From positions 1-46,087 of the IMG/VR virus record IMGVR_UViG_3300030105_001129: a DNA stretch of 46,087 nt; one strand, written 5' to 3'. The translations under genes were made by a program, and so were the position numbers. The DNA is from a virus. Shown piece by piece: positions 1 to 46,087 of the stretch (its first letter is position 1; every line of letters begins with the position of its first letter). The notes below the pieces were generated by a model. It was not told the DNA's origin. It did no database searches and saw only the letters and a list, made by a program, of their open reading frames with translations.

Positions 1-100
1 GGAGTTACTTATTACTCTGAGGCAGAAGTAAAGAGGGCATGGAAGGAGGAGTGGCCCGATGACTGGACAGAAATTCGTATCCCTCACCGAAAAGACCGGC
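1..100. repeat. Terminal direct repeat, left copy (circular join)
   Basis: Bases 1-100 are the same as 45988-46087 except at position 99 (g here, t at 46086). An open reading frame runs across the join without a break. This is what an assembler leaves when it closes a circular or circularly permuted molecule. A true short terminal repeat is possible but less likely, because it would cut a gene. Confidence 0.93.
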
Positions 101-285
101 TACTAAAAAAGTACAACAGCAATGTAAACTTCTATGTCTTTAACTTTACCTTAGATCAGTGCTGGTTAATCAAGGGTAAACAGATGCTGGAAGAGACAGT
201 GCGAACTGCTAAAGGTCGTTACATAGCTAAAGGTGAGTTGTTCTTTCATATCCCTTATAAAGAAGCGGAGTTAATTCGACTGTGA
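1..285 (+). CDS. PD-(D/E)XK nuclease-like protein, C-terminal part (gene continues from 45835 across the join)
   Basis: Codons run from base 1 in the frame that starts at 45835, so this is residues 52-145 of a 145-residue protein. It holds the second half of a restriction-endonuclease-like core: an E-V-K triplet (E60, K62 of the joined protein) in a strand after D45, then a Trp-rich stretch and the IPHRK motif. The D...ExK pattern and the small size suggest a nuclease of the PD-(D/E)XK superfamily, by pattern only. The stop TGA overlaps the GTG start of phoH (GTGA), so the two are probably translationally coupled. Target DNA is unknown; repair, recombination or host DNA breakdown are possible. 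Confidence 0.75.
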   Translation, partial: GVTYYSEAEVKRAWKEEWPDDWTEIRIPHRKDRLLKKYNSNVNFYVFNFTLDQCWLIKGKQMLEETVRTAKGRYIAKGELFFHIPYKEAELIRL

Positions 286-977
286 CACAACAGCAGCCTA
301 AGACCAGACGTAGGACAACATATAAAGGTGCGGATCAGAAGGCAACTTCTGGTCTCACCCCAAAGACCCCAAAGCAAAAGGAGTTTGTAGAAGCCCTATC
401 TGACTACACACAGGTCTTTGTGTTAGGACCAGCAGGTACAGGAAAGACTTACATCACCGCTACTATTGCTGCAGATCTTTACACAACTAAGAAAGTTGAT
501 AAGATTGTTATTACAAGGCCTCACGTAGCTGTAGGAAAAGACTTAGGTTACCTTCCTGGAACTCTTGAGGAAAAGACATACCCTTGGGCATTACCTGTAC
601 TAGACGTACTGCAGAAGCACTTAGGTAAGGGTGCGGTAGAGACTGGCATTAAATCTGGCAACATTGAGATGGCACCCCTTGCCCTTATGCGTGGCAGGAG
701 CTTTGAAGACGCTTTTATTATCGTTGACGAGACTCAAAATATAACCACACATGAGCTTAAAATGCTGTTGACTAGAGTGGGGCAAGACTCTACTATTGTA
801 CTTAATGGCGATGTTCAGCAGTCAGATTTAAAGGAAGCTGACGGGCTATCTAAAGTGATACACCTTGCAAAAAAGCACATGCTACCTATAGCTGTAATTG
901 AGTTTGGTGTTGAGGATATTGTTAGGAGCGACATTTGTGCTCAATGGGTTAAGGTTTTTATGAAGGAGAACTTGTAA
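282..977 (+). CDS. phoH: PhoH-family P-loop ATPase
   Basis: This 231-residue protein matches the PhoH core. The Walker A motif GPAGTGKT lies at residues 49-56, the Walker B FIIVDE at 145-150, and the PhoH-typical LMRGRSF (135-141) and NGD.QQSD (175-182) follow. The first 30 residues are basic and Thr-rich and look disordered. It lacks the extra domains of bacterial PhoH or PhoH2, as is usual in phages. PhoH is widespread in marine phages and often listed as a phosphate-stress auxiliary gene, but its biochemical role there is not settled; RNA-related ATPase or helicase activity is the usual proposal. The GTG start overlaps the upstream stop (GTGA), and the stop overlaps the next ATG (TAATG), so it is part of the replication operon. 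Confidence 0.93.
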   Translation: MTQQQPKTRRRTTYKGADQKATSGLTPKTPKQKEFVEALSDYTQVFVLGPAGTGKTYITATIAADLYTTKKVDKIVITRPHVAVGKDLGYLPGTLEEKTYPWALPVLDVLQKHLGKGAVETGIKSGNIEMAPLALMRGRSFEDAFIIVDETQNITTHELKMLLTRVGQDSTIVLNGDVQQSDLKEADGLSKVIHLAKKHMLPIAVIEFGVEDIVRSDICAQWVKVFMKENL

Positions 978-1228
978 TGGCTAAGTGGAAAGAGGACGTA
1001 GGGGAGTGCTTTGAAGACAATGTTAATCACCCTCCGCACTACGGGACAGGATCTATCGAGTGTATAGAGTACATTGAGGATTCCTTAACCGAGGATGAAT
1101 TTATCGGATACCTACGTGGGAATATAACCAAGTACCTTCACCGCTGGCGGTACAAAAACGGTATAGAAGACCTTAAGAAAGCCGAGTGGTACATCTGTAA
1201 ACTAATCAAGGTGGTTGAAAATGCCTGA
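977..1228 (+). CDS. DUF3310 protein (phage nucleotide-kinase-like family)
   Basis: An 83-residue protein with the DUF3310 signature: NHPPHY at residues 17-22, an Ile/Glu-rich segment, then YLRGNITKYLHRW and KNGIEDLKKAEWY. Proteins of this family sit beside nucleotide-metabolism and replication genes in many phages, and the domain also occurs in T7 gp1.7, a nucleotide kinase. The whole protein is the domain, so no separate kinase module can be seen; the kinase role is inference. The ATG overlaps the phoH stop (TAATG), and its end overlaps the next small gene by 8 bases. Confidence 0.85.
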   Translation: MAKWKEDVGECFEDNVNHPPHYGTGSIECIEYIEDSLTEDEFIGYLRGNITKYLHRWRYKNGIEDLKKAEWYICKLIKVVENA

Positions 1229-1376
1229 CGTAACGTCTATTGTACTTATAGTGCAAACACTGCTGATCCTATGGCTAGTAGGTAAGGTCGACCGCTTAGA
1301 GAAAGACGTAGAGTTTAAGTTTAAAGTACCCTTGTACGCACTATTTAAACACCTAGAAGAAGACCACAACAAATAA
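1221..1376 (+). CDS. Small single-pass membrane protein
   Basis: A 51-residue frame starts ATGCCTGA, its ATG lying 8 bases inside the DUF3310 gene, which suggests coupled translation. Residues 5-21 (TSIVLIVQTLLILWLVG) form one clear transmembrane helix. They are followed by a charged tail with alternating acidic and basic residues ending in EEDHNK. It is the last gene of the plus-strand operon and the terminator follows within a few bases. No family recognised. The position next to the convergent lysis cassette would allow a lysis-related role, but nothing in the sequence proves it. Confidence 0.6.
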   Translation: MPDVTSIVLIVQTLLILWLVGKVDRLEKDVEFKFKVPLYALFKHLEEDHNK

Positions 1377-1378
1377 AA

Positions 1379-1414
1379 AAAGCCCCTGTATCCTTAATTG
1401 GACGCAGGGGCTTT
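1379..1414. terminator. Bidirectional rho-independent terminator between converging operons
   Basis: The stem AAGCCCCTG(T)ATCC pairs with GGA(C)GCAGGGGCTT around the loop TTAATT. An A-run precedes it and a T-run follows it, so both strands present a GC stem followed by U residues. It lies between the stop of the last plus-strand gene (1376) and the stop of the last minus-strand gene (1416), where one element can end both transcription units. Confidence 0.9.
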
Positions 1415-1415
1415 A

Positions 1416-1619
1416 TCACTTAATATCTTTTAGTACCTTGGGTACACAGTAAGCTACAGCTCGGTCTTTCAGAGAAATCCCATGAGTGCTGTAACGCTTA
1501 ACTATGGCAGAAGCATGTCTATTGCAAGCCTCTAGGGTGGCAAACTCTAGCTCATCACTAGACAGACTCCTGTCTTCCCCCGTACCTAAATACAACAGTA
1601 GTACGAATACATACGTCAC
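1416..1619 (-). CDS. Small exported or membrane-anchored protein, unknown function
   Basis: 67 residues, with a hydrophobic start (TYVFVLLLYLG) that could be a signal sequence or membrane anchor. A polar, Ser/Glu-rich middle and two cysteines (about residues 32 and 58) follow. The GTG start forms a GTGA overlap with the stop of the short gene at 1616-1759, so it is probably reached by reinitiation. It is the last gene of the structural and lysis operon. An outer-spanin-like or antiholin role would fit the location, but no lipobox is visible, so the function is unassigned. Confidence 0.6.
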   Translation of the reverse strand: MTYVFVLLLYLGTGEDRSLSSDELEFATLEACNRHASAIVKRYSTHGISLKDRAVAYCVPKVLKDIK

Positions 1620-1759
1620 TCTTTGACGTAGAAGCTACTTAAGGCTTCCTCTATAGCCTTAGCTTGTTGCTTAATAATTTTCCTCTGCCTCTCCAGCTCT
1701 ATAAACTGCTTATCAGACTCGGACACTTTAGGCAGTTCTACTACATTACTTCTTTCCAA
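1616..1759 (-). CDS. Short helical protein in the lysis cassette (47 residues)
   Basis: Frame starting TTG GAA AGA AGT, rich in Glu, Lys, Gln and Ala (for example FIELERQRKIIKQQAKAIEEAL). It is predicted to be a single amphipathic helix or coiled coil, with no membrane segment. Evidence that it is real: its start overlaps the end of the holin gene by 14 bases, it fills the only gap in a tightly packed operon, and its stop overlaps the next start as GTGA. The TTG start and poor Shine-Dalgarno argue for low expression. No family recognised. Confidence 0.5.
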   Translation of the reverse strand: MERSNVVELPKVSESDKQFIELERQRKIIKQQAKAIEEALSSFYVKE

Positions 1760-2099
1760 AGAACTTACTCACTGATCTCATCCCTATGCTGGCGCTTACA
1801 ATTCCACCTAAAGCTATTTGATACCACTGAGGCATAACCTCCAAGGCAGCAAAACCTCTAGCCACTATGTCGTTGCCCCAATCTCCACAGAAAGCTAAGA
1901 TAAGCGGGATAGAAAATAACAAGGTTATCCACTCATCCTTCCAACTATTCTCTGTGGCCCTCATAGCCTCTAAGTCCCAGTCTAATTCACCTGTAAGCTG
2001 ACGTTTTTTTATCTCAGCCTCTGTGAGTTTAATCTGGGTCTTACCGTCAATGATGCTAGTAGCTAGTCCTGAGAGGCTACTAATAATGGCGCCTATCAA
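1746..2099 (-). CDS. Holin, GTA-type '3TM' family
   Basis: 117 residues. The N-terminal helix (MIGAIISSLSGLATSII) is amphipathic to hydrophobic. A charged linker leads to W-K-D-E-W at about 53-57, followed by membrane segments near 58-76 and 88-110 and a basic end (KFFGKK). The WKDEW then hydrophobic helix then PQWY-x-I-A-L-G-G layout is that of the 3TM holins found in gene-transfer agents and many proteobacterial siphophages. It would form the membrane lesion that frees the M15 endolysin. The start is TTG, overlapping the upstream stop (TTGA), which would keep expression low and is typical of timed lysis. Confidence 0.8.
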   Translation of the reverse strand: MIGAIISSLSGLATSIIDGKTQIKLTEAEIKKRQLTGELDWDLEAMRATENSWKDEWITLLFSIPLILAFCGDWGNDIVARGFAALEVMPQWYQIALGGIVSASIGMRSVSKFFGKK

Positions 2100-2296
2100 T
2101 TTTCATGTCCTAGCCATACGGCAAAGGCTCCTGTCATAGCTCCTGTTACAGTAGCAGTTAGAGCAGCAGCTTGAGTGGTCATAGCGTCTGGCGACAATCC
2201 CATAAACCACAATAGTACGTGTATGTACATATAGGTCATAACCAGCATCATAACACGGGGCATGATCTTCCACTGTAAGAATCTTTCCATGGTCAT
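2096..2296 (-). CDS. Small two-helix membrane protein, possible second holin or antiholin
   Basis: 66 residues with two hydrophobic stretches: residues 12-32 (MPRVMMLVMTYMYIHVLLWFMG) and 43-62 (AAALTATVTGAMTGAFAVWLG). Both start and stop overlap neighbours by 4 bases (ATGA, TTGA). Small two-helix proteins directly before the 3TM holin are common in marine siphophage lysis cassettes. Whether it is a holin, an antiholin or a pinholin cannot be decided from sequence. Confidence 0.7.
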   Translation of the reverse strand: MTMERFLQWKIMPRVMMLVMTYMYIHVLLWFMGLSPDAMTTQAAALTATVTGAMTGAFAVWLGHEN

Positions 2297-2583
2297 TTAA
2301 AGTCTCCCTTTAATCCATCTAGTATTTCCTTAGCTGAAGGTCTGCGCTTCTTAAAGTCATACACACACTCAAAGCTCTTAGGGCATTGCCTGTAGGCTGA
2401 CCCGTATTCATACTTAGGTATAAGGGGTGTAGGGAAGTAAGTAGCTGACGATCCATTTGGCCCCCGATACCAACACTGTTGAACACCCATAATACTGATG
2501 TATTTCCAAAGGTGACATTTAACCATCTTTGCCTCTACCCCTACAGTGGAAACAAGAAGCAATACCAATATTAATTTTACCAA
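2293..2583 (-). CDS. Secreted cysteine-containing protein, unknown function
   Basis: 96 residues. The N-terminus (VKLILVLLLVSTVGVEA) is a clear signal peptide with an A-x-A-like end before KMVKCHL. The mature part holds four cysteines (CHLW, CWYRG, CPKSF, CVYDF), suggesting two disulfides in the periplasm. The only usable start is TTG, overlapping the previous gene by 7 bases. Position among holins and the endolysin suggests a role in envelope disruption. Without a lipobox it is not an obvious outer spanin. No family recognised. Confidence 0.65.
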   Translation of the reverse strand: MVKLILVLLLVSTVGVEAKMVKCHLWKYISIMGVQQCWYRGPNGSSATYFPTPLIPKYEYGSAYRQCPKSFECVYDFKKRRPSAKEILDGLKGDFK

Positions 2584-3059
2584 GATCCAGCACCCTTACC
2601 TATTAAATATACCCCGCCAAATATAGTCACAAGGATTAGAGAGCTTATAACAAACATCCCAATATTATTGACAATTTGTTGTTTAGCTTCCATAGCCTTG
2701 TATACAGTCTCTTCCCGTTCTTTTCTTATAGACCTTCTTAGTTTAACCATCTCTTCCCAAGTAGAGGGACCAAAGCGCATGTTCAACATGAACATCAGTT
2801 CTTTCTCTTGAGCTGCCAACTTTTTCTTATGGACAATTATATCAAAAGCTTCTTTCTCTATGCTGTCGCCAGAAGTAAGCTTTTGTATAGTGGACGGGGT
2901 TCTTCTTTGTTGTTCAGCCCTAGACAGATCAGAGGCGGCTCCGAACCACTCTCCTAGCTGCCCCATCACGTCCTCGATTTCCCTACCATGTTGAACTAAT
3001 TTCTTAGTCATCTGAAATGCACTTGTGCAAGCAGCTATAGCCGTGATGGGGTCTAGCAT
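2577..3059 (-). CDS. C-terminally membrane-anchored coiled-coil protein of the lysis region
   Basis: 160 residues: an N-terminal helix that could insert (MLDPITAIAACTSAFQM), a long charged helical region (about 25-130, rich in Lys, Glu, Arg) and a hydrophobic segment at about 133-156 (IGMFVISSLILVTIFGGVYLIG). Proteins with this layout sit between the endolysin and holins of many marine phages and remain of unknown function. It may be a spanin-like or packaging-end protein; nothing here decides. It starts directly on the stop of the neighbouring gene (overlap at base 3059). Confidence 0.7.
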   Translation of the reverse strand: MLDPITAIAACTSAFQMTKKLVQHGREIEDVMGQLGEWFGAASDLSRAEQQRRTPSTIQKLTSGDSIEKEAFDIIVHKKKLAAQEKELMFMLNMRFGPSTWEEMVKLRRSIRKEREETVYKAMEAKQQIVNNIGMFVISSLILVTIFGGVYLIGKGAGSW

Positions 3060-3337
3060 TATTTTCTCTCCATTACCTCTAACATTCTTTCAAGGGACTC
3101 TTTAATTCCCTTTATGTTTTCCTCTATTTTACCTAGCTGGACGGCTTGGATATTGGTGGATGCTTCAACAGCCTTAACATCGGCACTTATTCTAACTATA
3201 GAGGCGTAGTTAGCATCTACGTCTGCCCTCATTTGGGAGATACTCCAAACTATCATAGCTGCTTGGACTACCAAGGCAAAAAGTAGGCTTGCCGATATAT
3301 TCTTATTCATTATCCAATAGTCTTCCCCGTTAGCCAC
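3059..3337 (-). CDS. Inner-membrane coiled-coil protein (spanin- or XhlA-like)
   Basis: 92 residues. A single transmembrane helix at about 14-34 (SASLLFALVVQAAMIVWSIS) is followed by a coiled coil to the C-terminus (KLEENIKGIKESLERMLEVME type heptads). This is the layout of inner-membrane spanins and of XhlA-like lysis proteins. GTG at 3337 gives an 8-base overlap with the endolysin gene; an internal ATG at 3310 would remove nine residues. The upstream Trp is kept in similar phage proteins, so the GTG is preferred. Confidence 0.65.
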   Translation of the reverse strand: MANGEDYWIMNKNISASLLFALVVQAAMIVWSISQMRADVDANYASIVRISADVKAVEASTNIQAVQLGKIEENIKGIKESLERMLEVMERK

Positions 3338-3710
3338 TGGGGTAGGCTTTCCAGTCTAGCTGAAAGTGTGGTCCATCTGGAAAGTTAACCCAGTCCCCGC
3401 CCCAAACAATATTTACCTTTAACTCTTTAGCGGCCTTTTCCATAGCTTCTGCAATAGGGTGAAAGTATTCCCAATCCCAAGATACTGGGTAAGGTACAAC
3501 GTCAACTGCATGACCAGTAAGGTGACGAGAGTTTAAGGTAGTAGACTTGCCAGTCTTTACTAACTCTTTCTGCCGATCAATGTGACGAATACCCTCAGTA
3601 ATACTGAAGTCCTGTTTACTTAGCTCTAAAGCCCGTGTTACAACAGCAACCATATCAGGATGAACCCCTGATAAGTTCTGCCTACTTCTAAGTCCTAGTG
3701 TGTATCCCAT
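3330..3710 (-). CDS. Endolysin, M15 family L-Ala-D-Glu-type peptidase
   Basis: 126 residues forming a single M15 catalytic domain. The zinc-binding motif SRHLTGHAVD is at 61-70 (His63 and Asp70 as ligands), and FPDGPHF at 110-116 supplies Asp112 as the likely catalytic residue and His115 as the third ligand. It has no signal peptide and no cell-wall-binding domain, as expected of a Gram-negative phage endolysin released by a holin. It should cut the peptide stem of peptidoglycan. Located at the head of the lysis cassette, just after the tail fibre genes. Confidence 0.92.
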   Translation of the reverse strand: MGYTLGLRSRQNLSGVHPDMVAVVTRALELSKQDFSITEGIRHIDRQKELVKTGKSTTLNSRHLTGHAVDVVPYPVSWDWEYFHPIAEAMEKAAKELKVNIVWGGDWVNFPDGPHFQLDWKAYPSG

Positions 3711-3731
3711 GTTCTCTCCTAAGCTAAGTTG

Positions 3732-4202
3732 TTACTCTGGTTTTGTAGGCCAAGTGATTGTACTCGGAAACCCATCTTGGGAAGGCAGGTTACGAAGTGC
3801 TGTACGATAGTTTTTCCACAAGGTGGTCATAGTTACATCGCTGTTACCCATCCAATCACATTCGCCTAATCTAAAGTCCCTCTCAAACCGCACCTCACTG
3901 GAAAGTTGATCTGAGGTCTTTTCTGGTTGAGTGTCAGAAGCACCTAAAGGTTTTGTTACACCAAGCCCTGTAATCGAAACTTCCTCTAGATAATTAAGCC
4001 AGTATGTAGTGCCCCTATAGTCACTGACTAAAGACCATGCTCCATCAGAAAACACAGAGGCTTGGTTATCCCCTGCTGTAGTAGGCCTTTCTAAGGTGGC
4101 ATTATTAGGCACTAGGGGCAACCCCGCTAAGGGGTCTAGCCTTGCTTCACGGTTAGATAAAAGCTCACCTGTTTCTGCATCGTAGTTATATATAAGTGGC
4201 AT
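3732..4202 (-). CDS. Tail fibre assembly chaperone (Phage_tail_APC-like)
   Basis: 156 residues. The last 40 residues (WKNYRTALRNLPSQDGFPSTITWPTKPE, in part) match the conserved end of tail-fibre assembly chaperones: a Y-R-x-A-L-R-x-L-P core followed by G-F-P and W-P. The N-terminal half (YDAETGELLSNREARLDP) resembles the part of such proteins that mimics or binds the fibre. A clean AGGAG precedes the ATG. It follows the collar-domain fibre at 4212-5123 and probably helps fold or trim it. It shares its last 20 or so residues with the shorter chaperone at 5136-5354. Confidence 0.75.
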   Translation of the reverse strand: MPLIYNYDAETGELLSNREARLDPLAGLPLVPNNATLERPTTAGDNQASVFSDGAWSLVSDYRGTTYWLNYLEEVSITGLGVTKPLGASDTQPEKTSDQLSSEVRFERDFRLGECDWMGNSDVTMTTLWKNYRTALRNLPSQDGFPSTITWPTKPE

Positions 4203-4211
4203 GTTTAACTC

Positions 4212-5123
4212 CTATTGGTATTTGATGCAGTACATCATAGCTACGTTCCTTGGCCTTGTCTCGCTGGCACCACTACCCGTGTTATTTGCAATGGTATTAG
4301 TGCTAGTACCAAAACTACCTCCACCAGAAATAGCTGCAATTGCTGCCGCCTCGCCAAATAGCACTCGGATACCGCCGCCAGCGTTACCCCTTAGGGGGTG
4401 TGTGTGGCTTTCCATTGCAAATCCCTGACTGCTAGCAATGGCACGACTGGCATCAATACCCCTAGAGTTATCCCAACCACGAATAAACTCTCCTCGAAGG
4501 TCTGGTAAGTTAAAGGTAGTGGAACCGTCACCTACTCCATGCAGGACAGCTACAGCTGCAAATAAAGTGGCGTATGTAACCCTGCTAATAGCAGAGCCAT
4601 CGCACTCTAAATACCCAGTGGGTACTGTATCCATAGCAAAGGGAGAAACAGAGCCAGTAGGAGACCCAAGAGAAAGAGCAGAAACAGCTGCGGCAGGAGC
4701 TGTCCAACTAATATCTGTTCCGTCTGAAACAAGGAAGTAACCAGCGGAACCCTTTGCTAACCTAGCTGTTGCACCAGATGCGTTACCATAAATAAGAGAT
4801 CCCCTAGTAATACTGCTAAGTTGATTAATCTCAGTCCCAGTAGCTGTAAGTGCAATTGCACCGAGAGTTAAGCCTTGAGTAGTAATAGACAACACATTAC
4901 TATTAGTCTGGTCTAAGGTTGCTATTTCAATCCAACCGTTGTTAGCTTCTTTTCGTAGCTTTAGTATGTGGGTGTCAGTCTCATACCACCACTGATTAGC
5001 ATAGGTCGTTGCAGGTTCAGCGGCGCCTGATGAGTTAGAAGCAAGGGCTACAAGTTGATTGTTAAGGTCTGCCCTAGTTGCGGGGAATAGCTGGTTAGCA
5101 ATGTTAAAGTCTGCTTGGCTCAT
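4212..5123 (-). CDS. Tail fibre with phage tail collar domain
   Basis: 303 residues. The N-terminus (MSQADFNIANQLFPATRADLN) is a conserved attachment segment shared with the fibre at 5354-6826. The middle is Ser/Thr/Ala-rich. From about residue 155 comes a tail-collar domain: GYLECDGSAISRVTYATLFA, FNLPDLRGEFIRGWD and a Gly-rich insertion before HTHPL-like and ETRPRNVAMMYCIKY ends. Collar domains sit at the tips of T4-type and lambdoid fibres and help receptor binding. The pairing of fibre and chaperone (3732-4202) forms a host-recognition module. Confidence 0.88.
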   Translation of the reverse strand: MSQADFNIANQLFPATRADLNNQLVALASNSSGAAEPATTYANQWWYETDTHILKLRKEANNGWIEIATLDQTNSNVLSITTQGLTLGAIALTATGTEINQLSSITRGSLIYGNASGATARLAKGSAGYFLVSDGTDISWTAPAAAVSALSLGSPTGSVSPFAMDTVPTGYLECDGSAISRVTYATLFAAVAVLHGVGDGSTTFNLPDLRGEFIRGWDNSRGIDASRAIASSQGFAMESHTHPLRGNAGGGIRVLFGEAAAIAAISGGGSFGTSTNTIANNTGSGASETRPRNVAMMYCIKYQ

Positions 5124-5135
5124 GTCTCTCTCCTA

Positions 5136-5354
5136 TTATTCTGGTTTAGTAGGCCAAGCAGCAGTGGCGGGAAACCCAGCTTGTGCAGGTAAGTCACGCA
5201 GTGCTTGTCTGTAAGTGCGCCACTCGTCAGGCACATGATCAGGCCAAACTTGACTATCGGACAGAGTTAATAAATGATTGCGGTAAGCTCTTGCCCCCAT
5301 TGGTGCGCCAATAATTGGGATAATTGCTTTTAGTTCTTCTGCAGTTAAGATCAT
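5136..5354 (-). CDS. Short tail fibre assembly chaperone
   Basis: 72 residues, nearly all conserved chaperone core: WPDHVPDEWRTYRQALRDLP followed by GFPATAAWPTKPE. It is the short counterpart of the protein at 3732-4202 and ends with the same TWPTKPE-like tail, so the two genes derive from one another or from a common source. It lies between the two fibre genes and overlaps the stop of the larger fibre (TAATG-type join at 5354), so it probably serves that fibre. Confidence 0.75.
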   Translation of the reverse strand: MILTAEELKAIIPIIGAPMGARAYRNHLLTLSDSQVWPDHVPDEWRTYRQALRDLPAQAGFPATAAWPTKPE

Positions 5355-6826
5355 TAGATAAACTCCACAAATGTTACGTAGCCGCCGTTGCCTTTCAAAG
5401 CACCGCCGCCAAGAGTCGAGCCTCGGACGCCTCCAGTAACTAGGTTCTCATTGTCAGCTATTGTAAAACTAACAGACCCAAAGTTAACTTCAGTTTTAGG
5501 GCCAGCGCCAGAACCAAGTGCGCCTCCACCAGCACCCGTGTTCGGGTTAAGAGTGCCAGCTTGATAAGTTTCTGACGTGCTATTAGCTATAGCCTGAGAG
5601 CCAGAATCTTTTGATGTTGCTGCTGTACCAGCCGCACTTGTTGAGGCGTTGTTTCCCCCAGTACCACCACCACCTGTGACATTACCTGATGAATTACCAT
5701 TACCGCCAATCCCTGCTCGAGTTGCAGCGCCCCCGCCGCCCCCTGTTGTATTCACTCCTGCGCTGCTGTTTCCACCAACAAAATTAACAGTGCCACCTGA
5801 GCATGTACCACCCGTTCTTGCAGCAGTGTTTCCCGATCCCTGAGTAGTGCCGTCAGCGCCACGGGTTGCGGTAATACCACCAGCCTTTGTTGTCCTATCA
5901 AAGCCACCAGTACTTGCACCAGAAACATCACCACCGCCACAGATTTCATAAGCATAAGTAGACGCTGGAGATGATATGAACTTTTCTCCATAGCTCTGTC
6001 CAGGTGCCCCCGCAGAGCGGTTAGTAGAGTTACTACCAGCTCCGTAAGGAGCAGAAGGAGTTGCACTGCCGACGCAAATAAGAATCTGTGTGCCAAGGGT
6101 TGTAGTGTATGTTCCAGTTACTCTTGTGGCATCGCCACTGTTCCCCGCATTGGCATCATTATTATTATAAAATGTGGTAGATTTGTGGACAATCATATTT
6201 CTAGTTATGCCAACACTTGACCAGTTTGTGCCAGCGGTTCCGCAACTAATAATTCCGCTTGCTCCAGCAGCTAATTTTAGCTTAACACCAGCATTGCTTC
6301 CGTTTATCGTGTTGCTGCCATTAGCTTTAATATACATTTCGGATGCAGATTCACTTGAGAATACATAAAACAAACCATTGGCTACAGCTGGTAAAGTTAT
6401 TACTTTTGAGCCAGTCGCAGTTACACGAATAAGATTACCGCTTTGCCCCGAAGTCAAAGTTGTGTTAGCAGTTACTGCTACTGTTGAACCGGCAAAACCA
6501 CCTGCCGTAGCCCATGACAAGTCTGTGCCGTCTGAAGTTAAGACTGTTCCCGCAGCGCCCCTGTTTGCTGTATTAAGTAGGTTAAGGTCACTAGCAGAAG
6601 CAGTCATGCTCTCATCTAGTGTGATGACATTTACCCAGTCATCGTTAGCCTCGTTCCTAATCTTAAGGATATTAGTGTCTGTCTCATACCACCACTGATT
6701 GGCGTAAGTAGTAGTAGGTTCCGTGGCACCAGAAGAGTTAGAGGCTACAGCTAAGATAGCAGCATTAAGGTCTGTCCTAGTAGCTGGAAAGCTTTGGTTG
6801 GCAATTACAAGATCGTGCTGTGACAT
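5354..6826 (-). CDS. Large glycine-rich tail fibre / receptor-binding protein
   Basis: 490 residues. The first 75 residues are paralogous to the fibre at 4212-5123 (MSQxDxxIANQxFPATRxDLN and TYANQWWYETDTxILKxRxEAN). The middle (about 110-200) looks like a beta-structured shaft. The last third is full of glycine (for example GGGGGAATRAG, GGGGTGGNN), like the polyglycine-lattice adhesins of T4-like gp38 and other marine phage tips. Such tips are hypervariable and set host range. It starts on the stop of the tail tip gene (TAATG) and reads into its chaperone. Confidence 0.82.
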   Translation of the reverse strand: MSQHDLVIANQSFPATRTDLNAAILAVASNSSGATEPTTTYANQWWYETDTNILKIRNEANDDWVNVITLDESMTASASDLNLLNTANRGAAGTVLTSDGTDLSWATAGGFAGSTVAVTANTTLTSGQSGNLIRVTATGSKVITLPAVANGLFYVFSSESASEMYIKANGSNTINGSNAGVKLKLAAGASGIISCGTAGTNWSSVGITRNMIVHKSTTFYNNNDANAGNSGDATRVTGTYTTTLGTQILICVGSATPSAPYGAGSNSTNRSAGAPGQSYGEKFISSPASTYAYEICGGGDVSGASTGGFDRTTKAGGITATRGADGTTQGSGNTAARTGGTCSGGTVNFVGGNSSAGVNTTGGGGGAATRAGIGGNGNSSGNVTGGGGTGGNNASTSAAGTAATSKDSGSQAIANSTSETYQAGTLNPNTGAGGGALGSGAGPKTEVNFGSVSFTIADNENLVTGGVRGSTLGGGALKGNGGYVTFVEFI

Positions 6827-9660
6827 TACGTCAGTTCCTTTCCGTAGCCTTTAGCTACATAGTCCATATTTACCGTATTGGTGCTTACAGCACTCCCAGT
6901 AAAAGTATTAATAGTAAATCCAGTTCGGGTCTTGTTTGTTATTGTGTACCTGTCTCCAATAGCAAGGTCTGCAAGAGACAACCCAATCGCAGGGGTAATA
7001 GCAAAAGCTCCGTTAGCGTAGGTTATAACCTTAGTTCCAGTAACGGCTATGTCACTCCCCGCAGCTACACGGTCAGGCATATCTACATTGACTGCCAACT
7101 TTGAGATTCTTGGCGTAGCATTAGGGTTAGTGCTACTTAACAATGCCCTAAATTGAAAGGCTCTTGCCGTTATGTCTGTTACAGAAAAGTCTTGCCAGTC
7201 TGTGTAAGTCGGAGTTCCAGAGGGGTCATCGTTAGTGTGCCTTAGTTGTATCCCGACAGAGGTATCGTCTGAAAAAGTCCCACTATCGTCAAAGAACCCA
7301 GCTGTAGCATCAAACAGCTCACCTGAGGCGTCAAACAGTTGGGTTGCATCAAGCCTAGCACTCGTAAAACTAAGGTTCATCCTACTTGTAAACTTATCAC
7401 CTAAGTCTAGGTGGTTGCTAAAGTAGTAGATACCAGAGCTTTGGAACGCATAAAAGTCGTCAAGGTTTCCCGCTCTGGCGTCAAACTGTCCTGTGGCTTC
7501 ATCCCAGAATGGGCTAAAGTCTAGCTGGATACTACCATCCCGTAAGACTATTTTGTCCTTAACACCACTAAAGGAGGGGTCTTCTCTGATCGTAGCAACA
7601 ACATTAAAGGGTTCAATAGACACACTGGTAACGACAAACTGTGCTGGATTAACCGAGGTATTAGATCCGCTACTAGAATCGTCAACGGCCTTAATAAAAT
7701 AAGTACCTGCCCCTGCATCTGCTACTGGCAAGCTACTACTACTGGCAGGAACGTCAGCTAGAGTTACTGCCGATCCGTATGTAGCATCTGTAACTGCACT
7801 TGAATACTTTACGATGTAGTGAGCTAAGTCTAAGTCGGGTACAGGTGTCCATGTTAGGAACAAGTTACTGCCGACTATGTTTCCTGTAAAGTTAGTTACA
7901 TCTGCTGGTGGTGCGGAAAGTGGATCGACGTTAAAGTTACTGGTAGTATTAAAGACTCCCTTAACTCCCAGTGAGTTCACGGCCCTTGCCCTTATGTCAT
8001 ACCTACCGTTCTCAATACCTATGACCTCAACTCTTTCTGTTCCAGTAAAGGCTCCAAGAAACCCAAGAGAGGTATAGTTAGTGTCACCCGTTTTTCTATA
8101 CTGCACCTCTGCTGTGTCCATAATGTTACTTGAATTACTTACATCTATTTGTAACACCCCAAGAGTTTTACCCCTAACACGTCTAAGGTCAGTACTAAGG
8201 CTCAGTCCTACTGCAGGTACAGTGAAGGCAGAAGGTAAGGTAGTGTTGTCCCTCTCGTACACAACGCCATCGCTAACTTCATCAAACACACTAGAGGATA
8301 TTTCTCTTAGTGTCATCTTGATCTGAAGGTCGTACTCGTCTACAGACGCAAAGCTCCAGTTCATAACCTCAAACTCTTTACTAGACCACCCAAGCCTTGC
8401 ATTAGTTAAGGTTATGTTATCTCCAGTCTGAACTTGAAAGGCTCTAAGACCAAAAGAAGCCTCAACAGTAAGCTGTTGTCTGTTTCTCTCCAGAGTAATC
8501 CTAGCTATTCTTCTAGCCTCTATAGAGTTATCGGTAAAGGTTAAGTCTAAATCTAGGGGAGACTCTTGACCACCATCAGCAGTAACAAAAGCTGAGTTAG
8601 TGACAGGGGGAAAGTCTGTAACTTGCCAATTACTTTCTGATCCACGGAATGTTCCATTAACAATATTAAAGTTATCTCTACGGGAGTTTCTAGTGGCTAA
8701 ACTAATGCCTGACCTAAGATCATTCTCGTCAAAATTAACAGAGGCGGCTACATAAGCAGCAGCTTTCATACGCCACTTACCTTGGTTGTACCACAGTGTA
8801 CCGCCCATAGAAGTTATGGCGTTTTGTAAGAAGTCTACAGGAGTGCTAGAGGTAGTAAAAGCTCCGTTAAGTGTGTACCTAGTTGTACCTGCTGTTGTGT
8901 TAGTCTGGGCACACACATTAGCCGTAGCAGCTATGACTACATCGTCAACACTAGCAGCAATCTCCCCTAGACCATACCCGTCATTAGTTAGGTAGTCCCT
9001 AAGGCATAGTGCGGGACTGTCCGACCAAGCCGTAGAAGAATCTCTAGGGTCAAATACTTTCTTACCCTTAATAACAGAGGTGATTTCTGGGACACCACTA
9101 GGAAAAGCGTCAGCGTCATAGGTAAACTTAACGTACATATAGGCTACGCCCCGAAGCCTATGTTCTGCTGTCCAGTCAGTTACAGCACTAACAAGAGTAC
9201 TGTCAGCAGCTTGGTCACTGGCCCCTAAGTGCTTTTTAATAATAACCTTACCGCTAAGATGACTAGGAGAAGTTACGTTACCACCACTGTCTAATGTCGC
9301 TAGATCGTCATTAATGTATATCTCATCAAAAGACTCTATCTCATGACCAGCAAATGCTATTACTCTGTGAAGCTCAACATTATCTGTACCCGTAGTTTGA
9401 TCAAAGATCCTTACGGGAGCAACCTTCATTTTACCGTAGATTATCTGGTGGTCCATAGCAGAACCAGTCTGAGTTATATTATAGCCCCTATTCCTCTTGT
9501 TGCCTCCTCCAAAAGAAGGCATAGCAGGAGTAGGCATTAAAGCTCTCAGAACAAGGCTAGTAACGACAGCTATAGCTACATAAGTTAGAACTGTCGTAGC
9601 AGCGTAAATAGCAGCGCCAGCAACAGCCGCATTTGCATAAAGGGCAGCAGCAACAGCCAT
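6826..9660 (-). CDS. Tail tip attachment protein, lambda J-like
   Basis: 944 residues. A hydrophobic Ala-rich N-terminus (first 40 residues, ending MPTPAMPSFGGGNKRNRGYN) is followed by a conserved J-type hub region (residues about 60-450, including GxxMDHQIIYGKMKV and VIKGKKVFDPRDSSTAWSDSPALCLRDYL). Two fibronectin type III-like segments lie around 500-700 and a receptor-facing C-terminus follows. It closes the distal end of the tail and carries the fibres. It lies directly upstream of the fibre genes and downstream of the hub proteins, the usual order in lambda- and GTA-type tails. Confidence 0.88.
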   Translation of the reverse strand: MAVAAALYANAAVAGAAIYAATTVLTYVAIAVVTSLVLRALMPTPAMPSFGGGNKRNRGYNITQTGSAMDHQIIYGKMKVAPVRIFDQTTGTDNVELHRVIAFAGHEIESFDEIYINDDLATLDSGGNVTSPSHLSGKVIIKKHLGASDQAADSTLVSAVTDWTAEHRLRGVAYMYVKFTYDADAFPSGVPEITSVIKGKKVFDPRDSSTAWSDSPALCLRDYLTNDGYGLGEIAASVDDVVIAATANVCAQTNTTAGTTRYTLNGAFTTSSTPVDFLQNAITSMGGTLWYNQGKWRMKAAAYVAASVNFDENDLRSGISLATRNSRRDNFNIVNGTFRGSESNWQVTDFPPVTNSAFVTADGGQESPLDLDLTFTDNSIEARRIARITLERNRQQLTVEASFGLRAFQVQTGDNITLTNARLGWSSKEFEVMNWSFASVDEYDLQIKMTLREISSSVFDEVSDGVVYERDNTTLPSAFTVPAVGLSLSTDLRRVRGKTLGVLQIDVSNSSNIMDTAEVQYRKTGDTNYTSLGFLGAFTGTERVEVIGIENGRYDIRARAVNSLGVKGVFNTTSNFNVDPLSAPPADVTNFTGNIVGSNLFLTWTPVPDLDLAHYIVKYSSAVTDATYGSAVTLADVPASSSSLPVADAGAGTYFIKAVDDSSSGSNTSVNPAQFVVTSVSIEPFNVVATIREDPSFSGVKDKIVLRDGSIQLDFSPFWDEATGQFDARAGNLDDFYAFQSSGIYYFSNHLDLGDKFTSRMNLSFTSARLDATQLFDASGELFDATAGFFDDSGTFSDDTSVGIQLRHTNDDPSGTPTYTDWQDFSVTDITARAFQFRALLSSTNPNATPRISKLAVNVDMPDRVAAGSDIAVTGTKVITYANGAFAITPAIGLSLADLAIGDRYTITNKTRTGFTINTFTGSAVSTNTVNMDYVAKGYGKELT

Positions 9661-10127
9661 TAGCAGTTACCTCCAAGGTATTTAGTATAAACCCTCTCTG
9701 TAAGGTTAAAGCCCAGCCTCTCAAGGATAGGATCAAAAGGATTCTTTACCTTGGTATTCATTGTCATAACTGATACTCCGTCTTGCCTTAAACACTTCTC
9801 TGTAAACTTTATTAGCCTTACACCCGTCATACCTTTACGATAGTCGGGGTCTAGGTAAATAAGGTCGTGAGAAGCAAACAAATGATCTTTGTAGTGGAGG
9901 TTCTTTGTTAAGAAGACTACAAGATACCCTACGAGTTTGCCAGAAGACCTAGCAGTAAAAATAGCCAGCATACCTAAGTCTTCTAACTTCTCATACGTTT
10001 CCCAATCAGGGTTTAGCTTAATGTCCTCTTTGTTTATTGCCACTTCTTCCCAGTGACTTTCTATCAGAGGTACGCACTCGTCCTTAACCTGACATAAAAA
10101 CTCTTGTTGAAAGTCTACCTTATCCAA
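9660..10127 (-). CDS. GNAT-family acetyltransferase in the tail operon
   Basis: 155 residues with the GNAT fold signature: LGMLAIFTARSSGKLVGYLVVFL as strands 2-4, then the acetyl-CoA loop in DPDYRKGMTGVRLIKFTEKCL (the degenerate R/Q-x-x-G-x-G/A of motif A) and a C-terminal LERLGF. Start is TTG, overlapping the hub gene by 8 bases. GNAT genes at this place, between hub and tip, occur in other marine siphophages, and their substrate is unknown. Modification of a tail or host surface protein is a guess. Confidence 0.85.
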   Translation of the reverse strand: MDKVDFQQEFLCQVKDECVPLIESHWEEVAINKEDIKLNPDWETYEKLEDLGMLAIFTARSSGKLVGYLVVFLTKNLHYKDHLFASHDLIYLDPDYRKGMTGVRLIKFTEKCLRQDGVSVMTMNTKVKNPFDPILERLGFNLTERVYTKYLGGNC

Positions 10128-10677
10128 TAGTCTTTCCCCAAATAATATCTTTATCCTGCAGGTCTTCTACAAAGTCAAGGCCAAGATCTCCTGGGTATAC
10201 AGACTTTTGATATGCAGAGGTGTACCTAGCAATACGAGGCCTCTCTAAATCTATTAACCTGTTTTCTACTGTAAGCTCTATCGAGGAACTGTCAGGATCT
10301 TCTGAGATATTCATCTGATCCATGTACCCACAGAACAACTCTGTTAGGGCAGTCTCGTCAGACGTTACTCCAAGGTATATCTTACACAGTCGACCCTGAT
10401 AAGGTGTGGCAAGAGCTAAGGATAGCAGCTCTGCAGTAATACCACTAAAGTTAAGGGTGGCTCCCCTTACAGCTAAGTCAGACCCCTCTTCAATAGCTGA
10501 CACTGACATAAGTGTTCCGCTTCCAGTCCAAGTATGCCCTCCGTGGGAAAGGTCTCCTACACCAGTCCAAAGGCGTATCTGATTAGGGCTATCAAATAGT
10601 AGCTCTACGGCAAAGAAGGGATTAAAGACTGCATCGTCTAAGGCGTTAAGTACGACTGAAGGTATTGTCCTACTCAT
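10120..10677 (-). CDS. Distal tail / hub protein (DUF2163-like)
   Basis: 185 residues beginning MSRTIPSVVLNALDDAVFNPFFAVEL, with the conserved RLWTGVGDLSHGGHTWTGSG and LCGYMDQMNISE(D) segments. These are typical of the tail proteins that link the distal tail ring to the J-like tip in GTA- and lambda-like tails. No enzymatic motif is seen. It lies between the minor tail protein at 10677 and the acetyltransferase, sharing a base with the first and 8 bases with the second. Confidence 0.75.
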   Translation of the reverse strand: MSRTIPSVVLNALDDAVFNPFFAVELLFDSPNQIRLWTGVGDLSHGGHTWTGSGTLMSVSAIEEGSDLAVRGATLNFSGITAELLSLALATPYQGRLCKIYLGVTSDETALTELFCGYMDQMNISEDPDSSSIELTVENRLIDLERPRIARYTSAYQKSVYPGDLGLDFVEDLQDKDIIWGKTIG

Positions 10678-11267
10678 TATAAAATTACCTCACCAGCTTC
10701 AAAAGATATGCCATAGGTACTAGAGTTGCCTATTTCCCACTCTTGAATATTACTGGCTAGTCTAAAGACCCCCTTAGCGTTATGGCAGTATAAAGCTACG
10801 TTAGTGTAGTTACTCTTTAGGTTAGGCCATATTTCTACAGCACCTGTTGCAGAGATGTCTGCTAATACTTTGTGCAGTTTGGCAGTAGCGTTAGTCCCTA
10901 GTTGTATATAGTCACCAGCTTTAAGTGTAGCAGAGTTTGATACGGTCAGTGTCACAGAGGAAGCACCGGCAGTTCCTGTTGCTACTATGTCACCATCAGT
11001 AGAGGTTCCTCTAGGTACAGCACCATTAGGATCTCCTAGCAAAAAGGTATGTACTGGTCCCTGTAAAGACAACAAGAAAGATACCCAAGGCTCTGCTAGT
11101 TCTCTCCGAACAGGGGGAATAGTAACAGAGGCCTTCCATACTTGACCCGTGTGCTTAACAACTTGTTGCTTAAAAGTAAAAGGCGACGAAGAAACCGCAA
11201 CAGCGTTAACTGCACTTAGGGTTATACGTTCAAAGCCTATACTTGTCGGAGCAGTCTTTAGTGCCAT
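10677..11267 (-). CDS. Minor tail protein (distal tail, DUF2460-like position)
   Basis: 196 residues, mostly beta-strand in character. It has an N-terminal segment (FKQQVVKHTGQVWKASVTIPPVRRELAEPW) typical of distal-tail proteins, then a 'LGDPNG' turn followed by an inserted Ser/Thr/Ala-rich domain (about 95-150) and a conserved C-terminal end. Located right after the tape measure gene, where lambda-like phages carry gpM/gpL-type tip proteins. Assignment rests on position and general character. Confidence 0.65.
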   Translation of the reverse strand: MALKTAPTSIGFERITLSAVNAVAVSSSPFTFKQQVVKHTGQVWKASVTIPPVRRELAEPWVSFLLSLQGPVHTFLLGDPNGAVPRGTSTDGDIVATGTAGASSVTLTVSNSATLKAGDYIQLGTNATAKLHKVLADISATGAVEIWPNLKSNYTNVALYCHNAKGVFRLASNIQEWEIGNSSTYGISFEAGEVIL

Positions 11268-11276
11268 GAGGTTTCC

Positions 11277-14200
11277 TTACCCAAATGCTTGTTTCATTTG
11301 ACCACCCCTACGACGATCACTCAGTATGCTTTGCTTAGTCATGTTAGCAATAGCAGGTGCTTGTTGTGCTATAATCTGTTTAACGCTTTCATCACCATTA
11401 GCGGTAAAGTTAAAGTTCTGGTGGATAACAACATTGTCACCGCCTCCGTCTGCTTGTACTCCTAGCTTACCGTTCTTACCTCTTTTTAAAGGCATTATAG
11501 CTTCTGGTCCTGCCTCACCCATTAGCCCTGTACGATTACCGCTCATAGGGAAGTAAGTGGGGGCGCCTACAACACCACCGTTAGCATAAGGTACGACATT
11601 ACCATTACTAAAGGCGTTGCCATTAGCATTACCGTAGGTCATTAGTGCGCCACCTACAGCGCCCATAGGTCCGCCAGCCATAGACATTGCCCCACCCATA
11701 GCCCTAATCATAGACTGTATCACTAAGACTTTAAACAGGTGCCTAACAATGTCTGCTGCCATACCTTTAAAGGCCTCTGACACACTCTTAGTTCCGTCTA
11801 CAATAGACATAAAGTTAGAGTCGAAGCTAGAGCCTATACTTCCAGCTAAGTCTTTATAAAACTGCTCAGTCTTCTCTAATGCCGCAACACGCTCTTCTTC
11901 CAGAGCTATATATGCAGCAGCATCATTAAGTCGATCCATTGCAGCTTTTTTCTCTACCGCTGACAGCTCTGTGTACTTATCTCTAATCTTGTCCATTATT
12001 GTCATTCTAATGTTTTCATGAGCTTTCTCTAGCTCTGTAGTACCTATAAGTCGCTTACGTTTTTCAAGGTTGTATTGCAGTTCCGCCTTTTGTAAACTGA
12101 TCATGGCCTCAACTGATAGCTCTTCTTTAGGGGCTTTTGTCTTCTTATTACTAGCCTTCTGTTGCTTTCTAAGTGCGTCGTTCTTTTTCAGCTCAGCCTC
12201 TAATACAAGTAGCTGAGCGAGATCCGCCGTCTTAGTAATCTCCGCAGCCGCAAGCATTTGCCGTCCTGCCACAGTGCCCATCGTCGTAGATTGATTACTA
12301 ATCTCCTGCATAATTTGAGCTAACTCAAACTTCTTATCAGCAATTTGACTAGCTATAGAAGTGTTTTCACCTTTCCGAAGGGCGTCACCAACAGCCCTAG
12401 CCTTTTCCAGCGCTTTATCTATACCCGTTCCGAAGTTATTTAAGTTGTCAAGAAGTCCTTGCATCTTAGATATTTCAAAGTTTACCTGCCTAGTAATCTC
12501 TAGAGTATCTCGTAAAGCATCTGCAAATTCTACACCTTCCTTTGCCACTTCCTTGGCGCTCGTGATGAGAAGCTCTTCTTCGCCAGTAATACCACCCAAC
12601 AAAAACCTTTCTCTCATCCTCACCTCAACTAGGTTCTCTGCTATAGCTATTCTTTTTAATTGTGCCTTATTACTCGTTTTACCATGAGCTTCCTCTGCCT
12701 CAAGAAGGTTGTTCCTTTTTCTTTGCGTCTCAATGCGAGCAGATTCAATCCGATAAACCTTATCTTGTTGGTCGGTAATTGCCTTAGCTGCCTTTTCGGC
12801 CCGTGCTGCATCTGCCAGCCGTTTTTTCTCGGCAGCTGCACGTTCTTTCTCAACCTTAAGTCTGGCTTTCTCAGCTTCCAACTCGTCAAACTTTACCAGC
12901 TCAGCCTCATGTGCAGCTGATAATCCCTCAAGTGCGGCTTTGGCGGCGCCTTCGGATATCTTAATACCAACTTTCTTTAGCCTGTTAGACTCGTCTAGAA
13001 GATCTCGTGCATGTTTAGCTATTAAAGTTTCCCTAGCACCATTTGCCGCAGTGACCTCACCCATTTTAGTAGTCTTACTTATAAGATCTTCCATCGCAGC
13101 GACCCGTGTCGCCGCTTCCTCAGCAGCCTTTTCGTGGTACTTTAGTATTAAGTCGTGATAACCCGTAGCCTTTATTAAAGCGTCTAGCTCTTTGGTTACA
13201 CTAGCGGATGGCTTATCGCCCTCGGGCGAGTACTTTTGTCTTAGTTTAGCGAATTTAACTACACGTTGCTCAATAGTTTCGGTTTCCTTAAAGAGGCCTT
13301 GAAGTTCCGCCCGCAGCTCTGTCAGATCGTCTATCCGTTTATTTATTACCGTATAGTCTTTTGGCGTATTGCCGGCCTCATAGCCAGCGTTGGGCACGAA
13401 GTTGCTGCCTTGCATAGTGCTCTTCTGGGTGGTGGGGATTTCTTTGCGCTTTTGGTCCGCCAGATCATCTTTGACCTTATCGATCTCAGTTTGTATAGCT
13501 GTGGCGAGGCCTACCACATTCTTCTTACCAAAGAATCTGGTGCTAATGCCCTCCCAAAAGCTTTCGACATTGTTAATACTTCTCAGAAAAGTTTTCTCTG
13601 TTAGGGCAAAATCTGCCTCACTTGTGAATTTGACATAAGACCTCGCAGCCCGTTCACCCTTTCGCCAAGGTTCAATCAGGTCGTCTGCCAAACTTTTGGA
13701 CGCAGACTCTATGCTGTTATACAACTCAGGTAGCTTTTCTATAGCTTTAGCTAAGTCTTCTACACCCTTTTTAGCTTTATAGTATTGGTAAACTAAGTTA
13801 CCTATAGCAGCTACAGCGGCAATAACCGCACCCACAACCGCACCCTTGTGACCAAAGATACCAGCAAGCTGGGAACCCTGTTGCCCAAAGGCTACGAGTG
13901 CGTTCTGCCCCGAGGCAATTTGTACGATAAAGTCATTGACCTGATAACCAGCTTGTTGCATACCAACTGATGCAAACCTCTTAACTTTTTGCTGCGCTCT
14001 GTAGGCCTGATCTCCATAACGGGCAAACTGATTACCAGCATTAACAATACTACCGCTTTTGTGGGCAAGTTCAAAGCTCTTAAAGTCGTCCCTCAAAGCC
14101 TTTAGAGCCACTCCCGCCAGCTTCATCTCGGACGCACTTGTACCAAAAGCTCTTGCAATATCCTTTTCGCCTTGTATAAGCTTTTTCTTTGCCGAACCTA

Positions 14201-14624
14201 GACTGTCATGAGAGTCACGAAGTTTTACAGTCTCTTTGTTGTACTTAGTTGTAACTGCTATAGAATTAGCAACCTCCTTATTAAGCCTCTTCTGTTGACC
14301 GAGGTGTTGCCTGTCAGTCTCTACATAGTCTTGCAGGTCTTTAGTCTGCTGCAGAAGCATGCTGTTGTGTTGTCTTTTTAGGCCTATTAGTTCTTTCTCA
14401 GACATAATGCCCAGATTAATAGCATTAAGTTCTTCTTTTGCCAACTGGCGTCTTAGGTTATTAAGCTGCTTAGTCGCTTTCATGCCTCTTAGGTCAGCTC
14501 TAGCAGCCAGTTCTTGGGAAGCAGTACGGTTTTTATTAGCAACATTAAGAGCAATCAAACTCTTAGTTGCAGACTTAACCTGATCCGCATTGTGGACCAT
14601 AAACCTTAGATCAACTGTGGGCAT
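11277..14624 (-). CDS. Tape measure protein
   Basis: 1115 residues, the longest gene in the window. Long alpha-helical, Lys/Glu/Ala-rich coiled-coil stretches (about 20-170 and 500-900) surround a hydrophobic Gly/Ala segment near 265-285 (GAVVGAVIAAVAAIGNLVYQYY). The C-terminal 150 residues carry another hydrophobic, Gly/Met-rich stretch and the phrase GEAGPEAIMPLKRG, which is highly typical of tape measure proteins. At roughly 1.5 angstrom per residue it predicts a tail of about 165 nm. The two assembly chaperones lie directly upstream, the usual order. Confidence 0.95.
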   Translation of the reverse strand: MPTVDLRFMVHNADQVKSATKSLIALNVANKNRTASQELAARADLRGMKATKQLNNLRRQLAKEELNAINLGIMSEKELIGLKRQHNSMLLQQTKDLQDYVETDRQHLGQQKRLNKEVANSIAVTTKYNKETVKLRDSHDSLGSAKKKLIQGEKDIARAFGTSASEMKLAGVALKALRDDFKSFELAHKSGSIVNAGNQFARYGDQAYRAQQKVKRFASVGMQQAGYQVNDFIVQIASGQNALVAFGQQGSQLAGIFGHKGAVVGAVIAAVAAIGNLVYQYYKAKKGVEDLAKAIEKLPELYNSIESASKSLADDLIEPWRKGERAARSYVKFTSEADFALTEKTFLRSINNVESFWEGISTRFFGKKNVVGLATAIQTEIDKVKDDLADQKRKEIPTTQKSTMQGSNFVPNAGYEAGNTPKDYTVINKRIDDLTELRAELQGLFKETETIEQRVVKFAKLRQKYSPEGDKPSASVTKELDALIKATGYHDLILKYHEKAAEEAATRVAAMEDLISKTTKMGEVTAANGARETLIAKHARDLLDESNRLKKVGIKISEGAAKAALEGLSAAHEAELVKFDELEAEKARLKVEKERAAAEKKRLADAARAEKAAKAITDQQDKVYRIESARIETQRKRNNLLEAEEAHGKTSNKAQLKRIAIAENLVEVRMRERFLLGGITGEEELLITSAKEVAKEGVEFADALRDTLEITRQVNFEISKMQGLLDNLNNFGTGIDKALEKARAVGDALRKGENTSIASQIADKKFELAQIMQEISNQSTTMGTVAGRQMLAAAEITKTADLAQLLVLEAELKKNDALRKQQKASNKKTKAPKEELSVEAMISLQKAELQYNLEKRKRLIGTTELEKAHENIRMTIMDKIRDKYTELSAVEKKAAMDRLNDAAAYIALEEERVAALEKTEQFYKDLAGSIGSSFDSNFMSIVDGTKSVSEAFKGMAADIVRHLFKVLVIQSMIRAMGGAMSMAGGPMGAVGGALMTYGNANGNAFSNGNVVPYANGGVVGAPTYFPMSGNRTGLMGEAGPEAIMPLKRGKNGKLGVQADGGGDNVVIHQNFNFTANGDESVKQIIAQQAPAIANMTKQSILSDRRRGGQMKQAFG

Positions 14625-14959
14625 TACTGCATCCTCATATATAGGTTGTCAAGGCTCTTAATAGCCTTAACCTCTTTTTCATTTAGTGGGTTGCCTGTTA
14701 GTCTTACCCAAGCTATAATGGACTCATAGGTTAAGGAGTTTGGTCCAGAAAACCCCGCCGTCCTTGCATCGTGTAACAAAATAAAAGCAGACCAGATATG
14801 AGATAAGAGGTTTGGAAAAGGTGGTGCTTCTAATCCCTCTGGTCTAATACCTGTCTGCCTTTCAACTTGCTCTAAATGCTCAAGCTCTTTTGTGCCATTA
14901 TCGTCGGCCTTGTTGAGTTTAAAGTTATGCTCTGCAAACTCTAACAAGTCTTGGATCAA
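14624..14959 (-). CDS. Tail assembly chaperone 2 (gpT-like)
   Basis: 111 residues. Its C-terminal part (GNPLNEKEVKAIKSLDNLYM) matches the small chaperone found directly before the tape measure in many siphophages. The start is TTG, giving a TTGA overlap with the stop of the first chaperone; its frame is -1 relative to that gene. In lambda the equivalent region is made as a -1 frameshift fusion (gpGT). Here the -1 frame is open for only about 11 codons before the start, and no canonical slippery heptamer is seen, so coupled reinitiation is at least as likely. Confidence 0.75.
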   Translation of the reverse strand: MIQDLLEFAEHNFKLNKADDNGTKELEHLEQVERQTGIRPEGLEAPPFPNLLSHIWSAFILLHDARTAGFSGPNSLTYESIIAWVRLTGNPLNEKEVKAIKSLDNLYMRMQ

Positions 14960-15357
14960 GCCTTCGTAAAATCTATCGAGTCGCTTACTGCCTCATCAAT
15001 CTGATCTTTAATCCAGAATAACTCTGTATAAACCTCTTTGCAAAGCTCTACAGTCATTTTGGGCTTTTTACCACTGTAGGTAATATCCCAAGACTTTGTT
15101 GTACGGGAGAGTAAATCTATCACTTCTTTTTCTAGGTCTTCTGCTGAAAAACTAGAGGTGCCACGCTTCTTAGATGCCTTAGAGATGCGTCGATTAGTGT
15201 GTTCATGAGCTACAGCTTTATACTCTTTAGTGTGAGGTGCATAAACTGTAATAGACATTTCACTGCCATCGGCGTTAGTCAAGGACTCTAAGCTGGACGG
15301 GTGAACTAACAGTACTTCTACTGTTTCAGAGGTAGGCTTTAGATTTATTAAATCCAT
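14956..15357 (-). CDS. Tail assembly chaperone 1 (gpG-like)
   Basis: 133 residues from ATG at 15357 (MDLINLKPTSETVEVLL), which has GGA eight bases upstream; in-frame upstream starts (ATG 15369, TTG 15420) are less well placed. The protein opens with beta strands (VEVLLVHP, ITVYAPHTKEYKAV), then Lys-rich helices and an acidic C-terminus (DQIDEAVSDSIDF). Its position between tail tube and tape measure is that of the first tail assembly chaperone, which binds the tape measure and recruits tube subunits. Confidence 0.72.
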   Translation of the reverse strand: MDLINLKPTSETVEVLLVHPSSLESLTNADGSEMSITVYAPHTKEYKAVAHEHTNRRISKASKKRGTSSFSAEDLEKEVIDLLSRTTKSWDITYSGKKPKMTVELCKEVYTELFWIKDQIDEAVSDSIDFTKA

Positions 15358-15442
15358 GTCGGGTTCCATTCTTAAGTAATGTCGGGTATTAATAATGGGG
15401 AGCATCAGACCCGACACCAATGCCCCCCGCCCTAGCTAGGGA

Positions 15443-16375
15443 TTAAGTATCGGTACGAGTGATCTTCAAGTTAGTTGAAGTTGTCGTGTCGAATAGGGAT
15501 GTAAAGCTCATACTAATTACACGGCTGGTTGGACCATCTACACCAACATCGGCAGAGTTAATCTTAACCCGTGGGAATAAGAACTTATAAGAATTAGCAG
15601 CAGTGGGGTCATTAACCTCAACCTCAATAGCAGACTCTGTTTCGTTAATGAAGCGGTTGATTAAGGCTGCGTCATCAAAGTAAGCAGAGAACGATCCTGT
15701 GACTTCTGCACGTCCTACTTCAAGAGCTGGAGCTGTATCAGAACCGACAACAAAGGTAGGGGCGAAAGAGTTAGTTACATTAAAGTCGATCTGAGTAATA
15801 ATTGCAGAAGCTGCTAGTCCTGCAAAGTTGTTGCCAATCTTTAGTGCGCCAGAGTAAGCATCAAAAGGAGAGTTCACACTAGCAGCAGTCTGTGTCTTCT
15901 GAGTGTCACCAATAGTCATACCCTTACCTATCATACCAAAGGTAGCGGTTACCATTTGGTTAGGTGCAATAGAGACGCCCATAGTGGAAACAGTCTGTCC
16001 AGTAAAAAGACGGGCCTGATCAATGTCAGCAGCATAGTCTTCAATAGAGAAAAACTTGGGTGTAACACCTACAACTAGGGTGTCGTTTGAGCCTGAGTCA
16101 ACAAAGGTACTAAGCAGGGCCGACTCAAGGAAGGGGTCAAAGTCTCCTTTACGGAGGTCAGAAGTAATGTCACCAGCTGACTGTTTGTTACCATGACGTT
16201 CATGTCGAGGCATACGGTCAGGTTGAATATCAGTACCAGCAACCAAATCTTTAGTCAGGTTTAAACTGTGGGTACTAAACGGAAAGTTCTGAAAGTTACC
16301 AGACGGGGTAGTTCCGAAGGTAGATTCTACGATGTAGCTTAGGCTTGATCGTGAACCCTGTGCGAAGGTAGGCAT
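15443..16375 (-). CDS. Major tail tube protein
   Basis: 310 residues. It starts MPTFAQGSRSSLSYIVESTFGTTPSG, the conserved opening of a siphophage tail tube family, and goes on with beta-rich segments including LNLTKDLVAGTDIQPDRM and the C-terminal RVISMSFTSLFD. It is larger than lambda gpV; the extra 100 or so residues in the middle may form a surface domain. It lies between the tail terminator and the chaperone genes, as expected. No sheath gene accompanies it, so the tail is non-contractile. Confidence 0.88.
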   Translation of the reverse strand: MPTFAQGSRSSLSYIVESTFGTTPSGNFQNFPFSTHSLNLTKDLVAGTDIQPDRMPRHERHGNKQSAGDITSDLRKGDFDPFLESALLSTFVDSGSNDTLVVGVTPKFFSIEDYAADIDQARLFTGQTVSTMGVSIAPNQMVTATFGMIGKGMTIGDTQKTQTAASVNSPFDAYSGALKIGNNFAGLAASAIITQIDFNVTNSFAPTFVVGSDTAPALEVGRAEVTGSFSAYFDDAALINRFINETESAIEVEVNDPTAANSYKFLFPRVKINSADVGVDGPTSRVISMSFTSLFDTTTSTNLKITRTDT

Positions 16376-16386
16376 TTGTATTTCTC

Positions 16387-16812
16387 CTAATTATAGATGT
16401 ACCATCCGATTGTTATCGGTATGTAGTACCAAGGTGTATCTAAGAAGCCCTGATTTCTCTCAGCATAGTCTAGCGATACATTGATAGTTGTTCCGCCGCT
16501 TGTAAATGCAACGTCCGTGTTTGACTCAAAGTTGTCAATAATAAGTTCCGATAAGGTTTCACCTGCAGAAGGACCAGCATTTTCTGGTGCGTGTACTACT
16601 AAGCTAAACAACCCCTGATAACGAAACTGTGCATTTGGGCCTCGAGCTGCTCTTATCCTTTGAGTGGGAATAAACTTGCACTGAACATAAGAAGTCCCTG
16701 TAGTGGGACTAAAAGATACGTTCTCATAAGAAACTGGGAAGCTGTTTGCCGTAGCTAAAGTAGCAAGCCTACTCTCTAAGGCTGCCCTAATAAGTTTATG
16801 TATACTAGCCAT
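16387..16812 (-). CDS. Tail terminator / completion protein (DUF4128-like)
   Basis: 141 residues: MASIHKLIRAALESRLATLA helix, then a strand-rich body with YVQCKFIPTQRIRAARGP and a closing WYYIPITIGWYIYN. This is the pattern of DUF4128-type tail terminators, which cap the tube and set tail length. It lies just before the tail tube gene and overlaps the neck protein gene by 8 bases. Confidence 0.78.
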   Translation of the reverse strand: MASIHKLIRAALESRLATLATANSFPVSYENVSFSPTTGTSYVQCKFIPTQRIRAARGPNAQFRYQGLFSLVVHAPENAGPSAGETLSELIIDNFESNTDVAFTSGGTTINVSLDYAERNQGFLDTPWYYIPITIGWYIYN

Positions 16813-17248
16813 TAGATCCTCTAACAGTTAATGTAGTGCCTTGCATTACGTTTGCAAGTTTTGCATACACTTCAGACTTACCACTCTTAGCAGCAATCCT
16901 ACCCCCAGGATCGTTTTCTACTATGTGAGCATGTAAAGAGTTATTCCTAAGATTAAAGACATCCTTAGTTAAGTCTAGTTTTGCTAAGTCTGACTCAAGG
17001 TTCTCTCTGGCAATTGCCTGTTTCATGGGGGCAGGTTGTTCTCTTGGGCGACCCTTAGCTTGCTTTTGCCTCGGTCTACCTGCGGTGTTACTTAGAGAGT
17101 GAGACTCTATGTATGCACCAGTATCTACAGGGGAATTTAAAACTAAGAAGTCTATTGCCTGTGAAAACATTTCATGAACTGCAAGGTTCCGTACGTCACC
17201 GAGGTTGCCTATAACATCCTCAAGGGTTCCTGTAAGTTTTACACTCAT
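16805..17248 (-). CDS. Neck protein, HK97 gp10-like
   Basis: 147 residues. The phrase AIDFLVLNSPVDTGAYIESHSLS matches the conserved 'SPVDTGxLRxS' element of HK97 gp10-type tail-connector proteins. A basic, Gln-rich middle (GRPRQKQAKGRPREQP) follows and may contact DNA or other neck subunits. Placed between the head-tail stopper and the tail terminator, consistent with a head-tail joining role. Confidence 0.75.
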   Translation of the reverse strand: MSVKLTGTLEDVIGNLGDVRNLAVHEMFSQAIDFLVLNSPVDTGAYIESHSLSNTAGRPRQKQAKGRPREQPAPMKQAIARENLESDLAKLDLTKDVFNLRNNSLHAHIVENDPGGRIAAKSGKSEVYAKLANVMQGTTLTVRGSNG

Positions 17249-17250
17249 GA

Positions 17251-17607
17251 CTACTCCTGTACGTTACACATATGGCAGATTGCTATGCCAGCAGAAAATA
17301 TAGTAGTGACCGAAACTACCTTTACAGTATCACCGTTGCCTATAACAAGATCCTGATCATCAGGAGCTATAGAAATACCTTGAGCAGAGATAAGCAACTT
17401 ACGAACTCCCCTTACAATCTCGTCAGTATTTCCTCCGAGACCTGTACTGTAGTTATAGAAATAACCTAATATACTGTAGTCCGTAGTTAAAGAACCCGAT
17501 CTCTCTCCAGAAGCAGGGTTATAAGACCCGTCTGTAGTAACCTTACGGAGAGTTAAGGCTTGCCCGTAACTGTCAACAAGACGAAATAAGTCACCAGACC
17601 TAAACAT
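17251..17607 (-). CDS. Head-tail joining protein (stopper-like)
   Basis: 118 residues beginning MFRSGDLFRLVDSYGQALTLRKVT, a strand-rich small protein of the type that plugs the connector after packaging (SPP1 gp16 or lambda gpFII position). The middle contains a Tyr-rich turn (YSILGYFYNYSTG) and the C-terminus has two cysteines (CHMC). Assigned mainly by position, between the adaptor at 17619 and the gp10-like neck protein. Confidence 0.65.
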   Translation of the reverse strand: MFRSGDLFRLVDSYGQALTLRKVTTDGSYNPASGERSGSLTTDYSILGYFYNYSTGLGGNTDEIVRGVRKLLISAQGISIAPDDQDLVIGNGDTVKVVSVTTIFSAGIAICHMCNVQE

Positions 17608-17618
17608 TAAAGCTTCTC

Positions 17619-18086
17619 CTAGTTGTTAAAGTCGTAGGAGTCAGGAGACTTATAACCAGAAGGGTTTTTAAATCTATCCCGCCTAAAGCTAGGTTGTGGT
17701 CTGTTAGTGTCAGCTCTAACACTGTCTATAGCAGAGATCTTAACTCCACCAGCTCTAACGCCCATTACAGTACCAGCAGTCTTACCCTGATACTCTAACT
17801 TACCTGCTAAGTCTTTGTATTGAGCAGCTAAGACAGAGTAGTTAGAGGACAACACCCCATCAAGCTCTGTGTCAACAAGTCGTGAGTACTTAGACCCTAT
17901 GGCCCTTGCTACCCAAGCTGCTGCGTAGTAAACATTGTTACCTGTTTGAGTAAGACCAAAAACTATCTCCTCATTCAATAACTGTTGGTCATTAGTGTCT
18001 GTGTCACCAGACAAAAGTCTGACACTGTTTAACCTTTCAGTGGCAGTACTTGTTCCAAGGGTAGTGGGGTCATACGTCCAAGCCAT
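17619..18086 (-). CDS. Head-tail adaptor (connector) protein
   Basis: 155 residues. It starts MAWTYDPTTLGTSTATERLNSVRLLSGDTDTNDQQLLNEEI, a conserved opening of head-tail adaptors in marine siphophages, and continues with two or three helices (VYYAAAWVARAIGSKY, VLAAQYKDLAGKLEYQ) and a flexible basic end. This is the all-helical fold of HK97 gp6 or SPP1 gp15, which rings the portal. Confidence 0.75.
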   Translation of the reverse strand: MAWTYDPTTLGTSTATERLNSVRLLSGDTDTNDQQLLNEEIVFGLTQTGNNVYYAAAWVARAIGSKYSRLVDTELDGVLSSNYSVLAAQYKDLAGKLEYQGKTAGTVMGVRAGGVKISAIDSVRADTNRPQPSFRRDRFKNPSGYKSPDSYDFNN

Positions 18087-18482
18087 TTAACAGTTCTCCA
18101 AGTCTCCGTTGTTACGTCTCCAACTACGGATCATACCCCGTTGCTTATCAGCCAACCTAGACTTTCTACAACGCTTTAAATCGTACTCTCTCGTAGTAGG
18201 GCAATTATCTTTTACCTTCTTGTTAATTGTGTCAACTAAACCAGAAAGTCCGTCTGAGTCTAAGGCCTCTAGCCCGTCTCCTACTTTCATACCAACTTCT
18301 TTAGTTGAGTCGTGCATTAGTGTTCTTTGGTTGTATAAGATACGTACCTTGTTACCGTCTACTGCCAGCTCTTTCCAAGGGAAGTGGTCGCCACGCTGCC
18401 ATGCTTTACCCGCAGCGGTAAATGGCACCTTTACAAAAGTAGGCCTATCAATCTGAAACGGGAAGTTCTCTTGTCTAATCAT
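18087..18482 (-). CDS. Uncharacterised head-region protein
   Basis: 131 residues, opening MIRQENFPFQIDRPTFVKVPFTAAGKAWQRGDHFPWKELA, with a basic C-terminus rich in Arg and Lys and three cysteines. The N-terminal half is beta-like with several Phe and Pro; the C-terminal half is helical. It is found, by position, between major capsid and connector genes. No function can be given; a structural or DNA-contacting head protein is plausible. Confidence 0.62.
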   Translation of the reverse strand: MIRQENFPFQIDRPTFVKVPFTAAGKAWQRGDHFPWKELAVDGNKVRILYNQRTLMHDSTKEVGMKVGDGLEALDSDGLSGLVDTINKKVKDNCPTTREYDLKRCRKSRLADKQRGMIRSWRRNNGDLENC

Positions 18483-18539
18483 TGTCGGGGTCTCCTATAA
18501 GGTTAGTGGGACACCTAAGTAAGCGTCCCACCGTTTAGC

Positions 18540-19541
18540 TTATTGAACGATATCTTTAAAGAAGTAACCCAAGTCTGGGCCGACAACTTTCATATCGTAA
18601 GCCATCTTAACTTGGATATGCTCTGCAACCTGCTGACGCTTAAGAGCATCATCAGAGTAGGACTCAACAGTGATACCAAGGTTGTTGGCTCCAGGAATGT
18701 TGTTCCAAGCAAAGGTCATACCAGCAGCAGGAGTCATCAGACCTGCACTTGAAGGTGTGTGACACAACATGGCATGCTTGCCACCAATGAAGGCAGTTAC
18801 TTCAGCAGCACCTTCTACAGCAGTGTTATTAACAGACTCCATAATAAAGAGGTTTTGTACCTCAAAGATTTCTGCCAACTTAGAATCAGTGATCAGAGCT
18901 GGGTTAGAAACAGTAGAGCCGCCATTCAGACGTGCCAAGATGTCAGGGTGGTTAATCAGAATGTCACGAACCGACTTACCAATAACCATAGTGTTTGGCT
19001 TATAGCCGCCCGACTTAAGTTGCATATCACGACGAGCAGTAGTTACGTCAGTGATAGGTGTGGAGTTAGTGTAGTCGTTCCAGAATACAGGAGTACCTGC
19101 ACCAGAAGCTGCACCCGCAACCTCAGTAGTCCAAACACCAGTCTTAAAGAAGGTATTTGCAAACTGCTCCTCACGGTGGATCATCAGGCGCATTGCCAGA
19201 GTTTCAGCACCAGCAGAACGGATGTTCAGTACTTCGTCTTCGTTAGCAATAGTCTGCTCGTCGAAGTCCATACCAAGGCCATATACATCAGCAAAGTAGC
19301 TGCTGTTTGAGATAGCCATACCAATACGGTTAACCTCAGTGCGTGGCGCAAGTTTCTTTACGTCACCAGTGCGGTTCATGTTGGCACGGTCGTAGATGTA
19401 ATACTTGTCTGACTGACGAGCAACGCCTACTGTGGGGAAGACCTTATCAGCGATAAAGTTTTCTTGTGTTTGTGCATAGGCCAGTGTCAGATTTGACAAC
19501 GGGCGATCAAGATGCACCTGTGATGGAGTCAATAGTGGCAT
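18540..19541 (-). CDS. Major capsid protein (HK97-fold)
   Basis: 333 residues. The order protease, scaffold, decoration, capsid is classical, and the protein shows capsid features: an extended N-arm (MPLLTPSQVHLDRPLSNLTLAYAQ), a Glu-rich spine helix (ETLAMRLMIHREEQFANTFF), the P-domain phrase PNTMVIGKSVRDILINHPDILARL, and a C-terminal beta hinge with DLGYFFKDI. The N-terminus has no long delta domain, consistent with a separate scaffold gene. A short 28-bp gap separates it from the decoration gene and a good ribosome site precedes it, fitting high expression. Confidence 0.9.
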   Translation of the reverse strand: MPLLTPSQVHLDRPLSNLTLAYAQTQENFIADKVFPTVGVARQSDKYYIYDRANMNRTGDVKKLAPRTEVNRIGMAISNSSYFADVYGLGMDFDEQTIANEDEVLNIRSAGAETLAMRLMIHREEQFANTFFKTGVWTTEVAGAASGAGTPVFWNDYTNSTPITDVTTARRDMQLKSGGYKPNTMVIGKSVRDILINHPDILARLNGGSTVSNPALITDSKLAEIFEVQNLFIMESVNNTAVEGAAEVTAFIGGKHAMLCHTPSSAGLMTPAAGMTFAWNNIPGANNLGITVESYSDDALKRQQVAEHIQVKMAYDMKVVGPDLGYFFKDIVQ

Positions 19542-19568
19542 TATAATTATTCCTTATTCTGTACTGGC

Positions 19569-19940
19569 TTATGCAACTAGGTTGCCGCCTTGGATGAGTT
19601 CGATAGCAATGATCTGACCAACAGCGCCAGCTTCAGTTGCATAGCCCATGATTCGTTTGCCAGATGCAGAGGTAATAGCCAGAGCATTTGCATCAGTGCC
19701 GACTTGTGCGCCAGCAGCAATAGTAGCGGCTCCAACCTTAACCATTACTTTACCAGTAACGCATACAGTTGCCTCTGTACCAGCGGTTGGGTTGTTCATG
19801 CAAACGCCTATGCAATTTTCCCCAAGAGTTGCGGCGATGACTACATCAGCACCATTTAGCTTTACAAACTTAAATTGTGCGGCTGACAAATCACCGCTTG
19901 AATTATACGAACGGTTGTCCCGTGATTGCATAATAGCCAT
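19569..19940 (-). CDS. Head decoration protein (DUF2190-like)
   Basis: 123 residues, rich in Ala, Gly and Val with a regular beta pattern: CVTGKVMVKVGAATIAAGAQVGTDAN followed by GYATEAGAVGQIIAIELI. This matches DUF2190 decoration or cement proteins, which bind the outside of capsids. It lies directly before the major capsid gene in transcription order, the common place for such proteins. Confidence 0.83.
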   Translation of the reverse strand: MAIMQSRDNRSYNSSGDLSAAQFKFVKLNGADVVIAATLGENCIGVCMNNPTAGTEATVCVTGKVMVKVGAATIAAGAQVGTDANALAITSASGKRIMGYATEAGAVGQIIAIELIQGGNLVA

Positions 19941-19942
19941 TT

Positions 19943-20743
19943 TTATTCCCCTTTATAGGATTTAGTGATAAGAGCTTTGCCTTCATCGGTCTTAGCTACA
20001 GCAGCATAAGCCAAAGCATGTTCGCTCTTTTTCATTTTGTTTGCGTCCATGTAGGACTTTACAAGTGAGTCTAATTTATCAGACGCAGAGCTAAACTCTC
20101 CGTCAACGTCAGACTTACCAAGTTCACTCATACTACCTTCAAAGGCTTTGTCTGCGGCTTTAAGGGCTTGCATGATTGTTTCTTCGTCTCCGAAATTGGC
20201 AACTAAAGACTTAGCTACTTCAATATCAAAGTGAGGAAGTTCTGTTTCTGCATGCTTAAGTAAGATAGCATCTGCTTTTGCAACTTCAGCTTCTTCAAGT
20301 GCCTTAAGAATGACAGCAGGGATATCAGCTTTGTTGATTTGCTCATCACCGTAAGTTACATACTCAGGTTCAACCGACTTTTCGATTGACTCTGCTTTAA
20401 CGATGTAGCCAGCTTCTTCCAGAGCTTTGCTAAGACGGTTAGCCTCAACTTGTAGTGCCTCTAGTTCAGCCTTAAGCGTAACTACTTCTGTATCTGGGCC
20501 TTGGACACTCTTTGCCATATCCATGTTATACATTTTCATGGCCTCAGTTTCGTCCATACCCTTATCCATGTAGGGCTTTAGCTTCGCCTTCATGTCAGGT
20601 GACATTTTGTCTACTTGTTCGATTTCCATTGTATCTCCTTGCGGTTCATCCCGTTTGTATAGGGAAACCATTGCTTGTGCGTTAGCTGGACGGTCAACCA
20701 AGGACAGTTCCGTTAATTCCAGTTGTTTAAGTAAGTTAGGCAT
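19943..20743 (-). CDS. Scaffold-like protein
   Basis: 266 residues from ATG 20743 (MPNLLKQLELTELSLVDRPANAQAMVSLYKR), which has AGGAG seven bases upstream; ATG 20746 and a GTG at 20770 are alternatives. The opening 'LTELSLVDRPANAQA' is the phrase usually seen at the end of phage proteases, so the two genes may once have been one. The rest is acidic, helical and Lys/Glu/Ala-rich (coiled coil around 85-125), as expected of a scaffold removed by the protease. Confidence 0.78.
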   Translation of the reverse strand: MPNLLKQLELTELSLVDRPANAQAMVSLYKRDEPQGDTMEIEQVDKMSPDMKAKLKPYMDKGMDETEAMKMYNMDMAKSVQGPDTEVVTLKAELEALQVEANRLSKALEEAGYIVKAESIEKSVEPEYVTYGDEQINKADIPAVILKALEEAEVAKADAILLKHAETELPHFDIEVAKSLVANFGDEETIMQALKAADKAFEGSMSELGKSDVDGEFSSASDKLDSLVKSYMDANKMKKSEHALAYAAVAKTDEGKALITKSYKGE

Positions 20744-21398
20744 CATACGACTCCTTGACTGCTCGACCACCTATTGAGAAGGCCGCAAGTTCACCAGATT
20801 TGACCTTTGCCCAAACGTCATCATCGTATACTTTAAAAGCAACAATCCAACCTTCTCGGTCACTCTGTATGCCAAGGGATTCACCAATCTCATTAGTGAC
20901 AGGCATGGAGTGTATGACAGCCCCAATCTGATCCCCTTTATGCATTTCTTTACCAACACGAATATGCTCCATGAAGTTGTTCACGGCTTTAACAAGTGTC
21001 TCTGGTTCAATAATATCTCCTTGACGATCAACAACAGGTTCGCCCTTTTCGGTAACGACCGATGCCCAACCATAAACGAGACGTTGTTCGTCGTCTGCTT
21101 TGAGGATTTTACCTTCGATCTCTGTTTTAGTAAGTTCTGACACTGAGGTTCCCCCCTCCCACATTCGGCATGACCAATATCCCGCCGTTGTTTTATCCTT
21201 CTTCGTACTGCAGTTATGTCTTGCACGGAAGTTGGCCCTAGCTTTCGGGTCATCCCTGCGGATTTCCATATTGGGATCTCCAAAGGCTACTCTCCTTACT
21301 TTGCTACCGTCTTGTACGAAGACTTCAAATTTCTTATTACCGCCTTTAATACGGCGAGGTTTGTTTAGCGTAACTTTCTCCCCCTGATACTCAGCCAT
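20736..21398 (-). CDS. Prohead protease, XkdF-like
   Basis: 220 residues. An N-terminal domain (residues 1-75) with KPRRIKGGNKKFEVFVQDGSK and NFRARHNCSTKKDKTTAGYWSCRMW is shared by many marine phages and may have a Cys-metal site. The protease part (from about 95) has LVYGWASVVTEKGEPVVDRQGDIIEPETL and SIGGRA, typical of the XkdF serine protease family. It would trim the scaffold and capsid during maturation. Its stop overlaps the scaffold start by 8 bases. Confidence 0.85.
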   Translation of the reverse strand: MAEYQGEKVTLNKPRRIKGGNKKFEVFVQDGSKVRRVAFGDPNMEIRRDDPKARANFRARHNCSTKKDKTTAGYWSCRMWEGGTSVSELTKTEIEGKILKADDEQRLVYGWASVVTEKGEPVVDRQGDIIEPETLVKAVNNFMEHIRVGKEMHKGDQIGAVIHSMPVTNEIGESLGIQSDREGWIVAFKVYDDDVWAKVKSGELAAFSIGGRAVKESYDA

Positions 21399-21940
21399 TA
21401 AGCTTGACTCCCCATTCCACTGTGATTCGGACAGTAGTAGTGTAGGGTAGGTGTGCTTGCAGATATAACAATCGTAACAGTGGCCCCTGCATTACCAGCA
21501 GTTCCCGAAACAGTTACGCCCGTAGTGTACTGCGCTCCACCAGCGTGGCTACCATTACCAACAATAGAGAACTGCAAAGGGTGTCCGCTATTAGAGCTAT
21601 CCGACTGATTAAAGACGTAAGTCTTACCAGCAACAAACCCTACTGCAGGGCTTACTGTGCCCCCGAAGTAATATTTATTACCCCCTCCGTAGGAATTTGT
21701 ACCGGATGCTACTGTCACTGTAATGCCTATATCAGAAGAGTTCTTTGCAAGGTACTTCTTAAACCAGTCGGCTTCCCGAAAAGTTACAAACTTGCTTGAC
21801 TTAGCTGGGCTAGACCCGTGAGCTACTACATACTTAGCTGTAGCAGTACTAAAGGTTGCTACGTCTTCATTACTGTTACTAGCGTAAGGAGACTCACTTC
21901 TAGCAAACTTATTGTAAAGTGTTGTTGAGTTATCTGGCAT
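21398..21940 (-). CDS. Virion protein with cupredoxin-like C-terminal domain
   Basis: 180 residues. The first 75 residues (TTLYNKFARSESPYASNSNEDVATF) look like a virion-binding region. Residues about 75-180 form a beta-rich domain with the arrangement GHPLQFS at about 117-123 and YYCPNHSGMGS near the C-terminus. Together these give His, Cys, His and Met in the order of a type 1 copper site. The C-x2-H-x2-M spacing is tighter than the C-x2-H-x4-M of plastocyanin. Similar ends occur on marine phage fibre or head proteins. Copper binding is not shown; the fold may be only structural. Confidence 0.68.
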   Translation of the reverse strand: MPDNSTTLYNKFARSESPYASNSNEDVATFSTATAKYVVAHGSSPAKSSKFVTFREADWFKKYLAKNSSDIGITVTVASGTNSYGGGNKYYFGGTVSPAVGFVAGKTYVFNQSDSSNSGHPLQFSIVGNGSHAGGAQYTTGVTVSGTAGNAGATVTIVISASTPTLHYYCPNHSGMGSQA

Positions 21941-22287
21941 TATACACTCCTACATCTAAGTATTACGCTTCGTTGAAGTATTGTTCCTTGACTTGTAGTA
22001 ATAGTGCAAACAAATGTGTAGTCTACGCTATCTGTACCACCAGCAATAAATATAACCGCTACCTTACCCACTGTGGCCTGAGAAATGTTCTGTATGCCAT
22101 CTGTATGAAGGCCACCAGAACCAAAAGTCATAGTGTGTCCCGCACCGATGGGGACTTCTATAGCATACCGAGTAGACCGTACAGACCAAGCAACATTAGT
22201 GATGGTAAGGGTGCCCAGTGCAGCGGTCCAATCAACACTGTAGTCTAACAGTTCGTCGGGGTCTTTATTAGGCCAAACTAAACTCAT
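21940..22287 (-). CDS. Small virion protein, beta-rich (head fibre or decoration type)
   Basis: 115 residues starting MSLVWPNKDPDELLDYSVDW, a phrase seen at the start of many phage virion proteins that bind the capsid or tail. The rest is a beta sandwich-like pattern (IEVPIGAGHTMTFGSGG, DYTFVCTITTSQG). Likely to be a decoration or head-fibre base. It overlaps the previous gene by a single base (TTATAC join at 21940). Confidence 0.65.
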   Translation of the reverse strand: MSLVWPNKDPDELLDYSVDWTAALGTLTITNVAWSVRSTRYAIEVPIGAGHTMTFGSGGLHTDGIQNISQATVGKVAVIFIAGGTDSVDYTFVCTITTSQGTILQRSVILRCRSV

Positions 22288-22299
22288 ATCTTATTCCTA

Positions 22300-23781
22300 T
22301 TATGCAGCCAAACGGCGACTGCCGATTGCACCACTTGGGAAGACTTTTCTATTTGCAAGAGCCTCTGGTTTTACGTTTCTAGCTATCTCAAAGTTCTGCG
22401 CTAATGTCGAGAAGTCTACAACTATGCCGTTTGTGGTTAAGCTACCCAAGGAATTAGTTAACTCAATCCCTGTAAGTGATATTACTCTTGAGGTGAGCAG
22501 ACTTACAGTCGGTGAACTACCAACCTCTACTGTAACCTCTGACCCACTTAACTCTGCGAAAGAAACTGTTAAGGTTGTTACGCTGCCTAGTTGTGCTTCC
22601 GCTTCCCAAGGGTACAACAAAGCACTTGGGTTTCTTGAAGTTCGTACAGCGGTAACTTCACCCGTACCTTCCAGACCAGACACTTGAATTAATTGGGAAA
22701 CACTATCACTTGGGATAGGCATATTTTGGAGGTCAGCTAACTCTTGTGTAGCGTCGTTACCTGAGAGAATAGTAATAACAGACTCGTTGTCTAACTCTCC
22801 AAGTCCTAAGGTTTTATTAAATCCAGCTACAACTTGTACAGGACACCTGTTAGCTAGACCCCCTGTCTCTACTATACTTTCTGTACCAGTTGTTAGGGCA
22901 ACAGCAGGGTCATTAAGGAAGTCGTTAATCTCACCTGTTACCTCTACACCCAATATTTCCCTAGTAACGGGGGTGTTACCTAAGTTACCAACAAAGGTCG
23001 CAGGCCCAAATCCTGCTACAATTTCTACTACAGGAATATTACCTAAAGCATTAGTCTGTAGAGTGTTATCAAAGCCAGTCTCTATTATAGTAACTACAGG
23101 GACGTTAGCTAACCCTTGAACTGCTACAGTAGGTTCAAAGCTATCAGTATCTGTACCTGTAACCTCTGCTATTGCAGGGACGTGAATCAACCTTGTAATC
23201 TCTGAGGGAGCTTCTACACCTACTGGATATACAAAGCAGTTTACTAGAAAGGTTGGTGTTCCTAACTCTTCAGTGGCCTCGATACCAGAGATATTAGTAG
23301 AAATAGATATAGAAGCTACAGCAGTTCCTAGTTCACCTGTAACCTCTTCCCCAGTAACAAGGGCTACTTCAGATAGGCCAACAACCCCAAGCTCTGGGGT
23401 TAGTTCCCCAGCAGTAATAACCTCTATAACACGGGTAAGTCCTGTTAAGGGGAGTGTGCCTAACTCTGCTGTATGTTCTGAGACGGGTAAGAGACTAACG
23501 TAAGACCCGATAACGAGTGTTACAGGCTTAATGTCATCCTCTACTGTAAGTCCGAACCCTGTAATAGATACAGAGGCTGGCTGACTTGCTAGGGGTTGAT
23601 CAGTTAATTCAGCAGTCGCCTCTATGCCAACAATAGCTTGTGTGGGAGTCTGAACAGTGGTAAAGCCTAATACACCTGCCTGACCCGAAGCTTGTACGCC
23701 AGTAACAGGCACAAGTATGATAGGTGTAGGAGCTGTTACGGCACCAAGGGGCGCTCCACCTATAGGGGTAAAGCCTAGCAT
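22300..23781 (-). CDS. Repeat-rich virion protein (degenerate 'G-x-E-x-T-x-E-L-G' units)
   Basis: 493 residues made almost wholly of degenerate repeats of roughly 17-27 residues with the core G-x-E-(A/V)-T-x-E-L-G-x-x-x-V. Examples are GIEATAELTDQPLAS, GEEVTGELGTAVASIS, GIEATEELGTPTF, GVEVTGEINDFLN and GIELTNSLGSLTT. The last 40 residues (FEIARNVKPEALANRKVFPSG) differ and end in a basic RRLAA. The pattern predicts stacked beta strands, as in a fibre or a beta-solenoid head spike. Similar repeat proteins are common in marine phages and of unknown function. Confidence 0.72.
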   Translation of the reverse strand: MLGFTPIGGAPLGAVTAPTPIILVPVTGVQASGQAGVLGFTTVQTPTQAIVGIEATAELTDQPLASQPASVSITGFGLTVEDDIKPVTLVIGSYVSLLPVSEHTAELGTLPLTGLTRVIEVITAGELTPELGVVGLSEVALVTGEEVTGELGTAVASISISTNISGIEATEELGTPTFLVNCFVYPVGVEAPSEITRLIHVPAIAEVTGTDTDSFEPTVAVQGLANVPVVTIIETGFDNTLQTNALGNIPVVEIVAGFGPATFVGNLGNTPVTREILGVEVTGEINDFLNDPAVALTTGTESIVETGGLANRCPVQVVAGFNKTLGLGELDNESVITILSGNDATQELADLQNMPIPSDSVSQLIQVSGLEGTGEVTAVRTSRNPSALLYPWEAEAQLGSVTTLTVSFAELSGSEVTVEVGSSPTVSLLTSRVISLTGIELTNSLGSLTTNGIVVDFSTLAQNFEIARNVKPEALANRKVFPSGAIGSRRLAA

Positions 23782-24077
23782 TACTCAGCAACCCAAGAAA
23801 GAGAAGCTTCATCCCACTTGTAGTCATTGTCATTCTCTGGCTCTTCTACAGGGGGATGCCACCGAAAGTCACTGCCAAGGGTCCAACTTGCGTATTTCTT
23901 AACTGACAGAAGGGCATCTACCTCTGAGTTGTATACTAAGCCGAGACTACAACGCCTCTTAGGGTTGATATTTTTCTTGTACACTTCCATCCAAGTGGCT
24001 TCTTCCAAATCAGATACCTGACTGGCTTGAGCAAGATCTACAACTACATTATTAACTAGCTTTGCAAAATATGACAT
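23781..24077 (-). CDS. Small conserved marine phage protein (MSYFAKL type)
   Basis: 98 residues from ATG 24077 (MSYFAKLVNNVVVDLAQAS); the longer frame to 24107 adds a non-conserved MDRRREHYVL and is not preferred. The layout, with YASWTLGSDFRWHPPVEEPENDNDYKWDEASLSWV at the C-terminus, is known from many marine and cyanobacterial phages, where it lies beside fibre or neck genes. Function unknown. It overlaps the stop of the glycine-rich gene (TAATG) and probably serves the same structure. Confidence 0.7.
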   Translation of the reverse strand: MSYFAKLVNNVVVDLAQASQVSDLEEATWMEVYKKNINPKRRCSLGLVYNSEVDALLSVKKYASWTLGSDFRWHPPVEEPENDNDYKWDEASLSWVAE

Positions 24078-25213
24078 TAGTACGTAATGCTCCCTGCGCC
24101 TGTCCACTTATAAAGAGTATCAGAACCTATTACAGTAGTAGTAGCGGCCCCAACGACCGTAGGTGCTAAAGCTGTGGCACTTCTGATGTACATAATACCA
24201 TCGCCGCCATCTCCCCCATAATACGAACCTGTGCCTTTGCTTCCAGACCCTCCGCCTCCGCCAAGACCATCTACTCCGTATGTACTAGGGTCGCCGTTGT
24301 CCTCCTCCGCAGACCAGTTGGAGTTTGGGCTTTCGTTTAGCCAGTAGGTAGCAGTATTAGATGGGGTAACTTGATCTATTCTCTTTGTAATCCTGTGACC
24401 ACCGCCACCTAATCCGCCATGACCAGAGTTAATAGTAAGCTCAGCTTGATTATTTCCTTGGCGACCGTTGTCTCTGCAACCACCGCCTCCTCCGCCTCCG
24501 TAATAAGTATTAGTTCCGGTAATGTCATCTTGTACGCCATCACCACCTTTTCCATTTCCAGGATTTGTCGCAGTCTCTACATAGTAAGCGCTACTAGTAG
24601 TAGGACTCTGATTCTTATGGTAGTTGCCGCCTACTTCACCAGCTCCTCCGCCAGCTCCGCCAAACTTGTTGCTTGCAGACCCAGAATACTCAAAGTGCAT
24701 ACCTCCAGCATAACCCTGACGGGCCGCATCTCCATAAATAGGGACAGACCCTGCATCCATGTAATCCCATGCAAGTTTCTGGTGGTGATAGCCCATATTA
24801 TCCCCGCCGCCAGTACCTCTGCTTGTTCCTTTTCTCTGGTTATATCCAGCTCCCCCACCGCCGCCTAAAGCTCTTAGTAGGAGCGTTGAACCTGTCCCAA
24901 GACTAGTGTCTCCCCCTACAATTCCGGGATCATCAGTATCACTAGCACCCGCAGAGCCTACACCAACAGATATTGCATAGGTGACTCCTATAGAAACATC
25001 CTTGTTTTGTTTTATGACTCCCCCGCCTCCTCCAGCACCAGCATTTTTATATCCAGGAGAGCCACCAGCTCCAACTAATAGAACACGAATGGTTGCAACG
25101 GCTGCACTAGGTTTTTCCCATGCACCCTTAGCTGTAGAGTACACATAGGTTACGTCACCCACAGCGTGGGTAGCAGCATTAGAAGGACTACTGGGGAAGT
25201 TAATGGCTGTCAT
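24077..25213 (-). CDS. Glycine-rich fibre or adhesin-like virion protein
   Basis: 378 residues from ATG 25213 (MTAINFPSSPSNAATHAVGDVTYVYS), which makes an ATGA overlap with the upstream gene. After residue 45 the sequence is dominated by glycine clusters (GAGGGGGVI, GGGGGAGYN, GGAGGGAGEVGG, GGGGGGGCRDNGRQ, GLGGGGGSGSK) with Tyr, Asn and Ser between them. This resembles polyglycine-II tip domains of phage adhesins. It is in the head module, far from the main fibre genes, so it may be a head fibre or a second adhesin. Confidence 0.72.
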   Translation of the reverse strand: MTAINFPSSPSNAATHAVGDVTYVYSTAKGAWEKPSAAVATIRVLLVGAGGSPGYKNAGAGGGGGVIKQNKDVSIGVTYAISVGVGSAGASDTDDPGIVGGDTSLGTGSTLLLRALGGGGGAGYNQRKGTSRGTGGGDNMGYHHQKLAWDYMDAGSVPIYGDAARQGYAGGMHFEYSGSASNKFGGAGGGAGEVGGNYHKNQSPTTSSAYYVETATNPGNGKGGDGVQDDITGTNTYYGGGGGGGCRDNGRQGNNQAELTINSGHGGLGGGGHRITKRIDQVTPSNTATYWLNESPNSNWSAEEDNGDPSTYGVDGLGGGGGSGSKGTGSYYGGDGGDGIMYIRSATALAPTVVGAATTTVIGSDTLYKWTGAGSITY

Positions 25214-25629
25214 ACTTGCACCCACTGGGCAGACGAACCATCGTTATAGTAAACATACTTCTTAAAGGTAGCTGTATCGACCCACTCATTACCACTGTTA
25301 GGGTTAGAGGGGGCTGAAGTGGAAAATGCAGGTCTCATATCTGCCTCAGTAGCAGTAACAAAGACCTTAGCATCTGTTGTGACAACAATAGCGGCATCAC
25401 TATTATTGCTTTCAGACACAACTCTGGTTAGGGTAGTACCAGAGGTACTATAAATACCTGCCCCTAATTCAAAGTTATCCCCGTCTTCTATGGTGTATCT
25501 TACTAAGTCTCCATCAGAAACCCCTGCATCAGCAAAGGTCTGAAAACCAGCATCAGCGGCAACAAGAGTAAGTGTTCCTGTGCCTGTAGTGCTAGTAGTC
25601 ATTTTTGCTCTGTTGACTAACTTTACCAT
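25210..25629 (-). CDS. Fibre-associated virion protein
   Basis: 139 residues opening MVKLVNRAKMTTSTTGTGTLTLV, a start seen in marine phage virion proteins. Beta-rich body (DGDLVRYTIEDGDNFELGAGIYSTSGTTLTR), then a C-terminal module PAFSTSAPSNPNSGNEWVDTATFKKYVYYND that resembles the neck regions of tail fibres. It is coupled to the glycine-rich gene (ATGA overlap) and may anchor that protein to the particle. Confidence 0.65.
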   Translation of the reverse strand: MVKLVNRAKMTTSTTGTGTLTLVAADAGFQTFADAGVSDGDLVRYTIEDGDNFELGAGIYSTSGTTLTRVVSESNNSDAAIVVTTDAKVFVTATEADMRPAFSTSAPSNPNSGNEWVDTATFKKYVYYNDGSSAQWVQV

Positions 25630-25650
25630 GATACTTTGCTTCCTAAGAGT

Positions 25651-26220
25651 TTAAGCGATACGGAGGATAGCGCTGGTTGCGTCTGGTGTAGGGAACTGTA
25701 CGGTAAAGTCACCAGCAGTAGCACTAACAGTACCACCAAAATCAAAGGTAGCAACTACGTTATTAAGAGAGCTGCCGTTACCTGCTGAGCCGCCCATAGT
25801 ATCATTGTACAGAATACAACCAATAGCAGCGACAGTAACACTCTGGAACACGGTGTCATTAAAGTCTACAATAGCCTTAGTACCCGAAATTAAAGGGTAG
25901 GTTACAGAGTTAAACCCGCCAGACCCATCAGGTACTTGAGTAGCTAAGACAGCCTCTGGTGCGCCTGAGAATGAGTTGTAAACGGAATCGTAACCTGTTC
26001 CTGTGACTTCTTCAGATGCATTTCCAGTAACTTCACTACCGGCCTGTCCTGCAAACTGAGTTCCACCTGTGAGAAAGGCCACCATACCTAATTCAGCATT
26101 GTAGTCCCTAGTTGCGCCAACTTTAATTAGCTTTACTCTAAAAGTGTCGTTATCAAAGTCATGAGTACCCTTAAGGAGTTCCTGCTTGAAGTATTTGCTT
26201 AATGCTGTAGTAATAGCCAT
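25651..26220 (-). CDS. Uncharacterised virion protein next to the portal
   Basis: 189 residues, opening MAITTALSKYFKQELLKGTHDFDNDTFRVKLIKVGATRDYN. Proteins with this opening are frequent in phages near head or fibre genes. The remainder is Gly/Thr/Val-rich and beta-like (GTKAIVDFNDTVFQSVTVAAIGCILYNDT). The start sits on the stop of the portal gene (TAATGGC join at 26220), so the two are co-translated. Function not known. Confidence 0.65.
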   Translation of the reverse strand: MAITTALSKYFKQELLKGTHDFDNDTFRVKLIKVGATRDYNAELGMVAFLTGGTQFAGQAGSEVTGNASEEVTGTGYDSVYNSFSGAPEAVLATQVPDGSGGFNSVTYPLISGTKAIVDFNDTVFQSVTVAAIGCILYNDTMGGSAGNGSSLNNVVATFDFGGTVSATAGDFTVQFPTPDATSAILRIA

Positions 26221-27590
26221 TATGTATTTTCCTTATCTTCTTCTGCTATAGGCAGATCATTTGTTTCAGTTTCAACCACTAGGTCAGGGTTGTAGTTCAA
26301 TTCAGCGATTGCCATGAGGTCTTGTATAACCTCTGGATGACCGCTTACGTCAATCTGTGCACCATTAAGATTACGAAGAAACCCTGAAATTTCACGTAGG
26401 TCGTGAGGAGCAACATCGCCAGCTTCAATGCGAGGCATAAGATCGTAGTTAAGTCCGTTAAGCTGCCACAGGCGCTCAACCAACTGTTTATTAAGCACAT
26501 CTACAATAGCTTGAATATAACTCTCTAAGGCACGTAAAAACAAGTCAGTCTTACTCTTAGAGAGTGCATATGATCCGTTATTACCTCCACCGAGCATAAG
26601 AAACTCAGAAAGAACACTACGGGCAATGTCATGCTGGTAACGCCTAACAATAGGATCAATGTCTATGTTACGATTGCCACTGGCACTCATAAGCTCTACT
26701 TCAACTAACCTTACATTGGTAGGACTACCGTCTTTGTCAGGGTAGGTGTCACTTGGGGTGATAATGTAACCCTGCTCGTTAAACTTAACATCCCGTAAGA
26801 TGCTTTCCAAGTTGGCAACAAAAGCTGCTTGAGAGGCATCAGCACCAGAGAAGAGATACTCAGAGGGGATTCTAGCCACTGGTATTCCAGCTAGTTCACG
26901 CTCTACTGCTATAGCTTCTATAGACTGTAAGTTGTTTAAGTACTGATAAGATGTATAAGCGTTGCGAAGAATACTACGACCACTGGGATCACCATTAATA
27001 GAAGTAGTGCGATAATAAAGACTCTTAGAGGTTGGTATGTAGTGAGACCCGCTGCTGCTGTATCCTGTATTTTGATAGATTCCAAGTACGTCACCGGTCT
27101 TACTCTCTACTTCAAACTTGTCTATAGTCCAAGGCGCCCGAACAGCGATCTTACGAACACCAATACGGCCATCCGTGTACTTGCTGTATTTCTTATAGTT
27201 TGTTGAAGTCGGTCCAACACGTCGTTTATACACGACTTCAAACCAACTAAACCCGTAACTAAGGCTAGAAAGGGCTTCTGCAATGTGATCGTCAAGAGTG
27301 TGCTCCATATCCTTAAAGATACTCTCCACAAACTCAGCTTCTCTCTTAGCTTCTTCTGAATCATTTGCTGGCTCAATCTTAAGTTTAACGTCCCGTAGCA
27401 CTTGTTCAGCAGCATACATAACCGCACCAATAGTACTGTCATTATCCCTCATCTCCCGATACTTACGAATAGCTGTTCTGCCACGAAGTTCGGGAATAAA
27501 CTCGTCAGACCGTATTTGTCCGTTCTTTACATTGCTTCCACTAACGCCTAGCGTCTGTGTAGCTTTTGTTGGCGAAAGTTTCTTTGGCAT
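26220..27590 (-). CDS. Portal protein (DUF935 / Mu gp29-like)
   Basis: 456 residues. It follows the terminase and has the portal hallmarks of the DUF935 type: IRKYREMRDNDSTIGAVMYAAEQVLRDV near the N-terminus, SLSYGFSWFEVVYKRRVG at about 110-128, and the helical C-terminus with LRALESYIQAIVDVLNKQLVERLWQLN. The twelve-subunit ring it forms is the DNA entry gate and binds the terminase motor and the head-tail adaptor. Typical length for the family. Confidence 0.9.
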   Translation of the reverse strand: MPKKLSPTKATQTLGVSGSNVKNGQIRSDEFIPELRGRTAIRKYREMRDNDSTIGAVMYAAEQVLRDVKLKIEPANDSEEAKREAEFVESIFKDMEHTLDDHIAEALSSLSYGFSWFEVVYKRRVGPTSTNYKKYSKYTDGRIGVRKIAVRAPWTIDKFEVESKTGDVLGIYQNTGYSSSGSHYIPTSKSLYYRTTSINGDPSGRSILRNAYTSYQYLNNLQSIEAIAVERELAGIPVARIPSEYLFSGADASQAAFVANLESILRDVKFNEQGYIITPSDTYPDKDGSPTNVRLVEVELMSASGNRNIDIDPIVRRYQHDIARSVLSEFLMLGGGNNGSYALSKSKTDLFLRALESYIQAIVDVLNKQLVERLWQLNGLNYDLMPRIEAGDVAPHDLREISGFLRNLNGAQIDVSGHPEVIQDLMAIAELNYNPDLVVETETNDLPIAEEDKENT

Positions 27591-28972
27591 TAGATTAAAA
27601 GTCCTTTAGCACTAGAGTAGGCTAATTTAAGTTGTGGCTTTGCATACCCATTCAAACTAAGATCAGTAATAGCCCATACACAGGCGTCTAGTCTGTCTGG
27701 CGATCCTAGAGACCCTAGAGGTTCCCACTGAACCATCTGGTCTTCTAGTTCGTTAAGCCCTCTAACGTGTTTTACTTTACCTTGCTCATATAATGCAGAT
27801 ACTGGTTCTGCTCTAGCCATTTTACCCCTTGAGGCGTGGACTAGCTTTACTGGGAGGGTTTCGTCCTCTGTGTGCAGAGTGTGCCTCACCATGTCGCCAC
27901 CTTGGTTTTTCTCAGCAACAATCCTATCAGCCATGTGGTCTCTATATAACTGAGTTGCCTTACTAGCCCATTGTTGAGGACTATACTGCCCTGTGTGATC
28001 CTCTAGGACATATGCTGTGCCGTTAACGTCTACACCAGCTACTATGATCCCAGTCATGTCAGAATCAGTATTATTACTAATAGCTGGGTCAATGGCTACA
28101 ACTATTCGGTTTAGTGAAGGAACATCCTCTCTTAAGACCTCACAGTCTGCTAAGAGCTTCCTGTTCCATAAAGCCCCAGAAGCTTCATCGAGGATCTCTG
28201 CGTAGAGTTCCTGCCTACCTAGACGAGTGCCTTCGTAGGTCTTCTTTATTGCTTCCAGAAAAGTATTAGCGAGATTAGCAGAGTTATCAAAAGTTGATCC
28301 AGTAGAGACATATGTTTTCTCGTCTTCCAAGATGCCCCTAAGGAGTTTAGTGGTTTTAGGAGTAGTGGTTACAAAGACTACAGGCCTCCTACCTAATCGT
28401 AGGCCAAACTGCATCATATCCCAAGTGTCTTGTGCATTTCTCCAAGCGCAAAGCTCGTCACACCATGCACTGTAAGCTTGAGGGCCACGAAGTCTCTCAG
28501 GGTCTTCTGCTGAGAAAAACACGGCTTTAGCTCCATTAGCCCAAGTCATAGAGTTATTAGTGGGAGACCATACAGGAAAGCCTAGTTCAACACCTCTGTA
28601 AGTCTTATCTCCACTATAACAGACATTAAGGAGACCAGAGTCTCCCTCAACCATAACCCTACGAACATCTCCCTTAGTGGGGGCAACACAATGAACAATC
28701 TTGTCACCCAGCTTAATTCTGTGTCGTACCCACTCAGCACCAGCCCTAGTCTTACCCCAACCCCTACCAGCTAAGGCTACCCAGATGTTCCACTTGCCTT
28801 CTGGCTCTAGCTGGTCAGCCCTAGCCCAAAACTGCCAGTCGTGTTTCAGTTCTTTAGCTTTGTCAGGACCAAGAGCCTTTAAAGCTTTGGCAACCTCTGA
28901 GCTAGGTAATGCTCGTAGATCTTCCGCAGTAAAAGAAGGACGTACCGGCTTATACTTTGAAACATAGGCCAA
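27590..28972 (-). CDS. terL: Terminase large subunit
   Basis: 460 residues from TTG 28972, which has GGAAG six bases upstream; GTG codons at 28993 and 28990 would add six or seven residues inside terS but have no ribosome site. ATPase domain: Walker A AGRGWGKT at 68-75, Walker B with acidic pair in YSAWCDE at 167-173, and the coupling TTTPKTT at about 202. Nuclease domain: Asp295 in AIDPAISNNTDSD, Glu354 in IVAEKNQGG, and Asp429 in RLDACVWA, a full RNase-H-like triad. It packages DNA into the prohead through the portal. The packaging strategy (cos or headful) cannot be read from it with certainty. Confidence 0.95.
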   Translation of the reverse strand: MAYVSKYKPVRPSFTAEDLRALPSSEVAKALKALGPDKAKELKHDWQFWARADQLEPEGKWNIWVALAGRGWGKTRAGAEWVRHRIKLGDKIVHCVAPTKGDVRRVMVEGDSGLLNVCYSGDKTYRGVELGFPVWSPTNNSMTWANGAKAVFFSAEDPERLRGPQAYSAWCDELCAWRNAQDTWDMMQFGLRLGRRPVVFVTTTPKTTKLLRGILEDEKTYVSTGSTFDNSANLANTFLEAIKKTYEGTRLGRQELYAEILDEASGALWNRKLLADCEVLREDVPSLNRIVVAIDPAISNNTDSDMTGIIVAGVDVNGTAYVLEDHTGQYSPQQWASKATQLYRDHMADRIVAEKNQGGDMVRHTLHTEDETLPVKLVHASRGKMARAEPVSALYEQGKVKHVRGLNELEDQMVQWEPLGSLGSPDRLDACVWAITDLSLNGYAKPQLKLAYSSAKGLLI

Positions 28973-28973
28973 G

Positions 28974-29387
28974 CTACACTTCCAAGTCACCACTATCGTC
29001 AGGCTCTTTGCCTAGTAGTGTCATTAACGCATCTACTGCACTAGAGTCGGTATCAGGGTCAATACCTGTGATATCTGCTTCGTTTACAGTGTTCTGAGGA
29101 GACCAACCGCCTTTAGATCGTAGGAAGAACTCTTGACTGGCAAAATGACCCTCAAGGGCTTGTGCAACAACAGTGTTGCCTACCTTACCCACTATCTCAG
29201 CTCTAGCTTCCGCAATGTCGTTTCCGTAAAGCTTATAGAGAGTTCCTAGTGAAGATGGGCTATTCTCAAACTTATTGGCAACAGTAGCTAATATATCCTT
29301 AATGCTAACACCATCTTGCACTGCTTGCCTAATAAACTTAGACACAGGCACTGTGTGTTGTAGCACTTGATTCTTAGGATAAGTCAT
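28974..29387 (-). CDS. terS: Terminase small subunit (putative)
   Basis: 137 residues: an N-terminal helix-turn-helix-like region (VSKFIRQAVQDGVSIKDILATVANKF), helical middle (DIAEARAEIVGKVGNTVVAQALEGHFAS), and an acidic C-terminus (DDSGDLEV) of the type that contacts the large subunit. It lies directly upstream of terL. Identification rests on position, size and domain layout. It is the first gene of the structural operon and the promoter at 29504-29531 precedes it by about 120 bp. Confidence 0.8.
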   Translation of the reverse strand: MTYPKNQVLQHTVPVSKFIRQAVQDGVSIKDILATVANKFENSPSSLGTLYKLYGNDIAEARAEIVGKVGNTVVAQALEGHFASQEFFLRSKGGWSPQNTVNEADITGIDPDTDSSAVDALMTLLGKEPDDSGDLEV

Positions 29388-29503
29388 AGGTTCTCTCGTT
29401 ATAAGACAGTTGTGTTATAAAAGGAAGGCTAGGTCAGTTACTCTGCGTCTCGCTCATAAGTCAAACTTGGGGAGGTGTGAGCATGACACTAGCCTATGAT
29501 GGG

Positions 29504-29531
29504 GATATAGGTATTGTTTTGTATATGTCAA
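29504..29531 (-). promoter_or_regulatory. Putative sigma70 promoter for the structural operon
   Basis: On the minus strand a perfect -35 hexamer TTGACA (29531-29526) is followed after 16 bases by TATATC (29509-29504; four of six consensus bases). Transcription would begin near 29497 and give a leader of about 110 bases before terS. It is the best-scoring candidate upstream of the structural genes. No phage-type promoter repeats are seen at late genes. Confidence 0.5.
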
Positions 29532-29584
29532 CCCCTAAGACAAAACTATTTTGTAACCTATTGATTGGCAACAAAACAAAAGTG

Positions 29585-29776
29585 TTATGGCTCTAATTCA
29601 TCTACATAACAATCTTCATTAGTTAGCTCCTCAATGAAATCAAGAAGGCAACCCTCCTTAGAGTCATTTATGAAATAATACTTCTTAGCTTTATATTTAA
29701 TGACGCAATAGTAACTAAAGCCATTAATCTTAAGCCTGTCATGGTGTACAATTTCTCTAAAGTCTACTAGCAACAT
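29585..29776 (-). CDS. Small uncharacterised protein before the terminase
   Basis: 63 residues with AAGGGG five bases before the ATG. The sequence is rich in Lys, Tyr and acidic residues (CVIKYKAKKYYFINDSKEGCLLDFIEELTNEDCYVDELEP), beta-like at the N-terminus and acidic at the end. Three cysteines. No family recognised. Its high A+T content and place between the control region and the structural operon suggest an early or middle regulatory protein rather than a virion protein, but this is inference. Confidence 0.6.
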   Translation of the reverse strand: MLLVDFREIVHHDRLKINGFSYYCVIKYKAKKYYFINDSKEGCLLDFIEELTNEDCYVDELEP

Positions 29777-29816
29777 AAGAACCCCTTATTAGTAATAACT
29801 AACGACCCCTTAGCTA

Positions 29817-29907
29817 CATATGTATAACATTTGTTATAGTTTAATAATTAATCATAATATTAAATAATATAGTTATCTAATATAATTTAACAAATGTATA
29901 ACATATG
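29817..29907. repeat. Long imperfect inverted repeat around an AT-rich core
   Basis: The left arm CATATGTATAACATTTGTTA (29817-29836) and the right arm TAACAAATGTATAACATATG (29888-29907) pair except for a four-base internal block (ATAA against TATA). The 51 bases between them contain almost no G or C. It could be a cruciform, a binding site for a dimeric regulator, or an unwinding element of an origin. Confidence 0.7.
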
Positions 29908-29993
29908 TTCTGTCTCTGTCTATTGATACATAGGTACTAAATCTTTGTTGTCAAGGGGGGAGACTTGCGATTAATGTGAATAAGACTAATAGT

Positions 29994-30009
29994 GTGATAA
30001 ATATGTCAC
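29994..30009. promoter_or_regulatory. Operator-like inverted repeat, copy 1
   Basis: GTGATAAATATGTCAC is a near-perfect dyad (GTGAYA-N4-TGTCAC). A second copy lies 30 bp to the right and a third at 35975-35990, where both arms are perfect. The flanking AATAGT before each of the first two is also repeated. The N8 distance between TGTGA and TCAC is too long for a CRP site. Confidence 0.6.
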
Positions 30010-30023
30010 GGTTAACCAATAGT

Positions 30024-30039
30024 GTGATAAATATGTCAC
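30024..30039. promoter_or_regulatory. Operator-like inverted repeat, copy 2
   Basis: Identical to the copy at 29994, exactly 30 bp away, so the two sites face the same side of the helix (close to three turns). Such spacing favours cooperative binding of a regulator. Both lie 34-84 bases to the left of the minus-strand TATAAT at 30078-30073, so a bound protein could block transcription toward the 63-residue gene and the terminase. Confidence 0.6.
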
Positions 30040-30149
30040 AGATTGCTTGAGGGCTGTAGGTTATTTTTTTATATTATAGATAAGGGTGTAATCGGGGCCG
30101 GAGCGCCCTACTACCGTATAAGTAGCAGGGACCCATCTGGATACAACTT

Positions 30150-30287
30150 TTAGTAGTACAACTCTGAGTAGCAAGCGATATGCAATGTTACAACTATAAG
30201 GTGCAACACCATAACGGTAGCTAGTGCACCCCCAATTATCGCTAAAGTTGTAATGGCCTTTTCAACCTCACGTTTAACAGTTCTCAT
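30150..30287 (-). CDS. Very small membrane protein in the control region
   Basis: 45 residues with a strong ribosome site (AAGGGAGAATATT before ATG). A charged start (MRTVKREVEKA) is followed by one transmembrane helix of about 30 hydrophobic residues (TTLAIIGGALATVMVLHLIVVTLHIA) and a short end, CYSELYY. Its coding sequence contains two TACAAC-like units of the array found at 31051-31541 (30193-30208, and 30240-30256 in reverse), so coding and regulatory functions may overlap. No family recognised. Confidence 0.6.
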   Translation of the reverse strand: MRTVKREVEKAITTLAIIGGALATVMVLHLIVVTLHIACYSELYY

Positions 30288-30344
30288 AATATTCTCCCTT
30301 AGGTTGTGGGATGCCAGCCAGCGCCAGCACCCCTTTAGGTTGTA

Positions 30345-30806
30345 TTAAGCGCCTTTGACTAGCGCAGCAGCTGCCGAGCTAATAGGCGGTGTAATAGTAG
30401 CGGCAGGACGACGGAAGTTTGACGCCATGCCTAGAGTTGTCTTAGCCACAACCTTAGCGGAACCAGCTTCCTTGTACTTTGAAACCTTGTTCAGAGCAGC
30501 CTTAGCGTTATCAGAACCATTGGCCTGCAAATAGGCATGGCAGGCGCTGCGAGTCTTAACCGCATAGTCCTGATGACCGCCATTTGTAAACTCTCGGGAA
30601 AACGTGTCCCAAACCTTGCCAACAGTAAGAGAAACCATCGGCAGCTCTTGATCTTCAAAGCAATCAACAGCAGCCTCTACGGATGACAGTATGGCGGCAA
30701 ACAGGGCGCTGCGATAGCCCTCTTGCAGGTACGCCATGTATGGTGCTGTGTCGGCTGTCTTATCGGCTGTTTCGAGGTGTGCTAGTGTGTCATTAAAAGT
30801 AAACAT
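30345..30806 (-). CDS. Uncharacterised 153-residue protein of the control region
   Basis: The N-terminal two thirds are helical (FNDTLAHLETADKT, YRSALFAAILSSVEAAVDCFED, VWDTFSREFTNGGHQDYAVKTRSACHAYLQ). The end is Lys/Ala-rich and basic, then Pro/Ala-rich (FRRPAATITPPISSAAAAL). A basic helical protein beside a repeat array is a candidate DNA-binding protein, for instance one that acts on the repeats, but no helix-turn-helix or other motif is certain. AAAGG lies about ten bases before the ATG and a possible promoter (30871-30899) lies upstream. Confidence 0.65.
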   Translation of the reverse strand: MFTFNDTLAHLETADKTADTAPYMAYLQEGYRSALFAAILSSVEAAVDCFEDQELPMVSLTVGKVWDTFSREFTNGGHQDYAVKTRSACHAYLQANGSDNAKAALNKVSKYKEAGSAKVVAKTTLGMASNFRRPAATITPPISSAAAALVKGA

Positions 30807-30870
30807 AATATAAAGCCTTTCAGAGCTATTATGAGGTTGGCTAGGTCACCCAGCCGTTGCCTCTTTAGAA

Positions 30871-30899
30871 GTAATGACAGCAGTGTGACATGGCGTCAA
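30871..30899 (-). promoter_or_regulatory. Putative promoter for the 153-residue gene
   Basis: Minus-strand TTGACG (30899-30894) and CATTAC (30876-30871) with a 17-base spacer. The -35 is good and the -10 is weak (three of six). A start near 30864 would leave a 58-base leader that contains a small GGCT/AGCC hairpin at about 30837-30853. Confidence 0.35.
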
Positions 30900-30969
30900 G
30901 TAATAAATGAAGTAATAGTGAATTTAATTAGTATGCTCTGAGGCTCGATATTAGCCCCTTTACGGGGTC

Positions 30970-31010
30970 ATCTCTGAATTAGGCTATGCGAGGTCGTAAT
31001 AGTCAGAGAT
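30970..31010. other. Hairpin with 8-bp stem
   Basis: ATCTCTGA (30970-30977) pairs perfectly with TCAGAGAT (31003-31010) around a 25-base loop. Just to the left lies CCCCTTTACGGGG (30956-30966). No T-run follows either, so a terminator is unlikely; a structured RNA or protein site is possible. Confidence 0.4.
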
Positions 31011-31050
31011 CGAAATCTTGGGTCCCTAGAGAAGAGTGGATTTTGCCTAA

Positions 31051-31541
31051 TACAACTAAAAGGCGAATCCAGAAAACCCGAAAGAATTACAACTTATAGT
31101 TGAGTAAATCCTTAGAATACAACTTTAAGGCGATCTGAGGCCAATACAACCTATAGTTGAACCAATACAACTTTAAGGCGAGCTGAGGCCAATACAACCT
31201 TAGGTTGAACCAATACAACTTTAAGGCGATACAACCTATAGTTGAATAAATCCTCAGAATACAACTTTAAGGCGATACAACCTCAGGTTGAGTAAATCCT
31301 AGAAATACAACTTTAAGGCGATACAACCTATAGTTGAATAAATTCTAGAAATGCAACTTTAAGGCGATACAACCTATAGTTGAACCAATACAACTTTAAG
31401 GCGATACAACCTCAGGTTGAACCAATACAACTTTAAGGCGATACAACCTATAGTTGAATTCGTACAACTTAAAGGCGATACAACTTAAAGGTGATTTAGA
31501 ACGATTCTAATCAACCTCAGGGTGATACAACCTATAGGCGA
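31051..31541 (+). repeat. Array of 21 sixteen-base units of two alternating types
   Basis: Type A is TACAACTTTAAGGCGA; type B is TACAACCTATAGTTGA, or the forms with CTCAGGTTGA or CTTAGGTTGA. Units start at 31051 A, 31088 B, 31118 A, 31145 B, 31166 A, 31193 B, 31214 A, 31230 B, 31260 A, 31276 B, 31306 A, 31322 B, 31352 A, 31368 B, 31389 A, 31405 B, 31426 A, 31442 B, 31463 A, 31479 A, and 31526 (hybrid, B head and A tail). From 31214 to 31478 each A is joined directly to B, and B to the next A by a 5- or 14-base linker, giving periods of 37 or 46. B units are palindromic (CAACCTCAGGTTG). An iteron-like origin or regulator array is likely; it is not a CRISPR. Confidence 0.9.
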
Positions 31542-31571
31542 TTTAGAACGATTCTAATCAACCTCAGGGTG
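31493..31571 (+). repeat. Two perfect 32-bp direct repeats, each with a TTAGAA-CGA-TTCTAA palindrome
   Basis: Copies at 31493-31524 and 31540-31571 are identical, 47 bp apart, and separated by the hybrid array unit. Each starts GATTTAGAACGATTCTAATC and ends in CAACCTCAGGGTG, which is related to the B units. The dyads are at 31496-31510 and 31543-31557. This looks like a two-site operator or the anchor end of an origin. Confidence 0.85.
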
Positions 31572-31600
31572 TGCGGCTATTTGGCCGACTATTAGTAATA

Positions 31601-31805
31601 CCCCCACCATGGGAAATAGCCCCACCATGGGAAATGGTCTTAATATGAGTATTTGCTGCGCAAGCGGAGTAATAGTAAGACTCATAGTAATACTAATAGC
31701 CCCCACCGTGGGAAATGGTTTTAATCATAGTATTACCCTTTGCTAAGCAAAAATTTAATAGTCAGACTAATAGTAATACTAATAGCCCCCACCGTGGGAA
31801 ATGCC
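31601..31805 (+). repeat. CC(A/G)TGGGAAAT elements, left cluster (four copies, ~83-bp tandem unit)
   Basis: Copies at 31601-31617, 31619-31637, 31699-31718 and 31785-31805 share CCCCACC(A/G)TGGGAAAT. The last three are followed by a conserved stretch, TTAAT then ATAGTAT or GAGTAT, and are 80-86 bp apart. The sequence between copies also repeats: a TTTGCT/AGCAAA hairpin, then AATAGT-N-AGACT and ATAGTAATACTAATAG. The core CCCACCGTGGG is a dyad. Five further copies are at 35931-36058. Confidence 0.8.
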
Positions 31806-32045
31806 TTAATAATAGTATGTTTATGACTGTTTACGGGTGTATACCTCAGGAAAATATAAAGACTCTGACTAAGAGTTTGCACCCCCTTACCCTATTTGGT
31901 TTTGTTGCCGAGCAAGCTCCCGATAGAATATTCCCCCGTTAATTCCCCGCTTAACTATTTAATAACTTGGGATAAAGGTTTAATACTACCTGCATTATGA
32001 TTTCCAGAGCTAACCTATTAGAAACACTAATACTTTAATGGCCTA

Positions 32046-32074
32046 TTGACATCTTAGCTGATTTGTGCTAATTT
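32046..32074 (+). promoter_or_regulatory. Early sigma70 promoter of the right arm
   Basis: TTGACA (32046-32051), a 17-base spacer, and TAATTT (32069-32074). The -35 and spacing are ideal. It lies 50 bases before the first plus-strand gene and reads into the zinc-ribbon and peptidase genes. A dyad just downstream (32082-32094) sits at the expected start point. Confidence 0.7.
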
Positions 32075-32081
32075 GACTTTG

Positions 32082-32094
32082 GGTCAGAGTGACC
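32082..32094. promoter_or_regulatory. Operator-like dyad at the early start site
   Basis: GGTCAGAGTGACC has perfect 5-base arms around GAG and occupies about +1 to +13 of the early promoter, where a bound repressor would block initiation. Confidence 0.45.
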
Positions 32095-32123
32095 TTAAAC
32101 ATCAACTATTAGGAAAAACTATT

Positions 32124-32300
32124 ATGACTAGAGAACAGGCACTAAACAGAGACTTAGTAAGAGTTTACCTCAGTGAAAAAGCTGGGCCAAAGCGTTACCT
32201 CGGCTTGAAGACTCGTGATCAGGTCGATGCTCTGCAAAAGAGCTATTACAAGACGTCTACGGTGGTTTGGTTTCAAACCGCCTACACAACTGCAGGATAA
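32124..32300 (+). CDS. Small early protein, unknown function
   Basis: 58 residues from ATG 32124 (MTREQALNRDLVRVYLSEKAG), with AGGA nine bases upstream. The product is basic with a helix-strand pattern (KRYLGLKTRDQVDALQKSYYKTSTVVWFQ). It is the first gene behind the early promoter, where phages usually place host-takeover proteins. No family recognised. Confidence 0.62.
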   Translation: MTREQALNRDLVRVYLSEKAGPKRYLGLKTRDQVDALQKSYYKTSTVVWFQTAYTTAG

Positions 32301-32329
32301 TGCTAATAGTAGAACTAAAAGGAAACAAC

Positions 32330-34030
32330 ATGAACTTATCTGAACAAATGGGTATTACTTTTCCCCCAGTCATTTACAGGGACTTCTCTGCTGGGCTGGC
32401 GAAATTCCCTAGCTACTGGTGCCGCTCTGCATCAGCACACGGCAACGAATACACAGAGGAAGCTCTGGAAATTGCCCGTAGGCACAGAAGTGCTGACAGC
32501 CTTGGATTATCTAATAGGACAGCGATATTTTATATTAATGCTGTCTGTGCCATAGCTGACGCCGAGAGCAATTCAATAATGCAAGAAATGCAAGAGGTGC
32601 CCTATGTCGATAATAAGGGGGAGCCTTTATCCTACCACGATCTTACCATCGTAAAGCGCAATAATAGGGTGCTTCATGAGCACTTTGCTAATAACCGGAA
32701 GATCATAGAACGGGTGGTCAATGTTATGCACCCCAACTATGACGCTGATCATTGCGGTTTTTCTGTCCTTTGGATAGACGAGAAAGGCAGGGACGCAGGC
32801 AGGGACGGCAGGCTTATGCTTCGTTCTGGAAAAGCACTAAGAAAGATGTTCCCCTGCTTAACAGATAAAGAAGTGGAAAACATTAATGACGCCTACCGTC
32901 AAGAGTTTTCTGTAAAGGGTTTAACTCTTAAACAGGGTGCTGGTCGTCAACACTTTGCCCACGCCTACAGTCATACTATTGGGAAACTTGAAAACCCCTC
33001 GACAGAGTGGCACAGGAAGAACTTAGGTAATAGTTGTATGCGGTACAGTTTTGATAGACTGGATTGTCACCCAACCGAGGCCTACGGCTCTGGGGAATTT
33101 ACTATGTTCTGGACAGAGGAAGCCTCCGGAAAAATAGCCAGCCGTTGCGTCGTATGGCAGCCGCCACAACATGCAGGTAATCCAGAGTATTGGGTAGCGG
33201 CCCCAGTGTATGGCGTATGTGATGCTTCTATCGATCTAATACAGAATCACCTGTCTGGCTTAGGGTGTGGTGTTTATAGAAACTCTTCCAGTTGGGCTGG
33301 TGCTAAGCTGCTATGTATCAAAAATGGTAGTGAAACTTCTTTTGTCGGCCCATATCTTGACGTGGACCCTAAAGCTCTGACTCATGGTGATGAGGGTTTC
33401 TTCATAGTAGAGTCTGGCGGTGCTGTAAGAGCTACTACGTACCAAGGGGTATTATTTGAGCAAGAGCTTCATGAGTGTACTAGTTGTGGCGATGAGGTAA
33501 CAGATGACGACGTAATGCACTGGCAGGACGATGTGTTATGCTCAAGCTGCTATGATGAAAATACCTTTAATTGTTGCCAGTGTGGCGACACAGAAAGCTC
33601 TGATGAGTCGATCACCATAAACACCACCTACGGTCAAGAAATGTGGTGTACTAATTGTCAAGATAACCACGCCGTCCTAATAGACAGCGGCGATTGGTGG
33701 CAAGAGACAGACACAGAGGTAACAAATTGTGGCATTGTTATTAGTCAGGACGAACTAGATGACGGCCAGTTCTTTATTAGCAATTGGAATGGCGAAATCT
33801 ATAAGAACGATAAGGCCTGTCGTATAGATAATGGTGACATTGTTTCTCTTGTTGAAATACTAAGACATAACAAGAGGCATAAAGAGGCAGAGTATGAGCC
33901 TCATTTAGCCTTTATTAAAGACGACGACGAGCTTCCCTATCAATTTAATTCAGAGACAGATGAATGGACACAGGTAATACCAGATGACAATGAAACCTCT
34001 AATACTGAAAGCGACGTGGCGTATGTATAA
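32330..34030 (+). CDS. Large early protein with C-terminal zinc ribbons
   Basis: 566 residues from ATG 32330, which has AAAAGGAAACAAC in front. Residues 1-370 are mixed alpha/beta with conserved-looking His, Trp and Cys (RHRSADSLGLSNRTAIFY, HPNYDADHCGFSVLW, NLGNSCMRYSFDRLDCHPTEAYGSGEF) and no known enzyme motif. From about residue 383 come paired cysteines: CTSCGDE, CSSCYDE, CCQCGDTES, CTNCQDN, which should bind two zinc ions, then an acidic end. The zinc part resembles LIM- or RING-like treble clefs. It might bind nucleic acid or a host protein. Translation is linked to the peptidase gene by an 8-base overlap. Confidence 0.75.
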   Translation: MNLSEQMGITFPPVIYRDFSAGLAKFPSYWCRSASAHGNEYTEEALEIARRHRSADSLGLSNRTAIFYINAVCAIADAESNSIMQEMQEVPYVDNKGEPLSYHDLTIVKRNNRVLHEHFANNRKIIERVVNVMHPNYDADHCGFSVLWIDEKGRDAGRDGRLMLRSGKALRKMFPCLTDKEVENINDAYRQEFSVKGLTLKQGAGRQHFAHAYSHTIGKLENPSTEWHRKNLGNSCMRYSFDRLDCHPTEAYGSGEFTMFWTEEASGKIASRCVVWQPPQHAGNPEYWVAAPVYGVCDASIDLIQNHLSGLGCGVYRNSSSWAGAKLLCIKNGSETSFVGPYLDVDPKALTHGDEGFFIVESGGAVRATTYQGVLFEQELHECTSCGDEVTDDDVMHWQDDVLCSSCYDENTFNCCQCGDTESSDESITINTTYGQEMWCTNCQDNHAVLIDSGDWWQETDTEVTNCGIVISQDELDDGQFFISNWNGEIYKNDKACRIDNGDIVSLVEILRHNKRHKEAEYEPHLAFIKDDDELPYQFNSETDEWTQVIPDDNETSNTESDVAYV

Positions 34031-35042
34031 ACTAATAGACATGTTGGCTTATTGCCGTCCTGAGGGGTCTACTACCCAGCAAGAGTTCTGCGATAAATAC
34101 TTAAAACCTGTATTTGGTAGTCCTGACGGCGCTGGCAATTACATAAGAGTTGTAGGTCACGCACCAACTATCTGCTTTGCGTCACACCATGACACAGTTC
34201 ATAAAGCAGACGGTATGCAGGATGTAATACTAAAGGGCGAGACGTTGCAGCTGCCGCCTATGAGCACATCATCTTGCTTAGGCGCAGACTGTACAACTGG
34301 CGTATGGCTTCAATTAGAAATGATCAGAGCAGGTATCGAGGGTGTTTATGTATGCCATGCCGCTGAAGAGGTAGGCTGCATTGGCTCTAGAGCCGTGGTC
34401 GACCGAAACCCCAGATGGCTGCAGAGATTAGAAGCAGTAATATCTTTTGACCGTAAAGGTACGGAAAGTGTTATTACGCATCAGATGGGTTTAAGGACCG
34501 CCAGCGATGAATTTGCGGTTTCTCTTGCCGATATTCTTAAGCTACCTATGAGGCCAGACGATACTGGCAGCTTTACTGACAGTAATGAGTATTCTGGGGT
34601 TGTCGCAGAGTGTACAAACTTGTCAGTTGGTTATTACAGACAGCACTCTAAGGCCGAGACACAGGACGCCTATTTCGTGGAAAGGCTTAGAGACGCCTTA
34701 ATAGCGGCAGACTGGTCGCAGATTAGTATAAGCCGTGACCCTACGGTGACAGAGTACAAGCCTCAACAGTACGCTGCTGATTGGCTATTAGGTGACATGC
34801 ATGGTCAGCCTCCGTCTCTTTCACCAGTAAATCGTTATGGTGACCGTTTCACCGCATCCGGTAATAGACGCTATAATGAACAAGAGGATTGCGACGACCT
34901 GTCCAAGCTTGTATTTGATAATGCCATGGCGGTCGCTGACTGGCTGGTAGGCAATAATATAACTTATGAAGACCTCATAGACGAACTGGACCTAGAAGAC
35001 GCCAGAGATAATTCGAGAGGTTTTGGGCATATGTATTCTTAA
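34023..35042 (+). CDS. Di-zinc peptidase of M28/M20/M42 type
   Basis: 339 residues from ATG 34023 (MYKLIDMLAYCRPEGS); ATG 33984 would add 13 residues. All seven metal and catalytic positions of this clan can be placed: His55 and Asp57 in SHHDTVH, Asp89 in GADCTTG, the Glu115-Glu116 pair in HAAEEVGC, Asp143 in SFDRKG, and His208 in YRQHSK. Such enzymes cut N-terminal residues or short amide bonds with two zinc ions in the cytoplasm or periplasm. No signal peptide is visible, so it should act inside the cell. The last 100 residues are extra and acidic. A strong terminator follows. Confidence 0.82.
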   Translation: MYKLIDMLAYCRPEGSTTQQEFCDKYLKPVFGSPDGAGNYIRVVGHAPTICFASHHDTVHKADGMQDVILKGETLQLPPMSTSSCLGADCTTGVWLQLEMIRAGIEGVYVCHAAEEVGCIGSRAVVDRNPRWLQRLEAVISFDRKGTESVITHQMGLRTASDEFAVSLADILKLPMRPDDTGSFTDSNEYSGVVAECTNLSVGYYRQHSKAETQDAYFVERLRDALIAADWSQISISRDPTVTEYKPQQYAADWLLGDMHGQPPSLSPVNRYGDRFTASGNRRYNEQEDCDDLSKLVFDNAMAVADWLVGNNITYEDLIDELDLEDARDNSRGFGHMYS

Positions 35043-35068
35043 CGCCCCACTGTCATAAATAAGCTAAC

Positions 35069-35103
35069 AAGCCCGCATATGTGCAGACGTATGCGGGCTT
35101 TTT
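35069..35103 (+). terminator. Rho-independent terminator after the peptidase gene
   Basis: AAGCCCGCATA pairs with TATGCGGGCTT around a 10-base loop and is followed by TTTTT. It ends the first plus-strand transcript, so genes further right need read-through or their own promoters. Confidence 0.92.
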
Positions 35104-35155
35104 GGGTGCAAAGTTCTGAGTATCAGGACTAACATTAAGAATTAGAGGTAAGGAT

Positions 35156-35410
35156 ATGCTGCTACGTGTTCACGTAAACCAACACATAATAAGGTCTAAT
35201 TCCAAGGGGGGGCTTAATAGTCCCCCTTTGACCTGTAAAACCTACAAGGAAAACTACAGAGTCCACGGGGTTTCTACAGAGCTGGGGTCAAGAGTCTGTT
35301 ACGAACCAGACAAGCCCCTGTCTTGCGGTGCCAAGGTTTGGATGGAATTTGATTGCACAGAGGTAATAGTTAAAACCGTTAATGGAAAGCAGGTTGCTTA
35401 TGTATTATAA
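35156..35410 (+). CDS. Small uncharacterised protein
   Basis: 84 residues with GAGGTAAGGAT before the ATG. Beta-rich, basic at the start (MLLRVHVNQHIIRSNSKGG) with cysteines at CKTY, CYEP, SCGA and DCTE. The ending KVWMEFDCTEVIVKTVNGKQVAYVL suggests a small barrel. No family recognised. It overlaps the following 51-residue gene by 11 bases. Confidence 0.62.
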   Translation: MLLRVHVNQHIIRSNSKGGLNSPPLTCKTYKENYRVHGVSTELGSRVCYEPDKPLSCGAKVWMEFDCTEVIVKTVNGKQVAYVL

Positions 35411-35555
35411 TTACCGACTAGAGTTTTATGACCCTTACTTTGAATTTGGCAAGGAATTACTTTGCTATAAGTTTTATAGAAACAAATCAGAGGCCGAGGC
35501 AGAGTTAAATACTGCCCGCAAAGCAGGATTATGGGTAAGCCTTTTACCCTGCTAA
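35400..35555 (+). CDS. Small helical protein (51 residues)
   Basis: Starts ATG 35400 inside the previous gene and ends at TAA 35553. Aromatic-rich N-terminus (MYYNYRLEFYDPYFEFGKELLCYKFYRN) followed by a helix (KSEAEAELNTARKAGLWVSLLPC). The composition and the clean overlap suggest a real gene. Function unknown. A short GGGTAA/TTACCC hairpin overlaps its end. Confidence 0.55.
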   Translation: MYYNYRLEFYDPYFEFGKELLCYKFYRNKSEAEAELNTARKAGLWVSLLPC

Positions 35556-35579
35556 TTACTATTAAAATTAAGGTTAACA

Positions 35580-35608
35580 AGGCTCTGGATAATACTCAGA
35601 GTCTTTTT
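35580..35608 (+). terminator. Rho-independent terminator
   Basis: GGCTCTG (35581-35587) pairs with CAGAGTC (35597-35603), one G-U pair included, with a 9-base loop, followed by TTTTT (35604-35608). It ends the two small genes upstream. Confidence 0.7.
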
Positions 35609-35631
35609 ATTTGTCTTATTAATACCTAAAC

Positions 35632-35890
35632 TATTAGTCTTACTATTATTATTACTCTGACCTTGGGTATCATTATTAGTCTTACTATTATTATGACTCT
35701 GAATATTATTATTACTATGACTCTGGGTATCATTATTAGTCTTATTATTATTACTCTGAATATTATTATTACTATGACTCTGGGTATCATTATTAGTCTT
35801 ATTATTATTATGAATCTTACTGTGACTCTGAGTATCATTATGACTATTATTATTACTATGACTCTTAGTATTACTATGACCAGGACTATT
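35632..35890. repeat. Triplet-phased AT-rich tandem repeat
   Basis: A unit built from CTGGGTATCATTATTAGTCT, then ATTATTATT tracts, CTCTGA and ACTATGACT recurs four times. Its (C/T)TGGGTAT or CTGAGTAT anchor starts at 35663, 35723, 35780 and 35828; the steps of 60, 57 and 48 bp are all multiples of three. Both strands are therefore open for over 60 codons and encode Ile/Leu/Thr/Met-rich strings, which are judged not to be a gene. AGTCTTACTATT is the complement of the AATAGTAAGACT element at 31671. Confidence 0.8.
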
Positions 35891-35930
35891 ACTGTGACCA
35901 GGACTATTTCTATTACCCCTACAATGGAAA

Positions 35931-36058
35931 GCCCCCCGTGGGAATTTTGCCGTACCCCTCCGTGGGAATTTTGTGTGACATATTTGTCACTCCTCCGTGG
36001 GAATTTGGCCTACGTGGGAATTAAAACCATATTTAACTTGTACCCTGCGTGGGAATTA
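35931..36058 (+). repeat. CGTGGGAATT elements, right cluster (five copies)
   Basis: CGTGGGAATT occurs within 35931-35950, 35954-35973, 35990-36008, 36009-36022 and 36042-36058, the first three preceded by C-rich CCCCC or CTCC. They share CCGTGGGAA with the left cluster at 31601-31805, but the tail is AATT in place of AAAT. They precede the gene block starting at 36098 and ThyX. Binding sites for a phage regulator, or activator elements of phage promoters, are possible. Confidence 0.78.
35975..35990. promoter_or_regulatory. Operator-like inverted repeat, copy 3
   Basis: GTGACATATTTGTCAC, a perfect dyad of GTGACA around TATT, matches the two sites at 29994 and 30024. It sits between the second and third CGTGGGAATT elements, so the two kinds of site probably belong to one control circuit. 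Confidence 0.6.
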
Positions 36059-36097
36059 GTTACTGTATGTATACGGTTTAAAATATTGGAGAAGGCC

Positions 36098-36262
36098 ATG
36101 ATAGGGAGAGAAATATGGGAGAAGACCTTAGAGGATTGCGAATCAAAGTATCAAGAAGCTATGGCAACAGCGGAGTTCTGGGAGGACGAGACCAGAAAGC
36201 TAATGCTAGAGAACTTAAAGCTAAAGGCAAGCTTGAGGCTATGGAAAGGGACAGCCCCTTAA
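36098..36262 (+). CDS. Small coiled-coil protein
   Basis: 54 residues from ATG 36098, which has GGAGAAGG three bases upstream. A long helix rich in Glu and Lys (EIWEKTLEDCESKYQEAMATAEFWEDETRKLMLENLKLKASLRLW) is the whole protein. The frame stays open back to 35663 because of the triplet-phased repeat, but the ribosome site fixes the start here. Function unknown; a transcription-related or scaffold-like early protein is possible. Confidence 0.65.
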   Translation: MIGREIWEKTLEDCESKYQEAMATAEFWEDETRKLMLENLKLKASLRLWKGTAP

Positions 36263-36284
36263 CTAACATTTTAGGAGAGAGACA

Positions 36285-36944
36285 ATGATTGAAGTAACAT
36301 ACATAGACCACATGGGCAGTGACTTGAGTGTTGTAAACGCAGCCCGTGTAAGCTTCGGAAAGAAGTCTGACTGCATAGGGTACAAGGATAACGGAGATGG
36401 CACCTCAGTGGCCCTTATATCGCCCAAGGATCGACGTTTGATACACTACCTAGCCAAGCACAAGCACATGTCACCGTTTGGTCACGCTTTTGCCAGCTTT
36501 CACGTAAAGGCTCCTATCTTTGTAGCCCGACAACTAGTTAAGCATAAGTTCTTACGGTGGAACGAAGTTAGCAGAAGGTACGTGGACTATGCACCAGAAT
36601 TTTATGACCCCGTTATTTGGAGGGGGAGGGCTGACGATGCAAAACAGGGTAGTAGCGACAAAGAAGTACAAGGCATACACATGGGGACAACCTACAGGCT
36701 GCTACAGGGCACTTATGAGTACCTACTGGGCAAGGGAGTAGCACCAGAGCAAGCACGTATGATTTTGCCACAAAGTACTATGACAGAGTGGTACTGGTCT
36801 GGTAGCCTCGATGCTTTTTCTGATATGTGTAACCTTAGATGTAAAGAGGACACTCAATACGAAACAACTAGGGTTGCAAAGTGTATATCCTTAGCTATGC
36901 AACCACTATTTGCAGTTTCTTGGGAGGCTTTAGGCAATGGATGA
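36285..36944 (+). CDS. thyX: Flavin-dependent thymidylate synthase
   Basis: 219 residues, the normal ThyX length, after TTAGGAGAGAGACA. It makes dTMP from dUMP with FAD, NADPH and methylene-tetrahydrofolate. The ThyX motif R-H-R-x7-S is present in changed form: Lys86-His87-Lys88 with Ser96 in KHKFLRWNEVSRRY, the Ser being the dUMP-contacting position. HxxPFGH at 61-67 and PQSTMTEWYWSGSLDAFSDMCNLR (C-terminal part) are the other family blocks. Substitution of the arginines by lysines is conservative. It lies in front of the replication genes and works with RNR and MazG on the nucleotide pool. Confidence 0.93.
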   Translation: MIEVTYIDHMGSDLSVVNAARVSFGKKSDCIGYKDNGDGTSVALISPKDRRLIHYLAKHKHMSPFGHAFASFHVKAPIFVARQLVKHKFLRWNEVSRRYVDYAPEFYDPVIWRGRADDAKQGSSDKEVQGIHMGTTYRLLQGTYEYLLGKGVAPEQARMILPQSTMTEWYWSGSLDAFSDMCNLRCKEDTQYETTRVAKCISLAMQPLFAVSWEALGNG

Positions 36945-36985
36945 TACAACATCACTCCTAGAATTTTTAGAGGGGCTACTAAACA

Positions 36986-37108
36986 ATGAAACTTGAGTGG
37001 ATAGACCCTGAGACCGTATACATATTTCACGACGGAGTAATGTATTGTATTTTTCAACAAGAAGGTAAACTAGTTATGGAAAGTAAAAAGATCACCACTC
37101 AAGACTAA
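36986..37108 (+). CDS. Very small protein after ThyX
   Basis: 40 residues (MKLEWIDPETVYIFHDGVMYCIFQQEG, in part), ATG 36986, with GAGGGG 12 bases upstream. A beta-strand rich start and a Lys-rich end. A 19-codon frame at 36937-36996 lies between it and thyX and overlaps it; that one is too short to claim. Confidence is limited by size. Confidence 0.45.
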   Translation: MKLEWIDPETVYIFHDGVMYCIFQQEGKLVMESKKITTQD

Positions 37109-37114
37109 CTTAAG

Positions 37115-37171
37115 TTAAACATAAGTTATAACTCTTTAGTTTAATACTATTAGTTATTAACTTATGTTTAA
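37115..37171. repeat. Perfect 14-bp inverted repeat in the thyX-primase gap
   Basis: TTAAACATAAGTTA (37115-37128) and TAACTTATGTTTAA (37158-37171) pair perfectly around 29 bases. A second, interleaved pair (CTTTAGTT at about 37134 and AACTAAAG at about 37170) allows an alternative fold. The gap 37109-37289 is AT-rich (TATATTTTTG at 37203). It contains no gene and ends in a small GGTA/TACC hairpin before the primase ribosome site. An alternative origin or a regulator site is possible. Confidence 0.7.
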
Positions 37172-37289
37172 CTAAAGGGTACTTAGAGTAGATGGAATTT
37201 TTTATATTTTTGTCAAGGGGCAGAATTAAATAAATTTTAGTCTTGTATCTTTGTTGCCATATGGTAGGTGTTACCCAAAGGAGAACGAC

Positions 37290-38876
37290 ATGACTGAAAT
37301 ACCACATCAACCCTGCCCCTTTGTAGACTGCGGTTCATCTGATGCCTTTGCTTACAACAAAGAGGGTTACGGAAAGTGCCATAGCTGCGGACAGGGTTAC
37401 CCTGCCAACAGGTCACATGCTACGTTTGATTGGGCTGAAGATAAGTACCCTAAAAAGGAGAGAAATGATATGACTACCGACACTATCCTGACTACAAAAA
37501 CCATACCCACTACTGGAGATGGCAAGTACGTTGAAATGAGGGGTATCAAAGCCTCTGTCATGGAAGACTACGGTGTAATGACCTACGACAACACACAGGA
37601 GTACAAGTACCCCAGTGGTGGCGTCAAGGTTCGTAATCTTAAAGAGAAAGGCTTCTGGGCAAAGGGCGGATTCAAGGGCGACGAGTTGTTTGGCATGAAC
37701 TTCTTCACCGCAGGTTCCTCTAAGATGCTGACCATCACTGAGGGAGAGCTGGATGCCCTCTCTGTGGCGCAGATGCTTAAGTCTGGCACATACTCTAACC
37801 CTGTTGTGTCGTTGCCCTCTGCTACCCCCTCAAAGAAGTTGTGGGAGAACTGTAGTGAGTGGATCAATAGCTTCGAGAAAATCATTATCAGTGTTGACGG
37901 TGATGAAGCCGGAAATGCTATTGCCACTAAGATATCTAAGCTGTTTCCTAACAAAACCTACCGAGTTTCTCATGACAAGTACAAAGACGCTAACGAGTTT
38001 CTACAGGCAGGGGCTGGACAAGAGTTTAAGTCTGCTTGGTGGAACGCTAAGAAGTATGTCCCTGACAATGTTCTTAACACTTCTGAGCAGTTCCTTAAGT
38101 TGTTTAGAGAGACTCCCGACCATCAGTTTGTGCCTACAGGTATACAATCCCTTGACGACAAAATCATGGGACTCATGCAAGGTCACTTTACCGTTATCAA
38201 AGCCCCTACTGGCATTGGTAAAACAGAAGTGATGCGGCTGTTAGAGTACAACTTGATACAACGTAACGTACCCTTTGCCAGTTGGCACCTAGAAGAGACA
38301 AAGCTTAGGAGCCTCTTAGGTTTGGTTAGCTACTCTCTAGGCATGAACGTAACCCGAAGGGACTTGATAGACACACAGGGTGCCACTGCTCAAGTAGAAG
38401 CAGCTATTGTCAAGCTTGCGGAGAACGAGAATATCTATCAGTTCTATTTGGGTGACGGACAAGGGACCGAGGAGTTGTGCGACCAGATACGATACTTCCG
38501 TGAAGCCTGTGGCTGTAGGTATGTATTCTTTGAGCCTATCCAAGACGTAGTGTCTGGCAGGTCAGAGAGTTCTAAAGAGGAGTTGCTATCAGACCTGTCA
38601 GTTAGGCTTAGTAAGCTTGCCGCAGAACTTAACGTGGGTATCGTTACTATCGCACACACTAATGACGATGGTGACCCTAAATACTGTAAAATGATTGGAC
38701 AAAGGGCTTCCGTTATTATAGACCTTAGTCGTGACAGAGAGGCTGATGATGAGCAAGAGAGGAACACCACTACCTTAAAGGTAGAGAAGAACCGCCCGTG
38801 TAGTGAAGAGGGTTACGCTGGGTCACTTCGATTTAACATGGACACATTTACTTTACAGGAGCTAGACTATGGATAG
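37290..38876 (+). CDS. DNA primase-helicase, T7 gp4-like
   Basis: 528 residues from ATG 37290, with AAAGGAGAACGAC in front; an upstream TTG-type extension is not supported. Zinc-binding primase domain: Cys9, Cys14, Cys30, Cys33. Toprim part: TITEGELDAL with Glu151, and ISVDGDEAG with Asp203 and Asp205. Helicase: Walker A APTGIGKT at 305-312, then ASWHLEE, the Walker B-like YVFFEPIQD, and IVTIAHTN. The hexameric helicase unwinds the fork while the primase makes RNA primers for the family A polymerase encoded two genes downstream. The IR gap upstream may hold its promoter. Confidence 0.94.
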   Translation: MTEIPHQPCPFVDCGSSDAFAYNKEGYGKCHSCGQGYPANRSHATFDWAEDKYPKKERNDMTTDTILTTKTIPTTGDGKYVEMRGIKASVMEDYGVMTYDNTQEYKYPSGGVKVRNLKEKGFWAKGGFKGDELFGMNFFTAGSSKMLTITEGELDALSVAQMLKSGTYSNPVVSLPSATPSKKLWENCSEWINSFEKIIISVDGDEAGNAIATKISKLFPNKTYRVSHDKYKDANEFLQAGAGQEFKSAWWNAKKYVPDNVLNTSEQFLKLFRETPDHQFVPTGIQSLDDKIMGLMQGHFTVIKAPTGIGKTEVMRLLEYNLIQRNVPFASWHLEETKLRSLLGLVSYSLGMNVTRRDLIDTQGATAQVEAAIVKLAENENIYQFYLGDGQGTEELCDQIRYFREACGCRYVFFEPIQDVVSGRSESSKEELLSDLSVRLSKLAAELNVGIVTIAHTNDDGDPKYCKMIGQRASVIIDLSRDREADDEQERNTTTLKVEKNRPCSEEGYAGSLRFNMDTFTLQELDYG

Positions 38877-39126
38877 AGAAGAGTTTTATGAGTACGATGA
38901 GGAAGATTTTTATAACTACAACGAGGTTTATACTGTAATTGTACCCCGTGAAGACCCTGACCAAGACCTTATAGTCCGACTAGGGTGTGACGATAAAGAG
39001 GATACAGCGGCTTGGACACTGCTAGGAACCTACGGTGACACAGACGGTAAGGAAATAGACATAACTGTAGAGCAATACTGTCAAGCAATAGAGCTTGTTC
39101 AGACAATACATCGGAGATTAATATGA
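38869..39126 (+). CDS. Small acidic protein
   Basis: 85 residues with a very acidic start (MDREEFYEYDEEDFYNYNEVY). The body is a probable alpha/beta fold (YTVIVPREDPDQDLIVRLGC, EIDITVEQYCQAIELVQTIHRRLI). It overlaps the primase gene by 8 and the endonuclease gene by 4 bases. Acidic DNA-mimic or replication accessory role is conceivable; not recognised. Confidence 0.62.
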   Translation: MDREEFYEYDEEDFYNYNEVYTVIVPREDPDQDLIVRLGCDDKEDTAAWTLLGTYGDTDGKEIDITVEQYCQAIELVQTIHRRLI

Positions 39127-39530
39127 GTAAGGCCTGTAAAAAATGTGGGGACACTAAAGACGTAACCGAGTTCCATGAAGCTAAGACCAACGCTGACCGC
39201 CTTTCGTATGTATGTAAAGCATGCGTCGCCACTGCGCTTAAGATTAAGCATAACCTTAATAGGGGGTTTGCCTCCCTGCAACCTAAGAGCTGCGAGTGCT
39301 GCGGTACGTCCGTGCGTAGTTTAGGGGTAGATCACGACCATAAGACTGGTTTATTTAGAGGGTTTATCTGCCAGTCCTGCAACGTAACCATTGGACTTAG
39401 TGGAGACACTTACGAAGGTTTACTGGCTTCAGATAAAGACGTTATGTACCTAGACTACCTAGCCGTTGCAGCATGGCGCCAAGGTACGACTGTGTTTATT
39501 AAAGGGAGGAGCACACATGCCCGTATTTGA
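39123..39530 (+). CDS. Recombination endonuclease VII (HNH)
   Basis: 135 residues with the endonuclease VII layout: N-terminal Cys5-x2-Cys8 and Cys31-x2-Cys34, then Cys57/Cys60, the core VDHDHKTGLFRG (69-80) holding the catalytic His-Asp-His, and CQSCN (83-87) closing the zinc site. T4 gp49 of this family cuts Holliday junctions and branched DNA before packaging. It overlaps the polymerase gene start by 14 bases. Confidence 0.92.
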   Translation: MSKACKKCGDTKDVTEFHEAKTNADRLSYVCKACVATALKIKHNLNRGFASLQPKSCECCGTSVRSLGVDHDHKTGLFRGFICQSCNVTIGLSGDTYEGLLASDKDVMYLDYLAVAAWRQGTTVFIKGRSTHARI

Positions 39531-41373
39531 CATAGAGACTGATGGTTTCTTAGATGTTTTGACTAAGATCCACGTAGTTAGTTACCAGACAGACACTATG
39601 TCTGAGCCTAAGTCTATCTTTGACTACGACGAAATGCGAGAGTTCTTCCTGTCTCAGGACACCCTAGTGGGCCACTTTATTACTGGCTTCGATATCCCTG
39701 CAGTGGAAAAGGTCTTAGGTATTAAGATCACTGCTAGAGTTATTGATACGTTAGCGGTAAGTTGGTATCTTACACCTGAGCGTGGCAGTCACGGACTGGC
39801 CTCTTACGGTGAAGACTTCGGAGTACCTAAGCCTGTTGTGACAGATTGGGAAGGCTTGTCTCAAGAAGAGTACAGCCACCGTTGCCAAGAGGACGTTAAG
39901 ATAAACGTAAGGTTGTGGAAACAGCAGGACAGTAAGCTGGACCGACTGTACCTTAATGACCACGCTAAGTTTAGGTTCTTAGACTACCTAAAGACCAAAA
40001 TGCTGACAGTCAAAGAGCAGTCAGACAATGGTTGGGGGGTGGACGTAGCTAAGGCTAACAGCTTACTTAACCTTTGGGAGGCAGCAAAGGCAGTTAAAGT
40101 AGAGCAGTTGACTAGTGTCATGCCAGACAGGTTGCATTGGGTAATGAAGCACAAGCCAGCATTAGAGAGGATGACCCTTAAGAATGGCCTACCTTCTGCC
40201 GCCGCAACCACTTGGTTTGCGTTGCTTAAAGAGGCTAAGTACCCTCTGACTACAGAGAGCTTACGGGTGGTACAGAAGACTACAGTAGCTAACCCTAACT
40301 CCCCTGATCAGGTTAAGGATTGGCTGTTCTCTATGGGTTGGTCGCCCTGTACGTTTAACTTTATTAAGGAAGGCACGGGTAATAATGTAGTAGAAAGAAA
40401 AATACCTCAAATCCGTAAGGATGGAGAGTTGTGCAACAGCGTTAAGAGGCTCATAGATGTTAACAAAGACGTTGGCGTATTAGATGGCCTTACTGTGTTG
40501 TCGCATAGGATTGGAATAGTTAAGGCCTTTATCTCTTGCGAGAGAGACGGTAAGTTAAAGGCTACAATCAGTGGCCTCACTAATACCTTTAGGTTTAAGC
40601 ACTCTAGGCCGCTGGTTAATCTCCCCTCTGTTGATAAGCCCTACGGAGAAGACATTCGTAGTTGTCTCATAGCAACTGGTGGCATGACCTTATGTGGCGC
40701 TGATATGGTTAGCTTAGAGGACACTACCAAGCGTCACTACATGCAACCACTTGACCCTGACTACGTTGAGGAAATGTCTAGGGAAGGCTTCGACCCTCAC
40801 CTTGACCTTGCTAAGTTTGCAGGGGCAGTGACCCAAGAGGATATTGATAAGCACAATTCTGGCGAGGTTAGCTTGAAGGCTTTGCGGAAGAACTACAAGG
40901 TAGTCAACTACAGTGCTACATACGGTGTAGGAGCCTCTAAGCTTGCCCGTGAGACAGGCCTAACACAAGCAGCAGCGTCTAACCTACTGCAAGCCTTCTG
41001 GCAGAGAAACTGGGCAGTTCAAGAGGTCGCTAACAAAGCTAGGGTTAGGGAGCTGTTAGGCAAATCTTGGATACAAAACCCCGTGTCAAAGTTTTGGCAT
41101 GTACTGAGGAGTGAGAAGGACAGGTTTAGTACACTAAATCAGAGTACAGGTGTCTACTGCTTTGACGTATGGGTGCAGCGTGTAAGGGCGCATGGTGCAA
41201 GGCTAGTAGGCCAGTTCCATGACGAAGTTATCGTTGAGTTACCTAAAGGTGGCGAAGAGCTTATGGCTGGGGTACTTAAAGATTGCATGGTTAAAACTAA
41301 CGGGGAGGTTAAACTTAATATCCCATTAGGCATTGACTATTCTTTTGGTAAAAACTATGCAGAAATACACTAA
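39517..41373 (+). CDS. DNA polymerase, family A (T7 gp5-like)
   Basis: 618 residues from ATG 39517, which has AAAGGGAGGAGC in front. The 3'-5' exonuclease has Exo I VFDIETDG (Asp5, Glu7), GHFITGFD and an Exo III-like YSHRCQEDVKIN. Polymerase: motif A is GADMVSLEDTTKRHYM, unusual against D-x-S-x-I-E but retaining the Asp and Glu; motif B is RKNYKVVNYSATYG; motif C is FHDEVIVE at 567-574. In motif B the residue at the Pol I 762 position is tyrosine, the form linked to rapid, virulent phages. It is the replicative polymerase and may use host thioredoxin or none. Confidence 0.94.
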   Translation: MPVFDIETDGFLDVLTKIHVVSYQTDTMSEPKSIFDYDEMREFFLSQDTLVGHFITGFDIPAVEKVLGIKITARVIDTLAVSWYLTPERGSHGLASYGEDFGVPKPVVTDWEGLSQEEYSHRCQEDVKINVRLWKQQDSKLDRLYLNDHAKFRFLDYLKTKMLTVKEQSDNGWGVDVAKANSLLNLWEAAKAVKVEQLTSVMPDRLHWVMKHKPALERMTLKNGLPSAAATTWFALLKEAKYPLTTESLRVVQKTTVANPNSPDQVKDWLFSMGWSPCTFNFIKEGTGNNVVERKIPQIRKDGELCNSVKRLIDVNKDVGVLDGLTVLSHRIGIVKAFISCERDGKLKATISGLTNTFRFKHSRPLVNLPSVDKPYGEDIRSCLIATGGMTLCGADMVSLEDTTKRHYMQPLDPDYVEEMSREGFDPHLDLAKFAGAVTQEDIDKHNSGEVSLKALRKNYKVVNYSATYGVGASKLARETGLTQAAASNLLQAFWQRNWAVQEVANKARVRELLGKSWIQNPVSKFWHVLRSEKDRFSTLNQSTGVYCFDVWVQRVRAHGARLVGQFHDEVIVELPKGGEELMAGVLKDCMVKTNGEVKLNIPLGIDYSFGKNYAEIH

Positions 41374-41379
41374 GCAAGG

Positions 41380-41409
41380 TTGTAAATCCATCTTGAACTA
41401 CTATATGAT
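41380..41409 (+). promoter_or_regulatory. Putative promoter before the SSB gene
   Basis: TTGTAA (41380-41385), an 18-base spacer, and TATGAT (41404-41409), four and five of six consensus bases. It is in the only sizeable gap of the replication block (41374-41439), and an SSB needs high expression, so a separate promoter makes sense. Confidence 0.45.
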
Positions 41410-41439
41410 ATTAACACAAACACAAACGGAGTGTATAAG

Positions 41440-41943
41440 ATGAGTAAGAAAGCAAGAGTTTTAGTCATGGAAGGCTATGTAGAGTACGCACGGGTATTCA
41501 AAGAGAACATGGACAGCAACCCCGACTTCCATCCCACTGGTCAGTTTAATATGAACTTTTACCCTAAGACTGAAGAGGATCTTGAGCTGTTTTGGGAAGC
41601 TGGTGTAGAGAAAGCTTTTCGGGGTAACTCCCGACTTAAAGACCCTCGCTCTGGAGACGGGTACGGGATTGGACAGTACATTCGCCTAAAGCGTGACAAT
41701 GTAAACCCCGTTGCAGAGGCTCTGGGCGGCGCACCGCACGTAGTTAACTGGCTTGGGGACGCTGATGCACTCAGCAAGGGTGCTGGCTGGGCTTTCTCTG
41801 ACGGCGAGCTGGGTAACGGTACTGAGGTTCGAGTTAAGGTTACTGTATACGGAGAGGGTGACCGTACAGGACACCGCTTAGATAAGATTGGCGTCGTAAA
41901 CCTAGTTGAGTACGCCTCAACGCTTACTGCGGATGGCTTTTAA
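41440..41943 (+). CDS. Putative single-stranded DNA binding protein (T7 gp2.5-like)
   Basis: 167 residues from ATG 41440, with GGAG eight bases upstream. Charged start (MSKKARVLVMEGYVEYARVFKEN), then an OB-fold-like beta pattern, FNMNFYPKTEEDLELFW, IRLKRDN, and the conserved-looking close GNGTEVRVKVTVYGEGDRTGHRLDKIGVVNLVEY. This resembles gp2.5-type SSBs of T7-like phages, which coat ssDNA and interact with polymerase and helicase. Its acidic tail is short, which is a difference. Identification by layout and position between polymerase and exonuclease. Confidence 0.66.
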   Translation: MSKKARVLVMEGYVEYARVFKENMDSNPDFHPTGQFNMNFYPKTEEDLELFWEAGVEKAFRGNSRLKDPRSGDGYGIGQYIRLKRDNVNPVAEALGGAPHVVNWLGDADALSKGAGWAFSDGELGNGTEVRVKVTVYGEGDRTGHRLDKIGVVNLVEYASTLTADGF

Positions 41944-42137
41944 TGCGGATTTATTCCTCTAGTAAGGAAACTTGGGGGTCTGACGATGTACGTCAGGCCA
42001 CCTATTCGTCCTCTAACGTAGAAACTATTGAGGACTTCCTTGACCACTGCCAGAACTTAGCAAGAGTTGCTGGCTTTGGTGACCTAGCCATAGGTTCAAA
42101 GTACATGGGTGGAGAAATAACGTGGTCTCAGTTCTAA
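41943..42137 (+). CDS. Small uncharacterised protein
   Basis: 64 residues starting on the last base of the SSB gene (TAATG). It is Ser-rich at the start (MRIYSSSKETWGSDD), followed by a short helix (VETIEDFLDHCQNLARVAGF) and GDLAIGSKYMGGEITWSQF. It overlaps the exonuclease gene by 16 bases. Function unknown. Confidence 0.62.
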   Translation: MRIYSSSKETWGSDDVRQATYSSSNVETIEDFLDHCQNLARVAGFGDLAIGSKYMGGEITWSQF

Positions 42138-42862
42138 AAACAATAGTGGACGGCGACATAGTTGCATACCGTGCCGCCGCTCACCGTGTAGAAGTTGACG
42201 GTGTAAAACGTCTTTGCACTCTCGAAGAGGCCTTAGGTTACGCTGACGAGTTTATGCAGCTAACTCTTGCGGAGTGTTCTTTCTATAACGAGTCTAAGAA
42301 GTTCTCTGTGTATATCACAGGAAAGGGAAATTTCAGATTTGACATAGCAAAGACCGCCGTTTACAAAGGCAACAGGAGTGACAAGCCCAAGCCAGACTTC
42401 TTAGGCTTAGTAAGAAATCACCTTGTAGATAAGTGGGGCGCCATAACCTCAGAGGGGGAGGAAGCTGACGACCTCATAGCTATAGACGCAGCAAAAACTG
42501 GGTATCGTTCTGTTGTAGCCACTATTGATAAGGACATGCTACAAATAAAAGGACTTCACTACAACTTAACTAAGAGAACCTTCACCTATATGGACCACTT
42601 TGATGGTCTTCACTTTTTCTATAAGCAAATCCTAATGGGTGACTCAGCAGATAACATCAAGGGTCTACACAGAGTTGGTCCAGTTAAGGCAGAGGATATG
42701 CTTTCCCACTGTACAAATGAGAGGGAACTGTATCAGTCTGTAGTAGATAGGTATGACGGTAATGAGGACAGGGTGCTAGAGAACGCCCGACTGTTATGGC
42801 TACGAAGATATGAGGGGGAGCTATGGGAACCGCCGCATCATCGAAAGCCAAAGGCCGCATAG
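42122..42862 (+). CDS. 5'-3' exonuclease (FEN/T7 gp6-like)
   Basis: 246 residues from GTG 42122, which has GGAG seven bases upstream. The acidic metal-binding residues are visible: Asp10 and Asp12 (VDGDIVAYRAA), Glu113, Glu114, Asp116 and Asp117 (EGEEADDLIA), Asp136 and Asp138 (TIDKDML), and Asp174 and Asp177 (MGDSADNIKG), followed by the helix-hairpin-helix RVGPVKA. It removes RNA primers and degrades host DNA in T7-like phages. Overlaps the nuclease gene downstream by 40 bases. Confidence 0.92.
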   Translation: MVSVLKTIVDGDIVAYRAAAHRVEVDGVKRLCTLEEALGYADEFMQLTLAECSFYNESKKFSVYITGKGNFRFDIAKTAVYKGNRSDKPKPDFLGLVRNHLVDKWGAITSEGEEADDLIAIDAAKTGYRSVVATIDKDMLQIKGLHYNLTKRTFTYMDHFDGLHFFYKQILMGDSADNIKGLHRVGPVKAEDMLSHCTNERELYQSVVDRYDGNEDRVLENARLLWLRRYEGELWEPPHHRKPKAA

Positions 42863-43170
42863 GTCAGCAAGCTATTAGGGATAAGCTGCTAAAAGCCTTC
42901 CCAGAACTAGAGCCTGATGATGTCAGGTCCACGGCTATGGGACAGCAAGGAGAGGACATTCAGTTAAGCCCAAGAGCAAGAGAGCTTATCCCTATCTCTG
43001 CTGAAGTTAAACGTAGGAAAAGCCTTAAGACTGTCTATGATTTTGTTGAACAAGCTAAACAAGGTGGCGAGTATGAGCCAGTAGTTTTCTTTAGGGCAGA
43101 TCGTGAGGAGTGGCTAGTAATAACTAAGCTTGACCACTACATAGACTTAATCAAGGGTTGGAAAAAATAG
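42823..43170 (+). CDS. PD-(D/E)XK endonuclease (T7 gp3-like or VRR-NUC-type)
   Basis: 115 residues with the short resolvase-like core: GRIGQQAIRDKLLKAF helix, Asp45 in GEDIQLS, Glu61-Val-Lys63 in SAEVKRRKS, and a C-terminal helix. This D...ExK pattern is found in phage Holliday-junction resolvases and T7 endonuclease I-like enzymes. It starts inside the exonuclease gene. With the endonuclease VII and the join-spanning nuclease it makes three potential branch-cutting enzymes. Whether it acts on junctions, nicks or host DNA is not known. Confidence 0.82.
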   Translation: MGTAASSKAKGRIGQQAIRDKLLKAFPELEPDDVRSTAMGQQGEDIQLSPRARELIPISAEVKRRKSLKTVYDFVEQAKQGGEYEPVVFFRADREEWLVITKLDHYIDLIKGWKK

Positions 43171-43175
43171 CGCCC

Positions 43176-43334
43176 ATGTTACAAGACTATGAATTACTTA
43201 GCGTTGTGGAAAACTTTGGGCTACTTCAACTACTGTTAGACGCAGGTTTGACACATGAGGAAGTAGCCCTACATTTACACAACTGTGGCTTATTAGCCCT
43301 AGACGAATACACAGAAGGACTTGAGGAGTTCTAA
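43176..43334 (+). CDS. Small leucine-rich helical protein (52 residues)
   Basis: ATG 43176 and TAA 43334 fill the gap between the nuclease and MazG genes. Leu/Glu-rich: MLQDYELLSVVENFGLLQLLL then DAGLTHEEVALHLHNCGLL, which looks like a short helix-turn-helix-like or helical bundle segment. The ribosome site is weak. No family. Confidence 0.5.
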   Translation: MLQDYELLSVVENFGLLQLLLDAGLTHEEVALHLHNCGLLALDEYTEGLEEF

Positions 43335-43335
43335 T

Positions 43336-43758
43336 ATGATTAGTGACAAACAGATACACGACTTTATGAACGAAGACTACTCTCCTAACGGACGGGTTGA
43401 TGCGACACCCCAAGAGTTAGTGACGCAGTTTATAGACCACATGGACCAACCACTAGACCAGAAGTATAAATATGGTAATGACTTAGACGACTTTCGGTTC
43501 TCACTACTTCAAGAGGAGTACTTTGAGGTTATTGAGGCTGCTGAACCGCACCTAAAGCTTAAAGAGTTAGCAGACTTAGTATATGTTACCTATGGTTACG
43601 CAGCCACTTATGGTTGGGACTTAGACGAAGCTGTTAACCGTGTTCATGAGTCCAATATGTCTAAGCTAGGTGAGGATGGTAAGCCTGTTAAGGATAGTAA
43701 TGGCAAAGTTATGAAGGGTAACGGATACAAGCCCCCCTGTTTAAGGGACTTGGTATGA
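43336..43758 (+). CDS. mazG: MazG-like nucleotide pyrophosphohydrolase
   Basis: 140 residues from ATG 43336, with GAGG in front. The all-alpha NTP-PPase motif is visible: Glu60-Glu61-x2-Glu64 (LLQEEYFEVIEA) and Glu77-x2-Asp80 (KELADLVYV). It binds Mg and cleaves dNTPs or ppGpp-like nucleotides to monophosphates plus pyrophosphate. In marine phages MazG is thought to shape nucleotide pools or starvation signals. The C-terminal extension (KPVKDSNGKVMKGNGYKPP) is shared by phage forms. It overlaps the DUF1127 gene (ATGA). Confidence 0.88.
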   Translation: MISDKQIHDFMNEDYSPNGRVDATPQELVTQFIDHMDQPLDQKYKYGNDLDDFRFSLLQEEYFEVIEAAEPHLKLKELADLVYVTYGYAATYGWDLDEAVNRVHESNMSKLGEDGKPVKDSNGKVMKGNGYKPPCLRDLV

Positions 43759-43934
43759 ACTGGTTAAGGAGGTACTTTAACTACTTAAACACTTGGCGAC
43801 TTCATAGGCAGACCGTCAAGCTGCTAAACACTATGACAGACAGACAGCTAAAAGACCTTGGGATGAACCGAGGAGACATTAATCGTATGATATGGTTAGA
43901 CGAAGACGTTGTTCAAAGAGGAAAAGAGAAATGA
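43755..43934 (+). CDS. DUF1127 (YjiS-like) small protein
   Basis: 59 residues with the DUF1127 pattern: basic aromatic start (MNWLRRYFNYLNTWRLHRQT) and the core LNTMTDRQLKDLGMNRGDINRMIW. In bacteria such proteins bind RNA or act in nutrient stress responses. A phage version placed between MazG and RNR with ATGA overlaps on both sides is unusual and may be a small regulator. Confidence 0.78.
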   Translation: MNWLRRYFNYLNTWRLHRQTVKLLNTMTDRQLKDLGMNRGDINRMIWLDEDVVQRGKEK

Positions 43935-45838
43935 ATAGTAACTACCTGCCTACGGACTATCAAACTTTTATTGGTACTAGTCGGTATGCCCGTTGGATCG
44001 AAACTGAAGGCCGACGAGAGACTTGGGGCGAGACCGTTGAGCGTTACCTAGAGAATATTGTGATCCCTAAGAGTACTCTTTCTACCACAGAGCTTAGTGA
44101 TATTCGTAACGCTATCTTAGGACTAGAGGTTATGCCCAGTATGAGGTCTCTTATGACTGCTGGTTTAGCTGCTTCCCGTGATAACACCTGTATGTATAAT
44201 TGTAGTTACCTACCTGTTGACGACCCTAAGGCCTTTGACGAAGCTATGTTTATCCTCCTGTGTGGGACAGGCGTAGGCTTTAGTGTAGAGCGACAGTCTA
44301 TCAGTAAGCTTCCTGATGTCCCTACTTTGTATAACAGTGACACTACCGTTGCTATTAAGGATAGTAAGGAAGGCTGGGCTAAGGGTCTTCGTAAAGTCCT
44401 AGCCCTCTTGTGGGCAGGAGAGATTCCTACGTGGGACTTAAGCAAGGTACGACCTGCAGGGGCACGACTCAAGACCTTCGGAGGTAGGGCATCAGGGCCA
44501 GCCCCTTTGGTTGACTTGTTTAACTTTGCTATAACAACCTTCCGAGCGGCTCAGGGTCGTAAGCTAAATAGCCTAGAGTGTCACGACCTTATGTGTAAGA
44601 TTGGCGAGGTTGTGGTAGTAGGTGGTGTCCGTCGTAGTGCTATGATTAGTTTGTCAAACCTATCTGATGATCGTATGCGTCATGCTAAGTCGGGTAACTG
44701 GTGGGAGAACGCAGGTCATAGAGCCTTAGCTAACAACTCAGTGGCTTACACAGAGAAGCCAGACAGTATTGCGTTCATGCGTGAGTGGACAGCCCTTATG
44801 GAAAGTGGGAGTGGTGAACGTGGAGTCTTCAACAGAGAAGCGTCAGTCAAACAAGCTGCAAAAAATGGCCGTAGAGAGTCTTGGTATGAGTTCGGAACAA
44901 ACCCCTGCTCGGAAATCATTTTACGCCCGAATCAGTTCTGCAATCTTTCGGAAGTTGTTATCCGTGCAACAGACAGTCTGGAAGACATTGCAGCAAAAGT
45001 CCGCATTGCGACTATACTTGGAACCATTCAGTCAACCTACACCTATTTTCCATACTTGCGTAAGGTGTGGAACACCAACACAGAGGCAGAAAGATTGCTC
45101 GGTGTGTCACTCACGGGGATAATGGATAACAAACTTATGACAACAGCTAACAATGGGTTGGCTGAACAATTGGAGTATTTAAAAGATGTTGCGATACTTA
45201 CAAATGCTGAGTGGGCTAAACGCCTTTCTATCCCTGTTGCTACTGCTATCACTTGCGTTAAGCCAAGTGGCACTGTCTCCCAGCTTGTTAATAGTGCTAG
45301 TGGCATCCATGCTAGGCATAGCCCTTATTACATTCGTACTGTCAGGGGAGATAACAAAGACCCTCTCACACAGTTTATGAAAGACCAAGGGGTTCCTAAC
45401 GAGCCTGACGTAATGAAGCCAGCCGCTACCACAGTCTTTAGCTTCCCTATGCAGTCCCCTTTAGGAGCCGTACATACTGCAGATATGTCTGCCATTGAGC
45501 AACTAGATATGTGGCTGATGTATCAAAGGAACTGGTGTGAACATAAGCCTAGCGTTACAATTAACGTCAAGGCTGAAGAGTGGATTGAAGTAGGTGCTTT
45601 TGTTTACAAGCACTTTGACGAAATGTCTGGTGTATCCTTCTTACCCTTTGATGAGCACACTTATCAACAGGCGCCTTATCAAGAGTGTACTAAGGATGAG
45701 TACTATAAAATGCTAGACGCTTCTCCGCAAAAACTTGATTGGGAAGCCTTTAATAACTACGAAAAGGAGGATAACACTAGCGGTTCACAGACAATGGCAT
45801 GTAGTGGTGACGTATGTGAAATGGTAGACTTAACATGA
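43931..45838 (+). CDS. Class II (adenosylcobalamin-dependent) ribonucleotide reductase
   Basis: 635 residues from ATG 43931, which has AGAGGAAAAGAGAA in front. It reduces ribonucleoside triphosphates to deoxy forms with B12. Visible: Cys87 and Cys91 in DNTCMYNCSYLP, the GTGVGFSVE loop at 112-120, the catalytic N-P-C-S-E at 324-328 (Asn, radical Cys, Glu), FCNLSEV at 336-342, and a C-terminal redox pair Cys624 and Cys629. The layout is of the monomeric Lactobacillus-type enzyme. No second subunit (nrdB) is needed or found. It requires the host's B12. Confidence 0.93.
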   Translation: MNSNYLPTDYQTFIGTSRYARWIETEGRRETWGETVERYLENIVIPKSTLSTTELSDIRNAILGLEVMPSMRSLMTAGLAASRDNTCMYNCSYLPVDDPKAFDEAMFILLCGTGVGFSVERQSISKLPDVPTLYNSDTTVAIKDSKEGWAKGLRKVLALLWAGEIPTWDLSKVRPAGARLKTFGGRASGPAPLVDLFNFAITTFRAAQGRKLNSLECHDLMCKIGEVVVVGGVRRSAMISLSNLSDDRMRHAKSGNWWENAGHRALANNSVAYTEKPDSIAFMREWTALMESGSGERGVFNREASVKQAAKNGRRESWYEFGTNPCSEIILRPNQFCNLSEVVIRATDSLEDIAAKVRIATILGTIQSTYTYFPYLRKVWNTNTEAERLLGVSLTGIMDNKLMTTANNGLAEQLEYLKDVAILTNAEWAKRLSIPVATAITCVKPSGTVSQLVNSASGIHARHSPYYIRTVRGDNKDPLTQFMKDQGVPNEPDVMKPAATTVFSFPMQSPLGAVHTADMSAIEQLDMWLMYQRNWCEHKPSVTINVKAEEWIEVGAFVYKHFDEMSGVSFLPFDEHTYQQAPYQECTKDEYYKMLDASPQKLDWEAFNNYEKEDNTSGSQTMACSGDVCEMVDLT

Positions 45839-46087
45839 CGGAAGTTAAAAAGCGATTTGAGCAAGACTTGTATGACCGTTTTGACAACCCCGCTAAAGTT
45901 AAGCTAATACAGGTGCTAGAGAAACAGGGCCATCAGGTAACTAACGTCAAAGAGAACTACTTTGCAGACGTGGAAACCACAAAGTTGGGAGTTACTTATT
46001 ACTCTGAGGCAGAAGTAAAGAGGGCATGGAAGGAGGAGTGGCCCGATGACTGGACAGAAATTCGTATCCCTCACCGAAAAGACCGTC
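45835..46087 (+). CDS. PD-(D/E)XK nuclease-like protein, N-terminal part (continues at base 1)
   Basis: The gene starts ATG 45835, overlapping the RNR stop (ATGA), and runs to the window end. Residues 1-84 are here; the rest is at 1-285 after circularisation (145 residues in all). The segment holds the N-terminal helices (FEQDLYDRFDNPAKVKLIQVLEK) and the first active-site Asp45, followed by E60-V-K62. Bases after 46085 differ from the left copy at one position, so the final codon here may not be exact. Confidence 0.75.
   Translation, partial: MTEVKKRFEQDLYDRFDNPAKVKLIQVLEKQGHQVTNVKENYFADVETTKLGVTYYSEAEVKRAWKEEWPDDWTEIRIPHRKDR
45988..46087. repeat. Terminal direct repeat, right copy (circular join)
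   Basis: Repeats 1-100 with one mismatch (46086, t against g at 99), two bases before the end, which looks like a read-end error. The unique genome length is then 45,987 bp. Confidence 0.93.

Follow-up and report, generated by a model that had tools for sequence, protein, structure and literature searches.

The closest published parallel to the locus described here is the replicon of the PLE satellite, whose semi-palindromic iterons are swapped jointly with the binding domain of RepA, under attack by the origin-directed nuclease Odn (PMC8263062). Like the PLE iterons, the repeats of the present array are semi-palindromic, lie in non-coding DNA, and are exchanged between near-identical genomes. 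However, PLE has about three iterons of 30 bp and a RepA binding domain that varies with them, whereas the array comprises about 21 sites of two alternating types, A and B, and no covarying protein was found for it.

A second comparison is offered by phage T7, in which a row of short imperfect repeats lies between one genome end and host-type early promoters. The window, i.e., the whole stretch of 46,087 nucleotides that was analyzed, resembles T7 in having a row of short repeats ahead of the early promoter candidate, possibly likewise beside a genome end, and in having a T7-like replisome. The T7 repeats are, however, CCTAAAG 7-mers spaced mostly by 13 bases, which neither form dyads nor alternate as A and B, and the units of the array are not of this kind. 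The cobaviruses (Zobellviridae, Cobavirinae) share a related replisome (primases 52-54% identical to that of the window) and the divergent gene layout, but they lack a TACAAC array and differ in their packaging and structural genes. The closest cultured relative is Roseobacter phage CRP-6, with 68% identity of the primase and 83% identity of the terminase large subunit (TerL). In the equivalent slot it also contains an array that is followed by CCCTCCGATGGAAAA repeats, but its array is built from TTGCARRAATGTCAC units, and it encodes a sigma-70-like protein, which was not found in the window.

The alternating array and its surroundings

The window represents a whole IMG/VR record, which is classed as linear and has no end repeats. 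The leftward genes encode portal, terminase, major head protein, tape measure, and central tail fibre J, while the rightward operon encodes ThyX, primase-helicase, family A polymerase, exonuclease, endonuclease VII, RusA, MazG, and an RNR of the class II type. The CRP-6-like terminase and replisome and the matching divergent gene order place the phage in the CRP-6-type group; the next-best matches of the terminase large subunit are found in siphophages. Every unassigned open reading frame of the window appears too small to encode a T7-type RNA polymerase, and searches of the window for tRNAs and for Rfam families yielded no match. A 170-aa protein (41431-41943) is conserved in cobaviruses and has no profile match; its position and sequence suggest that it is possibly a single-strand binding protein similar to T7 gp2.5.

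All 21 TACAAC 16-mers of the initial annotation were recovered (Table 1). The units reach 20-25 bits with a weight matrix built from those same units, whereas the top score was 10.7 bits when the whole 46-kb sequence of the window was shuffled three times; the array is thus far above chance. The strongest sites outside of the array have 13-16 bits and are located at 30142, 30189, 30293, and 30329 (30142-30344), around a leftward open reading frame of 45 aa. When two degenerate sites that prolong the array and two copies of a palindrome are counted, its end shifts to about 31572. The GC content of the array is 37%, compared to 44% for the genome, so that it is not strongly AT-rich.

The internal order turned out to be somewhat looser than initially described. 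Strict alternation of A and B applies to 31051-31463. Beyond this come a GGTGA variant, which adjoins the final canonical A (31463) without a linker, and then a degenerate site and a GGCGA unit. Direct joining of A to B was observed for six of nine A-to-B pairs, but not for the first three, which have linkers of 21 or 11 bases. The rarer CTCAGG/CTTAGG/TTATA variants of B are indeed strongly palindromic (10-12 of 15 positions), but the commonest B (CTATA) has only the CAAC...GTTG arms and scores 8 of 15, the same as the common A, so that the proposed difference between the types does not extend to it. The last unit had been taken for a hybrid and a trace of recombination. This interpretation was dropped, because the sequence of this unit, TACAACCTATAGGCGA, serves as a regular A form in the sister phages L108, L109, and L111, as does TACAACCTATGGGCGA in L116-L118. 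That the array is not a CRISPR could be verified: instead of unique spacers it has linkers of 0-31 bases that are repeated themselves, and no cas match was found among the window proteins scanned.

Table 1. Locations of the array, neighboring elements, and selected genes. Coordinates refer to the window unless another genome or contig is named.
Feature	Location	Strand	Remarks
153-aa protein	30345..30806	-	First leftward gene; all-helical, fast evolving, does not track array type
Leftward host-type promoter candidate	30871..30899	-	TTGACG-N17-CATTAC, before leftward operon; relatives have a TTGAC box at the equivalent place
A/B array	31051..31541	+	21 alternating 16-mers, TACAAC-N5-GGCGA (A) and TACAAC-N5-GTTGA (B)
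Palindromes	31496..31557	.	Two, 15 bp, TTAGAACGATTCTAA: 31496-31510, 31543-31557
Degenerate sites	31510..31572	+	Two, ATCAACCTCAGGGTGA/T (31510, 31557)
Constant repeats	31602..31802	+	CCCCACC[AG]TGGGAAAT, four copies: 31602, 31620, 31701, 31787
Rightward early promoter candidate	32046..32074	+	TTGACA-N17-TAATTT; form in relatives TTGACT-N17-TATGTT
58-aa protein	32124..32300	+	First early gene
566-aa early protein	32330..34030	+	Several CxxC pairs in a C-terminal part rich in Cys; acidic tail; matches no family
T7-type primase-helicase	37251..38876	+	Early operon
Family A DNA polymerase	39466..41373	+
Sigma-70-like gene	L064:5169-5738
Sigma-70-like gene	L061:7991-8560
Sigma-70-like gene	L102:3586-4101		CRP-6 gp14
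GANTC-rich slot	CRP-6 44332-44927
GANTC-rich slot	L084:1690-2215
GANTC-rich slot	L066:2850-3580
GANTC-rich slot	L048:2290-2998

The array resides in a stretch of non-coding DNA that separates the first leftward gene from the first early gene, with the leftward structural genes on one side and the rightward early/replication operon on the other. Two conserved promoter-like sites, called solely from consensus and conservation, point outward. The array is upstream of both, at about 150 bp and about 500 bp from the two -35 boxes, and overlaps with neither; a promoter reading into the array was not found. The constant repeats are placed between the array and the early promoter, and some form of them (of the CCCC-CC-GTGG-AAAT kind) is present downstream of every array type seen. 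The GC skew, which had been suggested as a check, flips its sign at the array. However, the gene strand flips there too, and because of this coincidence the skew switch is not independent evidence.

Several additional elements were observed. A very AT-rich stretch with inverted repeats (AACATATGTTCTGTC) extends over about 29800-29910 (29830-29900 when delimited more narrowly), about 1.1 kb from the array and beyond the small gene after terS. It is partly conserved in L013 and represents a possible packaging or unwinding site. At 29988-30041 two direct copies of AATAGTGTGATAAATATGTCAC resemble the TTGCARRAATGTCAC units of the CRP-6 array as well as single copies flanking the L064 array. A second repeat cluster, CC[CT]CCGTGGGAATTTT, is found in the early region before thyX (35932-36022), where relatives contain about six copies of the CC[CT]CCGTGGGAATTTT type with a 19-bp period. 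GANTC (CcrM) sites are scarce over the whole genomes of CRP-6, ICBM2, and CRP-4 as well as over the window; they are about 4- to 9-fold more frequent than expected from base composition in the slots of CRP-6, L084, L066, and L048, and only mildly so in the window.

Same and different arrays in related phages

Relatives were gathered from IMG/VR by scanning for exact matches and by searching with the primase and the 566-aa protein. About nine further non-identical TACAAC arrays were found at the equivalent position. The distance from A to B is 16 bp and that from B to A mostly about 31 bp (30 or 21 bp in the window); the A tail is GGCGA, while the B tail is variable (GTTGA, GTTGC, GGTTA, CGGTA, GCTGT). 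The B-A linkers of the relatives are filled by TTAGAATCGTTCTAA, the same element as the TTAGAACGATTCTAA palindrome. The copy number can change by a whole period: in the near-identical contig L019 (98.9%) the array is shorter by exactly one 46-bp unit. The TACAAC consensus and its spacing persist even where neighboring proteins are only 20-45% identical, and this constancy of the units points to a sequence-specific site under constraint. Absence from close relatives with the same gene order had been named as an argument against a role of the array; it is present in about ten close relatives, and two others contain a different array instead. Most other lone 16-mer matches in IMG/VR (L010, L011, L014-L018, L020, L021) were discarded as isolated chance hits on unrelated contigs. 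Blastn searches with the array against cultured phages and plasmids, and with the L123 array against cultured phages, yielded no match, and a primase search of genome contigs for prophage or host relatives yielded none.

The main new result is that the slot of the array is hypervariable. L123/L155 can be aligned with the TACAAC phage L114/L154 over a left flank of 3.7 kb with 88.5% identity and over the right flanks with 86.8% and 86.2% identity, and the alignment is broken only by 491 bp versus 341 bp. In this slot L123 repeats a CTGAGTAAATCTGTCAGG-type unit 19 times, in steps of 25 and 26 bp. The copies are of two alternating types, have the dyad ACCTGA-N9-TCAGGT, and are unrelated to TACAAC. 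Similarly, the terminase of L153 is 98% identical to that of the TACAAC phage L111, and its slot contains three dyad arrays, TTCACTCAGAGTGAA, TTGACCGTTTGGTCAA, and TATACTATCGTTAGTATA, with pair periods of 36-38 bp. The replacement of the repeat type between near-identical backbones (L123 versus L114, L153 versus L111), as in the swappable PLE replicons, suggests that the array is an exchangeable module. The TATACTATCGTTAGTATA array recurs in another clade (L064, L074, L181-L184, L186, L188), in which the fully covered primases show about 71-72% identity. In L184 the array meets a TTCACTCACAGG unit at a junction identical to that of L153. Array and junction are thus common to two clades, which indicates that the cassettes move.

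L048, L066, and L084 contain GAACGAATC units in the slot; together with those of L123, L153, and CRP-6, four array types other than TACAAC were found there. Most relatives with a readable slot have an array of some type, and higher-order pair periods are found in most array types. L161, which has an unrelated primase, contains at 1190-1740 about 43 copies of the 8-bp repeat CGTCCGCC, followed by CCTACCGTGGGAAAT constant repeats, before the primase gene. A literature search for hypervariable phage origin arrays retrieved nothing that matched.

Candidate binding proteins and alternative readings

The 153-residue protein had been put forward as a binding partner of the array. It was dropped, because its sequence does not follow the array type and its model matched no DNA-binding fold. 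The homologs of L123 and L109 are 84% identical though their arrays differ, and those of L109 and the window only 23% though both phages have TACAAC arrays; a fold search of the PDB with the all-helical model (pLDDT 74) retrieved no match. The 566-aa early protein was also rejected, because the L123 and L114 proteins are 85% identical at the N-terminus despite different arrays; the L123 N-terminus is 46-49% identical to those of L111 and L109 (L114, L111, and L109 all being TACAAC phages). Its model, with a pLDDT of 39, was too poor for use. Neither was an HTH match found in the proteins adjoining the array, nor an initiator gene that covaries with the repeats among the two flanking genes, the comparison being confined to genes near the slot by the length of the contigs of this clade with other array types (6-7 kb). 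The replisome proteins change gradually across the relatives, whereas the arrays change abruptly.

In most relatives outside the clade of the window a sigma-70-like protein (Pfam regions 2 and 4) is encoded just upstream of the primase. In pairs such as L064/L077 region 2 is shared and region 4 is different, as if promoter specificity had been exchanged. As searches of the window clade detected no such protein, it was dropped as an explanation of the window array. An M28-type peptidase gene (33984-35042) neighbors the gene of the 566-aa protein and is conserved at this place in the clade that has the array.

Several alternatives have to be considered. The array might be a multi-site operator or silencer through which a phage or host regulator controls the divergent pair of early and late promoters, and it would then take no direct part in replication. 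Its location between two conserved outward promoter-like sites would fit, the units are dyads with the size of dimer operators, and wholesale operator change is known from the immunity regions of temperate phages. Nevertheless, we consider this unlikely, given the distances of about 150 and 500 bp to the -35 boxes without any overlap, the lack of an HTH match in the adjacent proteins, and the lack of a comparable site upstream of other operons, the sole strong outside sites being those at 30142-30344.

Somewhat more unlikely is a function as DNA decoy, according to which the arrays titrate DNA-binding proteins of the host, a prophage, or a plasmid, and array type follows the host rather than the phage. 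High copy numbers, the three unrelated dyad arrays in L153, the presence of one array in different phage clades, and the lack of correspondence between array type and either of the flanking phage proteins would all be expected. On the other hand, phages with possibly different hosts retain the TACAAC consensus. Moreover, a search of 84,980 bacterial and archaeal genomes for the shared 18-mer TATACTATCGTTAGTATA revealed only six exact matches, which is about chance level, and none in Rhodobacterales. This argues mildly against a decoy, and a host operator for the motif shared by L153 and L064 was dropped for the same reason. The literature search for phage operator decoys revealed nothing matching.

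It is improbable that the array is a terminal element for concatemer processing or packaging, i.e., a counterpart of the end-proximal short-repeat arrays of T7. In cobaviruses this divergent junction contains direct terminal repeats (ICBM2 annotation; PMC6775973), in CRP-4 the equivalent region contains CTTAAAGG repeats, and the CCTAAAG row of T7 lies between the left end and the early promoters. However, the terminase large subunit of the window is of the CRP-6 type with siphophages next best, and therefore the cobavirus ends cannot be transferred to it, and the T7 7-mers, spaced mostly by 13 bases, are not A/B dyads. We regard it as improbable, too, that the array is satellite-like DNA, which tandem duplication would have produced without any function in a gap that tolerates it, and in which alternation would result from a duplicated two-unit block. 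The difference of one whole period between near-identical contigs and the pair periods of most array types are in accordance with this, but the 16-mer consensus and spacing kept beside neighbors of 20-45% identity point to constraint, and most relatives with a readable slot have an array of some type. A set of transcribed hairpins or a CRISPR-like RNA decoy is hardly credible, although single-strand folding is better than that of shuffled sequences (z -5.1 for the window, -9.3 for the L123 array), because the array is upstream of both conserved outward promoter-like sites with no promoter facing into it, Rfam has no match, and repeated inverted sequences yield such z-scores without any RNA role.

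A putative exchangeable origin or early-control cassette

Taken together, our tentative explanation, with a probability of roughly 0.42, is that the array represents one allele of a non-coding cassette that can be exchanged and consists of semi-palindromic putative protein-binding sites, and that this cassette is part of the origin or early-control region of CRP-6-type marine phages. The position of the array suggests a function in one of these two processes. The earlier proposal of a replication origin or control platform would fit where the array lies, the replication operon nearby, and the switch of the skew; the skew is confounded as described above, and origin activity is putative. As in iteron origins, multiple ordered short repeats (21 sites) lie upstream of an early/replication operon, but a cognate initiator gene varying with the repeats was not among the two flanking genes. 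To our knowledge, T7-type replisomes do not need an iteron-bound initiator in known cases, which counts against an origin.

From these features we infer protein binding, an origin role, and a selective reason for the exchange, which may be connected as follows. Rows of paired A-B sites would be filled by a dimeric DNA-binding protein, and the array in this state would open or organize the DNA beside the early promoter and the constant CCCCACCGTGGGAAAT repeats. There the helicase-primase and polymerase, both T7-like, could then start. Recombination would replace the sequence type of the array wholesale, and the plausible gain would be the escape from a recognizer, such as an origin-directed nuclease, a satellite, or a resident repressor, or the fit to a different host protein. 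A more general version is possible, though doubtful: the slot beside the early promoter of lytic marine phages may hold alternating-dyad cassettes that are exchanged between clades independently of the neighboring genes tested and serve as host-matched binding modules, either as decoys or as host-recruited origins, under arms-race selection.

With the array as part of an exchangeable origin or early-control cassette, the slot would be a concrete candidate for the site at which T7-like replisomes start replication without a phage RNA polymerase, a question for which no published answer was found for marine phages. The natural set of alleles makes swaps feasible in cultured relatives such as CRP-6. 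The wholesale replacement of a multi-copy array amid near-identical neighbors is unusual, and it suggests that there is strong selection on what recognizes the array.
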